Made by a program: the position numbers and the translations under genes. A stretch of 46,310 bases of DNA from Tissierella sp. GTDB lineage: Bacteria; Bacillota; Clostridia; Tissierellales; Tissierellaceae. This document shows positions 1 to 46,310 of this stretch, piece by piece; positions within the stretch are counted from its first letter, which is position 1; the number at the start of each line of letters is the position of its first letter. The stretch is from contig NZ_JARIEF010000021.1 of the NCBI RefSeq assembly GCF_029266915.1, forward strand, positions 1 to 46,310, read 5' to 3'. Under the pieces are notes generated by a model. The model was not told where the DNA came from, made no database searches, and saw nothing but the letters and a program-made list of their open reading frames with translations.

Positions 1-2696
1 ACTACAGGTGCATTTCCGTCCAGTGCTGATGCCATTACTACCGGAACACTAACCGTTCCAGCTGGTAATTGTATATCATAAGTTAATTTGTCAGATGAGA
101 AACCTGCTAATGATACACCATCTATTGTTACTGCATTTAAAGTTGCTTCTCCTTCTTTTATTTGTACTGATGTGTCTAAACTTGCATCATATCCAAGTTT
201 AGCTGCATATCTTACAAAATAATACCCTGCTTTAAGTCCTGTAATTTCTGTACCTGTTACAGCTGTCCAAGTTGTATCTGCTAATGCTCTATACTCCATG
301 GCAGATGTTGCTCCTATTATCTTTCCATCTACTCCTTTAAATGTTGTCGGCGCAACCATTGATAATCCCGTAGGTGCTGCCTGAGCTTGATTCCCTGGAG
401 CTGGTACTCCTATTGTTGCTGCAATTCCTTCATTATATCCTGGTTTAGCTGCATATCTTACGTCATACCATCCTACTGAGAGTCCTGTAATTTCACTGCC
501 TAGCACTGGTGTCCAAACTCCTCCAAGAAGATACTCCATAGCAGAGGTTGTTCCTATTATCTTTCCGTCGCTTCCACCAAATGCTGTCGGTGCAACTCCT
601 GTTAACACTTCTGTTGGTGAGCCTTGAGATTGATTACCTGGAGTTGGTACACCTACTGTTGCTGCAGGTCCTTCCTCAAATCCAAGTTTAGCTGCATATC
701 TTACATCATAAAATCCTGCTGCGAGTCCTGTAATTTCTGTTCCGGTTACTGCTGTCCAAGTTGAGTCAGCTAATGCTCTATATTCCATAGCAGATGTTGT
801 TCCTGTTATCTTTCCATCATTAGCATTAAATGTCGATGTTGCAACTCCTAATAAGCCTGTTGGTGCCGCCTGAGCTTGTTTAGGGCCTTCCGCTACACCT
901 ATTGTAACTGCTGGTCCTGGATCAAATCCTGGCTTTGATGTATATCTTACATCATAAAAGCCTGATGCTAATCCTAAAATTTCTGCTGCTGTTACGGTTG
1001 TCCAATTTGTATCGGCTAATGGTCTATATTCCATGGCAGTTGTAGATCCTGTTATTTTTCCGTCATTTCCGCCAAAAGTTGTTGGTGCAATTCCTATTAA
1101 GTTCTCAGTTGGTGCCCCTTGACCTAGATTTTCTGTAACTGGAACTAATATTGTTGCTGCCAAACTTTCATTAAATCCTGCTTTAGCTGAATATCTTACA
1201 TCATACCAACCTGATACTAATCCTGCAATTTCTGTACCTGCTACTGGTATCCAAATTTCTCCAACAAGATATTCCATAGTATTGTTTACTCCTGTTATCT
1301 TTCCATCATTTCCTCCAAAAGTTGTAGGCGCAACTCCTATTAATCCTGTTGGTGCTGTCTGATCTTGGTTTGCTGGAGCTGGTACTCCTATTGTTGCTGC
1401 AGGACTTTCGTTAAATCCTTTTTTAGCTGCATATCTTACATCATAAAATCCTACTGCAAGTCCTATGATTTCTGTACCTGTTACTGGTATCCAAGTACCT
1501 TCAACAAGATATTCCATAGCATTTGTTGTTCCTGTTATCTTTCCATCATTTCCACCAAGTGTAGATGGCGCAACTCCTAATAATCCTGTTGGCGCTTCTT
1601 GAGCTTGGTTAGGACCTGGTTCTACTCCTATTGTTGTTGCAATTCCTTCATTAAATCCTATTTTAGCTGCATATCTTACATCATAAAATCCTGATGAGAG
1701 TCCTGTAATTTCTGTGCCTGTTACTGGTATCCAAGTTAATTCTGGTAACATTCTATACTCCATAGCTGTTGTTGTTCCCGTTATTTTTCCATCATTTCTA
1801 CCAGGCATTGATGGTGAAACTCCTACTAATCCCGATGGTGCTGATTGGTCTATTGAAAAATTAATTGTATAAGTTTGTATCGTTATTCCATTTTCTGCTG
1901 TTACCAAGATATTAGCAGACCATGGAAAAGTTTCTACTAGAGAAATTACTGTCTTAGCTTTATTATCTCTTGCTATTGCCTCTATTGCTGGAAATGCACT
2001 TGTTCCAGCTGGTAATTTTACACTATATGATAATAAATCGCTTGTAAAACCTGCTACAACTTGTCCATTTATTGTCAAACTTTTTAAGGCTGTGTCATTG
2101 CTTGCTGGAGCTATAACTATTGCATCGAGTCTAGCTTGAAGATTAGTCTTTACATTGCTCGGTGGCAAAGCATTTACTAGTATTCTAGCTGCATCGACAT
2201 CTGCCTTCAACCTGCTAGCTTCTGCTTTTACTACTGCAGCTCTTGCTTTTATAAGTTCTCGAGGCTCCTGTGGATCTTGAGGAGTTCCATGTATTTCTGC
2301 TTTAGTTTTTCTTGCAACTTTGGATTGTTCTATATCTATTTTAATTTTTAATTCATTTGTTATTTGTGAGTTTTTATCTTTAAGCGCTGCTATAAGATTT
2401 TTCAGTAGGATAGGTTTTTCTTCCATATAAGCTGAAATACCTCTTTCTTCTGCTTTTTCAAAATCTTTTATATTTACGTATTTATCTCCATCTTTATGCC
2501 AAATATTTTCATATTTTAAAGTATTATTTGATAATCCTGCTTTAATTTGATTTCTGTTTAAATCTTTTCTGCTGATGCTATCATAGAAATTTAGACCACT
2601 GCCTGGAACATCTGCGAATACAGTGCTAAATGTTGTTAGAATAATTGTTAAAACTAATAATAATGCTATTTTGGTTAAAGACTTAAAGTTTTTCAT
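1..2696 (-). CDS. Repeat-rich exported surface protein, C-terminus beyond the window
   Basis: An open frame runs from an ATG at 2696 to the left edge with no stop, giving about 898 residues. AGGAGGG lies just upstream of the ATG. The N-terminus is a signal peptide (MKNFKSLTKIALLLVL followed by a hydrophobic run). A helical region holds a [13 protein letters not shown] module, followed by a Cadherin-like beta-sandwich type segment (LKSLTINGQVVAGF). Seven tandem units of about 80 residues come next, each with NDGKITG, AMEY, TGTEITGL and YDVRYAAK. A second beta-sandwich copy (LNAVTIDGVSLAGF) starts near the edge. No enzyme motif is visible. It is inferred to be a secreted or wall-attached structural or adhesive protein. 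It lies downstream of the CWB2 protein on the same strand, 116 bases away. Confidence 0.85.
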   Translation of the reverse strand, partial: MKNFKSLTKIALLLVLTIILTTFSTVFADVPGSGLNFYDSISRKDLNRNQIKAGLSNNTLKYENIWHKDGDKYVNIKDFEKAEERGISAYMEEKPILLKNLIAALKDKNSQITNELKIKIDIEQSKVARKTKAEIHGTPQDPQEPRELIKARAAVVKAEASRLKADVDAARILVNALPPSNVKTNLQARLDAIVIAPASNDTALKSLTINGQVVAGFTSDLLSYSVKLPAGTSAFPAIEAIARDNKAKTVISLVETFPWSANILVTAENGITIQTYTINFSIDQSAPSGLVGVSPSMPGRNDGKITGTTTAMEYRMLPELTWIPVTGTEITGLSSGFYDVRYAAKIGFNEGIATTIGVEPGPNQAQEAPTGLLGVAPSTLGGNDGKITGTTNAMEYLVEGTWIPVTGTEIIGLAVGFYDVRYAAKKGFNESPAATIGVPAPANQDQTAPTGLIGVAPTTFGGNDGKITGVNNTMEYLVGEIWIPVAGTEIAGLVSGWYDVRYSAKAGFNESLAATILVPVTENLGQGAPTENLIGIAPTTFGGNDGKITGSTTAMEYRPLADTNWTTVTAAEILGLASGFYDVRYTSKPGFDPGPAVTIGVAEGPKQAQAAPTGLLGVATSTFNANDGKITGTTSAMEYRALADSTWTAVTGTEITGLAAGFYDVRYAAKLGFEEGPAATVGVPTPGNQSQGSPTEVLTGVAPTAFGGSDGKIIGTTSAMEYLLGGVWTPVLGSEITGLSVGWYDVRYAAKPGYNEGIAATIGVPAPGNQAQAAPTGLSMVAPTTFKGVDGKIIGATSAMEYRALADTTWTAVTGTEITGLKAGYYFVRYAAKLGYDASLDTSVQIKEGEATLNAVTIDGVSLAGFSSDKLTYDIQLPAGTVSVPVVMASALDGNAPV
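165..1848 (-). repeat. Seven in-frame tandem repeats of about 240 bp
   Basis: The stretch encodes seven consecutive units of about 80 residues inside the partial surface protein. The codons for AAKxGF...YDVRYA recur near 211, 448, 688, 941, 1190, 1425 and 1668, so the period is about 240 bp. Several blocks are almost identical at DNA level (for example around 680-780 and 1420-1490), which suggests recent duplication or gene conversion. Confidence 0.85.
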
Positions 2697-2735
2697 ATTT
2701 TCCCTCCTAGCTCACTGTATCGAAATATATTATAA

Positions 2736-2774
2736 TTAGAAAAGTTACTGCGCTCTTATTAGCAACTTTTCTAA
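2736..2774 (-). terminator. Stem-loop between the two surface protein genes
   Basis: A perfect 11-bp inverted repeat (TTAGAAAAGTT / AACTTTTCTAA) with a 17-base loop lies between the stop of the CWB2 protein gene and the start of the repeat protein gene. There is no good T-run behind it, so it may be a partial terminator or an mRNA-stabilising hairpin rather than a full stop. Confidence 0.45.
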
Positions 2775-2812
2775 CTTTAAATATTCTTTATAGAGTTTTT
2801 ATAATGAATTTA

Positions 2813-4921
2813 TTAATATGTTTTATTAAACTCTTTAACAACTTGATTGTTTTGATCCAATATCTGAATCTGATACTCCCTACTAAGTCGAGTAACAAGA
2901 TCATCATCTAATTCAAATGCAAAGTTTCCATTTTTATCAGGTTGTCCACTTCCTAATCTTAAAACATTCACAGTGTACTTACTAAAGTCATCTATATTAT
3001 TTCCAGTTACTTTACCAGCTATGTTACCTCCTAGTAAGCTTCCATAAAGTTTAAATTCACTAACTTCTACACCAGTTATAACTTCAGGCTGTAGCACGGG
3101 CTCTAATTCAGCTATTCTAACTTCAGCTGCTTTAAGTTTATTTATATTATCTACTAAAAGCTTTTGAATATCAGATAAAGCATTGTATGCTACTCTGGCT
3201 GCTACTACTTGAACTTTATCTGTTAACTTAAGCTTTGAAACTTCTGGTAGTAGATTTATTTTATCTATTACTAGTTTAGCTGCTGCTCTATCATTTATAT
3301 CCTTTTGTACTACATCAAGTCTAATTTTAAGAGCATCTTTTTCCGTTCCATTAACTACTGCACTTAATAATATTCTAGCTGTATCAACGTCTACTTGAAC
3401 CCTGCTGGCTTCTGCTTTTACTACTGCAGCTCTTGCTTTTATAAGTTCTTGAGGCTCCTGTGGGTTTCCTGGATTTCCTGGATTGCCTGGATTTCCTGGA
3501 TTGCCTGGATTGCCTGGGTCAGTTGGAGTTCCTGGACTTCCTGGTGTTTCTGGTGTTTGTGAGTTTTCTAATTCAGCTATTCTAACTTCTGCTGCTTTAA
3601 GTTTATTTATATTATCTACTAAAGGCTTTTGAATGTCAGATAAAGTATTGTATGCTGTTCTTGCTGCTACTACTTGAACTTTATCTTCTTGTTTAAGCTT
3701 TGAAGTTTCTGGTAATAGATTTATTTTATCTATTACTAGTTTAGCTGCTGCCTTATTATCAAGATCTTTTTGTAATCCATCAAGTCTAATTTTAAGATCA
3801 TCCTTTTCCAATCCATTAATTAATGCATTCACTAAAATTCTAGCTGCATCAATATCTTCTTTTGCTTTAGTCATTTCCGCTTTTACTACAGCTTCTCTCG
3901 CTATAGTTATCTCTTTTGATGGAGGTTTGTTTAAAGCTTCCATTATATCTCTAAAAGTTTTTTCACTTACTGCCTTTATCCCACCTAAAACATACGCTTC
4001 TTCAACCAATCCTTCTATATAAACTTTAGTTACTAAAGACAGCTCCGTAGGTTTTGTCAGTAAGATAGGTCGATCGATTTTTGCTCCCATATAACCTCCA
4101 ACTAGTGCATCTGCATATGACCATCCATTTGCTATAATTACAGATTTTTTACCAGAGAAATATTTTGAAGCTATTTTTATAGCTGTTTCTTCTCTATTCT
4201 TTCCAGAAATCCTATCTACCTTTATATTCAATTTTTCAAGATCTTTGAATATATTTTTGCTGACTGCTGATTCTCCTCCAACTATAGTTATATTAGAAAT
4301 ATTCATATCATTAATAGCTCTTAGAGTTTCTTTAGGAACCTTGTCACTATGAGTTAAGAGAACAGGAATCTTGTTTATACCTGAAACTGGTCCTATAGAC
4401 ATTGCGTCCACAAAACTTTCATATCCAAGCGCTAAGAAAATGTGTCTGTCGGGGCTATTGATTGTTTTGGCAATTTGCTCGGCAGTTTCTGCTCTATTAA
4501 GTCCAGCTATTCTCTTAACTGAGTAAGACTTAAGATCAGAAACAACTTGTTCTGAAATTACATTTTTTCCTCCAATAACTATAACGTTCTTTGTTCCAAG
4601 TCTCTTTAATTCATCTTTAATATCTTTTGGAATTGAATTCTTATGAGTTAATAACAAGGGTGCATCTTTAGAATTAGCCAAGATGGTTGCAGTCAGAGCA
4701 TCTATCAATCCATCATAGCCTACTAATACGGCTGTATCTGATTTTTCATAAGTTTTTTTGCTAGCTTCTATAGATGTTTGAATTCTTGTCTTTCCTGCTA
4801 TTCTTTGCAACTTATCTTTTCCTTGCAATATATCTGGGTTTCCAAGTGCAACACTTGATGCACCAGTTAAGATAATAGTAAATACTAAAGCTATTGATAG
4901 TATTTTATTTAATTTATTCAA
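2813..4921 (-). CDS. CWB2-anchored cell-surface protein with duplicated helical module
   Basis: 702 residues. The start codon is TTG, 7 bases after GGAGGAA. Residues 1-27 are a signal peptide. Residues about 35-335 hold three cell wall binding repeat 2 units ([24 protein letters not shown] and [12 protein letters not shown] mark their ends), which in clostridial S-layer proteins bind secondary wall polymers. Two copies of a roughly 120-residue alpha-helical module follow (about 337-455 and 488-610; each ends near [18 protein letters not shown]). They are separated by a proline/glycine linker of NPG triplets. The C-terminal ~90 residues look beta-rich. It is probably a surface structural or adhesive protein; the partner is unknown. 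It shares its helical module with the downstream surface protein. Confidence 0.88.
3465..3532 (-). repeat. 9-bp repeats encoding a (Gly-Asn-Pro)n linker
   Basis: Tandem 9-bp units (CCTGGATTT / CCTGGATTG on the plus strand) encode about six GNP triplets at residues ~463-485 of the CWB2 protein. This is a flexible extended linker between the two helical modules. Such short in-frame units are prone to copy-number change. Confidence 0.85.
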
Positions 4922-5379
4922 GATAATTCCTCCTTCACTATTAATAAGATTTAATTATAATTATTTTTCTATAAATATAATATCCTATCCATTTAACTTA
5001 GATTTTAAAATCGAGTTATTTTAAACAACTGGTATTTTAAAAGTAAATCTGGGTATAATTTAATGTATATAAACAATAGATATTAATTTATGAGCTGAGT
5101 TTTAATATCACCATCTTCCTTTTATAATTTATACAGGAATATTTTTCTAAAATACACTTTTATACATGTATTAAAGCGAGTTATTAAAAGTTTTATATAT
5201 TATTAATCACTAGTTACCCAATACAATGTCATATGGATTTCATAAGCGTTTCATGTCAATTTCACTTATTTTAAACAACTGTTTTAAGCCGTTCTTAGTC
5301 TAAAATAAATTATTAAAAGATTTGAATATTTCTTATATAAGGCTTATAGATAACTTTCACAGTTATAAGGGAGGCTAAA
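4922..5379. other. Divergent intergenic region with a 16-bp direct repeat
   Basis: 458 bp between the divergently transcribed CWB2 gene and beta-helix gene. It contains two exact copies of TTATTTTAAACAACTG at 5016-5031 and 5266-5281, 250 bp apart. The second copy extends into the near-palindrome AAACAACTGTTT. Otherwise it is very AT-rich, with no ORF or RNA gene recognised. The repeats could be binding sites of a shared regulator; this is inference. Confidence 0.4.
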
Positions 5380-6747
5380 ATGATGTTCATAGATTCTAAC
5401 TATTTAGGTGTAAAGTTATTGCTTCTGGCAATAGTTTTTTTAACTCTTTTTTCTACCTCATGCAAAAAATCTTCAATTATAGATGATGTATCCGAAAGAA
5501 ATTCATATTATGTTGCTCTTGATGGCAATGATGATGCTCTAGGATCGATGGATGATCCTTTCATAACAATTCAAAGGGGGATTTCTGTACTAAAACCTGG
5601 TGATACTTTGTTTATACGCTCGGGAACTTACCAAGAAAAAGTAAATATAGAAAATTCAGGTTCAGCTATAAATTTCATTACTATAAAAAATTTCCCCGGC
5701 GAAAAAGCAATAATTAAGGGAGATTCTCAAGGTGATGCTATTTTATCTATATTCAATAAAAGTTATATTAGGATAGAGGGACTAAATCTATCTGGTAATT
5801 CAGGCAATAATACTCCAATGGGAATAAGAATTGAAGGCGCAGGAAGAGATATAGAACTAGTTAACAATAAAGTTTATGATATTATTTCAGATTCTAATGC
5901 TCACGGTATAGCTGTTTACGGCACAAATCCAAAAACTTCTATAAGTAATTTATTAATAGAGAACAATGAGGTTTACAACTGTAAACTTGGTCAAAGTGAA
6001 GCTCTGGTATTAAATGGAAATGTAAGAGATTTTAAAGTTATCAACAATACTATTCATGATAATGACAATATAGCTATTGATTTTATTGGTTATGAGGGAA
6101 CTTCTGATTTAGGAGAAACTGATAGGGCAAGAGATGGGATTTGTTCAGGAAATAAGGTATATAATATATCTTCTATTAATAATCCTACCTACAATGATTT
6201 TGGCGCTGTAGGTATTTATGTAGATGGGGGTAAAAATATAATCATAGAAAGAAATTATATTCAAAACTGCGATATAGGAATTGAAATAGCTAGCGAACAT
6301 AGAGGTCGGAACACAGAAGAAATAATAGTAAGAAATAACCTAATTTTAGATTCCACTGATTATGCAGCCTTATCCATTGGAGGTGAAAGCAAGTCTAATG
6401 GACAAGCTATAAACATTAAGATTTATAATAATACAATTTACAATGCTGATACTGCTTTAGTTATTGCAAATGCAGATAGTGATACTAATGAAGTTAAAAA
6501 TAATATTTTCAATAAAACTAATACACTTATAGAAGGTATAACTGGTAAAAATATTATAGAAAATAATATTAGTTTCGAAGCCGAATTTGTAGACCCCTTA
6601 TCTGGAAACTTTGAATTAAAATCAACCTCTCTCTGTATTGATGCAGGTATTTTAGTAGATTCAGGTATATATGATTATAGTTTGAAAACTAGAATTATTA
6701 ACGGCGTTGTAGATATAGGATGCTTGGAATATTCTCCTGATGATTAG
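5380..6747 (+). CDS. Exported right-handed beta-helix protein (pectate-lyase-like fold)
   Basis: 455 residues; the ATG is preceded by GGGAGG. The N-terminus has a hydrophobic segment ending in a lipobox-like FSTSC (Cys28), so it is probably a lipoprotein. The segment from about residue 45 (YYVALDGNDDALGSMDDPF, GDTLFIRSGTYQEKV) is typical of DUF1565 / parallel beta-helix proteins. The remainder contains many NN-V/I-x-N turns (LVNNKVYD, IENNEVYN, VINNTIHDN, IERNYIQN, VRNNLILD) expected of stacked beta-helix coils. This fold often binds or cleaves polysaccharide; the catalytic residues cannot be assigned. An exported GH114-like protein follows after 85 bases and is probably co-transcribed. Confidence 0.8.
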   Translation: MMFIDSNYLGVKLLLLAIVFLTLFSTSCKKSSIIDDVSERNSYYVALDGNDDALGSMDDPFITIQRGISVLKPGDTLFIRSGTYQEKVNIENSGSAINFITIKNFPGEKAIIKGDSQGDAILSIFNKSYIRIEGLNLSGNSGNNTPMGIRIEGAGRDIELVNNKVYDIISDSNAHGIAVYGTNPKTSISNLLIENNEVYNCKLGQSEALVLNGNVRDFKVINNTIHDNDNIAIDFIGYEGTSDLGETDRARDGICSGNKVYNISSINNPTYNDFGAVGIYVDGGKNIIIERNYIQNCDIGIEIASEHRGRNTEEIIVRNNLILDSTDYAALSIGGESKSNGQAINIKIYNNTIYNADTALVIANADSDTNEVKNNIFNKTNTLIEGITGKNIIENNISFEAEFVDPLSGNFELKSTSLCIDAGILVDSGIYDYSLKTRIINGVVDIGCLEYSPDD

Positions 6748-6832
6748 GATAAACTACTATAATAAGATAATCAAGTCAGTACAGCATGTTAAGTTATTTT
6801 CTTGAAAATCATAAATGTTGGGAGGAGTCTTC

Positions 6833-7705
6833 ATGAGATTTAAAGTTGCATTGGTTCTTTTACTTTCCTTGTTTTTAGTAGTTTTAATGCCTTCACAATG
6901 CTCCCGAGAGAGAGAGAAAAATAATGTAATTTTAAAACAAACAAATTACCTTGTCTATTACAATGAAATAAATAGTGGGAATTTAAATAAAATCTCTCAA
7001 TATGATATGGCAATAATAGAACCTGCAAATGTAACATCAGAACAGCTATCAGAAATAAAAGAATCGGATACTTTAACTTATGGATACCAATCTATTTTTG
7101 AAGTAGAAAATTATAACACTGAAAAAATCAAGTTATTAAATGAAGATGATTACCTCTACCTTGACGGTGTAAAACAATTCAACGAAAAATATCAGTGTTT
7201 CTATGGCGATATAAGGTCCTCTAATTATAGGAATGTATTGTTAACTTCTATTGAAAAGAATGTAATTGAAAAAGGATTTGATGGTGTATTTTTTGATACC
7301 TTAGATGATATTGAGCATCTTATAGACGAAAGATTTCGTGAGGAACTTTATATTGAGTATATAGAATTTTTCCAACTCTTAAAAAGGAAATACCCTAAAC
7401 TTTCAATAATTCAAAATAGAGCCTTTGATTTATATGGTCTTGGTTCTGCAAAATATTTAGATGGCTTGATGTTTGAAGATATGGAGCATGAAAAAATACT
7501 GACATCAGAATATTATATAAACCTAGTTGAACGTTTAACTAAAACTGCTCATGATAATAAAGTTGTTATTTTAGCCATAGCACATCATGATGCCTTGGAA
7601 AATTACGAGCTGGCTAAGAATCTTAATTGGCTTTATTATTTTACTACACCTTCTAATAATTATTTAAAGTTTGAAAAAAGTTCCTACAAGATTATTTTAA
7701 AGTGA
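6833..7705 (+). CDS. Exported GH114 / TM1410-like putative glycoside hydrolase
   Basis: 290 residues. An upstream in-frame ATG exists at 6815, but GGGAGGAG lies 3' of it and just before the ATG at 6833, so 6833 is chosen. The N-terminus is a hydrophobic export signal; the cysteine at residue 23 follows PSQ, which is a poor lipobox. The body resembles the endo-alpha-1,4-polygalactosaminidase / TM1410 barrel: DMAIIEPANVT, then GFDGVFFDTLDD with an acidic pair expected at the active site, then LDGLMFEDME. Members act on galactosaminoglycan-type exopolysaccharides such as Pel; the substrate here is not shown. It pairs with the upstream beta-helix protein. Confidence 0.7.
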   Translation: MRFKVALVLLLSLFLVVLMPSQCSREREKNNVILKQTNYLVYYNEINSGNLNKISQYDMAIIEPANVTSEQLSEIKESDTLTYGYQSIFEVENYNTEKIKLLNEDDYLYLDGVKQFNEKYQCFYGDIRSSNYRNVLLTSIEKNVIEKGFDGVFFDTLDDIEHLIDERFREELYIEYIEFFQLLKRKYPKLSIIQNRAFDLYGLGSAKYLDGLMFEDMEHEKILTSEYYINLVERLTKTAHDNKVVILAIAHHDALENYELAKNLNWLYYFTTPSNNYLKFEKSSYKIILK

Positions 7706-7765
7706 GAGATATAATAATATAAGCTTTCACTTATATCTGTTCTCAAAATAATCTTTTATAATACT

Positions 7766-7807
7766 AAAAGTCCCCCAAGCATACATATCTATGCCTGGGG
7801 GACTTTT
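7766..7807. terminator. Bidirectional rho-independent terminator
   Basis: Long inverted repeat AAAAGTCCCCCAAGCATA / TATGCCTGGGGGACTTTT between the convergent GH114-like gene and the exonuclease gene. It is flanked by A and T runs, so it can terminate transcription from both sides. Confidence 0.92.
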
Positions 7808-7842
7808 TACTAATATAATTTCTTTACTACTTTTTATATAAT

Positions 7843-8670
7843 TTATATATCAATTTCTAGCAATATTGGCGTATGGTCTTGTCTAGGCCCTGAATCAATC
7901 ATTTTAGATTTTATAACCTTATCGGCAATTCTATCGCTGACTAACCAGTAATCAATCCTCCAGCCCGAGTTGTTGATCTTACTTGTCTTAGCGCGCTGTG
8001 CCCACCAAGTATAGATTCCTTCTACATCACCGTGGATGTGTCTAAAAGTATCTGTAAATCCTTTCTCTAAAAGATTTGTAAAGCCCTCACGTTCTTGGTC
8101 AGTAAAGCCTGCTGATCCCCGATTATTGTTAGGATTAGCTAAGTCTATTTCTTCATGGGCTACGTTAAAATCTCCTGTTGCTATAACATATTTATCTTTA
8201 TCCAAGTTTAAGAGGTATTCTGCGTACTTTACATCCCAAATCTGGCGATCTTCTAAACGATTTAAACCGTCACCTGCATTAGGTGTATAAACTTGTGTCA
8301 GGTAAAATTCGTCAAACTCAAGTGTCATAATTCTTCCTTCAAGGTCCATAGTAGATGGCGCACCTATTTCAGGTGAAGAAACTTTTGGTTTTAAGCCTTT
8401 TTTATATAAAAACATAGTTCCTGCATAGCCCTTACGAGCAGGTTCTCTTGAGCTATTCCAAACTACTTCATAAGTTGGAAACATCTCTTCTAAAATTTTT
8501 ATATGTTTTTTAGTAGGCCCGGTGCTTCTTAGTTTTGTTTCCTGAAGAGCTATAATATCTGGATTATATTCTATAATCGTCTTTAGTACCTCTCTAGATA
8601 ATAAAGCACGAGCTGAGTCAGCTGTCAATGCTGCATTTAGTGAATCAATATTCCATGAAATAAATTTCAT
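7843..8670 (-). CDS. xth: Exonuclease III / AP endonuclease
   Basis: 275 residues from the ATG at 8670, which follows GGGAGGAAAAAA. A longer in-frame start at 8733 would add 21 residues outside the family, so it is rejected. Family marks of the EEP (exonuclease-endonuclease-phosphatase) fold: MKFISWNIDSLNA at the N-terminus, LQETKL (metal-binding Glu), TGDFNVAHEEIDLANP, FTDTFRHIHG, YTWWAQR, WRIDYWLVS and the C-terminal DHTPI (catalytic Asp-His). It cleaves DNA at abasic sites and removes 3' blocking groups in base-excision repair, in the cytoplasm. It is monocistronic with its own promoter and terminator. Confidence 0.95.
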   Translation of the reverse strand: MKFISWNIDSLNAALTADSARALLSREVLKTIIEYNPDIIALQETKLRSTGPTKKHIKILEEMFPTYEVVWNSSREPARKGYAGTMFLYKKGLKPKVSSPEIGAPSTMDLEGRIMTLEFDEFYLTQVYTPNAGDGLNRLEDRQIWDVKYAEYLLNLDKDKYVIATGDFNVAHEEIDLANPNNNRGSAGFTDQEREGFTNLLEKGFTDTFRHIHGDVEGIYTWWAQRAKTSKINNSGWRIDYWLVSDRIADKVIKSKMIDSGPRQDHTPILLEIDI

Positions 8671-9026
8671 TTTTTTCCTCCCTTTAAATTTATTAATCTT
8701 TATATATATGTCTTTATAATTACTTATGAACATATACAGTCTACTTCACTATATCAAACTATGACTTGCTTTGCTAAACTTTTAATGAGAATCTGCAATT
8801 ACAAAAACCTGTAAATCTTTTCTCATGCTTTCTCTCTAGTTTACCCATTTTTCTACTTCAATAATTATATTAATCTTGCTCTTTATTATGATTTTATAAT
8901 AGTGTAAATAAGTGGTTACTTGACTTATATCAGATATAGCTACCCCTCTCCGGAAAGTAGAGTTTTATTTATTTATGTTTTATCCTGTATTTATAATTAT
9001 TTCTGAACTATATTTCAATACCTATC
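8671..9026 (-). promoter_or_regulatory. Intergenic region with predicted exonuclease promoter (8729-8757)
   Basis: On the minus strand TTGATA (8757-8752), 17 bases and TATGTT (8734-8729) form a plausible SigA promoter about 60 bases upstream of the exonuclease start. The rest of this 356-bp gap is AT-rich and shows no ORF, and no clear terminator for the DUF4300 gene. Confidence 0.55.
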
Positions 9027-9935
9027 TTATTTCGAATCATTTTCTTTACTATTTGGACTTTCTCTATACCCCTCTAACAGTTGATCATTTTCCATAATAA
9101 AAGGTTTTGCAGTAGGTTGATTCCAAGATATATCATATTTATTCATCAAGTAATCATTTAATTCAATTCGATTATCAAATTTTATTGCTTGATAAGGAAC
9201 ATGAAATGATAACTTCTCTATGAATAAGAATTTTCCATCCTCAGTTGGAATTAAAACACCCATATGCCCAATAAATAAATATCCTAAATCATCATGAAAG
9301 AAAACGGAAATAATAGAACTTTTTTCTTTGTTGGTAAATTCTATCTGTTTATTCTTCCAGTCTTCTTGTACATTTTTCAAGTGAATCGATATATCTGTTG
9401 TATCTTCCGCTGGTATCGAAGAAAATAAAGTTTGAAACTTTTCGTGGTCCGCTTGGTTAAATAATTCTTTAGGATTATTCTCTATAGCGTTTTCATCAAA
9501 AACTAACCAATCAGAATTTTTTGTATCAATTTTCCCAATTGAAATTGAATCTTTCATTAAATCGTATGTTGTAATTCTGCAATTATAGCCAATAAACAGA
9601 GGATTTTTAGCATCCCACATATCCATCATGCTTATCAAATCATATTCAGGTTCAAGACTATCAATAGTAACAAATTCATTCTTTACTAAACTCTTTTCTT
9701 CAACAGTACTATTAAAACTATTAACATCTTCAAAGAATGTATCAATGTTTTGAGTTGAAATACCAGCTGATTCCATAGCCTTTCTTACCTCATCTTGACT
9801 TGCTATATCTACCAAATTTGAGTATGTCAAACTTTTTTTATACTCTTGCGAATCACTAACAGACTGATTAGTGCACCCTGTTAATATTATCATGAAAACT
9901 AAAATCAATGATACAATAATATTTATTTTTTTCAT
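9027..9935 (-). CDS. DUF4300-like lipoprotein
   Basis: 302 residues with a textbook lipoprotein signal: MKK, a hydrophobic core and LTGC (Cys21). The mature part begins with a serine-rich linker. Its YSNLVDIASQDEV, AGI, ITIDSLEPEYD-like and FIGYNCRITTYDL segments fit, from memory, the DUF4300 family of Firmicutes lipoproteins. The function is unknown. AAGGAGAT precedes the ATG at an unusually long distance (about 14 bases), so translation may be weak. It stands alone on its strand, downstream of the RDD gene and that gene's terminator. Confidence 0.7.
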   Translation of the reverse strand: MKKINIIVSLILVFMIILTGCTNQSVSDSQEYKKSLTYSNLVDIASQDEVRKAMESAGISTQNIDTFFEDVNSFNSTVEEKSLVKNEFVTIDSLEPEYDLISMMDMWDAKNPLFIGYNCRITTYDLMKDSISIGKIDTKNSDWLVFDENAIENNPKELFNQADHEKFQTLFSSIPAEDTTDISIHLKNVQEDWKNKQIEFTNKEKSSIISVFFHDDLGYLFIGHMGVLIPTEDGKFLFIEKLSFHVPYQAIKFDNRIELNDYLMNKYDISWNQPTAKPFIMENDQLLEGYRESPNSKENDSK

Positions 9936-10030
9936 AACTACTTTTACATCTCCTTTTTCTGTAATTCTTACTTATTCATAATAACATGGGTGGGAAAAAA
10001 TGGTTTACAAATTCGTTACAATACTTTTTA

Positions 10031-10073
10031 TAAAAAAATTCCTTCGGATCTAAGAAAACTTCTTAGATCCGAA
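10031..10073 (-). terminator. Terminator of the RDD protein gene
   Basis: A perfect 14-bp stem TTCGGATCTAAGAA / TTCTTAGATCCGAA with a 3-base loop (10043-10073). On the minus strand it is followed by a run of T (A-run at 10031-10038 on the plus strand). Confidence 0.9.
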
Positions 10074-10109
10074 AGAATAATTATTTAACTTGACCAAGTT
10101 ACTATTTTT

Positions 10110-10619
10110 TTACTTTTGTATTTTAACTACTTTTGTAGCAGAAATTTTATCATGTAATGAGATCCTTTCCTTATTGAAAAATATATATACCAATAGGAAG
10201 GGAGTAAAAGATAATGAAAAATATTTTATTACAGTTCTAATTATTATTTGTCGTGAACTTAATGGTTTATCTTTTATAGATATTATTTTAAGTCCCATAA
10301 TTTTCATACCTATATCACCTTTCAATAAGGTAATAATCATAATATCTATAAGAATCATACTCATTAAAGTTGGCAATATTATTTGAATTATTTCAATTGC
10401 GCTCATATATTTATGTCCTAAAACTATTAGGTCTAAAAACACTGCCGGTAGAAATATCAAGTACTTATAAAGCCATAGTATTACTAGTCCTGATTCATCA
10501 GTAGCTAATATGAAATAATTTGGAAAGATCAATTTACTAATAGTCCAAACTAATATTAATGCCGGAATTGCAATTATAATTCTATTTAAAGTATGGGCAA
10601 TCATTCTCCTGCCTATCAT
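10110..10619 (-). CDS. RDD-family membrane protein
   Basis: 169 residues; the ATG has AAGGAGGG in front. Three to four hydrophobic segments (about 12-30, 45-65, 80-105 and 135-150) span the membrane. RDD-type marks are the N-terminal R-R-x-x-A-H-x-x-N-R segment, GMKIMGLKIIS in the middle and the C-terminal ISLHDKISATKVV, matching the family's usual HDKxSGTxVV end. RDD proteins are small integral membrane proteins; some are linked to ion homeostasis, but no function is established here. There is no operon partner. Confidence 0.75.
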   Translation of the reverse strand: MIGRRMIAHTLNRIIIAIPALILVWTISKLIFPNYFILATDESGLVILWLYKYLIFLPAVFLDLIVLGHKYMSAIEIIQIILPTLMSMILIDIMIITLLKGDIGMKIMGLKIISIKDKPLSSRQIIIRTVIKYFSLSFTPFLLVYIFFNKERISLHDKISATKVVKIQK

Positions 10620-10829
10620 TTTATTTCCCTCCTTAGTTAGAATAGGAATAAAATTTTTCTCTATCTTAATTTCTTCGATTTTATACTAAATATTCACCCT
10701 CTAGTGAATCTTGATAGGTACATTAGAACCATTGTTAATTCTTTCATTGTTTTTTCAGGAGTTATTTTATCCATTTTAGAATCCTACTTTAATATAATTT
10801 CTTAAAACACTATTTAACATATTTTAGTT

Positions 10830-11879
10830 CTATATCATCATTTTATTTGAAATTTTGCTAGCATTCCAGCCAAGACTCTTTGCCCATGCACGAGCACTAG
10901 ATACTTCTTCCTTATCTTCTCCTTCATAGATTATGCCTAAGAAATCTGCAAATCCACTTAATCCACCAACATCATCAAGCACAGATATTCCTACTTTATT
11001 AATACAAACTGGCTTATGCTTCTCTAAGACTTCCTCTTCTGCCTCTTCCAATTCATATTCATCAATCATATTTTGTTTTAGCAAATCTTCACAATCCTTG
11101 TACTTGGTTATTTTAATTATCCAATTATCTCCAAAGTCATAATTATAAATAAGTTCTTTGGTTACAGGAAATAATTCTTCTGAATTAATATCTTCGTCTT
11201 GAGCTGCAATAACTTTATTTAGCTCTAATCTTTCTAACAAACTTTCAGTGCCTCCATCTATAATAATGGATGTATTCATCTCTTCAAGGGTCAAATCAAT
11301 TAAGGGTGACTTTTTTATTATCCTTATTTCAGCATTTTTATCTTGCTCTTTTCTCTTCATATACTCACTCAAAGATTCCCGGACTTCTAACATCTTGAAA
11401 TGTTCCAAAAATTCCTGTATATCTTTCCTTGCTATTTCTGGATGCTCCATAGTTCCACCATATATATAAGGACCTATATATTTCTTTTTAAGCCAAACTT
11501 TGAAACTTCCTCTCTCATAATCATCGTCCCAGAAAACATCATCTTCTGCTTCAGATGGAGGTTGAAATATAATCCCTACTAAATCAGCCCAGCCTTTAAC
11601 AGTAGCTCCTGTTAGCTCATTATATATTTGTTCTGGTAAATAAAAACTACGTAAGTGTGAGTTCTGCCAACCAAATAATTTTTGTATTGTATAATGAAGA
11701 TTGTGAAGTGGCATATCTGAAGGTATTAAAATATCCCTAGTTATTGAATCTCCACTAATAGATTCACCATATCTTCTAAGCATCCTCTTCTGATAATCTG
11801 ATAGATGATCATCTTTTAATTCGAAATGAAGACGCACAGGAGTGATTTCATTTTTTATTGAAGCTATATTATTTTTCAT
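10830..11879 (-). CDS. Plasmid pRiA4b ORF-3-like protein
   Basis: 349 residues; the ATG is preceded by AGGAGT. The segments VRLHFELKD, LHNLHYTIQKLFGWQNSHLR, YNYDFGDNWIIKI and the C-terminal ARAWAKSLGW fit the pRiA4b ORF-3-like family (PF07929), first met as an IS1096/plasmid passenger gene. The molecular function is unknown. It starts 23 bases after the stop of the RhuM-like gene and is probably transcribed with it. Association with mobile or accessory DNA is typical of the family. Confidence 0.8.
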   Translation of the reverse strand: MKNNIASIKNEITPVRLHFELKDDHLSDYQKRMLRRYGESISGDSITRDILIPSDMPLHNLHYTIQKLFGWQNSHLRSFYLPEQIYNELTGATVKGWADLVGIIFQPPSEAEDDVFWDDDYERGSFKVWLKKKYIGPYIYGGTMEHPEIARKDIQEFLEHFKMLEVRESLSEYMKRKEQDKNAEIRIIKKSPLIDLTLEEMNTSIIIDGGTESLLERLELNKVIAAQDEDINSEELFPVTKELIYNYDFGDNWIIKITKYKDCEDLLKQNMIDEYELEEAEEEVLEKHKPVCINKVGISVLDDVGGLSGFADFLGIIYEGEDKEEVSSARAWAKSLGWNASKISNKMMI

Positions 11880-11902
11880 CTTCTACTCCTTTCTATTGTC
11901 AG

Positions 11903-12724
11903 TTAATTATCCCACTCCTTCATTGTCATAGGTGTTTTCCCTCTAGCCATATCGTCTGCATGATCAAGAAACATAGTAACTATAGGGTTTAAATCTATTA
12001 TCTCTTCCTCATATAAATAATTCTTAGAAGTATTTATATCTCCTTTACTGACTATTGCTCCTTTGAAAGAGGTTAAACCCATATTATCTTTATAGTTATC
12101 TACCCTTCTTGAAATTAATTCTGTTGCAGTTTGTCCTGTAACTGCATATAGGAATTTATTTTGGACTGTTGCAAAAAAATTCTTTGTACCTTCCATAGCA
12201 GAATTGTAATATACAGACAAACTATAGATATCCTTAATTTTCCGATAAAATCTTTTTTCCAATGCCCTAATATCACCTATTCTTTCTAATAATTCATCAA
12301 AGTAGTCATCACCAATTTTTTTAGGATTTTTTAACCTTTCATCATTCATTACGAATCCTTTTTGCATATACTCTTTAAGAACTTTGCTTGTCCATTTACG
12401 AAACTGAGCTCCAACATTAGAGCGAACCCTATAACCTATAGCTAAGATCATATCAAGATTATAGAATTTTGTACTTTTGGCAACCTCACGACCATCATCA
12501 TTTTGAACTAGTAAGTAATTCTTACTAGTTGAATCTTCTTCTAGTTCTCCCTCTTCATATATCTTTTTTATATGCATAGTAATATTTTGAGGTGATGTAC
12601 CATAAAATTGTGCTATGTTAATACTACTAAGCCATATAGTCTCTTCTTCCATATAGACATCAATTTTAGTTTCTCCCTTTTCGGTTTGATAAATAAGAAT
12701 TTCTCCTTTTTGATTTATACCCAA
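11903..12724 (-). CDS. RhuM-family protein, C-terminally short
   Basis: 273 residues; TTG start with GGAGGA upstream. The N-terminal region (YQTEKGETKIDVYMEEETIWLS, then IAQFYGTSPQNITMHIKKI) is the RhuM DNA-binding-like domain. YNLDMILAIGYRVRSNVGAQFR is the family's most conserved block. The protein ends at PMTMKEWDN. Family members that I recall run on for roughly 50-70 more residues after this motif, so the 3' end appears lost, with the stop 23 bases before the next gene. RhuM was named from a Salmonella pathogenicity island; its function is unknown, and it often lies in islands or near toxin/restriction genes. It may be a decaying copy. Confidence 0.8.
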   Translation of the reverse strand: MGINQKGEILIYQTEKGETKIDVYMEEETIWLSSINIAQFYGTSPQNITMHIKKIYEEGELEEDSTSKNYLLVQNDDGREVAKSTKFYNLDMILAIGYRVRSNVGAQFRKWTSKVLKEYMQKGFVMNDERLKNPKKIGDDYFDELLERIGDIRALEKRFYRKIKDIYSLSVYYNSAMEGTKNFFATVQNKFLYAVTGQTATELISRRVDNYKDNMGLTSFKGAIVSKGDINTSKNYLYEEEIIDLNPIVTMFLDHADDMARGKTPMTMKEWDN

Positions 12725-12770
12725 TTATATCCTCCTTTCAACTTTTCCAATTCAACTATATTCATGAAAA

Positions 12771-12876
12771 GTGAACTACCCTCCACTTAGAGAAGTAGGG
12801 GCTTCCTAGTCAATAGCACCAACGTGCCAAGTTTACCTAGGCTAATAAGGTTGTACAAACCTCTCTAATCAATATA
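12771..12876 (-). mobile_element. Orphan IS200/IS605-type right end (omega-RNA-like) without tnpB
   Basis: On the minus strand the segment reads TTATTAGCCTAGGTAAAC, then TTGGCACGTTGGTGCTATTG, then GAAGCCCCTACTTC-TCTAAGTGGAGGGTAGTTCAC-type sequence. This order is familiar from the right ends of clostridial IS605/IS607-like elements, where it forms the scaffold of the TnpB guide RNA. No transposase or TnpB frame adjoins it, so it is a remnant or a solitary RNA scaffold. The putative end falls at 12771, about 40 bases upstream of the RhuM ribosome binding site. The family call rests on recall of motif order, not on alignment. Confidence 0.6.
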
Positions 12877-13111
12877 TCTTTTATTATATTGCTAGTTTAT
12901 ATCACAAATTTGTATAGCTTCTTCTCTTGTCATCTGTTGAGATTTTAGCACTTAATATTCCCCCAATATTCTTTTCTTAGTTGCGCACTTTAATACAAAT
13001 GTTTATCTACAATAAATAATTCACCTACCATAATATCAATCAAATTTAATCATTTACTTTTGAAATATCTCTAATTATACAATATCATCTGTCAAATGCC
13101 CTATTTTAAAA
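12877..13111. other. AT-rich gene-free stretch
   Basis: About 235 bp of very AT-rich DNA between the IS remnant and the terminator below rlmD. A short minus-strand tail reading LKSQQMTREEAIQICDIN-stop is open near 12890-12950, but it has no credible start and cannot be assigned. Nothing else is recognised. Confidence 0.4.
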
Positions 13112-13147
13112 GGTCAAAAAACGGCGTTTTTCCACCGATTTTTGACC
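13112..13147 (-). terminator. Terminator-like stem for the rlmD transcript
   Basis: Imperfect 13-bp inverted repeat GGTCAAAAAACGG / CCGATTTTTGACC. On the minus strand it is followed by TTTTAAAAT, so it could end the rlmD transcript about 170 bases after the stop codon. Confidence 0.65.
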
Positions 13148-13315
13148 CTTTCTTGGTCCTTCAACCACTATATGTTGTTGTTAATAGGTCTTATTTGTCC
13201 TCCAAACCACAATACGTCATCAGAATTGCTGTCTCAGCAGTCGCTTTCTTGCCAGTCTACCTATGGTCTCTTGGGAAAGCTTTGCACAGGACATACATCT
13301 AATTCTTCAGTCGTT
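13148..13315 (-). other. GC-enriched, foldable stretch in the rlmD 3' region
   Basis: Between the rlmD stop and the terminator-like stem is a ~165-bp stretch with about 45% G+C (counted over 13191-13300), in sharp contrast to its AT-rich surroundings. On the minus strand GCTTTC and GAAAGC pair around an inner ACC-ATA-GGT hairpin, followed by GCTG-AGA-CAGC. Every frame is closed by stops. It could be a 3'-UTR-derived RNA or a mobile-element relic; no known RNA family is recognised. Confidence 0.4.
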
Positions 13316-14677
13316 TCACTCCTTCACAAGCAGTGTTACGACTTCAACGTGCGGAGTTCTTGGAAACATATCCATTATTTTCAGCTTTTTAAGCGTGTAT
13401 CCTCTTTCCTTGAATACTTTTAAATCTCTTACCAGTGTTACAGGATTGCAAGAAACATAGACAAATCTATCCGGATTAAAATCTATTATTTTATCTATTG
13501 CCTTAGGATGAATCCCGTCTCTTGGAGGATCTATTATTATCAAATCGGGTTTTTTGTCTATCTTGTCAATTGCTTTAAGAACATCCTCTGCAATAAATTC
13601 TATATTCTCTAGATTATTCAACTTCATATTTTCCCTTGCCTTAACTACAGCTTCTTCTACTATCTCTATTCCTATAACTTCTTTTGCTATGGGAGAGATT
13701 ATCTGTGCTATTGTTCCGGTTCCTGAGTAAAGGTCAAAAACTATATCCTTCTTTTCATCTCCTACAAATTCTCTTACTATAGAATAGAGTTTCTCCGCTC
13801 CCCAAGTATTGGTTTGGAAAAATGAAAATGGTGATATGTTAAATTTAAGTCCTAATATCTCTTCTATTATATAGTCTCTACCATATAGCAGGTCAAGCTT
13901 GTCTGCACTTACAGTATCCCCAAGCCCGTCATTTATAGTATGGAGAATTCCACTTATATCTCCTTGTAAATCCTTTATAGCTAATAACTCCCTTACAAAC
14001 TCTTCACTCTTTAAAGTGTCCTGGCTGCTTGTTACCAGGTTAACTAAGATTTCCCCGGTTGTTAGAGCCTTTCTTACCACACAGTGCCTTAAAAACCCTT
14101 TATGAGCTCTCTTGTTATAAAAAGAACTCTCTATCTTTCTAAAATATTTCATTACGGTTTTTCTAACCTTAGTAAAATCTTCATCTACAAGGTCACATCC
14201 ATCAGTATCTACTATCTCATAAAATCTCCCTTTTTTATGAAGCCCTAGAACTATGGGACCGCCCTTAAATTCATCCCCAAATGTATATTCCATCTTATTT
14301 CTATAGGCAAACTCTCGAGGACTCCTTTCTATTCCCAAAAATTCAAATCCTTCTATCTCATGTTTTTTAAATAAATTTAAGATTTGTTCTTCTTTAAGTT
14401 CCAACTCATCTTCATAAAGAAGTGTTCCATATGGACAAGGTCCCAAATCATGCTCTCCATATTTTCCAAGATTTTTCTCAAGAGAAGAGTTCGTTACTAC
14501 TTCCATAAGTTTTCCCTCTATATATCCTTCTTTTTTCTTTTTTAGCCTCACATTAACAACTTGTCCTTTTATACCACCTTTAAATATTACCTTTTGATCA
14601 TTATACTCTCCTACTGATTTATTAGGAAATATACTCTCATTTATTTTAATCTCAACTATTTTAGCTTTTTTAGCCAT
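13316..14677 (-). CDS. rlmD: 23S rRNA (uracil-5-)-methyltransferase, RlmD/RumA family
   Basis: 453 residues; the ATG is preceded by AGGAGTG. An N-terminal TRAM-like domain (about 1-60; VFKGGIKGQVVNVRLKKK) is followed by the middle domain and a Rossmann SAM-binding domain: FDLYSGTGTIAQ (SAM loop), IIDPPRDGIHPKA and YVSCNPVTLVRDL with the nucleophilic Cys. It methylates a uridine of 23S rRNA to 5-methyluridine. The Fe-S cluster segment usually written CxxCGGCxxQ is reduced to GPCPYGTLLYEDEL, so most cluster cysteines are missing. The exact target uridine (U1939 or U747 type) cannot be told from sequence alone. It is transcribed alone, divergent from the wall hydrolase gene. Confidence 0.88.
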   Translation of the reverse strand: MAKKAKIVEIKINESIFPNKSVGEYNDQKVIFKGGIKGQVVNVRLKKKKEGYIEGKLMEVVTNSSLEKNLGKYGEHDLGPCPYGTLLYEDELELKEEQILNLFKKHEIEGFEFLGIERSPREFAYRNKMEYTFGDEFKGGPIVLGLHKKGRFYEIVDTDGCDLVDEDFTKVRKTVMKYFRKIESSFYNKRAHKGFLRHCVVRKALTTGEILVNLVTSSQDTLKSEEFVRELLAIKDLQGDISGILHTINDGLGDTVSADKLDLLYGRDYIIEEILGLKFNISPFSFFQTNTWGAEKLYSIVREFVGDEKKDIVFDLYSGTGTIAQIISPIAKEVIGIEIVEEAVVKARENMKLNNLENIEFIAEDVLKAIDKIDKKPDLIIIDPPRDGIHPKAIDKIIDFNPDRFVYVSCNPVTLVRDLKVFKERGYTLKKLKIMDMFPRTPHVEVVTLLVKE

Positions 14678-14797
14678 TTTATCTTCACTCCTATTCAGAA
14701 TTATTATATCATTGTATGGCTTTAAAATTAAACTTTTTTTAATATACTAACTATATTATCTTTTAAGCGTGAATTAAGGCATAAAAAAATGCAAATT

Positions 14798-14814
14798 ATT
14801 ACAAATAATTTACA
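14798..14814 (-). promoter_or_regulatory. WalR (YycF)-type box 1
   Basis: The minus strand reads TGTAAA-N5-TGTAAT, an exact match to the WalR consensus TGTWAH-N5-TGTWAH. It lies 236 bp upstream of the wall hydrolase start and 121 bp upstream of rlmD. Confidence 0.6.
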
Positions 14815-14923
14815 TTATTATAATAATTACCCACTTTTTGTAAATTTATTCATTTTTTTAATCAGACCATAACCCTTGCTATGACAAGCATAAGGCAATA
14901 CCATAAAAAGAATTTTGCAAATA

Positions 14924-14940
14924 ATTACAAATAAGTTACA
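14924..14940 (-). promoter_or_regulatory. WalR (YycF)-type box 2
   Basis: The minus strand reads TGTAAC-N5-TGTAAT with the same 5-base spacer as box 1. The two boxes are 126 bp apart (about 12 helical turns) and sit in near-identical 24-base contexts. Box 2 ends 31 bases before the likely -10, a usual place for activation. Confidence 0.65.
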
Positions 14941-14970
14941 AAAACCCTTTCTTTTTTAACCGCTTTGTAT

Positions 14971-14976
14971 TATACT
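14971..14976 (+). promoter_or_regulatory. Likely -10 of the wall hydrolase promoter
   Basis: TATACT is the best -10 upstream of the NlpC/P60 gene. No good -35 stands 17 bases before it, consistent with an activator-dependent promoter under the adjacent WalR-like box. Confidence 0.5.
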
Positions 14977-15033
14977 ATAGAAAGAAGATACAGAAAGAGA
15001 GAAAACACTTATAGCTTCAAAGGAGGAGTTAAT

Positions 15034-16035
15034 TTGCTAATCAAAAAGAAAACTATTAAAAATACTATAGTAGCATGTACACTGGCAGGAATAATAACTT
15101 TAGGGGGTACAGCTTCACAAGCAGCACTCGGAGACAGAGCTTTATACCAAGGAGTTAACCATCCAGATGTAAAAGAATTACAGCAAGAACTAAGAAAAGG
15201 AAAATTTTTCAATCATAAAAATAATACTACATATTTTGGAAATATAACAAAGCAAGCTGTTAAAAGATTCCAAAAAGCTAACGGACTTAAAGCAGACGGA
15301 TCTTTTGGTCCAGCTTCTGCTAGAGTTCTAAAAGGAAAAACAAATACTCAAGCTAAACCACCAGTTTCAAATAATTCTTCTGTATTGTCTTACAGCAGAG
15401 CTTTAAGACGTGGGGCAAAAGGAAATGATGTAAGAGATCTTCAATTAGCACTTAAAAAATTAGGTCACTATAATGGATCAGTAGATGCATCATTCGGACC
15501 TGGCACTTCAGACGCTGTAAAGAGTTTCCAAAGAGCTCAAGGTTTACCAGTAAATGGTAACATAGCATCATCCACAGTTAGAATTATCAATGAAGTTCTT
15601 ACAGGTAAAATAGCAGCTGGAAAACCAACTCCTGCAACACCTAACAGAAATGATTCTGGTAAGAGTACTACAATAAACATAATCAATACTGCTAAGAAGT
15701 TTATAGGCGGGAGATATGTATATGGCGGATCAAGTCCATCAGGATTTGACTGTTCAGGATTTACTCAGTATGTATATAGTCAAATGGGAATAAACATTCC
15801 TCGTGCTACAGGATCTCAAGCAAGTGCTGGAACAAGAGTATCTAAATCAGACCTTGAGCCAGGAGATTTACTAATATTCAGCAACACATACAAAGCAGGC
15901 CCAAGCCATGCTGGAGTATATTTAGGAAACGGACAATTTATTCACGCAGCTAACCCTAGTAAGGGTATAAGACTTGACAGTATAAACTCAGGATACTACA
16001 ATGGCAAGTTCTCTTATGGAAGAAGAGTTTACTAA
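15034..16035 (+). CDS. Secreted NlpC/P60 peptidoglycan endopeptidase with two PG-binding domains
   Basis: 333 residues. The TTG at 15034 is chosen because AAAGGAGGAG ends 5 bases before it; an ATG at 14965 lies upstream of this site. A signal peptide ends near TASQA-ALGD (residue 30). PG_binding_1 domain A spans ~35-100 (VKELQQELRKG, FGNITKQAVKRFQ) and domain B ~125-190 (VRDLQLALKKLG, FGPGTSDAVKSFQ). NlpC/P60 spans ~215-333 with FDCSGF (Cys240), PSHAGVY (His292) and FIHA (His304) as the catalytic triad, and GDLL before them. It cleaves stem peptides (D-Glu-diamino acid bond) during wall growth or autolysis. Two WalR-like boxes upstream suggest control by the essential WalRK system. Confidence 0.93.
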   Translation: MLIKKKTIKNTIVACTLAGIITLGGTASQAALGDRALYQGVNHPDVKELQQELRKGKFFNHKNNTTYFGNITKQAVKRFQKANGLKADGSFGPASARVLKGKTNTQAKPPVSNNSSVLSYSRALRRGAKGNDVRDLQLALKKLGHYNGSVDASFGPGTSDAVKSFQRAQGLPVNGNIASSTVRIINEVLTGKIAAGKPTPATPNRNDSGKSTTINIINTAKKFIGGRYVYGGSSPSGFDCSGFTQYVYSQMGINIPRATGSQASAGTRVSKSDLEPGDLLIFSNTYKAGPSHAGVYLGNGQFIHAANPSKGIRLDSINSGYYNGKFSYGRRVY

Positions 16036-16051
16036 AATTTAAAAAATATAT

Positions 16052-16085
16052 AAAACCAAACAGATTAAATTCTGTTTGGTTTTTC
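16052..16085 (+). terminator. Terminator of the wall hydrolase gene
   Basis: AAAACCAAACAGA / TCTGTTTGGTTTT, a 13-bp stem with a 6-base loop, followed by TTCTTTT. Confidence 0.92.
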
Positions 16086-16116
16086 TTTTGTAAAATTTCA
16101 AACTCTTATATAATAA

Positions 16117-16162
16117 AAATGATATAGGAATAGTAGTAAACTCTACTATTCCTATATCATTT
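16117..16162 (-). terminator. Terminator of the ABC exporter operon
   Basis: A perfect 20-bp stem (16117-16136 with 16143-16162) with a 6-base loop. The minus-strand continuation is T-rich (TTTTATTATA). It lies 72 bases after the stop of the last exporter gene. Confidence 0.85.
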
Positions 16163-16233
16163 ATAGTGTACTTAACTTAAAATCCTTAGCTTTTCATGTT
16201 TTTGGTTAATTTATACTTATACAACCTATATTA

Positions 16234-18129
16234 TTATGAGGCTTTACCTTCCTCAAATTGACTATTATAGAGATCTGCGTAGAACTCACCTTTTTCCATA
16301 AGATAGTCATGACTTCCTTGTTCAACTATATCTCCGTCAACCATAACAAATATTATATCTGCGTTTCTTATAGTCGAGAGTCTATGGGCTATTATAAAAC
16401 TAGTTCTATCGCTCATCAAGTTTTCCATAGCCTTTTGTATCAAGACTTCGGTTCTTGTATCTACTGAAGATGTAGCTTCATCTAGAATCAATATCCTTGG
16501 ATCACTTAATATCGCTCTTGCTATTGTAAGAAGTTGTTTTTGTCCTTGAGAGACGTTATTTCCTTCTTCATTTATTAGCATATTATATCCATCTGGAAGG
16601 GTGTGAATAAATCTGTCCGCATGAGCTGCCTTTGCTGCCTCTTTAACTTCTTGATCTGTAGCGTCCAGCCTGCCATACCTTATATTATCCATTATAGTTC
16701 CGTTAAACAACCAAGTATCTTGCAAAACCATACCAAAGTTTTCTCTTAATCCTTCTCTTGAAAACTCTTTTATATCGTGTCCGTCTATTGAAATACTGCC
16801 TCCATTAAGTTCATAAAACCTCATAAGCAATTTTACTATTGTAGTTTTACCCGCTCCTGTAGGCCCTACTATTGCTATCTTTTGTCCTGGTTTTACATGG
16901 GCTGTAAAATCATTTACTATAATCTTATCTTTATCATAACCAAATCTTACATGATCAAAATCTACTCTACCTTCAACTTCTTCAAGCTTTAAGGGGCTTG
17001 TTGATTCAACTACTTGTTCATCTTCTTCTAGAAAATCAAAGACTCTCTCTGAAGCTGCAACTGTTGTCTGCAGAACGTTTGATATTTGGGAAACTTGTCT
17101 TATTGGCTGCATAAAGTTTCTTATATACTGTATAAATGCAGTTATATCTCCAACTTTTATAGTTCCTTGTATAACAAACCATCCTCCTAGAATAGAAACT
17201 GCAACATAACCCAGGTTTCCTATAAATGTCATTATAGGCATCATAAGTCCTGAGAGAAACTGTGATTTCCAAGCTGAGTTATAAAGTTCTCCGTTGATAT
17301 TTCTAAAGACACCAACTGATTCTTCTTCAGCATTAAAAGCTTTCATAATCTCATGACCAGAGTATACTTCTTCTATATGACCGTTTACCTCACCGAGAGA
17401 TTCTTGTTGTTGCTTAAAATACTTCTGAGATTTCTTAACTACTCCAACTACAAATAAAAGAGAAACTGGAAGTATCAGCAGTGCTATTAAAGTCATCTGC
17501 CATGATATTGAAAACATCATTATAAGAACACCTATCAATGTAGTAAATGAAGTTATAATCTGGCTTAAACTTTGGTTTAAACTCTCACTTATTCTATCGA
17601 CATCATTGGTAACTCTTGATAAAACGTCTCCGTGAGATACCTTATCAAAATAACTTAAGGGAAGTTTGTTAATTTTTTTAGCTATAGCATCTCTTAAGTT
17701 ATAAGATACCTTTTGAGCCACTCCTGTTACTATAAAACCTTGTATAAAGGCAAATATAGCTGACGCCGCATATAGGGCTAAAAGAGTCAGAATTATTTTC
17801 TTTATAGCATCAAAATCTATTCCTCCCCCTGCAACTCCGCTTACCTTTTCTATCAAGCCTTCAAAGATAATATTAACTGCCCCTGCCAAAACCTTAGGAC
17901 CGATGATTGAAAAGACTGTACTCGCTATAGCAAATATAAAAACAAAGAGAAATTTAACTCTAAAAGGTTTTAGATAAGCTAAAAGCTTCCTAATTGTACC
18001 TCTAAAATCTTCCGCCTTTTCAGGAGGAGGACCAATATTCCCTCTGCCTCCAGGCCCTCTTACTGGTGCATCTTGGTTAACTGTTTTTTCGTTATTTATA
18101 TTTTCATCTTTTAATTTATCGTCTTTCAT
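16234..18129 (-). CDS. ABC exporter half-transporter, catalytically competent subunit
   Basis: 631 residues; ABCB/MsbA type. The N-terminal ~45 residues are charged, six membrane helices span ~50-350, and the nucleotide-binding domain spans ~385-631. Walker A is GPTGAGKTT, the Q-loop is VLQDTWLF, Walker B is ILILDEATSSVD with the catalytic Glu, and the H-loop is IAHRLST. Its signature reads VSQGQ instead of VSGGQ, as in one half of asymmetric heterodimers such as LmrCD or BmrCD. It overlaps the upstream partner gene by 4 bases (ATGA). Together with the MarR gene it forms an inducible drug or lipid exporter; the substrate cannot be read from sequence. Confidence 0.92.
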   Translation of the reverse strand: MKDDKLKDENINNEKTVNQDAPVRGPGGRGNIGPPPEKAEDFRGTIRKLLAYLKPFRVKFLFVFIFAIASTVFSIIGPKVLAGAVNIIFEGLIEKVSGVAGGGIDFDAIKKIILTLLALYAASAIFAFIQGFIVTGVAQKVSYNLRDAIAKKINKLPLSYFDKVSHGDVLSRVTNDVDRISESLNQSLSQIITSFTTLIGVLIMMFSISWQMTLIALLILPVSLLFVVGVVKKSQKYFKQQQESLGEVNGHIEEVYSGHEIMKAFNAEEESVGVFRNINGELYNSAWKSQFLSGLMMPIMTFIGNLGYVAVSILGGWFVIQGTIKVGDITAFIQYIRNFMQPIRQVSQISNVLQTTVAASERVFDFLEEDEQVVESTSPLKLEEVEGRVDFDHVRFGYDKDKIIVNDFTAHVKPGQKIAIVGPTGAGKTTIVKLLMRFYELNGGSISIDGHDIKEFSREGLRENFGMVLQDTWLFNGTIMDNIRYGRLDATDQEVKEAAKAAHADRFIHTLPDGYNMLINEEGNNVSQGQKQLLTIARAILSDPRILILDEATSSVDTRTEVLIQKAMENLMSDRTSFIIAHRLSTIRNADIIFVMVDGDIVEQGSHDYLMEKGEFYADLYNSQFEEGKAS

Positions 18130-20339
18130 TTCGCTAACTCCTCCTCTGACAATTGGGATAGAGCAATTTGTTTATAAACATCTGAGTCTTTTAAGAGTTC
18201 TCTATGACTTCCCATTCCAACTATCTCACCTTCATCTAAGACTATAATCTTATCTGCATCTTTAATAGTATTTATTCTTTGAGCTACTATTAAAAGTGTA
18301 CTTGTTTTAAGTCTCTCCTCCAGAGCAGTTCTAAGGCTTGCATCTGTTTTAAAGTCAAGTGCTGAAAAACTGTCATCAAAAATTATTATCTCTGGTTTTT
18401 TAGCTATGGTTCTGGCTATTGAAAGTCTCTGTTTCTGACCGCCTGAAACATTTGATCCACTTTGAGATATTCTTGTATCTATTCCATCTTCTTTTTGGTC
18501 TACAAATTCTTTGGATTTAGAAGTGTCTATAGCTTCTAAAACTTCTTCTCTATCTAAATCTTTATTTTTACCATATTTTATATTGCTCTCTATAGTTCCT
18601 GTAAAAAGTGTACTGGTTTGTGGAGTATAGCCTATTCTCTCTCTTAGATCATGGAGGTCTAGTTCTCTTACATCTACTCCATCAACCAAGATACTGCCTT
18701 CTGTTACGTCATAAAACCTAGGTATCAGATTTATTAGAGTAGATTTACCACTTCCTGTACTTCCTATAAAGGCAACTGTTTCTCCCTGCTTTGCTGTAAA
18801 GTTTATATCGCATAAAACAGGCGACTCGGCACCTGGATATTTAAAGGTTACATCCTTAAATTCTACAAGACCCTTTACTCCTTCTTGAATTTTCTTAGGT
18901 GAAGAAGGATTTTTTATTGTTACTTCAGTGTTCAGTATGTCCATTACTCTTCCAGCCGATACTGATGCACGAGGTAGGATAACAGAAACCATTGATAACA
19001 TTAGGAAGGACATGATAATCTGCATTGCATACTGCATAAATGCCATCATATCTCCAACTTGTATGTTTGATTTATTTATCTCTTTTGCTCCTATCCATAC
19101 TATAAGAAGAATTACTCCGTTCATTATAATAGTCATAGCTGGCATAAGAGTTATCATTATTCTAGATACAAATAGATTTGTATCCGTTAAATCGGTATTT
19201 GCCTTGTCAAATTTCTCTTCTTCGTACCCTTTAGTATTAAAAGCTCTTATAACTAGCATACCAGTTAAAGACTCTCTCATCACCAGGTTAACTCTGTCTA
19301 CCAGTGTCTGTATAATCTTAAACTTTGGTATCGCTACGCTGAAAACAACAATTAAGAGTATTAGAATTCCAACAACTCCAAGTCCTACTATCCAGGCCAT
19401 AGAAGCATTTGTTCTAAGAGCTCTTATAACTCCACCAACTCCAAGTATAGGCGCAAAAAATACCATTCTAAGGAGCATAACTGTAAATTGTTGAATTTGC
19501 TGAATATCATTTGTACTTCTTGTTATTAAAGAAGCAGTTGAAAACGTGTCAAATTCACTATTAGAAAACTGGGCTACTTTTGTAAACACCTTGTCTCTTA
19601 AGTTCTTGGCAAGTCCCGCTGCAACTCTTGAAGATAGAAATCCTACCAGTATAGCAGCTAGCATCCCTGCAAAAGCTATAAGAAGCATAAATCCACCAAT
19701 TCTCATAATATAATCAGTTTGGGTCTTCTCAATACTTATACCTACTTGTTTGTATTCATCCCTTATAAAAACCATAGCTGATTGTTTTATAAGTTCTTTT
19801 GGAAGTTCTCCAAAGCCCTCCTGTATCTGAGCCTTCATCATATCAATCTGCTCAGGGGGAAGATTTGCAATCGCTGTAAAAGGATCAACTCCCTCTGGTA
19901 AATCAGGAAGAGGAACTTCACCGCTCTTTATTGCATTTACTGCTAGAAGTGATCTAGATAGAAAATTATCCATCTCTCTTATAACTTCTTCATCCTTTTC
20001 TTCTAATATATAAAGTGGCTGATCTTTTAATAGATCATATTTTTTTTGAAATTTTTTATATTCTTTTTCGCTTAAATCTCCCTTGCTTATAAGTTTATAA
20101 CTAGAATCCAAGGTTGCTATTTCCCTATCATCAAGAAATAATTTTACTCTTTCCATCTGGCTTTCTCTTATAACTTCCGGAACGGCATCTTCTATACCAT
20201 TTTGCTGTATACCCGTATCAACTATTTTTGACATATAATCCGGTAAGGCTAATTCTGCCATAGCCTGGCCAAATAATAAGGCAAATATTAAGATAATAAG
20301 CAGCGTAAAGGGTTTAAACTCTTTAAACATTTTTAACAT
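18126..20339 (-). CDS. ABC exporter half-transporter with degenerate ATP site and extracellular insertion
   Basis: 737 residues. TM1 lies at ~10-30, then a ~170-residue mostly charged insertion (about 45-215) probably lies outside the membrane before the remaining five helices. The NBD (~490-737) has Walker A GSTGSGKST, a canonical signature VSGGQKQRLS, and Walker B IIIFDDSFSALD, where Asp replaces the catalytic Glu; VAQRINT replaces the usual AHR H-loop. These changes mark the non-canonical partner of a heterodimeric exporter. Its intact signature would complete the competent site together with the 631-residue partner. It lies 15 bases after the MarR gene, in the same operon. Confidence 0.92.
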   Translation of the reverse strand: MLKMFKEFKPFTLLIILIFALLFGQAMAELALPDYMSKIVDTGIQQNGIEDAVPEVIRESQMERVKLFLDDREIATLDSSYKLISKGDLSEKEYKKFQKKYDLLKDQPLYILEEKDEEVIREMDNFLSRSLLAVNAIKSGEVPLPDLPEGVDPFTAIANLPPEQIDMMKAQIQEGFGELPKELIKQSAMVFIRDEYKQVGISIEKTQTDYIMRIGGFMLLIAFAGMLAAILVGFLSSRVAAGLAKNLRDKVFTKVAQFSNSEFDTFSTASLITRSTNDIQQIQQFTVMLLRMVFFAPILGVGGVIRALRTNASMAWIVGLGVVGILILLIVVFSVAIPKFKIIQTLVDRVNLVMRESLTGMLVIRAFNTKGYEEEKFDKANTDLTDTNLFVSRIMITLMPAMTIIMNGVILLIVWIGAKEINKSNIQVGDMMAFMQYAMQIIMSFLMLSMVSVILPRASVSAGRVMDILNTEVTIKNPSSPKKIQEGVKGLVEFKDVTFKYPGAESPVLCDINFTAKQGETVAFIGSTGSGKSTLINLIPRFYDVTEGSILVDGVDVRELDLHDLRERIGYTPQTSTLFTGTIESNIKYGKNKDLDREEVLEAIDTSKSKEFVDQKEDGIDTRISQSGSNVSGGQKQRLSIARTIAKKPEIIIFDDSFSALDFKTDASLRTALEERLKTSTLLIVAQRINTIKDADKIIVLDEGEIVGMGSHRELLKDSDVYKQIALSQLSEEELAK

Positions 20340-20354
20340 TATTCCACCTCGTTC

Positions 20355-20786
20355 TTATTCTAATTTTTCTTTTAGATTGTTACCCATTTTTTTAAGAAGT
20401 AATTTCATAGTGTCTTTTTCCTCTGGAGAAAAACCATAGAAACATTCTTCTGATAGCGCTTTAATAGATTTCTTTGCTTTTTCAGCTACTTCTCTTCCTT
20501 CATCAGTAAGATAAACTCTAGAAACTCTTTGATCCTCTTGATCTTTTCTTCTAATTAATATTCCAGACTTTTCCATCCTCTTGAGCATTACATTTATAGT
20601 CGAAGGTGCTGTTTTTAAAATATCAGCTATCTCTCTTTGACTTAAACCATCCTTGTTTTCCAATAAAAAAAGTAGTGGAGGTTGTCCATGATATATACCT
20701 ATTTTACTTAAGAGTATATGTGTACGATGATAATGCATTCTAGATGCATTTAAAAATGTAAAATATAAAGAATCTTTGCTGATCAT
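20355..20786 (-). CDS. MarR-family transcriptional regulator of the ABC exporter operon
   Basis: 143 residues. A winged helix-turn-helix lies in the middle (GLSQREIADILKTAPSTIN, VMLKRMEKSGILIRR), with the wing QRVSRVYLTDEGRE. MarR dimers bind palindromic operators and release them on ligand binding. It is the first gene of the operon with the two exporter genes. TTAG-N4-CTAA palindromes flank its own promoter, so autorepression and control of the exporter are very likely. The inducer is unknown. Confidence 0.93.
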   Translation of the reverse strand: MISKDSLYFTFLNASRMHYHRTHILLSKIGIYHGQPPLLFLLENKDGLSQREIADILKTAPSTINVMLKRMEKSGILIRRKDQEDQRVSRVYLTDEGREVAEKAKKSIKALSEECFYGFSPEEKDTMKLLLKKMGNNLKEKLE

Positions 20787-20810
20787 ATTTTCACTTCCTT
20801 AAATATATTA

Positions 20811-20838
20811 CTTAGCTAACTAAGCTTAGTCGGCTAAG
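20811..20838 (-). promoter_or_regulatory. Two abutting MarR operators downstream of the promoter
   Basis: CTTAGCTAACTAAG (20811-20824) and CTTAGTCGGCTAAG (20825-20838) lie back to back just downstream of the expected transcription start. Both share CTTAG-N4-CTAAG arms. Confidence 0.7.
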
Positions 20839-20847
20839 TATTAATGT

Positions 20848-20876
20848 ATAATACAATGAATATCCATCATTGTCAA
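20848..20876 (-). promoter_or_regulatory. SigA-type promoter of the marR-ABC exporter operon
   Basis: On the minus strand TTGACA (20876-20871), a 17-base spacer and TATTAT (20853-20848) form a near-consensus promoter. It is sandwiched between the operator palindromes. Confidence 0.85.
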
Positions 20877-20886
20877 CACTTATTTG

Positions 20887-20898
20887 TTAGTCGACTAA
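20887..20898 (-). promoter_or_regulatory. Third MarR operator upstream of the -35
   Basis: TTAGTCGACTAA is a perfect 12-bp palindrome. It lies 10 bases upstream of the -35 and has the same arms as the two downstream sites. Confidence 0.7.
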
Positions 20899-21074
20899 GT
20901 AATAAAAAAATACAGCTCTCTTTATATTTTCTTTATAAATCCACTACAGATACATATCCTCTTCACATGTGTATACCTCTTAGAACTTAAGACTAGCAAG
21001 CTAATTAAATTTTAAGTTAAGTAGCCTCCTGTCGCCTTACACTTTTAAAGAAAAGAAACTAGAGAGTTTTGGTC

Positions 21075-23405
21075 TTAAAGCTTCCAAAACTCCTTTAGTT
21101 TCTCTTTAAGTTCTGTATTATTCTTCACACTTTCACTGCCAGACCATTCTTCTGGAAATAATCTTTTATACTTATTTGTTCCAAATCTATCATCGATAAG
21201 AAGAATAGCTCCTCTATCTCCTTCAGTTCTTATAACTCTTCCAGCTGCCTGAAGCACCTTGTTTATTCCCGGATAAGTATAGGCATAATCAAAGCCGCTC
21301 CGGCTTGTTTCATTGAAGTAGTCTCTTATTGTGTCCCTTTCAAAACTTATCCCCGGTAAGCCCACACTTACAATTATAGCTCCTATAAGCTTATCTCCTA
21401 CCAGATCTATTCCTTCTGAAAACATGCCTCCTAGAACTCCAAATGCGACTAGATCTTTTTCTTTGGCAAATCTCTCTAAAAACTCTTCTCTCATCCCTTC
21501 ACTCATATTATCTTCTTGCATAGAAATATTAAGCCCATCATACTCTATTTTTTCATACACTTTCCGCATGTAGATGTAGGAAGGAAAGAAAACAAAGTAA
21601 TTTCCACGTCTTTGCTCTACAAAGTTTTTTATCATTTCTACTATCTCCCCATAGCTATTTTCACGATCTCGATACCTAGTTGAGATATTATCTCTAATAA
21701 GGAGTTTTAAGTTTTTTCTTGGAAAAGGTGAAGCCAATCTCATATGGTAGTCTTTTTCTCTTCCTCCCAATAAGTTCTTATAATAATCTATCGGGGTTAA
21801 TGTTGCAGAGAAAAATATACTTGCAGATCCTCTTTTCATAGCTTCTTTTAATAAAGAAGAAGGATTAACACAAAAAAGCTTTAGAATAACTCCTTCTTCC
21901 CCTATATTTACTTCCATCACATAGTTTTCATCAAAGAGCTCTGATATCTTTAAATATTTTACTATATCAAAGTATACTTCTATTACCTGCTCATAATCCT
22001 CATTATCCTTTTCTTCAATAAGCCAAGGTTCAAGGTTAGTTAGCAGACTCTTTAGGGGAAAATAAAACTCAGTAAATTCTTCTTTAGATTTAAAATTGTT
22101 TACAATATTATGTTCTTTTATTAAGCTATTAAACAATCCATTGATTTTGTTAATTTTTTTATGCACTGACGGATAGCTCCCCCTAAAAACATCTTTTAGT
22201 GCTTTAAATTTTTCATAGTTTAGAGAAGCTGAAAACATCTCTCTAGATCTGTCGATAAGATTGTGGGCTTCATCTATCAAAAACACATAATTATAATTTA
22301 TATCTTCAAAAAATCTCTTTAAATATACCTGGGGATCAAAAACATAATTGTAATCGCAGATTATTATATCCATCCACAGGCTGATGTCCAGTGAGAATTC
22401 AAAAGGACACACTCTATGTTTTAGGGCATATTCTTTTACCTTCTCCCTGTCTATAAGATCTTCCTTTGAAAATATATCCATTATAGCTTCATTTACTCGG
22501 TCAAAATGACCTTTAGCAAACTCACAATCCCGCGGATTACACTTTACTTCATCATTTAAACAAACTTTATCTTTAGCAGTTATTACTATAGCTTTAGCTT
22601 TTAATCCATTCTTGATTAAAAGTTCCATAGACTTTAGAGGTGCTTCTCTTGTTATAGTCTTAGCCGTTAAGTAAAATATTCTTTTAACTGCACCCTCTTT
22701 CATGGCTTTTATAGCTGGAAAAATCGTAGACATAGTTTTTCCAATCCCGGTTGGTGCTTTGGCAAATAGATTTTTTCGCTCTTTTATGCTCTTATAAACT
22801 GAAACAGCAAGTTCTCTTTGACCATTTCTATATTCACTAAAAGGAAAGCTACTAGACTCTATAGAAGAATCTCTTATATCTTCCCATCCAAAACTAAGCT
22901 CCGCCCAGTCTATATATTTTTTCATTATGTCACTGAAGAATTCTTCTAATCTTTCAAGGGTGAACTCTTCTTTAAATCTTTTAACCTCTTCTGTTTCTAT
23001 ATGAAAATATGTAACTTGAAGGTCTATTTCTTTTAAAGAATTTTGAAGGCAGTAAATAAGCCCATAGACCTTAGCCTGAGCCCAGTGGAGGGGATTGTAA
23101 TCTATCTCTATAAGATTTAAATCACGGATTGTGCTCTTTATCTCATCTATTAGGGCCTCATCGCCTAGATGATATACTCCGTCCGCCCTGCCTTCTATTT
23201 CAAATGAATACTCCCCATAGTCAAATATATGTTTTAAACTGACTTCAGCTCTATAGTTTTCGCCATAAGTTTTCTGAACCTTTTGATGGGCCAGAGTTCC
23301 TTCTACTGCTCGAGTATTGGATTTAAAGCTGTTATCTATATCGCCGCTTCGTAAGACAAATTCTATTAAATTTCTAACCGATATTCTTATATTTTTATTC
23401 ATCAT
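21075..23405 (-). CDS. PD-(D/E)XK nuclease fused to XPD/DinG-type Fe-S helicase
   Basis: 776 residues; GGAGG precedes the ATG. Residues ~1-170 form a RecB/Cas4-like nuclease domain: GTLAHQKVQ (motif His), GRADGVY (Asp), LIDEIKS (E-x-K) and HWAQAKVYGLIYC (QxxxY). Residues ~195-776 form a superfamily 2 helicase: APTGIGKT (Walker A, ~216), four cysteines between about 280 and 345 (KVCL, VKC, RDCE, RVCPF) for a 4Fe-4S cluster, LIDEAHNLID (DEAH box) and VLQAAGRVIRTEGDRG (motif VI). Such Rad3-related enzymes unwind DNA 5'-3'. The role is repair or processing of unusual DNA structures, by inference. It is monocistronic. Confidence 0.9.
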   Translation of the reverse strand: MMNKNIRISVRNLIEFVLRSGDIDNSFKSNTRAVEGTLAHQKVQKTYGENYRAEVSLKHIFDYGEYSFEIEGRADGVYHLGDEALIDEIKSTIRDLNLIEIDYNPLHWAQAKVYGLIYCLQNSLKEIDLQVTYFHIETEEVKRFKEEFTLERLEEFFSDIMKKYIDWAELSFGWEDIRDSSIESSSFPFSEYRNGQRELAVSVYKSIKERKNLFAKAPTGIGKTMSTIFPAIKAMKEGAVKRIFYLTAKTITREAPLKSMELLIKNGLKAKAIVITAKDKVCLNDEVKCNPRDCEFAKGHFDRVNEAIMDIFSKEDLIDREKVKEYALKHRVCPFEFSLDISLWMDIIICDYNYVFDPQVYLKRFFEDINYNYVFLIDEAHNLIDRSREMFSASLNYEKFKALKDVFRGSYPSVHKKINKINGLFNSLIKEHNIVNNFKSKEEFTEFYFPLKSLLTNLEPWLIEEKDNEDYEQVIEVYFDIVKYLKISELFDENYVMEVNIGEEGVILKLFCVNPSSLLKEAMKRGSASIFFSATLTPIDYYKNLLGGREKDYHMRLASPFPRKNLKLLIRDNISTRYRDRENSYGEIVEMIKNFVEQRRGNYFVFFPSYIYMRKVYEKIEYDGLNISMQEDNMSEGMREEFLERFAKEKDLVAFGVLGGMFSEGIDLVGDKLIGAIIVSVGLPGISFERDTIRDYFNETSRSGFDYAYTYPGINKVLQAAGRVIRTEGDRGAILLIDDRFGTNKYKRLFPEEWSGSESVKNNTELKEKLKEFWKL

Positions 23406-23495
23406 TTTCCTCCAATATTATTATACCAAATTACCAAAGTTCTTGTTAGATTTATAATTTTTTAACCCATGTTTTTTATGCCTATTTTGAGCCAT

Positions 23496-23524
23496 TTGTA
23501 ATGATATTAACTTTATGATATGAT
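23496..23524 (+). promoter_or_regulatory. Promoter of the betaine transporter leader
   Basis: TTGTAA (23496-23501), 17 bases and TATGAT (23519-23524) give a good SigA promoter whose transcript would start about 35 bases before the riboswitch core. Confidence 0.65.
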
Positions 23525-23565
23525 TATTAGGTACTAATTTTATAAAGATTTTAATTAAATATTGT

Positions 23566-23690
23566 AAGAGCTCAATTCTTTTTAAGAAGCGGGGGAACCA
23601 TTATCTTGGGGTGAATCATTTTGAAGAACAGCCCTTTGTTCTAATCCATCAGCTAACCTCGTAGGCTAAAAGGGGAGTATATCATTTAAA
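23566..23690 (+). ncRNA. c-di-AMP riboswitch (ydaO/yuaA class)
   Basis: The conserved core is visible in order: AGCGGGGGAACCA, TTGGGGTGAATC, a variable AGGG-type arm, AATCCATCAGCTAACCTCG and TAGGC. This matches the ydaO consensus. ydaO riboswitches bind cyclic di-AMP and as a rule turn their genes off. They sit upstream of wall-hydrolase and of K+ or osmolyte uptake genes, which fits the betaine transporter that follows. The downstream stem at 23696-23720 is the likely expression platform. The outer boundaries are approximate. Confidence 0.92.
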
Positions 23691-23695
23691 TTGTT

Positions 23696-23720
23696 AACTA
23701 TGGTGCTCCATAGTTTTTTT
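23696..23720 (+). terminator. Riboswitch expression platform terminator
   Basis: AACTATGG-TGCT-CCATAGTT followed by TTTTT, placed directly after the riboswitch and 100 bases before the transporter start. It is probably formed when c-di-AMP is bound. Confidence 0.88.
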
Positions 23721-23820
23721 ATGCAGTTTTTTAAGTACAATGATTATTTCTTAGTTTTTATGTTTAATCTTTTATGGTTGATGGAGTAATCGATTAAAAC
23801 AAAAAAGGAGGAAAAATAAT

Positions 23821-25701
23821 TTGAAAAAAGTATTAAGTATTTTGATGGCAATTTTAATCCTATCTTCTAGTCTTACTGGAAATGTATCTTTTGCAGAAGA
23901 TAAGGAAATAGTATTTGCTGATGCAGGATGGGATAGTATAAAACTTCATAATGAGATAGCTGGTACAATTATTAAGGCACTTTATGGTTATTCTTATACT
24001 CAAGTTCCAGGTTCAACTGCTGTTATGCACGAAGGTGTAATAAAAGGCGAAATTGATGTTCATATGGAAGAATGGACTGATAATATATCTAGTTATGAAA
24101 TAGATTTACAAGAAGGAAAATTTAAAGAACTAGGTGTAAACTTTGATGATAACTACCAAGGTATCTATGTTCCAAGATATGTCATAGAAGGAGATGCCGA
24201 AAGAGGAATAGAAGCAATGGCACCTGATTTAAAAAATGTTTGGGACTTAAAAAAATATCCTGAAATTTTTAAAGATCAAGAAAATCCTGACATGGGTAGA
24301 ATGTATGGAGCTATACCAGGGTGGGAAGTAGATAAAATAATGAATAATAAATATATGCACTACGGATTAGATGAGAACTTTATGTACTTTAGACCAGGTT
24401 CAGAAGCAGCCCTTACCGCTGCAATAACTTCAGCTTACGAAAAAGGTGAAGCCATAGCTGCTTATTATTGGGAACCAACTTGGTTGCTTGGACTCTACGA
24501 TATGGTTCTTTTAGAAGATGAACCTTATGATGAAGCAACTTATAAAGAAGGAAAGACAGCACTTCCAGCTGTTAGAGTAACTACAGCTGTAAGCAATAAG
24601 TTTTATGAAAATGAAGAAAATAAAGAAGTTATAGAATTTATAGGAAAATATAAAACATCAAGCGCTCTTACATCTAAAGGTCTTGCTCACATGCAGGAAA
24701 CTGGAGATAATTATGAAAAAACAGCAAAATGGTTTTTACTTGAACATGATGAACTCCTAGATGAATGGTTAAGCCCAGAAGATGCAAAAGAAATGAGAAG
24801 TTTTTTAAATGAAGAGCAGTCTGTAAAAAAAGGTAATATTCTTTATGACTTTCCCTTTGTAATTCCAGTTAATTTAGAGGGAATAGACAATTCCGTAAGA
24901 GACTTCAGTGTTAAATATGATGCCTTCTTCGAAGTTATTAGAAAAGGCCTTACACTCCTGGTAACTTCAATCCAATCAGTCCTTGACTTTATACCATGGT
25001 TTGTACTTCTTATAGCCGTTTTCTTTGCTGGTTGGAAGGTTACGGGCAAGTTATTTAATGGTATCCTTTATTCAGGTCTTTTATTTCTGATTGGAATGGT
25101 AGGCTATTGGGAACTTATGAATGAAACCTTAGCTATTATCTTAGCTTCAGTATTTATATCACTCTTGATCGGTTTTCCAATTGGAATACTCCTTTCTACA
25201 AGTGATAGAGCTAATAGTATTATGAGACCAATACTTGATACTATGCAGACTATGCCAGTATTTGTCTACCTTATACCAGCACTACTATTCTTTGGTCTTG
25301 GTAAGGCACCTGCTGTAATAGCTACTACTATTTATGCCGTAGTTCCTATTATAAAGCTTACAAATCTTGGTATAAGACAAATTGACTCAGAAATTGTAGA
25401 AGCTTCACAGTCATTTGGCTCTACTCCTTTTCAATCATTAGTAAAGGTACAAATTCCTCAAGCTCTGCCAACTATAATGACTGGTGTAAACCAAACACTT
25501 ATGATGGCAATATCCATGGTTGTAACTACCTCTATGATAGGTGCAACGGGTCTTGGTATGGAAGTTTTACTTGGAGTTAATAGGGTTGAAATAGGAAGAG
25601 GACTTCTATCAGGTACAGCAGTTGTAATAATAGCCGTAGTGCTAGATCGAATAACTCAAGGACTTGTTACTAAAAGTGAGGTGAAGACAGATGGAGAATA
25701 A
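23821..25701 (+). CDS. Glycine betaine/proline-type ABC transporter, binding protein fused N-terminally to permease
   Basis: 626 residues; TTG start after AAAGGAGG. A signal peptide (1-26, ends VSFA-ED) leads into an OpuAC-like substrate-binding domain (~28-300; FADAGWDSIKLHN, YYWEPTWLLGLYDM, with Trp residues expected to cage a quaternary amine). After a linker the permease domain (~375-620) has about six helices and the EAA-type loop EIVEASQSFGSTPFQSL. It imports compatible solutes; in amino-acid fermenters betaine can also be a Stickland electron acceptor. The known OpuABC fusion has the permease first and the binding domain last; here the order is reversed. It overlaps the ATPase gene by 11 bases and is controlled by the c-di-AMP riboswitch. 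Confidence 0.9.
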   Translation: MKKVLSILMAILILSSSLTGNVSFAEDKEIVFADAGWDSIKLHNEIAGTIIKALYGYSYTQVPGSTAVMHEGVIKGEIDVHMEEWTDNISSYEIDLQEGKFKELGVNFDDNYQGIYVPRYVIEGDAERGIEAMAPDLKNVWDLKKYPEIFKDQENPDMGRMYGAIPGWEVDKIMNNKYMHYGLDENFMYFRPGSEAALTAAITSAYEKGEAIAAYYWEPTWLLGLYDMVLLEDEPYDEATYKEGKTALPAVRVTTAVSNKFYENEENKEVIEFIGKYKTSSALTSKGLAHMQETGDNYEKTAKWFLLEHDELLDEWLSPEDAKEMRSFLNEEQSVKKGNILYDFPFVIPVNLEGIDNSVRDFSVKYDAFFEVIRKGLTLLVTSIQSVLDFIPWFVLLIAVFFAGWKVTGKLFNGILYSGLLFLIGMVGYWELMNETLAIILASVFISLLIGFPIGILLSTSDRANSIMRPILDTMQTMPVFVYLIPALLFFGLGKAPAVIATTIYAVVPIIKLTNLGIRQIDSEIVEASQSFGSTPFQSLVKVQIPQALPTIMTGVNQTLMMAISMVVTTSMIGATGLGMEVLLGVNRVEIGRGLLSGTAVVIIAVVLDRITQGLVTKSEVKTDGE

Positions 25702-26932
25702 TATAAATGAAGAAATAAAAGAAGATATAATGCAGGAGAATTTTGATGATGATCCAGAAAACAGAGAAACTCTTCTAGAGGTAAAAAATTTATCAAAGCT
25801 TTATGGAAATGAAAAGAAAGAAGCTATAAAACTTAAAAAATCTGGTCTTACGAAAGATGAGGTTTATGCGAAAACTAAGACTACTATAGCACTTTGGGAT
25901 GTTTCTCTAGAAGTTAAAAAGAAGGAAATCCTTGTAATAATAGGTCTTTCAGGCTCTGGTAAATCTACCTTAGTTAGATGTTTTAATATGCTCAATAAAC
26001 CAACTTCTGGAAATATTTTTTATGAAGGAAATGATATAAGCAAATACAATAAAAAAGATCTTATGGAATATAGAAGAAGCAAAATCTCTATGGTCTTTCA
26101 AAGTTTTGGACTTATGAGCCATAGAGATGTTATGGGCAATGTAGAGTATGGTCTTGAGGTTAAAGGTATGGGGAAGGAAGAACGTCATAAGAAAGCTATG
26201 GATATGATTTCCATGGTTGGCCTTGATGGGGTTGAAAACGAGCCTATCAATAACCTCTCTGGCGGAATGAAACAAAGGGTTGGTATTGCAAGAGCGCTTG
26301 CAAATGATCCTGAAATACTTCTTATGGATGAGCCATTTTCAGCTCTAGATCCCTTAGTTAGAAAGGATATGCAGTTTGAGCTTCTGACCATACAAAGAAA
26401 ACTCGATAAAACTATAATATTTATTACTCATGATATAGATGAGGCATTTAAACTAGGAGATCGGGTTGCCATAATGAAAGATGGAGAACTGATTCAAGTA
26501 GATACTCCGGAGAGAATGACTTCACATCCTAAAACTGAGTATGTAAAAAGATTTATAGATAGTGCAGATAAAACACAAGTTATATCAGTAAGAAGTGTAA
26601 TGATAACTCCTAATAGCTTGGTAAGACTTAGAGATAACCCTACTCTTGCTATAAAAGAGATGAGGCGAAACGGAGTTTCAAGTGCCTATGTAATCGCTGA
26701 TAAAACTAAGTTTCAAGGCGTTATAACCCTTGATGATTGTTTAAGAGCTCAAAGAGAAGGACTTGATCTTAAAGATATATTGATTCGAGATATAAAAACA
26801 ACTCATCCCGATGCTATGTTAACAGATATAATAACAGATGCAACAGAAGCAAGGTTCCCTCTTGCAGTTGTTGATGATCGAAACAACCTTAACGGCATAG
26901 TTTCAAAAGTGCATGTACTTTCATCCATGTAG
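25691..26932 (+). CDS. Glycine betaine/proline ABC transporter ATPase with tandem CBS domains
   Basis: 413 residues, OpuAA/ProV type. The N-terminal insert GLTKDEVYAKTKTTIALWDV is typical of this subfamily. Walker A is GLSGSGKST, the signature is LSGGMKQRVG, Walker B is ILLMDEPFSALD and the H-loop is FITHDIDEAF. Residues ~295-413 form two CBS domains (RSVMITPNSLVRL... and ...FPLAVVDDRNNLNGIVS). In related transporters the CBS module senses ionic strength or binds c-di-AMP. The gene is translationally coupled to the preceding fusion gene. With the riboswitch, c-di-AMP could act on both synthesis and activity. Confidence 0.93.
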   Translation: MENNINEEIKEDIMQENFDDDPENRETLLEVKNLSKLYGNEKKEAIKLKKSGLTKDEVYAKTKTTIALWDVSLEVKKKEILVIIGLSGSGKSTLVRCFNMLNKPTSGNIFYEGNDISKYNKKDLMEYRRSKISMVFQSFGLMSHRDVMGNVEYGLEVKGMGKEERHKKAMDMISMVGLDGVENEPINNLSGGMKQRVGIARALANDPEILLMDEPFSALDPLVRKDMQFELLTIQRKLDKTIIFITHDIDEAFKLGDRVAIMKDGELIQVDTPERMTSHPKTEYVKRFIDSADKTQVISVRSVMITPNSLVRLRDNPTLAIKEMRRNGVSSAYVIADKTKFQGVITLDDCLRAQREGLDLKDILIRDIKTTHPDAMLTDIITDATEARFPLAVVDDRNNLNGIVSKVHVLSSM

Positions 26933-26980
26933 AACAACTTATATATTTTATAGTATAATATAGACGACAAATATAAATGA

Positions 26981-27016
26981 AAAAAAGGTAGAACATTTCC
27001 ATGTTCTACCTTTTTT
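26981..27016 (+). terminator. Terminator of the betaine transporter operon
   Basis: A perfect 16-bp stem AAAAAAGGTAGAACAT / ATGTTCTACCTTTTTT with the 4-base loop TTCC, followed by ATTT. Confidence 0.93.
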
Positions 27017-27036
27017 ATTTGTCTCAGACAATAAAA

Positions 27037-27067
27037 TCGAGATCCTTCGACTATCGCTCAGGATGAC
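27037..27067. repeat. REP-like dispersed element
   Basis: TCGAGATCCTTCGACTATCG followed by CTCAGGATGACA. On the minus strand this reads TGTCATCCTGAGCGATAGTC-type sequence, a motif I recall as widely dispersed between genes in Clostridia and other phyla. It forms an imperfect hairpin (ATCCT / AGGAT arms). It directly precedes the AT-rich repeat region. Confidence 0.55.
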
Positions 27068-27084
27068 AAAAAGAATTCTTTACT

Positions 27085-27365
27085 TTATTCTTATATTACT
27101 AATTCTTATATACTTATATACTTATTTTCTAGTGCCTATATACTTACTTTCTAATACCTATATTCTTATTTTTGATGCTTATAAGCTTATAAGCTTATTT
27201 TCTAATACTTATATACTTATATCCCTATTTTTTAATACCTATATACTTATTTCTAATACTTATATACTTATATCCATATTTTTTAATACCTATATACTTA
27301 TTTCTAATGCTTATATCCTTATATCCTTATATCCTTATATCCTTATCTACTTATTTTTGATGCTA
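27085..27365. repeat. AT-rich tandem repeat region with a 51-bp unit
   Basis: Low-complexity DNA built from CTTATATACTTAT-like words. Two adjacent 51-bp units (27200-27250 and 27251-27301) differ at one base. Degenerate partial copies surround them, and four TTATATCC octamers follow (about 27311-27342). A 103-codon plus-strand frame crosses it (repeated NTYILIS words) but has no ribosome binding site and is not called as a gene. It lies at the convergent end of the betaine and nrdJ genes. The rest of the 26933-27459 gap shows no other gene. Confidence 0.75.
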
Positions 27366-27459
27366 TACGCTTAGTTTATTATATTCTTTTATTTGTATAT
27401 TGCTTTATTTTTTATTCCTATATTTTTATATTTTTTCCCTATCTTTTAAATAATTTAAA

Positions 27460-29592
27460 TTAGATTGAACAAGGTGAATATCCACAGTCTTGACATTCAG
27501 CGCATCCTCCTGAGTGGTTTAAATGTCCTCCGCACATTGGACATGTATCTGGATCAAGTAGCAATTGTTCTTCTGCTAGCTGATTTATCTCACTTTGAAG
27601 CTCATCTATTTTATCAAGTTTACTTTTCTCATTTTTATCTGTTATCAAGATACCAGATCTTGCGCATCCATCTCTATAAATAGTTATTCCTTTTATTCCT
27701 TCTTCCCATGCAAACATATATAGTCCTTCTACATCTTCAACAGTAAATTCATTTGGCACATTTACAGTTGATGAAATACTTGCGTCTATATATTCCTGCC
27801 ATACAGATTGTACATGGATTCTATCTCTATAGTGTAGATTAGATGTTGTAGTAAAGAAATCTGGTAGGTCTTCTTCTTTAGCTATATTATTTAAATCCAT
27901 ATAGTCTTTTACAATAGGAGTAAATACCTTGTAATAAGTGTCTTCATTGTGTAGAGATTCTGATTTTCTAGTGTATGACACTTGGAATATCGGCTCTAAC
28001 CCATTAGAACAGCCTATAAGAGTAGATATGCTTCCTGTTGGTGGAATAGTTAGTAATTGACTATTACGAAGACCATGCTCTTTTATAAGCTCTAAAACGT
28101 CATTATCTGCATTTGCCTTTAAAAATGGTGAAGCTAACACTTTTTCCGCCCTATAGTTTGGAAATGGTCCGTCAATCTTAGCCATCATAGCAGATTGTCT
28201 AAGAGCCTCATTTATAAAAGTTTTACCAATTTGGTGGATAAGGCTAAGTGATTCTTCACTACCATATCTTATTCCAAGTTTTATAAATGCATCAGCTGCT
28301 CCCATTATTCCAAGACCTATCTGTCTTAGTTTTTCACTCATTTCTCTTTGCTGAGGAAGTGGGTGAAGCAACATATTTTCATCTAATATCTCATTTAGAT
28401 ATATAACACCATTTTTTACCATCTCTTCAAATTTCTCAAATTCAAATCTAGCATATTTAGTAAAGGGATCTTTTACAAATTCACTCAAGTTTATAGAAGC
28501 AAGATTACAACTTCCAAACGCTGGAAGAGTTTCTTCCGCACATGGATTAACTCCAGCAAATTCAAATTCATCATCTTCACTCATCAAGTGCCATGAATCT
28601 ATTCTATTTTTGTAAAGAATTCCAGGTTCTGCCATATTCCAGTTGTTTTTAGCTAGGATTCTAAACAATCTTTTAGCATCTACCATTTTGCTTATTTCTT
28701 CGCCCGTAGCCTCTACTTTAAAGTATAATTCATATTCTTCATCGTTTTTAACAGCTTGCATAAACTTATCATCTATATTAACAGATATATTTGCAAAGTT
28801 TACCTTGTCAAGATCGTTTTTAACATTTATAAAATCTTCTATATCAGGATGGTTACAGTCAAGGTTAAGCATAAGTGCTCCTCTTCTTCCTCTCATACCT
28901 ATAAGACCTGTAACAAGTGAGTAAAGGTCCATAAAACTTACAGCACCAGTAGTTGTAGCCGCTGCATTGTTTACCTTAGCTCCCTTGGGTCTAAGCTTAG
29001 AAAGAGTAAGTCCGCATCCTCCTCCGTAGGAGTAAGTTCTAGCTAGATATTTAGCAGTATCAAATATAGACTCTATATTATCCTCTACCTTTGGCATTAC
29101 ATAACAGTTTGAAAGTGTAATCTTTCTACCAACTTTATCTAGTCCTCTTCCTGCTAGAATTCTTCCAGCTGGCATAAATTTTTTATCTTTTATAGCTTTT
29201 TTAACTGGAGAATTTCCTCCGCTTACTCTATCAAGAAACTCATCAAAACTTTCAGTGCTGTATCTATATTTTTTCTCATAAATATCTCTTTGAAGGTCGC
29301 TCATATCCCAGCCTTGTTCACGAAGCTTTGCTCTTTCTTCTCTATATATTATATATTTTCTAGCAACATCAGGACGACTCTTCATAAGCTCTACTTCTAC
29401 ACGGTCTTGTATAGTTTCAATGCTCACTGCTTCCTTGGATCCTAATTCGCTCTCTATAGTCTCAGCTATTTCCCTTGCTAGAGCTTCATCTTCTCCCTCT
29501 TCTGTTTCTCTCATTGCTTTTATAATTGCAATTTCTATCTTTTCAGTTTCAAATTCTACTATGCTACCATTTCTTTTTTCAACATTTAGCAT
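27460..29592 (-). CDS. nrdJ: Adenosylcobalamin-dependent (class II) ribonucleotide reductase
   Basis: 710 residues; the ATG is preceded by AGGAGGAAG. The N-terminal ~90 residues are an ATP-cone (VEKRNGSIVEFETEKIEIAI), the allosteric activity domain. The catalytic barrel has LSNCYVMP, YGGGCGLTLSKLRPKG, RRGALMLNLDCNHPDI, NPCAEETLPAFGSCNLASI (N-C-E radical site) and LTIPPTGSISTLIGCSNG. The C-terminus carries a cysteine cluster CPMCGGHLNHSGGCAEC-type tail for re-reduction and metal binding. It makes deoxynucleotides from ribonucleotides with coenzyme B12, independent of oxygen. DnaA-box-like repeats lie directly upstream. Confidence 0.94.
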   Translation of the reverse strand: MLNVEKRNGSIVEFETEKIEIAIIKAMRETEEGEDEALAREIAETIESELGSKEAVSIETIQDRVEVELMKSRPDVARKYIIYREERAKLREQGWDMSDLQRDIYEKKYRYSTESFDEFLDRVSGGNSPVKKAIKDKKFMPAGRILAGRGLDKVGRKITLSNCYVMPKVEDNIESIFDTAKYLARTYSYGGGCGLTLSKLRPKGAKVNNAAATTTGAVSFMDLYSLVTGLIGMRGRRGALMLNLDCNHPDIEDFINVKNDLDKVNFANISVNIDDKFMQAVKNDEEYELYFKVEATGEEISKMVDAKRLFRILAKNNWNMAEPGILYKNRIDSWHLMSEDDEFEFAGVNPCAEETLPAFGSCNLASINLSEFVKDPFTKYARFEFEKFEEMVKNGVIYLNEILDENMLLHPLPQQREMSEKLRQIGLGIMGAADAFIKLGIRYGSEESLSLIHQIGKTFINEALRQSAMMAKIDGPFPNYRAEKVLASPFLKANADNDVLELIKEHGLRNSQLLTIPPTGSISTLIGCSNGLEPIFQVSYTRKSESLHNEDTYYKVFTPIVKDYMDLNNIAKEEDLPDFFTTTSNLHYRDRIHVQSVWQEYIDASISSTVNVPNEFTVEDVEGLYMFAWEEGIKGITIYRDGCARSGILITDKNEKSKLDKIDELQSEINQLAEEQLLLDPDTCPMCGGHLNHSGGCAECQDCGYSPCSI

Positions 29593-29621
29593 TTAACTTC
29601 CTCCTATGATATATCTATAAT

Positions 29622-29685
29622 CTATCCACAAGCTATCCACAAACTATTTAAGACTTATCTACATCTTATCTACAATTTATCTACA
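29622..29685. repeat. Cluster of DnaA-box-like repeats on an 11-bp grid upstream of nrdJ
   Basis: On the plus strand CTATCCACA occurs at 29622 and 29633, and TTATCTACA at 29655, 29666 and 29677. All are on an 11-bp grid, with a degenerate copy (CTATTTAAG) in the empty slot at 29644. Each is one mismatch from the DnaA box TTATCCACA. They lie 30-93 bp upstream of the nrdJ start codon. The rest of this 549-bp gap holds only a terminator-like stem and no gene. Confidence 0.75.
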
Positions 29686-29969
29686 TCTTGTGGTTTTTTA
29701 ACTTCTATATACAATATATATAGTTTAACATAAAAAAATACCCATTACAATGTATTATTTGCTTATAATAATTGTTTTAAAAGATTTAATTTTGCATCCT
29801 AGCAAGCTATCATCTATAGGGCTCAATGCCTGCATATTTATTAATTCTATATCTCAAACTTTAGTTTTTAGAAGTCTTTTTATAACTCTGCTTTAGAAAA
29901 ATGTATTGGATTTAAAATAGGATTTGTGACCTGCTTGAGTAAGAAAACTAGCTTTATTTTCTAAATAAT

Positions 29970-30006
29970 AAAGGGCAAATATAGATTTGAAACTATAAGT
30001 GCCCTC
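29970..30006 (-). terminator. Probable terminator of the hut operon
   Basis: The minus strand reads AGAGGGCACTTATAG, an 8-base loop and CTATATTTGCCCTTT (one mismatch), then TATTATTTAG. It lies about 135 bases after the hutU stop. The T-run is modest. Confidence 0.65.
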
Positions 30007-30141
30007 TATTGATTGACTTATTTAATTTTAATTTACTTAATTTTATTCTTATATTATAGATTTATCTTACTATTACTATATTTTCTTCCTATAATTTTTC
30101 TATATAATTTTTCTATATAATTCTTCTGTATAATTCTTCTT

Positions 30142-32136
30142 CTATTTAACTTCTTTATCCACTAACTTCTGGATAAAATCTTCATCTGTAATATAGGGAA
30201 GTGTTATATGGTCTGTATCTTTAAATTCTTTATTGAATTCTATAACGGTTTCAATTGAGTGGTCATTTCTTGCCCAAGCTCTTCTAGCAACGCCCCCCAT
30301 AACATCCCACGGCATAGCAGTTCCCAGTATAGTATCTACTCTCTCAGATCCATCAAGTACCATTCCAAATCCACCATTTATAGATTTACCTATTCCTACT
30401 CCTCCTCCGTTGTGAAGGGCTATAAGACTCATCCCTCTTGCTGCATTTCCGGCAAAGCATTGGGTTGCCATATCAGCCATCATATTACTTCCGTCTTTTA
30501 TATTAGCAGTTTCACGGAAAGGACTATCAGTTCCAGAAACATCATGGTGGTCACGACCCAGCATTATAGGACCTACTTCTTTATTTCTAACCATTTCATT
30601 AAATTTAAGAGCTATTTTAAGTCTTCCGCCTGCATCTTGATATAGGATTCTAGCTTTAGTACCAACAACTAGTGCGTTCTTCTCAGCGTCTCTTATCCAG
30701 TTGTAGTTGTCTCTATCTTGTCCTCGCCTGTCTGGATCAATACAATCCATAGCTGCCTTATCTGTTTTTCTTAAATCTTCATCTTTTCCGCTTAAGCAAA
30801 CCCATCTAAAAGGTCCGTATCCATAATCAAACAGCATAGGTCCCATTATATCTTCTACGTAGGATGGAAATATAAATCCTTCGCTATCATCTATTTTATT
30901 TTTTGATACTGCCATTTGACCTGCATCATAGATTGCTTTTAAGAAACTATTTCCGTAGTCAAAGAAATAAGTACCCCTGTCTACTAGCTTTTTAATTACT
31001 TCAAAATGATGTATCAGGCTTTGATTTACTCTGTTTATAAATTCTTCTTTATTTTCAAATAGCATCTTGGTTCTATCCTCAAAAGTCATTCCCTGAGGAC
31101 AATATCCTCCGTCATAAGCTGCGTGGCATGAAGTCTGGTCAGAAAGAAGTTCTATGTGAATATCATTTTCAACTGCATATTCAAGTAGATCTACAATGTT
31201 TCCATGGTAGGCTAAAGCAGTAGCTCTTTTTTCATCCATTGCCTTTTGAGCATCTCTAAAAAGTTCTCCTAAGTCACTGTAGCTTTGATCAATCCAGCCT
31301 TGTTCAAGTCTTGTGTTTATCCTGGACTCATCAACTTCTGCTATAACACCAACTCCCCCGGCTATTTTAGTAGCTTTACCCTGAGCACCACTCATTCCTC
31401 CAAGTCCTGAACTTACAAACATATGGCCTTTAAGATCTTCTTCTTCCGGAATACCAAGCTTCATTCTTCCGGCATTAAGTATAGTATTAAATGTACCGTG
31501 AACAATCCCCTGAGGCCCAATATACATCCAACCTCCAGCTGTCATTTGTCCGTAGTTTGCAACACCCATAGCCTGTGCTTTTATCCAATGTTCCTGATCA
31601 TCAAAGATTCCTATCATAAGAGCATTTGTTATTATTACTCTTGGGCTTGTCTTTGAAGATTTAAAAAGTCCAACTGGATGACCTGATTCTATAACAAGAG
31701 TTTGTTCATCAGTCAACTCTTCAAGATATTTTTTTACTAGATTATACTGCATCCAGTTTTGAAAAACTTGTCCCGTTTCACCATAGGTTACAAGTTCATA
31801 AGGATAAAGAGCTACGTCAAAGTCCAGGTTATTATCTATCATAACCTGAAAGGCCTTTCCTTCAATGCATTTACCCTTATATTCATCTATTGGTCTTCCC
31901 TGCATATTTCCTTTGGGTCTGAATCTATAACCATATATTCTTCCTCTATTAATCAGCTCATCTAAAAACTCAGGAGCTATTTCAGCATGCTGTTCTCTTG
32001 GGATATATCTTAACGCATTTTTAAGCGCAAGATTTATCTCTCTTTTAGTTAAAGTAAGCTCACGTCTTGGAGCTCTTCTTACATGTCTTTCAAATTCCGG
32101 ATATTCAGGGAGAAAGTTATCAAGTTTTATCTCCAT
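30142..32136 (-). CDS. hutU: Urocanate hydratase
   Basis: 664 residues from the ATG at 32136 (AGGAG 7 bases upstream). A GTG at 32166, 10 codons earlier, is a weaker alternative. It is the longer clostridial form (about 660-680 residues against ~555 in Bacillus). Family marks: VIESGHPVGLFKSS, MTAGGWMYIGPQGIVHGTF, LGGMSGAQGKA (NAD-binding), LLSDQTSCHAAYDGGYCP (conserved Cys), DAGGRLKIALKFN and HNGGGVGIG. With tightly bound NAD+ it converts urocanate to 4-imidazolone-5-propionate, the second step of histidine degradation, in the cytoplasm. It follows hutI by 64 bases. hutH is not in the window. Confidence 0.96.
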   Translation of the reverse strand: MEIKLDNFLPEYPEFERHVRRAPRRELTLTKREINLALKNALRYIPREQHAEIAPEFLDELINRGRIYGYRFRPKGNMQGRPIDEYKGKCIEGKAFQVMIDNNLDFDVALYPYELVTYGETGQVFQNWMQYNLVKKYLEELTDEQTLVIESGHPVGLFKSSKTSPRVIITNALMIGIFDDQEHWIKAQAMGVANYGQMTAGGWMYIGPQGIVHGTFNTILNAGRMKLGIPEEEDLKGHMFVSSGLGGMSGAQGKATKIAGGVGVIAEVDESRINTRLEQGWIDQSYSDLGELFRDAQKAMDEKRATALAYHGNIVDLLEYAVENDIHIELLSDQTSCHAAYDGGYCPQGMTFEDRTKMLFENKEEFINRVNQSLIHHFEVIKKLVDRGTYFFDYGNSFLKAIYDAGQMAVSKNKIDDSEGFIFPSYVEDIMGPMLFDYGYGPFRWVCLSGKDEDLRKTDKAAMDCIDPDRRGQDRDNYNWIRDAEKNALVVGTKARILYQDAGGRLKIALKFNEMVRNKEVGPIMLGRDHHDVSGTDSPFRETANIKDGSNMMADMATQCFAGNAARGMSLIALHNGGGVGIGKSINGGFGMVLDGSERVDTILGTAMPWDVMGGVARRAWARNDHSIETVIEFNKEFKDTDHITLPYITDEDFIQKLVDKEVK

Positions 32137-32200
32137 AGCTTCTCCTATTTCTTTGTTATACTCCACAATACCACCCTTTCATAAGTTTTATTTTATAATA

Positions 32201-33460
32201 TTATTTACTCCAAACTACCTTCCCATTTTTTATAACCTTATCAGTATGATTTATTCCAAAATGATAAATCATATATTCAAGATTTGGCGCATCAAATATT
32301 GCTACATCTGAAGCCTTACCTACTTCAAGAGAACCTATCTTCTCTTCAAGTCCAAGTGCGGCTGCTGCATTTATAGTAACAGAAGTTATAACCTCTGCCG
32401 GAGTCATCTTTAGAGTAAGTGAACCCAGTGTCATCATAAACTGCAAGTTTTCACTAGGACAGCTTCCCGGATTGTAATCTGTTGAAATAGCAACAGGTAC
32501 TCCTTCTTCTATCATCTTTCTAGCTGGCGCTATAGTTCCCTTTTGAAGATTAAAGCTAGTTCCCGGAAGAAGCACCGCTATAGTTCCCTTCTCTGCCATA
32601 TCTTTTATTCCTTGATCTGATGCTGCCATCAAGTGTTCTGCAGATATACATCCAACTTCTGCCGCAAGTTCTGCCCCACCTAAGGAAACGATTTCATCAG
32701 CATGCATCTTTGGAGTCAATCCCTGCTCTTTTCCTGCCAGCAGTATCTTTCTGGATTGTTCTATTGTAAAAACTCCCTCTTCGCAAAACACATCATTAAA
32801 GCGAGCTAGGTCTTTTTCTACTATAACCGGCATCATCTCGTTTATTAAAAGATCTACAAATTCATCTGATCTTCCTTCATATTCTTCAGGTACTGCGTGA
32901 GCCCCCATAAATGTAGATACTATATCTACAGGGTTGTCTTTACCAAGCTTTTTAGCAACTTCAAGCTGCCTGATTTCCGTATCAAAATCTCCTATACCGT
33001 AGCCTGACTTAGCTTCTACAGTTGTTACTCCAAATCCCATCATAATGTTTAGACTTTTTTCTGCCTTCTTATATAATTGATCAAAATCGGCTTCCCTTGT
33101 GGCCTTTACCGTTGAATGTATTCCTCCACCAGCTGCCAGTATGTCTAAATAGTCTACTCCTTCAAGCTTGAGCTTAAACTCATGCTCACGGCTTCCTCCA
33201 TGAACTAAATGTGTATGGCAATCAATTAAACCCGGAGTTACAGTCTTGCCTCTTCCGTCTATTATTTCTGTATTTTCATCTTGCTTTATAGTTTCAGGGA
33301 GTTCTCCTTCCCCTACATATATTATCCTTTGAGCATCCATGGCAATAATTCCATTTTCGATAATAGAAATCTCGCCTTGTTCCTTGCCAGAACGTGCTCT
33401 GTTTTCACCCTTCAATGTAATTAAATTATCTATATTCTTAATAATAAGTGTAGCTTTCAT
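32201..33460 (-). CDS. hutI: Imidazolonepropionase
   Basis: 419 residues from the ATG at 33460, preceded by AAAGGGG; an ATG six codons earlier overlaps this site and is rejected. Amidohydrolase fold with a single metal: VTPGLIDCHTHLVHGG (HxH), FMGAHAVPEEY, KMHADEIVSLGGAELA and ISTDYNPGSCPSEN (catalytic Asp). It opens the ring of 4-imidazolone-5-propionate to N-formimino-glutamate, the third step of histidine degradation. It is the first gene of the hutI-hutU unit. A promoter with an inverted repeat over the -10 lies about 95 bases upstream. Confidence 0.96.
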   Translation of the reverse strand: MKATLIIKNIDNLITLKGENRARSGKEQGEISIIENGIIAMDAQRIIYVGEGELPETIKQDENTEIIDGRGKTVTPGLIDCHTHLVHGGSREHEFKLKLEGVDYLDILAAGGGIHSTVKATREADFDQLYKKAEKSLNIMMGFGVTTVEAKSGYGIGDFDTEIRQLEVAKKLGKDNPVDIVSTFMGAHAVPEEYEGRSDEFVDLLINEMMPVIVEKDLARFNDVFCEEGVFTIEQSRKILLAGKEQGLTPKMHADEIVSLGGAELAAEVGCISAEHLMAASDQGIKDMAEKGTIAVLLPGTSFNLQKGTIAPARKMIEEGVPVAISTDYNPGSCPSENLQFMMTLGSLTLKMTPAEVITSVTINAAAALGLEEKIGSLEVGKASDVAIFDAPNLEYMIYHFGINHTDKVIKNGKVVWSK

Positions 33461-33541
33461 AACAATCCCCTTTCTCATGATTAAAATGTTTTTTATGATC
33501 CGATAAGATTATACCCATTACAGGTCTTTCAAATATCTTAT

Positions 33542-33580
33542 TATGCTTATATTATAGCATAGAAGAAAGCATTCTTTGAA
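33542..33580 (-). promoter_or_regulatory. hutI-hutU promoter with overlapping inverted repeat
   Basis: On the minus strand TTCAAA (33580-33575), an 18-base spacer and TATAAT (33556-33551). The -10 lies inside the inverted repeat TATGCT-N8-AGCATA (33542-33561), a candidate repressor site for a hut or carbon/nitrogen regulator. Confidence 0.55.
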
Positions 33581-33621
33581 GCTTCTTGATAATATTCACA
33601 TTATTATATTATAATAAAAAA

Positions 33622-33669
33622 ATTACCTTCAGATATAGAGCCCTATGAGCTGTTATATCTGTAGGTAAT
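33622..33669 (-). terminator. Terminator of the GT2 polysaccharide operon
   Basis: On the minus strand ATTACCTACAGATATA pairs with TATATCTGAAGGTAAT (one mismatch), followed by a T-run (33621-33615). It lies 60 bases after the stop of the glycosyltransferase gene. Confidence 0.85.
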
Positions 33670-33728
33670 ATAATTAAATATTCTTAATATTTTTTATTGG
33701 CTAGCCTAATTCTATACTAAGTCCTGTT

Positions 33729-35165
33729 TTAAAGCTTAGTTTCAGTTTCTGTTTCAGTTTCTGTTTCACTTTTTTGTCTTTCCTGTCTTTTCATCTCGCC
33801 CCACTCTTGAGATTTTTTGCTTTTAAATATATTTCCGATTCTAAACAATGAAATCATCTGCCTGTATCCAAAAGATTCCAAAATGCTGAAAAGTATAAGT
33901 TTTAAGGTCAGCTTGTTGTTAGTTGTATCACTAAACATGTATCGCTCTATTACAATAGAAATCATCGAAACTATTATATTGTATCCCATGTATACCAGGA
34001 AATACAGCAAGAAAAATTGCATATTTATAACTCCTAATATATAGGAAACTGTTATAGTCACCAAACCCAGGATTTCAAGGAGAGGAGTTATATATTCAAA
34101 AAATAAAAAATATGGAAAAGATATCATTCCAACTAGGCCATATTTGGGATTTAAAAGCATATACTTATGCATCTTAAGACTTTGTCCGAGTCCTACATGC
34201 CATCTTCTTCTTTGTCTTTTAAGTGTTTTTATATCTTCCGGTACCTGGGTCCAGCAAATAGCGTCTGGAACATAAGATGTTTTATAATCAATATTATTTT
34301 TCCTGTAATAGGAGTGGATCTTCATCATGATTTCCATATCTTCTCCCATAAGTCCATTTGTATATCCACCGATATTCTGCACTGCCTGTTTATTATAGAG
34401 TCCAAAAGCACCTGAAATTATTAGATTTCCGTTTATTCCATTTAAGGAAATTCTGGAATTTAAAAACACCCTTAGATATTCCATCATTTGAAAAATAACC
34501 AACAATTTCTTAGGTCGCTTTATTTCTTTGACTTCACCATTTTCTATTACTATATGATTTGATATTTTTATATTTCCGCCTGCTGCTACTGTTTTATCAT
34601 CCTCTAAAAAAGGTTCTACTATTCTTTGGAGTGCATCAACCTGAAGCATAGAATCTGCATCCACACACAGAAATGTTGGATAGGAACATAGATTTATTCC
34701 GAGATTGAGTGCATCTGACTTTCCTCCGTTGTCTTTATCAGCTAAGATTATTTTAATCTTTCCATTTCCTTCATATATAGTCTTAGCTTCATTTGACTCT
34801 ACAAGTCTCCTATAGGGCTTTGATACACGTTTTAAATCAAAAGCATCAATAACCGTATCTACAGTTTTATCCTTGGATCCATCATTTACTATTACTATCT
34901 CATAAAGAGGATAATCTAAATATAAGAGCGATTTTATACTATCAACTATAGTTACTTCTTCATTATAGGCTGGAACTAATATTGAAATAGGAATATAATT
35001 ATCATCATTATTTATAACTGACTGGCTCATATGCTTCTTTCTTATAAAAAAATCATCTAAGTTAAAGGCAGAAAATATGGTAGTTATAAAGAAGGTCAGG
35101 GCATATAAAAACATATATACAAAGAAAAATACGTTTATAAAATATATTATATTTACTATATTCAT
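33729..35165 (-). CDS. Membrane glycosyltransferase family 2, polysaccharide synthase type
   Basis: 478 residues. One N-terminal membrane helix (~5-35), a cytosolic GT-A domain (~55-330) and four C-terminal helices. GT2 marks: ISILVPAYNEE, VNDGSKDKT (first Asp), LCVDADSML (DxD), MGEDMEI (catalytic base region) and QRRRRWHVG (QxxRW). This architecture is shared with cellulose, hyaluronan and poly-GlcNAc synthases, which polymerise and extrude a glycan; the sugar cannot be told. It is the last gene of a seven-gene operon and overlaps the HEAT gene by ATGA. The C-terminus ends in a Ser/Glu-Thr repeat tail. Confidence 0.9.
   Translation of the reverse strand: MNIVNIIYFINVFFFVYMFLYALTFFITTIFSAFNLDDFFIRKKHMSQSVINNDDNYIPISILVPAYNEEVTIVDSIKSLLYLDYPLYEIVIVNDGSKDKTVDTVIDAFDLKRVSKPYRRLVESNEAKTIYEGNGKIKIILADKDNGGKSDALNLGINLCSYPTFLCVDADSMLQVDALQRIVEPFLEDDKTVAAGGNIKISNHIVIENGEVKEIKRPKKLLVIFQMMEYLRVFLNSRISLNGINGNLIISGAFGLYNKQAVQNIGGYTNGLMGEDMEIMMKIHSYYRKNNIDYKTSYVPDAICWTQVPEDIKTLKRQRRRWHVGLGQSLKMHKYMLLNPKYGLVGMISFPYFLFFEYITPLLEILGLVTITVSYILGVINMQFFLLYFLVYMGYNIIVSMISIVIERYMFSDTTNNKLTLKLILFSILESFGYRQMISLFRIGNIFKSKKSQEWGEMKRQERQKSETETETETETKL
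33740..33769 (-). repeat. Hexanucleotide repeat encoding the ETETET tail
   Basis: On the plus strand TTTCAG and TTTCTG alternate (five hexamers), coding (Glu-Thr)n at the C-terminus of the glycosyltransferase. In-frame length change here would only alter the tail. Confidence 0.75.
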
Positions 35166-36310
35166 ATTAAAACCCCTCCTTCCCTATCTTTGTAAGTTGT
35201 AATCTTTTCTGACAAGTTTTCATATTCTTCCAAACTTAACATCCCTTCCTTATTCATAGTATAAAGAATGATATCTCTTGCAAATCTATCTTCATTTTCA
35301 AATGCTTCTTCTATGACCCTTTCCTTAGATTCCAGCTTTAAAAATGAGCTGGCACTGTTGTATCTTACATAATAATTCACATCTTTTAATCCTTCTTTAA
35401 GTTTTTCCTTAACTATATTATCGGGATATTTATATATTGCTCTAGCGCTTGTAGCTCTTATAGCCCAGTCTTTATGAGCCATCATATCTAATATATAAGG
35501 CTTTGCTCTGTTATCAATTACTTCACTAAAATACCTTAAACCCGCTATAATCATTTCTTTTTCAGGACATTGATCCATAATTTTCAGTATTAATTCCCTA
35601 GTTTCCTCACTGCCATCCTTAATGTTTGTAAAATGAGATACTATAATTTTTCTCAAAGGAGTTTTATAACTGCGTATATTTGAATGTAAAACTTTCCTGA
35701 GCTCTTTTTGTTCACCATTAAACTCATCAAGGAAATCTATAATCATTTTTTCATTGAAAAAACATTTCTTATCATTTATCTTTTCCAGAGCTCTTATTAA
35801 ATAAGATATATCCTCATTCTTATTTAATACTTTCAAAGCATTGTTTCTAATAAAAACTGAGTCTTTATCCAGAGACTCTATGGCAAAATCTCCTGCTTTT
35901 TTATTTCCAATCTCAAAATCTGATATTAAATGAAGAGTATAACTTCTTTTATATTCTTTTCTGACTACTCCACTTTTAAATATCTTATCTATATCAACTA
36001 CTTCTTCCAGGACATCAATAAATTCTTGCTTATTTTTGACTTCCCCTTTATATTCTTTTACCGCTAAATAAAAAGCCTCAATATCAACCTTGCTATCAAA
36101 TAGAGATTTTAATCCTTCGATCTCAGTTTCTTTGTTCTTCGTATCTTTCGCAAATATCTCTTTTAAAGATTCTTTAATTTCAATTTTTTTCTTAGCTATT
36201 TTGTCATTTTTTTGTTTCTCTATTTTTAATGAAATCAAAAAATAAGAATTTACTATAACCAACAGTATAACAAAAAGTATAAAACTGAAATAAACTGTGT
36301 ATACAGTCAT
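35162..36310 (-). CDS. Membrane-anchored HEAT-repeat protein
   Basis: 382 residues. An N-terminal membrane helix (~5-27) is followed by a charged coiled-coil-like stretch (~30-65) and then alpha-helical repeats. The clearest HEAT units are KPYILDMMAHKDWAIRATSA and the next, LKEGLKDVNYYVRYNSASSF. HEAT arrays are protein-interaction scaffolds. It is translationally coupled to the GT2 synthase (ATGA overlap), so it probably binds or regulates that enzyme at the inner membrane face. This is inferred from context only; no catalytic motif is seen. Confidence 0.8.
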   Translation of the reverse strand: MTVYTVYFSFILFVILLVIVNSYFLISLKIEKQKNDKIAKKKIEIKESLKEIFAKDTKNKETEIEGLKSLFDSKVDIEAFYLAVKEYKGEVKNKQEFIDVLEEVVDIDKIFKSGVVRKEYKRSYTLHLISDFEIGNKKAGDFAIESLDKDSVFIRNNALKVLNKNEDISYLIRALEKINDKKCFFNEKMIIDFLDEFNGEQKELRKVLHSNIRSYKTPLRKIIVSHFTNIKDGSEETRELILKIMDQCPEKEMIIAGLRYFSEVIDNRAKPYILDMMAHKDWAIRATSARAIYKYPDNIVKEKLKEGLKDVNYYVRYNSASSFLKLESKERVIEEAFENEDRFARDIILYTMNKEGMLSLEEYENLSEKITTYKDREGGVLI

Positions 36311-36328
36311 ATTTTCACTCCCTTAGTC

Positions 36329-38476
36329 TTAATCTATTTTAGGGTTTTCCTTCCAATATTCTTCTACTATAAAAAAAGATTTCTTGATCCGTTCAAAATA
36401 TTCTATCTTCTTTATGTTTTCCAGATCGAACCTTACTTCTTTTGTTAAAAATTCTTCTTTATCACTTTTATAATTTATAGAAATTCCTATATCTTTAATC
36501 TTTATAGATGTACTAGCTCCATCTATATAAAAGTCACCATATACTGTTTTATCTAAAGGATTTCTCATGTTTAATAGGGTCCATGGGATTTTAATTTCAG
36601 CAAAATTTTCTGTTTTATTAAAGTCGGCCAAAGAATTAAAATCTTTACTTTTAGGATTATCATTTCCATGAAGAAGATTTCCTGTTTCATAGTAAATAGG
36701 AGGAATTATTTCACTGCTTCCTTCTTTTTTAAAACTTTTTCTATTTAAAAGATAGATCGCACTAAAATCATGGCTGTTCGCTTGGGGCGGCTTATCTTGT
36801 TTTTCTATTAAATTCTTATAATATTTATAGAAATAATCAAATATGTTATATCTTTTGTTTACTACAACACGGCTTTCATTGTAGCCGTCTAATTTTACTA
36901 TAAAATCAGCCTCAGTATTTAGTTCTGTTTGATCCTTCCATACTTTAGAACCACTCAAAGGGGTAATATCCAGGCCTATATATACATCATCCTTGTTTAA
37001 AGACCAGCCTTCTTTTTCTATAAGCAGATAGAGGTTTTGTGCGTCACTTTTAACCTTTAGTTTCAAACCGTTTTCATCTGTTAAATAGTCTCTATCTTCC
37101 CAGTCTGAAATATCACCATCTACATATACCTTATCTGCTTCTTTTCCAGATACAAATTCCAAAAGGCCAAAATTTTCATCACTAGATTGCCTATCATGCC
37201 AATAACTCGAAGCACTTTCATCCAGAAAGTCTTCAGCCATGCTAAAACTAGTCAAGTTTGTCCAGTTATCCTGCCATGCATTTATAACCGCTCCACTTGA
37301 GCCTGATCTATCTATATCTTTTAAAAGTCTTACAAGTGTTTCTCCCTGCTCTTTTTCTGAAAATCCACCTCTATTATAGCCATCACTTATATCTACTTTA
37401 GATATTCCTCTTGATGAAGAAATCCCAGTGTCTGATATGACAACAGGAAGTTTATAAAAAGTATTTAGACGATTTAATTGCTTGGAGAAATTGCTTTCAT
37501 TATCTTCAAATGTTTTATCTTTTACATCATATTCATAATCAAGAAAATCCATTGAATTTGGATGAAACTTATAACTTGTAAACAAGCTCTTTCCTGACTC
37601 ATCTGATATATTATTAAGATTTATAACTGCATGTTTTGTAGCATTTGATTCATATTCATATTCTAAAGCATCAGTATCAATAGTAGTTAAAAAAGATAAA
37701 ATCCCTGTCCTGGAATATTTTTTTGATTCATAACTTGCTGAATAATCCAGCATCTCAGATACAAATATTTCATATGGATTAGCCTGCATGCTAGAGAAAA
37801 ACTCACCTTTATATTGATCCCTACCTGCATGGGCAACATTTGTAAGAGTTACAATTTCAGGATTGGTGTTTGTACCTATTATAAATCCTAAATTATATCT
37901 AGAAACATCTTTTAAATATAAGCCAGTATGATTTCTCTTATTGCTAAATAAGAAACTTTGGCCGTGTATAACATTTATAGTTTTTCTTATATCCTTTTTT
38001 AGAGTTTTAATAACCTTGCCGTCAAAAGCATCATAGTTTTCTAATACTCTTTTTTCATCAAGCATAATTTCATGCATGATATATATGGGATCTTCTCTAT
38101 TTATATTATAATCATACAGGGCCGCATAAAAACTAGGTGGCTGTATATATGGTACCTTTATTACATTTGCATTTAAATCTCCTATCTGCTCTAACCATTT
38201 GCTTACTTCTTCTTTAGGAATTTTTGATTTAAACCTTGCATAACCTGGTGTAAAGGAAGATAACTCTACTCCCTTTATCTTTATACTCTCCCAAGCACCT
38301 TCTTTAAAAACCTTTATTTCTTTTCCTTCAGTTTTTACTATACGGGAATGGTTATCTGAAAGTTCATAGTCTTTATTAGCTTTGATTGAAAAGTATTGTT
38401 GGAAACTTACTATACCTATAATAAAAGATATTATAAGTCCGGTCATTAAAATAAGGGTATATTTCCTGATATTCAT
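36329..38476 (-). CDS. Membrane-anchored glycoside-hydrolase-like protein with C-terminal beta-sandwich
   Basis: 715 residues; GAGGTGGAAGG precedes the ATG. One N-terminal helix (~8-28) leaves the body outside. Residues ~60-430 resemble a GH5/GH2-like TIM barrel: IKGVELSSFTPGYARF, NANVIKVPYIQPPSFYAALY, LGFIIGTNTNPEIV and VVISDTGISSSRG. In related proteins as I remember them the last two read GREW/NEP- and EFG-like with catalytic glutamates; here Asn and Asp occupy those places. Residues ~455-715 look like a CBM9/DOMON-type sandwich (VDGDISDWEDRDYL, YIGLDITPLSGS). It may bind or trim the glycan made by the GT2 enzyme. Function unproven. Confidence 0.65.
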   Translation of the reverse strand: MNIRKYTLILMTGLIISFIIGIVSFQQYFSIKANKDYELSDNHSRIVKTEGKEIKVFKEGAWESIKIKGVELSSFTPGYARFKSKIPKEEVSKWLEQIGDLNANVIKVPYIQPPSFYAALYDYNINREDPIYIMHEIMLDEKRVLENYDAFDGKVIKTLKKDIRKTINVIHGQSFLFSNKRNHTGLYLKDVSRYNLGFIIGTNTNPEIVTLTNVAHAGRDQYKGEFFSSMQANPYEIFVSEMLDYSASYESKKYSRTGILSFLTTIDTDALEYEYESNATKHAVINLNNISDESGKSLFTSYKFHPNSMDFLDYEYDVKDKTFEDNESNFSKQLNRLNTFYKLPVVISDTGISSSRGISKVDISDGYNRGGFSEKEQGETLVRLLKDIDRSGSSGAVINAWQDNWTNLTSFSMAEDFLDESASSYWHDRQSSDENFGLLEFVSGKEADKVYVDGDISDWEDRDYLTDENGLKLKVKSDAQNLYLLIEKEGWSLNKDDVYIGLDITPLSGSKVWKDQTELNTEADFIVKLDGYNESRVVVNKRYNIFDYFYKYYKNLIEKQDKPPQANSHDFSAIYLLNRKSFKKEGSSEIIPPIYYETGNLLHGNDNPKSKDFNSLADFNKTENFAEIKIPWTLLNMRNPLDKTVYGDFYIDGASTSIKIKDIGISINYKSDKEEFLTKEVRFDLENIKKIEYFERIKKSFFIVEEYWKENPKID

Positions 38477-38486
38477 CCTTCCACCT

Positions 38487-39986
38487 CTATTCTACTGCAT
38501 TTTCTTTGATTCTTTTAACATTTTCTATGTTTTTATCCATCCAACCCATTCTTTCTTTTAGAAAAGACCTAAGCTCTTCTATTTCCTGTCTATAATCTTC
38601 AATAGTATCTCTTTTATACCATCTAGCCTGATTTCTTTCGATGCTGGGACCAAGCTCAAGTATTGCTTCATCTATAAGCTTATCTATATTTCTGTCATTC
38701 CAGATAGTATTTCTATAATTCTTATACATAAACTTATACCGGTCGGCAAAGTTTTCATCTTGAAACAATCTTTCAAACCATATAACATCTACTATTCTAA
38801 AGCCCGTAGGTTCATTTACCTCTTCGACTGAAGTATTCCCCATACTTTGGTCAAAGTCCCACAAGGGTCCAGCTTTCATTCTCTCACCTATGTTCTTATA
38901 AAAATAGGTACTTACTTCTCCTCCGTCTATATTCTTAGTAATCTCATTTATCATGGCATACTTTAAAAAAGAATCTACTTCTATATAGTTTTTATAGCCT
39001 ATTTTAGGATCTTCAAATTTAGTCGACCTTAGAGAGTATTCGAATTTGTTTATATAATCTACTATTTTTTTTTCGTACATATCAGTCATATTGTTCTTGC
39101 TGGGATAGGTTGTAGTAAAGACTGAAGTTGACCTTACCGTATTGTATTGATCTACTATAAAATCATCCTCCAAGGTATTCCAATCATTCCTTAAGATTAT
39201 ATCACCGTCTTTTATCTTATCCCTGGAAATTATAAAGCTGATATCCTTATATTTCCCTTCATTCTTAACTATATCTATTCTGTTTTTATCTCTTTCAATT
39301 TTTTCAGTTAAGAGATAAACACCCATAAAATGCTTTTCAAAGCTTAAGTCATCATCAGTATTCTTCATGTAAACTTCTACAAACCTAGTATCGGGAGAAT
39401 AATCCATTACCTGCCGTCCCATTTTATAGGCCAAATAATTTCTGATCAAGCTTTTATCACTATACATTCCATTTAAAACCCATTTATCATGGCTGCTCAT
39501 CCCCAGGATTTCTTGAGGATTTTTAAGTCCGCCTTCATCAACCAATCTTAAAGTATATTGCTTTTTCTCATACTTTAAAGATGACTGCCCTCGCACATTT
39601 ATAGTTGCATTACTTTCAAGGCTGGGCACCGCTTTCTCATCTATAGATGTGTAGCCATAAAAGTTGGGTTCATATAGCTTAAAATTGACATTATACTTTT
39701 TAGAAGGCTGAACCAATCTTCTCTTTATTCCATTTATTACAACTTCTTTTCTTTCTGTATTTCCCTCTATCTGCTGTCCGTTTGTATCTATAATTACTAT
39801 AGGCAAGTTGTTTTGTATTATTTCCGATGCATGAGGAGGATTAGATGAACTAATAGCATCTATATCAAGTTCTTCTTTGTGAGGATTTAAATAAATATTT
39901 ACCATTGCCACAAAGGCAAATATTACAAGTCCTAAAAAGAATAGTTTAGATTTGCCACTTTGTTTGCTGTATTTTGTAGTTTTCAA
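38487..39986 (-). CDS. CotH-family protein kinase-like protein, membrane anchored
   Basis: 499 residues. The start is TTG at 39986, which overlaps the stop of the DUF4956 gene (TTGA), so the two are coupled. An N-terminal helix (~12-33) places the domain outside. CotH marks: NVRGQSSLKYEKKQYTL, MSSHDKWVLNGMYSDKSLIRN, FMGVYLLTEKIERDKNRIDI and GPLWDFDQSMGN (metal-binding DFD). CotH kinases phosphorylate spore-coat proteins in Bacillus; many bacterial homologues instead lie beside polysaccharide or VTC genes. The substrate here is unknown. It belongs to the VTC-DUF4956-CotH set. Confidence 0.9.
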   Translation of the reverse strand: MKTTKYSKQSGKSKLFFLGLVIFAFVAMVNIYLNPHKEELDIDAISSSNPPHASEIIQNNLPIVIIDTNGQQIEGNTERKEVVINGIKRRLVQPSKKYNVNFKLYEPNFYGYTSIDEKAVPSLESNATINVRGQSSLKYEKKQYTLRLVDEGGLKNPQEILGMSSHDKWVLNGMYSDKSLIRNYLAYKMGRQVMDYSPDTRFVEVYMKNTDDDLSFEKHFMGVYLLTEKIERDKNRIDIVKNEGKYKDISFIISRDKIKDGDIILRNDWNTLEDDFIVDQYNTVRSTSVFTTTYPSKNNMTDMYEKKIVDYINKFEYSLRSTKFEDPKIGYKNYIEVDSFLKYAMINEITKNIDGGEVSTYFYKNIGERMKAGPLWDFDQSMGNTSVEEVNEPTGFRIVDVIWFERLFQDENFADRYKFMYKNYRNTIWNDRNIDKLIDEAILELGPSIERNQARWYKRDTIEDYRQEIEELRSFLKERMGWMDKNIENVKRIKENAVE

Positions 39987-40648
39987 CCTAAGGTTTCTCC
40001 ATCTTTAGAGACCATATTTACAAAATATACTCCCTTTATTTTTTTTATCTCTTCATACTGCCCAATACTTTCCTTATCCTTTAGTCTAACTTGATAAACT
40101 ATCTCCGCATATTCATCCGTTATGGTTTCAGCCCTAAGTCTGCTGGCCTTATAAGCCTTGAAAAGAGCCGATCTAATCTCCTCTAAACTATCTATTTCTC
40201 CTCTTACTATTACTAAGTATACTTCCTTATCTTTAAAACCTAGTTCTGCTATAACACTTATAATTGCCACCAAGATTGTTCCTATAGCTATAATATAATA
40301 ATTTGATGATCCTGATCCAAGGCCTATTGAAATAGCCCAGAATATATAAGTAGTATCTCTTGGATCCTTAACTGCTGTACGAAACCTTACTATAGAAAGA
40401 GCTCCTACCATACCTAGCGATAGTGCTAAACTGCTGCCTAGTATATTCATAACCATAGTAGTTATAAGACTCATCATAAGAAGTGATGTATTAAACTTCT
40501 TACTATATGAAACACCACTATAGGTAAGTTTATAGGTAGCGCAAACTATAAGTCCAAGCACCAGAGCTACTGCCATATTTTGTATTACAAATAAAGGTGA
40601 AACTGTGGTAGAGCTTTCATACAATAAATTATAAAGAAATTCCTTCAT
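39983..40648 (-). CDS. DUF4956 membrane protein
   Basis: 221 residues; AGGAGGAAG precedes the ATG. About four membrane helices lie in residues 20-140, with the conserved block SLALSLGMVGALSIVRFRTA, then KDPRDTTYIFWAISIG. A soluble ~80-residue C-terminal domain follows (EVYLVIVRGEIDSLEEIRSAL). DUF4956 proteins occur almost always next to VTC-domain and CotH proteins, as here. No biochemical function is established that I know of. Confidence 0.9.
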   Translation of the reverse strand: MKEFLYNLLYESSTTVSPLFVIQNMAVALVLGLIVCATYKLTYSGVSYSKKFNTSLLMMSLITTMVMNILGSSLALSLGMVGALSIVRFRTAVKDPRDTTYIFWAISIGLGSGSSNYYIIAIGTILVAIISVIAELGFKDKEVYLVIVRGEIDSLEEIRSALFKAYKASRLRAETITDEYAEIVYQVRLKDKESIGQYEEIKKIKGVYFVNMVSKDGETLG

Positions 40649-40672
40649 TAATCTTCCTCCTATTAATTAAAA

Positions 40673-41380
40673 TTATCCCATATATCTTTCAAAAATACCT
40701 CTTGATACCATGTACTTGCTATAAGACTGTCTTTCTAAGTCAAGAGATGAAAACAGATCCGTAATATACTTAAATATAAAATTATTATATTTTACTTCCA
40801 ATATATTAGTATCAAAATCATCAGTTGGTATCATAACTACATTCTCATCAAAGAGATCAAAATCAAATTCATTGGACCTTATATCATTATCCAGTGTAAT
40901 TCTAATATTATTCATAGGGTGGATAAAAGCCTTCCGCCTATATTCTATAAGAACCACTGGTCTTGATCTGTTTATTTTCATTACATTGTACATAGCCTGT
41001 GCGGTCTCTGAGTCATACTTTCTTAACACTTCATAATTGCACTTTATAAGTTCTTTTGCATCTTCTCTGTCTATCAGAATACTGTCCTTTTTCTGACTGT
41101 CTCCATACTTCTTTTTGAATTCAAGCTTTACTTTCTTATCATGTACACTATAGCATCTCAACCTTATCTTCTTTCTATTCTCAAGACCTGCCAGTTTATC
41201 GTAAAAGTCACCATCTGAATAATCATCAAAATATAAAGATCTTATAATATAACCTCTATCACCGTTATGCTTATCTGGCATGATTACATTAGACAATCTT
41301 TGAGACAAGGTCATATATTGAAAGTAATTTATATGATGTTTAAGTTCCACTCTGGAAACACTTAATGTCTTATCGGCCAT
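40673..41380 (-). CDS. VTC-domain (polyphosphate polymerase-like) protein
   Basis: 235 residues; AGGAGG upstream. It has the basic tunnel residues of the VTC fold: SRVELKHHI, YIIRSLYFDDY, KKIRLRCYS, VKLEFKKKYG, VLIEYRRKAF, IRITLDNDIRS, ILEVKYN and QSYSKY. In yeast Vtc4 this domain makes polyphosphate from ATP. Bacterial single-domain forms are only presumed to do so. It lies 24 bases upstream of DUF4956 and 9 bases downstream of the MBL gene. A small phosphorylated product feeding the CotH/GT2 machinery is one inference. Confidence 0.9.
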   Translation of the reverse strand: MADKTLSVSRVELKHHINYFQYMTLSQRLSNVIMPDKHNGDRGYIIRSLYFDDYSDGDFYDKLAGLENRKKIRLRCYSVHDKKVKLEFKKKYGDSQKKDSILIDREDAKELIKCNYEVLRKYDSETAQAMYNVMKINRSRPVVLIEYRRKAFIHPMNNIRITLDNDIRSNEFDFDLFDENVVMIPTDDFDTNILEVKYNNFIFKYITDLFSSLDLERQSYSKYMVSRGIFERYMG

Positions 41381-41389
41381 AATAACCTC

Positions 41390-42205
41390 CTATTTAAACT
41401 TTAATTCCTTTCCATCGCTGAAAAATGTCAGATCCTTTTCATATACATACATTATTTTGGAGTCCACATCCTGAAGAAGGTCATCAATTTCTCCTGTTTC
41501 TTCAAAGTTTGTTATAACTGAATACTTTGGTATGATTTTTTTAATCATCTTCTCTGAGTTATCATTTTTTCTTCCATGATGAGGCACCTTATATAAATCT
41601 ATCTTAGGGAGAGTTAACTCCACTGTTTCTTCTAGCAGTTCTTTTTCGGCATCTCCTGCAAAAAGATAGTTCAAGTCTCCGTCTTCCACCAAAGTTACTA
41701 GAGAATAGTCATTATCTTTTTCATACTCATCTTTTCTAGGAGTAAATATAGTAACCTTAAGTTCTCCCAGTTCAAACTTCATATCATCCTTGGCAATAGT
41801 ATTTTTTATGGTTTTCTCTTTTATAACTTTAGCTATCTTTGCTTCTCTTTTAGTTTCTTTAAAATGTTTAGACTGAATTACTTCTCCAATCTCAAACTCA
41901 TCTAAAATATAAGAAGCCCCACCTATATGATCCTTATCTGGATGGGTTAGTATTACATAGTCAAGTTTTTCTACTTTTAAAAGTTGTAATTTTAAAAGAA
42001 TCTTTTCCTTATCCTCTTTTAAGCCCGAATCTATAAGCATATTCTCTCTTCCATTTTCAATATATATAGAATCTGATTTTCCCAGTCCAAAAAATACAAT
42101 TTTAGTCTTCATAGTTTTTTCAGATAATACAGGTTTTAATAGAAAGTATCCTGTCACTATAACCGCTATAACAAATATAACTTTCAACATTTTATCTCTT
42201 TCCAT
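41390..42205 (-). CDS. Membrane-anchored MBL-fold hydrolase (ComEC C-terminal-like)
   Basis: 271 residues; GGAGGTG precedes the ATG. One N-terminal helix (~8-25), then a metallo-beta-lactamase domain: FFGLGKSDSIYIENG, MLIDSGL, ILTHPDKDHIGGA (first His of HxHxDH replaced by Thr-His-Pro spacing as in ComEC-like forms), LFAGDAEKELLE and VPHHGRKND. It resembles the extracytoplasmic nuclease-type domain of ComEC but lacks the competence channel. It is the first gene of the seven-gene operon. The substrate is unknown; phosphodiester or nucleotide is plausible. Confidence 0.85.
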   Translation of the reverse strand: MERDKMLKVIFVIAVIVTGYFLLKPVLSEKTMKTKIVFFGLGKSDSIYIENGRENMLIDSGLKEDKEKILLKLQLLKVEKLDYVILTHPDKDHIGGASYILDEFEIGEVIQSKHFKETKREAKIAKVIKEKTIKNTIAKDDMKFELGELKVTIFTPRKDEYEKDNDYSLVTLVEDGDLNYLFAGDAEKELLEETVELTLPKIDLYKVPHHGRKNDNSEKMIKKIIPKYSVITNFEETGEIDDLLQDVDSKIMYVYEKDLTFFSDGKELKFK

Positions 42206-42383
42206 ATTACACCTCCATAATATCCAACTGCTATCATTTGTAATCTATCCGTAATTATACTAATATATTATCATAGTAAAGTTCCATATACAATCCATTC
42301 AACATTTAAAAGAACTTTCTATCTTTATATGATAAAATATTGGTATAGCTCGATTAAGATTATTTTAGAAAGGATCTGATAAA

Positions 42384-43799
42384 TTGAATGATTTTATAAA
42401 TTTGAAAGAAAATCTTTTAAAAGAAAAATCCGCTTATATTTTTGGAGCTTTAGAGTATTCCTCAGATGGAATATACATATGTGATGATAAGGGAGTAACT
42501 ATATATGTAAATCCGGCTTATGAAAATATTTCAGGCCTCAAAAGATCAGAAATTATAGGTAAAAACCTTCATACCTTATTAAAAGAAAATGCCTTTAATA
42601 TATCAGCTTCTCTTAAAGCATTGGAGACCAAAAAGCCAGTATCACTGATTCATAGATATATATCAGGTAAAACTGCACTTACAACCGCTTCTCTTATATA
42701 TGACGATTCAGCAGAGATTATAGGAGTAGTATGTAATACAAGAAACTTTGAAGAGCTTGTAGATCTAAGAAAAGAACTAGAAAAAGTAAATGTAATAAAG
42801 CAAAGATATTCTGACGAGCTTAAACTGCTTAGAAAAGAACATTTTTCAGTCAAAGGCCTTATCTATAAAAGTTCAGCTATGAAAGAAACTCTTGATATAG
42901 CTTCTACAGCAGCGGTATTTGACAGTACTATACTAATTACAGGTGAGTCGGGAACGGGTAAAGAAGTCTTGGCAAAATTTATCTACCAAAACAGTCTTAG
43001 AAAAGACAAAGCCTTTATAAAGGTAAACTGCGCTGCTATTCCTAAGAATCTTTTTGAATCTGAGCTTTTTGGATATATGCCTGGTTCATTTACAGGAGCT
43101 TCAAACACGGGTAAAGCTGGTATGTTTGAACTTGCAAATGGTGGGACCATTCTACTAGATGAAATAGGCGAACTTACAATGCCCATTCAATCTAAACTTC
43201 TTAGGGTTATTCAGGAACAAGAAATATATAGAGTGGGCGGAACAGAACCTATAAAGCTTGATGTTAGGATAGTCGCTTCTACTAATAGAAACTTGCTTAA
43301 AGAAATAGAAGATGGAAATTTCAGGGAAGATTTATATTTTAGATTGAATGTAGTTCCTATAGAAATACCTCCTCTGCGTAAAAGAGTTGAAGATGTTTCT
43401 GAAATGATTAACTACTTCATGACAAATTTAAATTCAAAATATAAAAAAAATGTAATAATATCTAGGGAAGCCCATGAAGCTTTAATAAACTATTCATGGC
43501 CTGGCAACGTTAGAGAGCTTCAAAATGTTATAGAGTATATGTTTATTATGAATGATAGAGAGGAGATATCTTTTGAACAGCTTCCCGACAAGATACTTAA
43601 TGAATATGTATTTAAATATGATAATATTCACAATGAAAATGATAAAGGAAAACTTGAATATTTATTGGAAGTATATGAAAAAATGATATTAAAATCTACC
43701 TTAGAAAGGCATACTTCTATGAGACAAGCTGCAAAAACACTTGGAATTAACGCCTCGACACTCTCGAGAAAAGTAAAAAAATATGATATTGATCTATAA
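42384..43799 (+). CDS. Sigma-54-dependent activator (PAS-AAA-Fis), likely controls hydantoin/carbamoylsarcosine genes
   Basis: 471 residues; TTG start after AAAGGA (the ATG 4 bases further is out of frame). A PAS sensor domain (~20-125; ALEYSSDGIYICDDKG) is followed by a short coiled coil. The AAA domain has GESGTGKE (~187), the sigma-54 contact loop GSFTGA (~234, Ser for the usual Ala), GGTILLDEIGELT and REDLYFRLNVVPI. The C-terminal Fis-type helix-turn-helix is MRQAAKTLGINASTLSRKV. Such activators bind upstream enhancers and open sigma-54 promoters when the sensor sees its ligand. Twin palindromes and a -24/-12 promoter follow immediately, so the target is almost surely the next gene. The ligand might be creatinine, N-methylhydantoin or a related compound (inference). 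Confidence 0.93.
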   Translation: MNDFINLKENLLKEKSAYIFGALEYSSDGIYICDDKGVTIYVNPAYENISGLKRSEIIGKNLHTLLKENAFNISASLKALETKKPVSLIHRYISGKTALTTASLIYDDSAEIIGVVCNTRNFEELVDLRKELEKVNVIKQRYSDELKLLRKEHFSVKGLIYKSSAMKETLDIASTAAVFDSTILITGESGTGKEVLAKFIYQNSLRKDKAFIKVNCAAIPKNLFESELFGYMPGSFTGASNTGKAGMFELANGGTILLDEIGELTMPIQSKLLRVIQEQEIYRVGGTEPIKLDVRIVASTNRNLLKEIEDGNFREDLYFRLNVVPIEIPPLRKRVEDVSEMINYFMTNLNSKYKKNVIISREAHEALINYSWPGNVRELQNVIEYMFIMNDREEISFEQLPDKILNEYVFKYDNIHNENDKGKLEYLLEVYEKMILKSTLERHTSMRQAAKTLGINASTLSRKVKKYDIDL

Positions 43800-43810
43800 A
43801 TCTAATGACC

Positions 43811-43826
43811 GTTGCGTTATTGCAAC
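43811..43826 (+). promoter_or_regulatory. Enhancer palindrome 1 for the sigma-54 activator
   Basis: GTTGC-GTTATT-GCAAC, 5-bp arms with a 6-base centre, 138 bases upstream of the -24 element. It has the same arms as palindrome 2. Confidence 0.75.
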
Positions 43827-43847
43827 ACACACTATAAGTGTTGCTCT

Positions 43848-43886
43848 TGGGAAAACGTTGTAGAACCTTGGTCTAAGGCTTTCCCA
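43848..43886 (+). other. Stem-loop between the enhancer sites
   Basis: TGGGAAA (43848-43854) pairs with TTTCCCA (43880-43886). The loop contains the partly self-complementary TAGAACCTTGGTCTA. It may end the activator transcript, though no T-run follows, or shape the DNA loop. Confidence 0.35.
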
Positions 43887-43895
43887 GTTTTAGTT

Positions 43896-43911
43896 GTTGC
43901 GTTTGTGCAAC
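43896..43911 (+). promoter_or_regulatory. Enhancer palindrome 2 for the sigma-54 activator
   Basis: GTTGC-GTTTGT-GCAAC, with arms identical to palindrome 1 and starting 85 bases after it (about 8 helical turns, so on the same face). It ends 52 bases before the -24 element. Confidence 0.75.
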
Positions 43912-43963
43912 GTATTATAATCTGAATTTCTTACTCTTTAGCTTAATATAGCCATTTATAAAG

Positions 43964-43980
43964 TTGGCATGAGACTTGCA
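43964..43980 (+). promoter_or_regulatory. Sigma-54 (-24/-12) promoter
   Basis: TTGGCAT-GAGAC-TTGCA matches the sigma-54 consensus TGGCAY-N5-TTGCW exactly in spacing and core bases. It lies 52 bases before the carbamoylsarcosine amidase start. Confidence 0.93.
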
Positions 43981-44031
43981 TTATATATAGGTGAGAGTTA
44001 ATAAAACTAAATTTGAAAGGATGATATTATA

Positions 44032-44835
44032 ATGACTAAAAAAGATCCATTAGATCCTATATTAAAAAAGGATAAAGAGAATGATGAAGCTGATAAGGTG
44101 GTACAGGCAAGTGATAAGTACAAAGACAAAGGTGGAAACTACGGAGTAGACCTAGGTTTATTAGAAGAAGCTTTTGCAGAAGCAACTAAGATCTACAAAG
44201 AGAGAGGCTTCATGAGAAAAATGGGTTATGGTAAAGCACCAGCTATAACTACAGTAGACATGGCTAGAGCTTGGATGGACGACGGACATCCATTTACATG
44301 TGAAAACAACCACGAAATCTGTGCTGAAGCTCTTAAAGTACTAGAAGCTGGAAGAAAAGCAGGAGTTCCAATCTTCCATACAACTACAGGTTATACTGGA
44401 GAACAACAATGGGACCTTCCTAGATGGGATGAAAAAATTCCTATGCACTCACTAGATATAGATTCTGAGTGGATGGAAATAGATCCAAAACTTAAGCCAC
44501 AACCAGAAGAGCCAGTTATTCATAAAAAATATGCAAGTAACTTCTTCGGTACACACTTAGACCACATCTTAACTAAACTTGGAGTAGATACTCTAATAGT
44601 TATGGGAGCTACAGCTTGTGCATGTGTTAGACATACAGTAATGGATTCAACAGGATACGGATATAAGACAATAGTTCCTAAAGGAACAATTGGAGACAGA
44701 GTACCTGGAGTTATAGAGTGGAACCTATTTGATATGGACGCTAAATTTGCTGACGTTGTATCAGTAGAAGAAGTTGTTGAATACTTAAACGGTATTGATG
44801 ACAGTGTTTACAACCACCACCCAGGTCAAAGATAA
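44032..44835 (+). CDS. N-carbamoylsarcosine amidohydrolase (isochorismatase fold)
   Basis: 267 residues, close to the 264 of the Arthrobacter enzyme. The catalytic triad of the fold is in place: TTVDMARAW (Asp76), HKKYASNFFGT (Lys165) and TACACVRHTVMDS (Cys198). The reaction is N-carbamoylsarcosine + H2O to sarcosine + CO2 + NH3, the last hydrolysis of creatinine breakdown by way of N-methylhydantoin; sarcosine can then enter the glycine/sarcosine reductase route. The exact substrate is inferred from family resemblance and the hydantoinase next door; other N-carbamoyl amino acids or a biuret-type amide are alternatives. The gene has its own sigma-54 promoter and a terminator behind it. Codon choice looks more polished than that of its neighbours, suggesting high expression. 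Confidence 0.82.
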   Translation: MTKKDPLDPILKKDKENDEADKVVQASDKYKDKGGNYGVDLGLLEEAFAEATKIYKERGFMRKMGYGKAPAITTVDMARAWMDDGHPFTCENNHEICAEALKVLEAGRKAGVPIFHTTTGYTGEQQWDLPRWDEKIPMHSLDIDSEWMEIDPKLKPQPEEPVIHKKYASNFFGTHLDHILTKLGVDTLIVMGATACACVRHTVMDSTGYGYKTIVPKGTIGDRVPGVIEWNLFDMDAKFADVVSVEEVVEYLNGIDDSVYNHHPGQR

Positions 44836-44895
44836 TAAAAAGATTTAAACTCCTTTAATCGGGTAGATAATATAATATAAGTTTAATAAATAAAT

Positions 44896-44922
44896 AAGGG
44901 ATACCTAGTTCAGGTATCCCTT
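44896..44922 (+). terminator. Terminator after the carbamoylsarcosine amidase gene
   Basis: A perfect 11-bp stem AAGGGATACCT / AGGTATCCCTT with a 5-base loop, followed by ATTTTT. It separates the amidase from the hydantoinase, so the latter needs read-through or its own promoter in 44923-45004. None is obvious there. Confidence 0.9.
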
Positions 44923-45004
44923 ATTTTTACCAATCAAATAATAAAACTTATAAGTATTTTGTTTGAGAAAACGATATCACTTTTTATTAAAAGGGGGAGA
45001 AATA

Positions 45005-46310
45005 ATGAGTTTATTAATTAAAAATGGAACCATCATAACATCATCAAATGAATTTGTTGGAGATATACTTGTAGAAGGCGAAAAGATAGTTGCAATAGGT
45101 GAAAACTTAGAAGAGGCGAATCACGAAATAGTAGATGCTACTGGTAAATATGTATTTCCAGGCGGAGTAGACGAACATCTTCACTACAATGCTTTTAATT
45201 CACTAGGATATGAGACTTCTCACGCAGCATTAGTTGGCGGAACCACAACTGTTGCAGACTTTGTAATGCAGCCTGAAGGAGTAAGTTTAAAAGATTCTAT
45301 AATAGATTATAAAAGAGATTTTGTAGACGGAATATCATCTCCTGACTATATATTTCATGGTATAATAATGGATCCATCTGACAAGACTATAGAGGGATTA
45401 AAAGATGTTCCATCAGTTGGAGTATCTTCAGTTAAGGTATTCATGGCTTATAAAGGTATGCCGTATTATGTTGATGATGAGTGGCTGTTTAAAGCACTTC
45501 AAAATGGTAAAAAATCCGGAGTAACTATAATGATACATGCTGAAAATGCAGATGTTGTAAACATCCGTACCAAGCAGCTTGTAGACGAAGGAAAAACTGA
45601 TGTTAAGTACTTCCCTCAATCAAGACCAATTCTTGCTGAATCGGAAGCTACAAACAGAGCAATTTCAATGGCTAAGATAGCAGATGCACCGCTATTTGTA
45701 GTTCATGTAACAAATGAAGAAACTGTTAAAGCTATAAGAGATGCGTATAATGATGGTGTAAGTGTATATGGTGAAACATGTACTCATTATCTTATGTTTA
45801 ATAATGAAGTATTCAATAAACCAAATTTTGAAGGTGCAAAGTATGTTTGTACTCCACCTATAAGACCTCAATCTGATGTAGACTTCCTATGGGAAGCAAT
45901 AGATAAAGGTTGGTTGCTATCAGTAGGATCCGATCACTGTTCTATAGTAGGTGGATTTGAAGAAGGAAAGAAAAAAGGATTAAATGACTTTAGTAAAATA
46001 CCACCAGGATCTCCTGGAGTTCAAGATCGTCTGAATATGATGTGGACATATGGAGTAGAAAAAGGAAGAATTTCACGTCAAAAATTTGTAGAAGTATGCT
46101 GTACAAACCCAGCTAAAATCTGTGGGGTATACCCTCAAAAAGGAGATTTATTGGTTGGTTCTGATGCAGATATAGTAGTATTTAACCCAGAGTACAGAGG
46201 GACTATAAAACATGAAGACGCTCTTATGGGATCTGACTATTCAACTTATGAAGGCTTCGACCAAAAGGGAATAGCAGAAAAAGTATTCCTTAGAGGAAAA
46301 CTAATGGCTG
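45005..46310 (+). CDS. Hydantoinase / dihydropyrimidinase family, cut by the right edge
   Basis: 435 codons are visible from the ATG at 45005 (AAGGGGGAG upstream); about 25-30 residues are missing at the C-terminus. It is a cyclic amidohydrolase with two metals. The metal and active-site residues line up with Bacillus D-hydantoinase almost number for number: VDEHLHYN (His58, His60), VKVFMAYKG (Lys150, the carboxylated lysine), MIHAENAD (His178), FVVHVTNEE (His234) and SVGSDHC (Asp310). Next to the carbamoylsarcosine amidase it most likely opens N-methylhydantoin to N-carbamoylsarcosine without ATP (inference); D-hydantoin or dihydropyrimidine substrates remain possible. Confidence 0.9.
   Translation, partial: MSLLIKNGTIITSSNEFVGDILVEGEKIVAIGENLEEANHEIVDATGKYVFPGGVDEHLHYNAFNSLGYETSHAALVGGTTTVADFVMQPEGVSLKDSIIDYKRDFVDGISSPDYIFHGIIMDPSDKTIEGLKDVPSVGVSSVKVFMAYKGMPYYVDDEWLFKALQNGKKSGVTIMIHAENADVVNIRTKQLVDEGKTDVKYFPQSRPILAESEATNRAISMAKIADAPLFVVHVTNEETVKAIRDAYNDGVSVYGETCTHYLMFNNEVFNKPNFEGAKYVCTPPIRPQSDVDFLWEAIDKGWLLSVGSDHCSIVGGFEEGKKKGLNDFSKIPPGSPGVQDRLNMMWTYGVEKGRISRQKFVEVCCTNPAKICGVYPQKGDLLVGSDADIVVFNPEYRGTIKHEDALMGSDYSTYEGFDQKGIAEKVFLRGKLMA

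Follow-up and report, generated by a model that had tools for sequence, protein, structure and literature searches.

A putative composite NrdR-DnaA operator in the 5' leader of a class II ribonucleotide reductase gene of Tissierella sp.

The nrdJ leader and its repeats

The window, i.e. the whole analysed stretch of 46,310 nucleotides, belongs to a draft genome of Tissierella sp. (2.15 Mb, 89% complete, 6.8% contamination). It encodes NrdJ, a ribonucleotide reductase (RNR) that the original prediction had assigned to class II and whose TIGR02504 score confirms this assignment. The gene, its predicted promoter and the elements between them are as follows.

27460..29592, reverse strand: nrdJ, class II (adenosylcobalamin-dependent) ribonucleotide reductase, 710 aa (open reading frame; TIGR02504, 495 bits, cut-off 400)
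29600..29605, reverse strand: ribosome-binding site AGGAGG (from the sequence)
29611..29619, forward strand: slot 7 of the 11-bp grid, half-decayed, TATAGATAT on the gene strand
29622..29630, forward strand: slot 6, DnaA-box-like CTATCCACA, a form shared with the dnaA region of the two genus members and with dnaA-linked arrays
29633..29641, forward strand: slot 5, DnaA-box-like CTATCCACA, as slot 6; the sister genome has ATATCCACA at the equivalent place
29644..29652, forward strand: slot 4 of the 11-bp grid, decayed, CTTAAATAG on the gene strand, 4-5 mismatches
29655..29663, forward strand: slot 3, TTATCTACA, tandem copy (pattern search), weak as a DnaA box (survey of box forms)
29666..29674, forward strand: slot 2, TTATCTACA, 3 bp after NrdR box 2, where family f4 has the perfect DnaA box TTATCCACA
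29677..29685, forward strand: slot 1, TTATCTACA, right half of NrdR box 2 (pattern search, leader comparison)
29678..29693, reverse strand: NrdR box 2, CCACAAGATGTAGATA (box pairs occur in nearly all orthologous leaders)
29709..29724, reverse strand: NrdR box 1, ACTATATATATTGTAT, 31 bp from box 2, overlapping the predicted -10
29722..29727, reverse strand: predicted -10, TAAACT (-35/17-bp/-10 layout common to several family members)
29745..29750, reverse strand: predicted -35, TTGTAA (promoter-like TTGTAA-17-TAAACT)

In NrdR operators, two boxes of 16 bp each are separated by 15-16 or 25-26 bp, which places the boxes at integral helical turns (PMC12051234). The window pair has this architecture (boxes like ACACWATATATWGTGT, 31 bp start to start, 15-bp spacer, integral turns), and box pairs 29-34 bp apart (31-34 in most relatives) are found in nearly all of the 72 orthologous nrdJ leaders in the order; note that these calls were automatic and clearly off in a few rows, four rows having been corrected. 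The gene for NrdR itself is present in the window genome, and TIGR00244 is over cut-off in all five of G000, G001, G047, G074 and G131. In two other leaders (G072 and G068; L193, L195) the NrdR boxes appear to be ~41 bp apart, i.e. one extra helical turn compared with 31-32 bp, which resembles the 25-26 bp spacers reported for Streptococcus. Two further observations concern the gene: in G006 (contig C198, 2658-6011) nrdJ is split by ~1.2 kb within a single 1123-aa open frame in an intein-like manner, and beside the 3' end of the window nrdJ (27063-27374) degenerate short tandem repeats (CTTATATA-like) result in a spurious open reading frame.

The original prediction described five copies of YTATCYACA on an exact 11-bp grid with a decayed sixth slot, and a pattern search recovers all five at 29622-29685. 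They lie on the forward strand at 29622, 29633, 29655, 29666 and 29677 (spacings all multiples of 11), the first two being CTATCCACA and the remaining three TTATCTACA, and the nearest copy is 29 bp away from the start of nrdJ (29592). In the reading direction of nrdJ, the register spans seven slots, with three copies of TGTAGATAA, the decayed slot 4, two copies of TGTGGATAG and the half-decayed slot 7. The earliest of these, slot 1, forms the right half of NrdR box 2, a standard box that had been overlooked. Furthermore, with a predicted promoter at 29750-29722 and box 2 at 29678-29693, the array sits in the predicted transcribed leader; it is thus downstream of the predicted promoter rather than within it. 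Single matches to the pattern are not rare (6 observed versus 2.5 expected in the AT-rich window). Tandem pairs at 11 bp occur across the whole 2.15-Mb genome at the nrdJ leader only, the reversed-pattern control giving 0, and a general genome feature was rejected on account of this single locus.

The claimed likeness to DnaA boxes holds for part of the array. All five copies are one mismatch from the strict DnaA box (consensus TTATNCACA; PMC4447404), none being perfect, and their 11-bp steps keep them on one helical face, as at origins. The two CTATCCACA copies are plausible DnaA boxes: this form is present in the organism's own dnaA region, is found like ATATCCACA in the dnaA regions of the genus, and occurs 6 times among the 194 boxes listed in dnaA/dnaN-linked arrays (of the 117 listed three-box 11-bp arrays, 53 are no more than 1.5 kb away from dnaA or dnaN). 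The three TTATCTACA copies, in contrast, have a form that is absent from the own oriC (where the box is TTATCCACA) and from the own dnaA region, and that accounts for 0 of the same 194 boxes although the pattern searched for allowed it. As TTATCTACA is not among the listed dnaA-linked boxes, the window array appears to be a degraded, duplicated version, with slots 5 and 6 as the best candidate DnaA sites. The organism's own DnaA is of the standard kind: its domain IV matches that of E. coli (1J1V), and the motif of the recognition helix, GGRDHTTV-HA, is identical. A tblastn search found nrdJ beside none of the 117 three-box arrays listed from public genomes, a scan within which records close to the window possibly did not fall.

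Arrays of TTATCTACA at 11-bp steps (one of CTATCTACA) were also seen in a Bacteroidales bacterium and two cyanobacteria (L088 6716-6876, L051 3136-3166, L131 5595-5625); they are not near dnaA or dnaN and possibly serve another reader or a DnaA of altered specificity. Inverted pairs of DnaA boxes, the triplet TTATCCACAGAAGTTATCAACAAATTGTGGATAAC among them, were also seen in a prophage-like stretch (L247 1293-1535; G008, contig C85), a locus in which no dnaA match was found.

Leaders of related nrdJ genes

In the sister genome, whose NrdJ is 90% identical to that of the window, box 2 is followed after 3 bp by TGTGGATAT-GT-TGTGGATAT, i.e. by two ATATCCACA on the 11-bp grid, and an inverted ATATCCACA lies on the left. 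Between box 2 and the TGTGGATA pair, the window has exactly 33 bp more than the sister (3 x 11; counted from the printed sequences). As this difference equals three grid units, the array was expanded or contracted by whole repeats; the exact grid is real, as originally described, but is partly a product of tandem duplication in the window genome.

This history could be explained by an NrdR-only operator with slippage, in which the array is a tandem duplicate of the right half of box 2, either neutral or providing extra NrdR half-sites, and the apparent DnaA boxes are a by-product of the similarity between such boxes and the NrdR halves (CCACAA, TTGATA). The identity of slot 1 with the box 2 right half, the common 9-mer in slots 1-3, the 33-bp step, the absence of the TTATCTACA form from the listed dnaA-linked boxes and the near-universal presence of NrdR boxes in the leaders are all in line with it. 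We nevertheless regard this explanation as unlikely, as slots 5 and 6 (TGTGGATAG) carry a G where the NrdR half has A or T and are conserved in the sister, and as the unit after box 2 in family f4 is a perfect DnaA box, a constant 9-mer behind a variable spacer.

In fact, all eight genomes of genus g32, together with one of g51 and one of g57, have in their nrdJ leaders NrdR box 2, 3 bp (4 bp in G047) and a perfect DnaA box. The element reads TTAACCAC-A/T-A-N-ATGTTGATA, spacer, then TGTGGATAA in nine genomes or TGTGAATAA in one, both of which conform to the consensus (on the other strand, TTATCCACA in nine and TTATTCACA in one). Each of these leaders has one perfect box plus degenerate ones, and the 9-mer after box 2 is constant, whereas the bases in between and the flanking bases vary. 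In the complete genome G047, TTATCCACA occurs six times in 1.6 Mb, one copy being directly after dnaA and one in the nrdJ leader. The strict consensus is found in 12 of the 72 orthologous leaders, compared with 0.8 expected and a maximum of 5 in 200 shuffles.

The window and sister leaders both lack a perfect DnaA box, and most of the 72 leaders, within the family as well as the order, lack the element. Conservation ahead of nrdJ, an expectation of the original prediction, therefore applies to the ten f4 genomes and to both members of genus g1, but not to the majority of relatives; the repeat is at any rate not absent from all related nrdJ promoters, as the perfect f4 boxes demonstrate. DnaA boxes at an RNR control region are thus kept in relatives, as for E. 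coli nrdAB, with most of the order being without them. The comparison covers the order, the enzymes of orthologs outside it being only 55-59% identical. Because genomes within one genus are not independent, the element may have been gained as few as two times, or once if it was ancestral and lost elsewhere.

The repeats could also be the arms of an RNA hairpin around NrdR box 2 with a role in mRNA stability or elongation. The sister leader can form a 19-bp hairpin (z -8.4), and the window leader folds with z -6.1 on a stretch picked after seeing the fold and with z -1.6 on a longer leader; some relatives (genus g7, L030, L031, L189) have hairpins at this place with unrelated arms. The f4 leaders with the perfect DnaA box, however, fold weakly (z -0.3 to -2.7) despite the constant 9-mer, and a conserved hairpin was rejected as a general explanation, since only a minority of leaders fold strongly and those of f4 do not. 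Moreover, an almost identical copy of the sister inverted repeat occurs upstream of dnaA in other families, in the form of inverted DnaA boxes, and such boxes account for the sister hairpin. An Rfam search of the nrdJ leader found no known RNA family, which also speaks against this explanation; we consider it quite improbable. A cobalamin riboswitch or another known leader RNA was rejected on the same ground. Long hairpins around NrdR box 2 are present in the nrdJ leaders of G021 and G007 (L006 and L009), and their arms are wholly different between the species, which suggests a selected structure there.

Matches at dnaA and the replication origin

Three independent searches point to dnaA/oriC. 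A model trained on nrdJ leaders (R1) was run on 248 genomes of the order, and beyond its training sites 13 of the 18 next-best loci were at dnaA. Note that the G047 row of its alignment (A1) has one A missing and wrong last bases; the second model (R2) omits this row. R2 was built from nine f4 leaders, with the window genome and G047 left out, and matched the window leader.

29665..29695, reverse strand: composite NrdR/DnaA element, R2 match (25.8 bits, E 6e-7 in ~60 kb, genome-wide E 1.4e-5; the NrdR box itself supplies part of the score)

This is the sole match in the window genome at E <= 0.001, and the left-out G047 was found with E 2e-9. Among 391 genomes of the class, the best five R2 matches outside nrdJ are all upstream of dnaA and in the same orientation. 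The exact composite TGTWGATANNNTGTGGATAA has three matches in these 391 genomes, each between dnaA and dnaN (control, 0). Furthermore, the element upstream of dnaA in family f63 (three genomes), ACATATCCACAATATATTGATAACTTGTGGATATGT, agrees with the sister nrdJ leader at 31 of 36 positions, whereas unrelated 3-kb pieces reach at most 23 of 36.

The elements upstream of dnaA could be taken as NrdR sites, but none has a second NrdR box at a distance of 29-35 bp (best scores 7-9, background mean 7.6), and for want of this partner box the NrdR interpretation of these elements was rejected; the same result tells against an operator read by NrdR alone at nrdJ. At some origins the middle box is reversed in orientation. 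The missing NrdR partner and the flipped middle box together make DnaA a better reading of the common pattern than NrdR. Direct repeats of ~11 bp are usual for response regulators of the OmpR/PhoB type, and another direct-repeat reader of this kind might use the array; as the best other matches of the element model are at dnaA/oriC rather than at other promoters, we find it very improbable. The original proposal that the repeats are related to DnaA is partly supported, by an element that recurs both ahead of the relatives' nrdJ, as perfect DnaA boxes, and at dnaA/oriC. In several genomes of genus g40 (L250, L251, L253) the DnaA triplet is present twice upstream of dnaA, ~205 bp apart.

A probable composite NrdR-DnaA operator

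Taken together, the nrdJ 5' leader probably contains a composite NrdR-DnaA operator, with the repeats as its DnaA-facing half. Counted against it are the TTATCTACA form of three of the five boxes, the lack of the element in most of the family and order, and the window hairpin. When dNTPs are plentiful, NrdR, the usual repressor of the gene, would occupy box 1, over the transcription start, and box 2 (~+22 to +37 relative to the predicted start). The boxes lying over and beyond box 2, one turn apart and facing the same side of the helix, would be bound by DnaA, which within the leader could act as a roadblock for RNA polymerase and/or as a competitor or partner of NrdR at box 2; nrdJ output would thereby respond to active DnaA. 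The anatomy of the leader and its conservation are seen directly, and from them we infer the binding of DnaA, the sign of regulation and the competition with NrdR. The window element probably grew as the right half of box 2 was duplicated in tandem in 11-bp units (giving the three TGTAGATAA), and the genus-conserved TGTGGATAG pair at 29622-29641 is its most plausible DnaA-binding part. It is conceivable, though we would stop short of calling it probable, that NrdR box 2 and the DnaA-box triplet are superimposed as a single operator that arose two or more times in the order. The dNTP sensor NrdR and the replication initiator DnaA would then share these 32 bp or compete for them, and the class II RNR gene would respond jointly to dNTP level and initiation state.

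DnaA both activates and represses E. coli nrdAB, which encodes a class Ia RNR, and this is the only case of DnaA control of RNR that has been worked out, B. subtilis and C. crescentus being proposed cases (PMC8203912, a review). As in E. coli nrdAB, the boxes at nrdJ, here predicted from sequence, precede an RNR gene that is also under NrdR; unlike there, the gene is of class II, and the boxes are in the predicted leader, over NrdR box 2 and helically phased. The NrdR box pair has the usual spacing, whereas box 2 runs on into DnaA-type repeats. The inverted and tandem boxes, the 11-bp steps and the triplet pattern are those of oriC and dnaA-promoter clusters of Clostridia, but the site is at nrdJ, the middle box doubles as an NrdR half-site, and the window boxes are degraded. 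A search of the literature for NrdR and DnaA boxes together yielded a single, unrelated genome paper, and, going by titles and abstracts, no such operator is described in the papers listed for nrdJ and DnaA boxes. The superposition of DnaA boxes and NrdR box 2 at a class II gene appears to be new.

The leader offers a compact DNA target for the interplay of NrdR and DnaA, and the clean leaders of genus g32 and the degraded window leader provide a natural comparison. If our interpretation is correct, the coupling of dNTP supply to initiation arose repeatedly, here by a different layout, and a single DNA segment may serve to read both the supply of building blocks and the start of replication.
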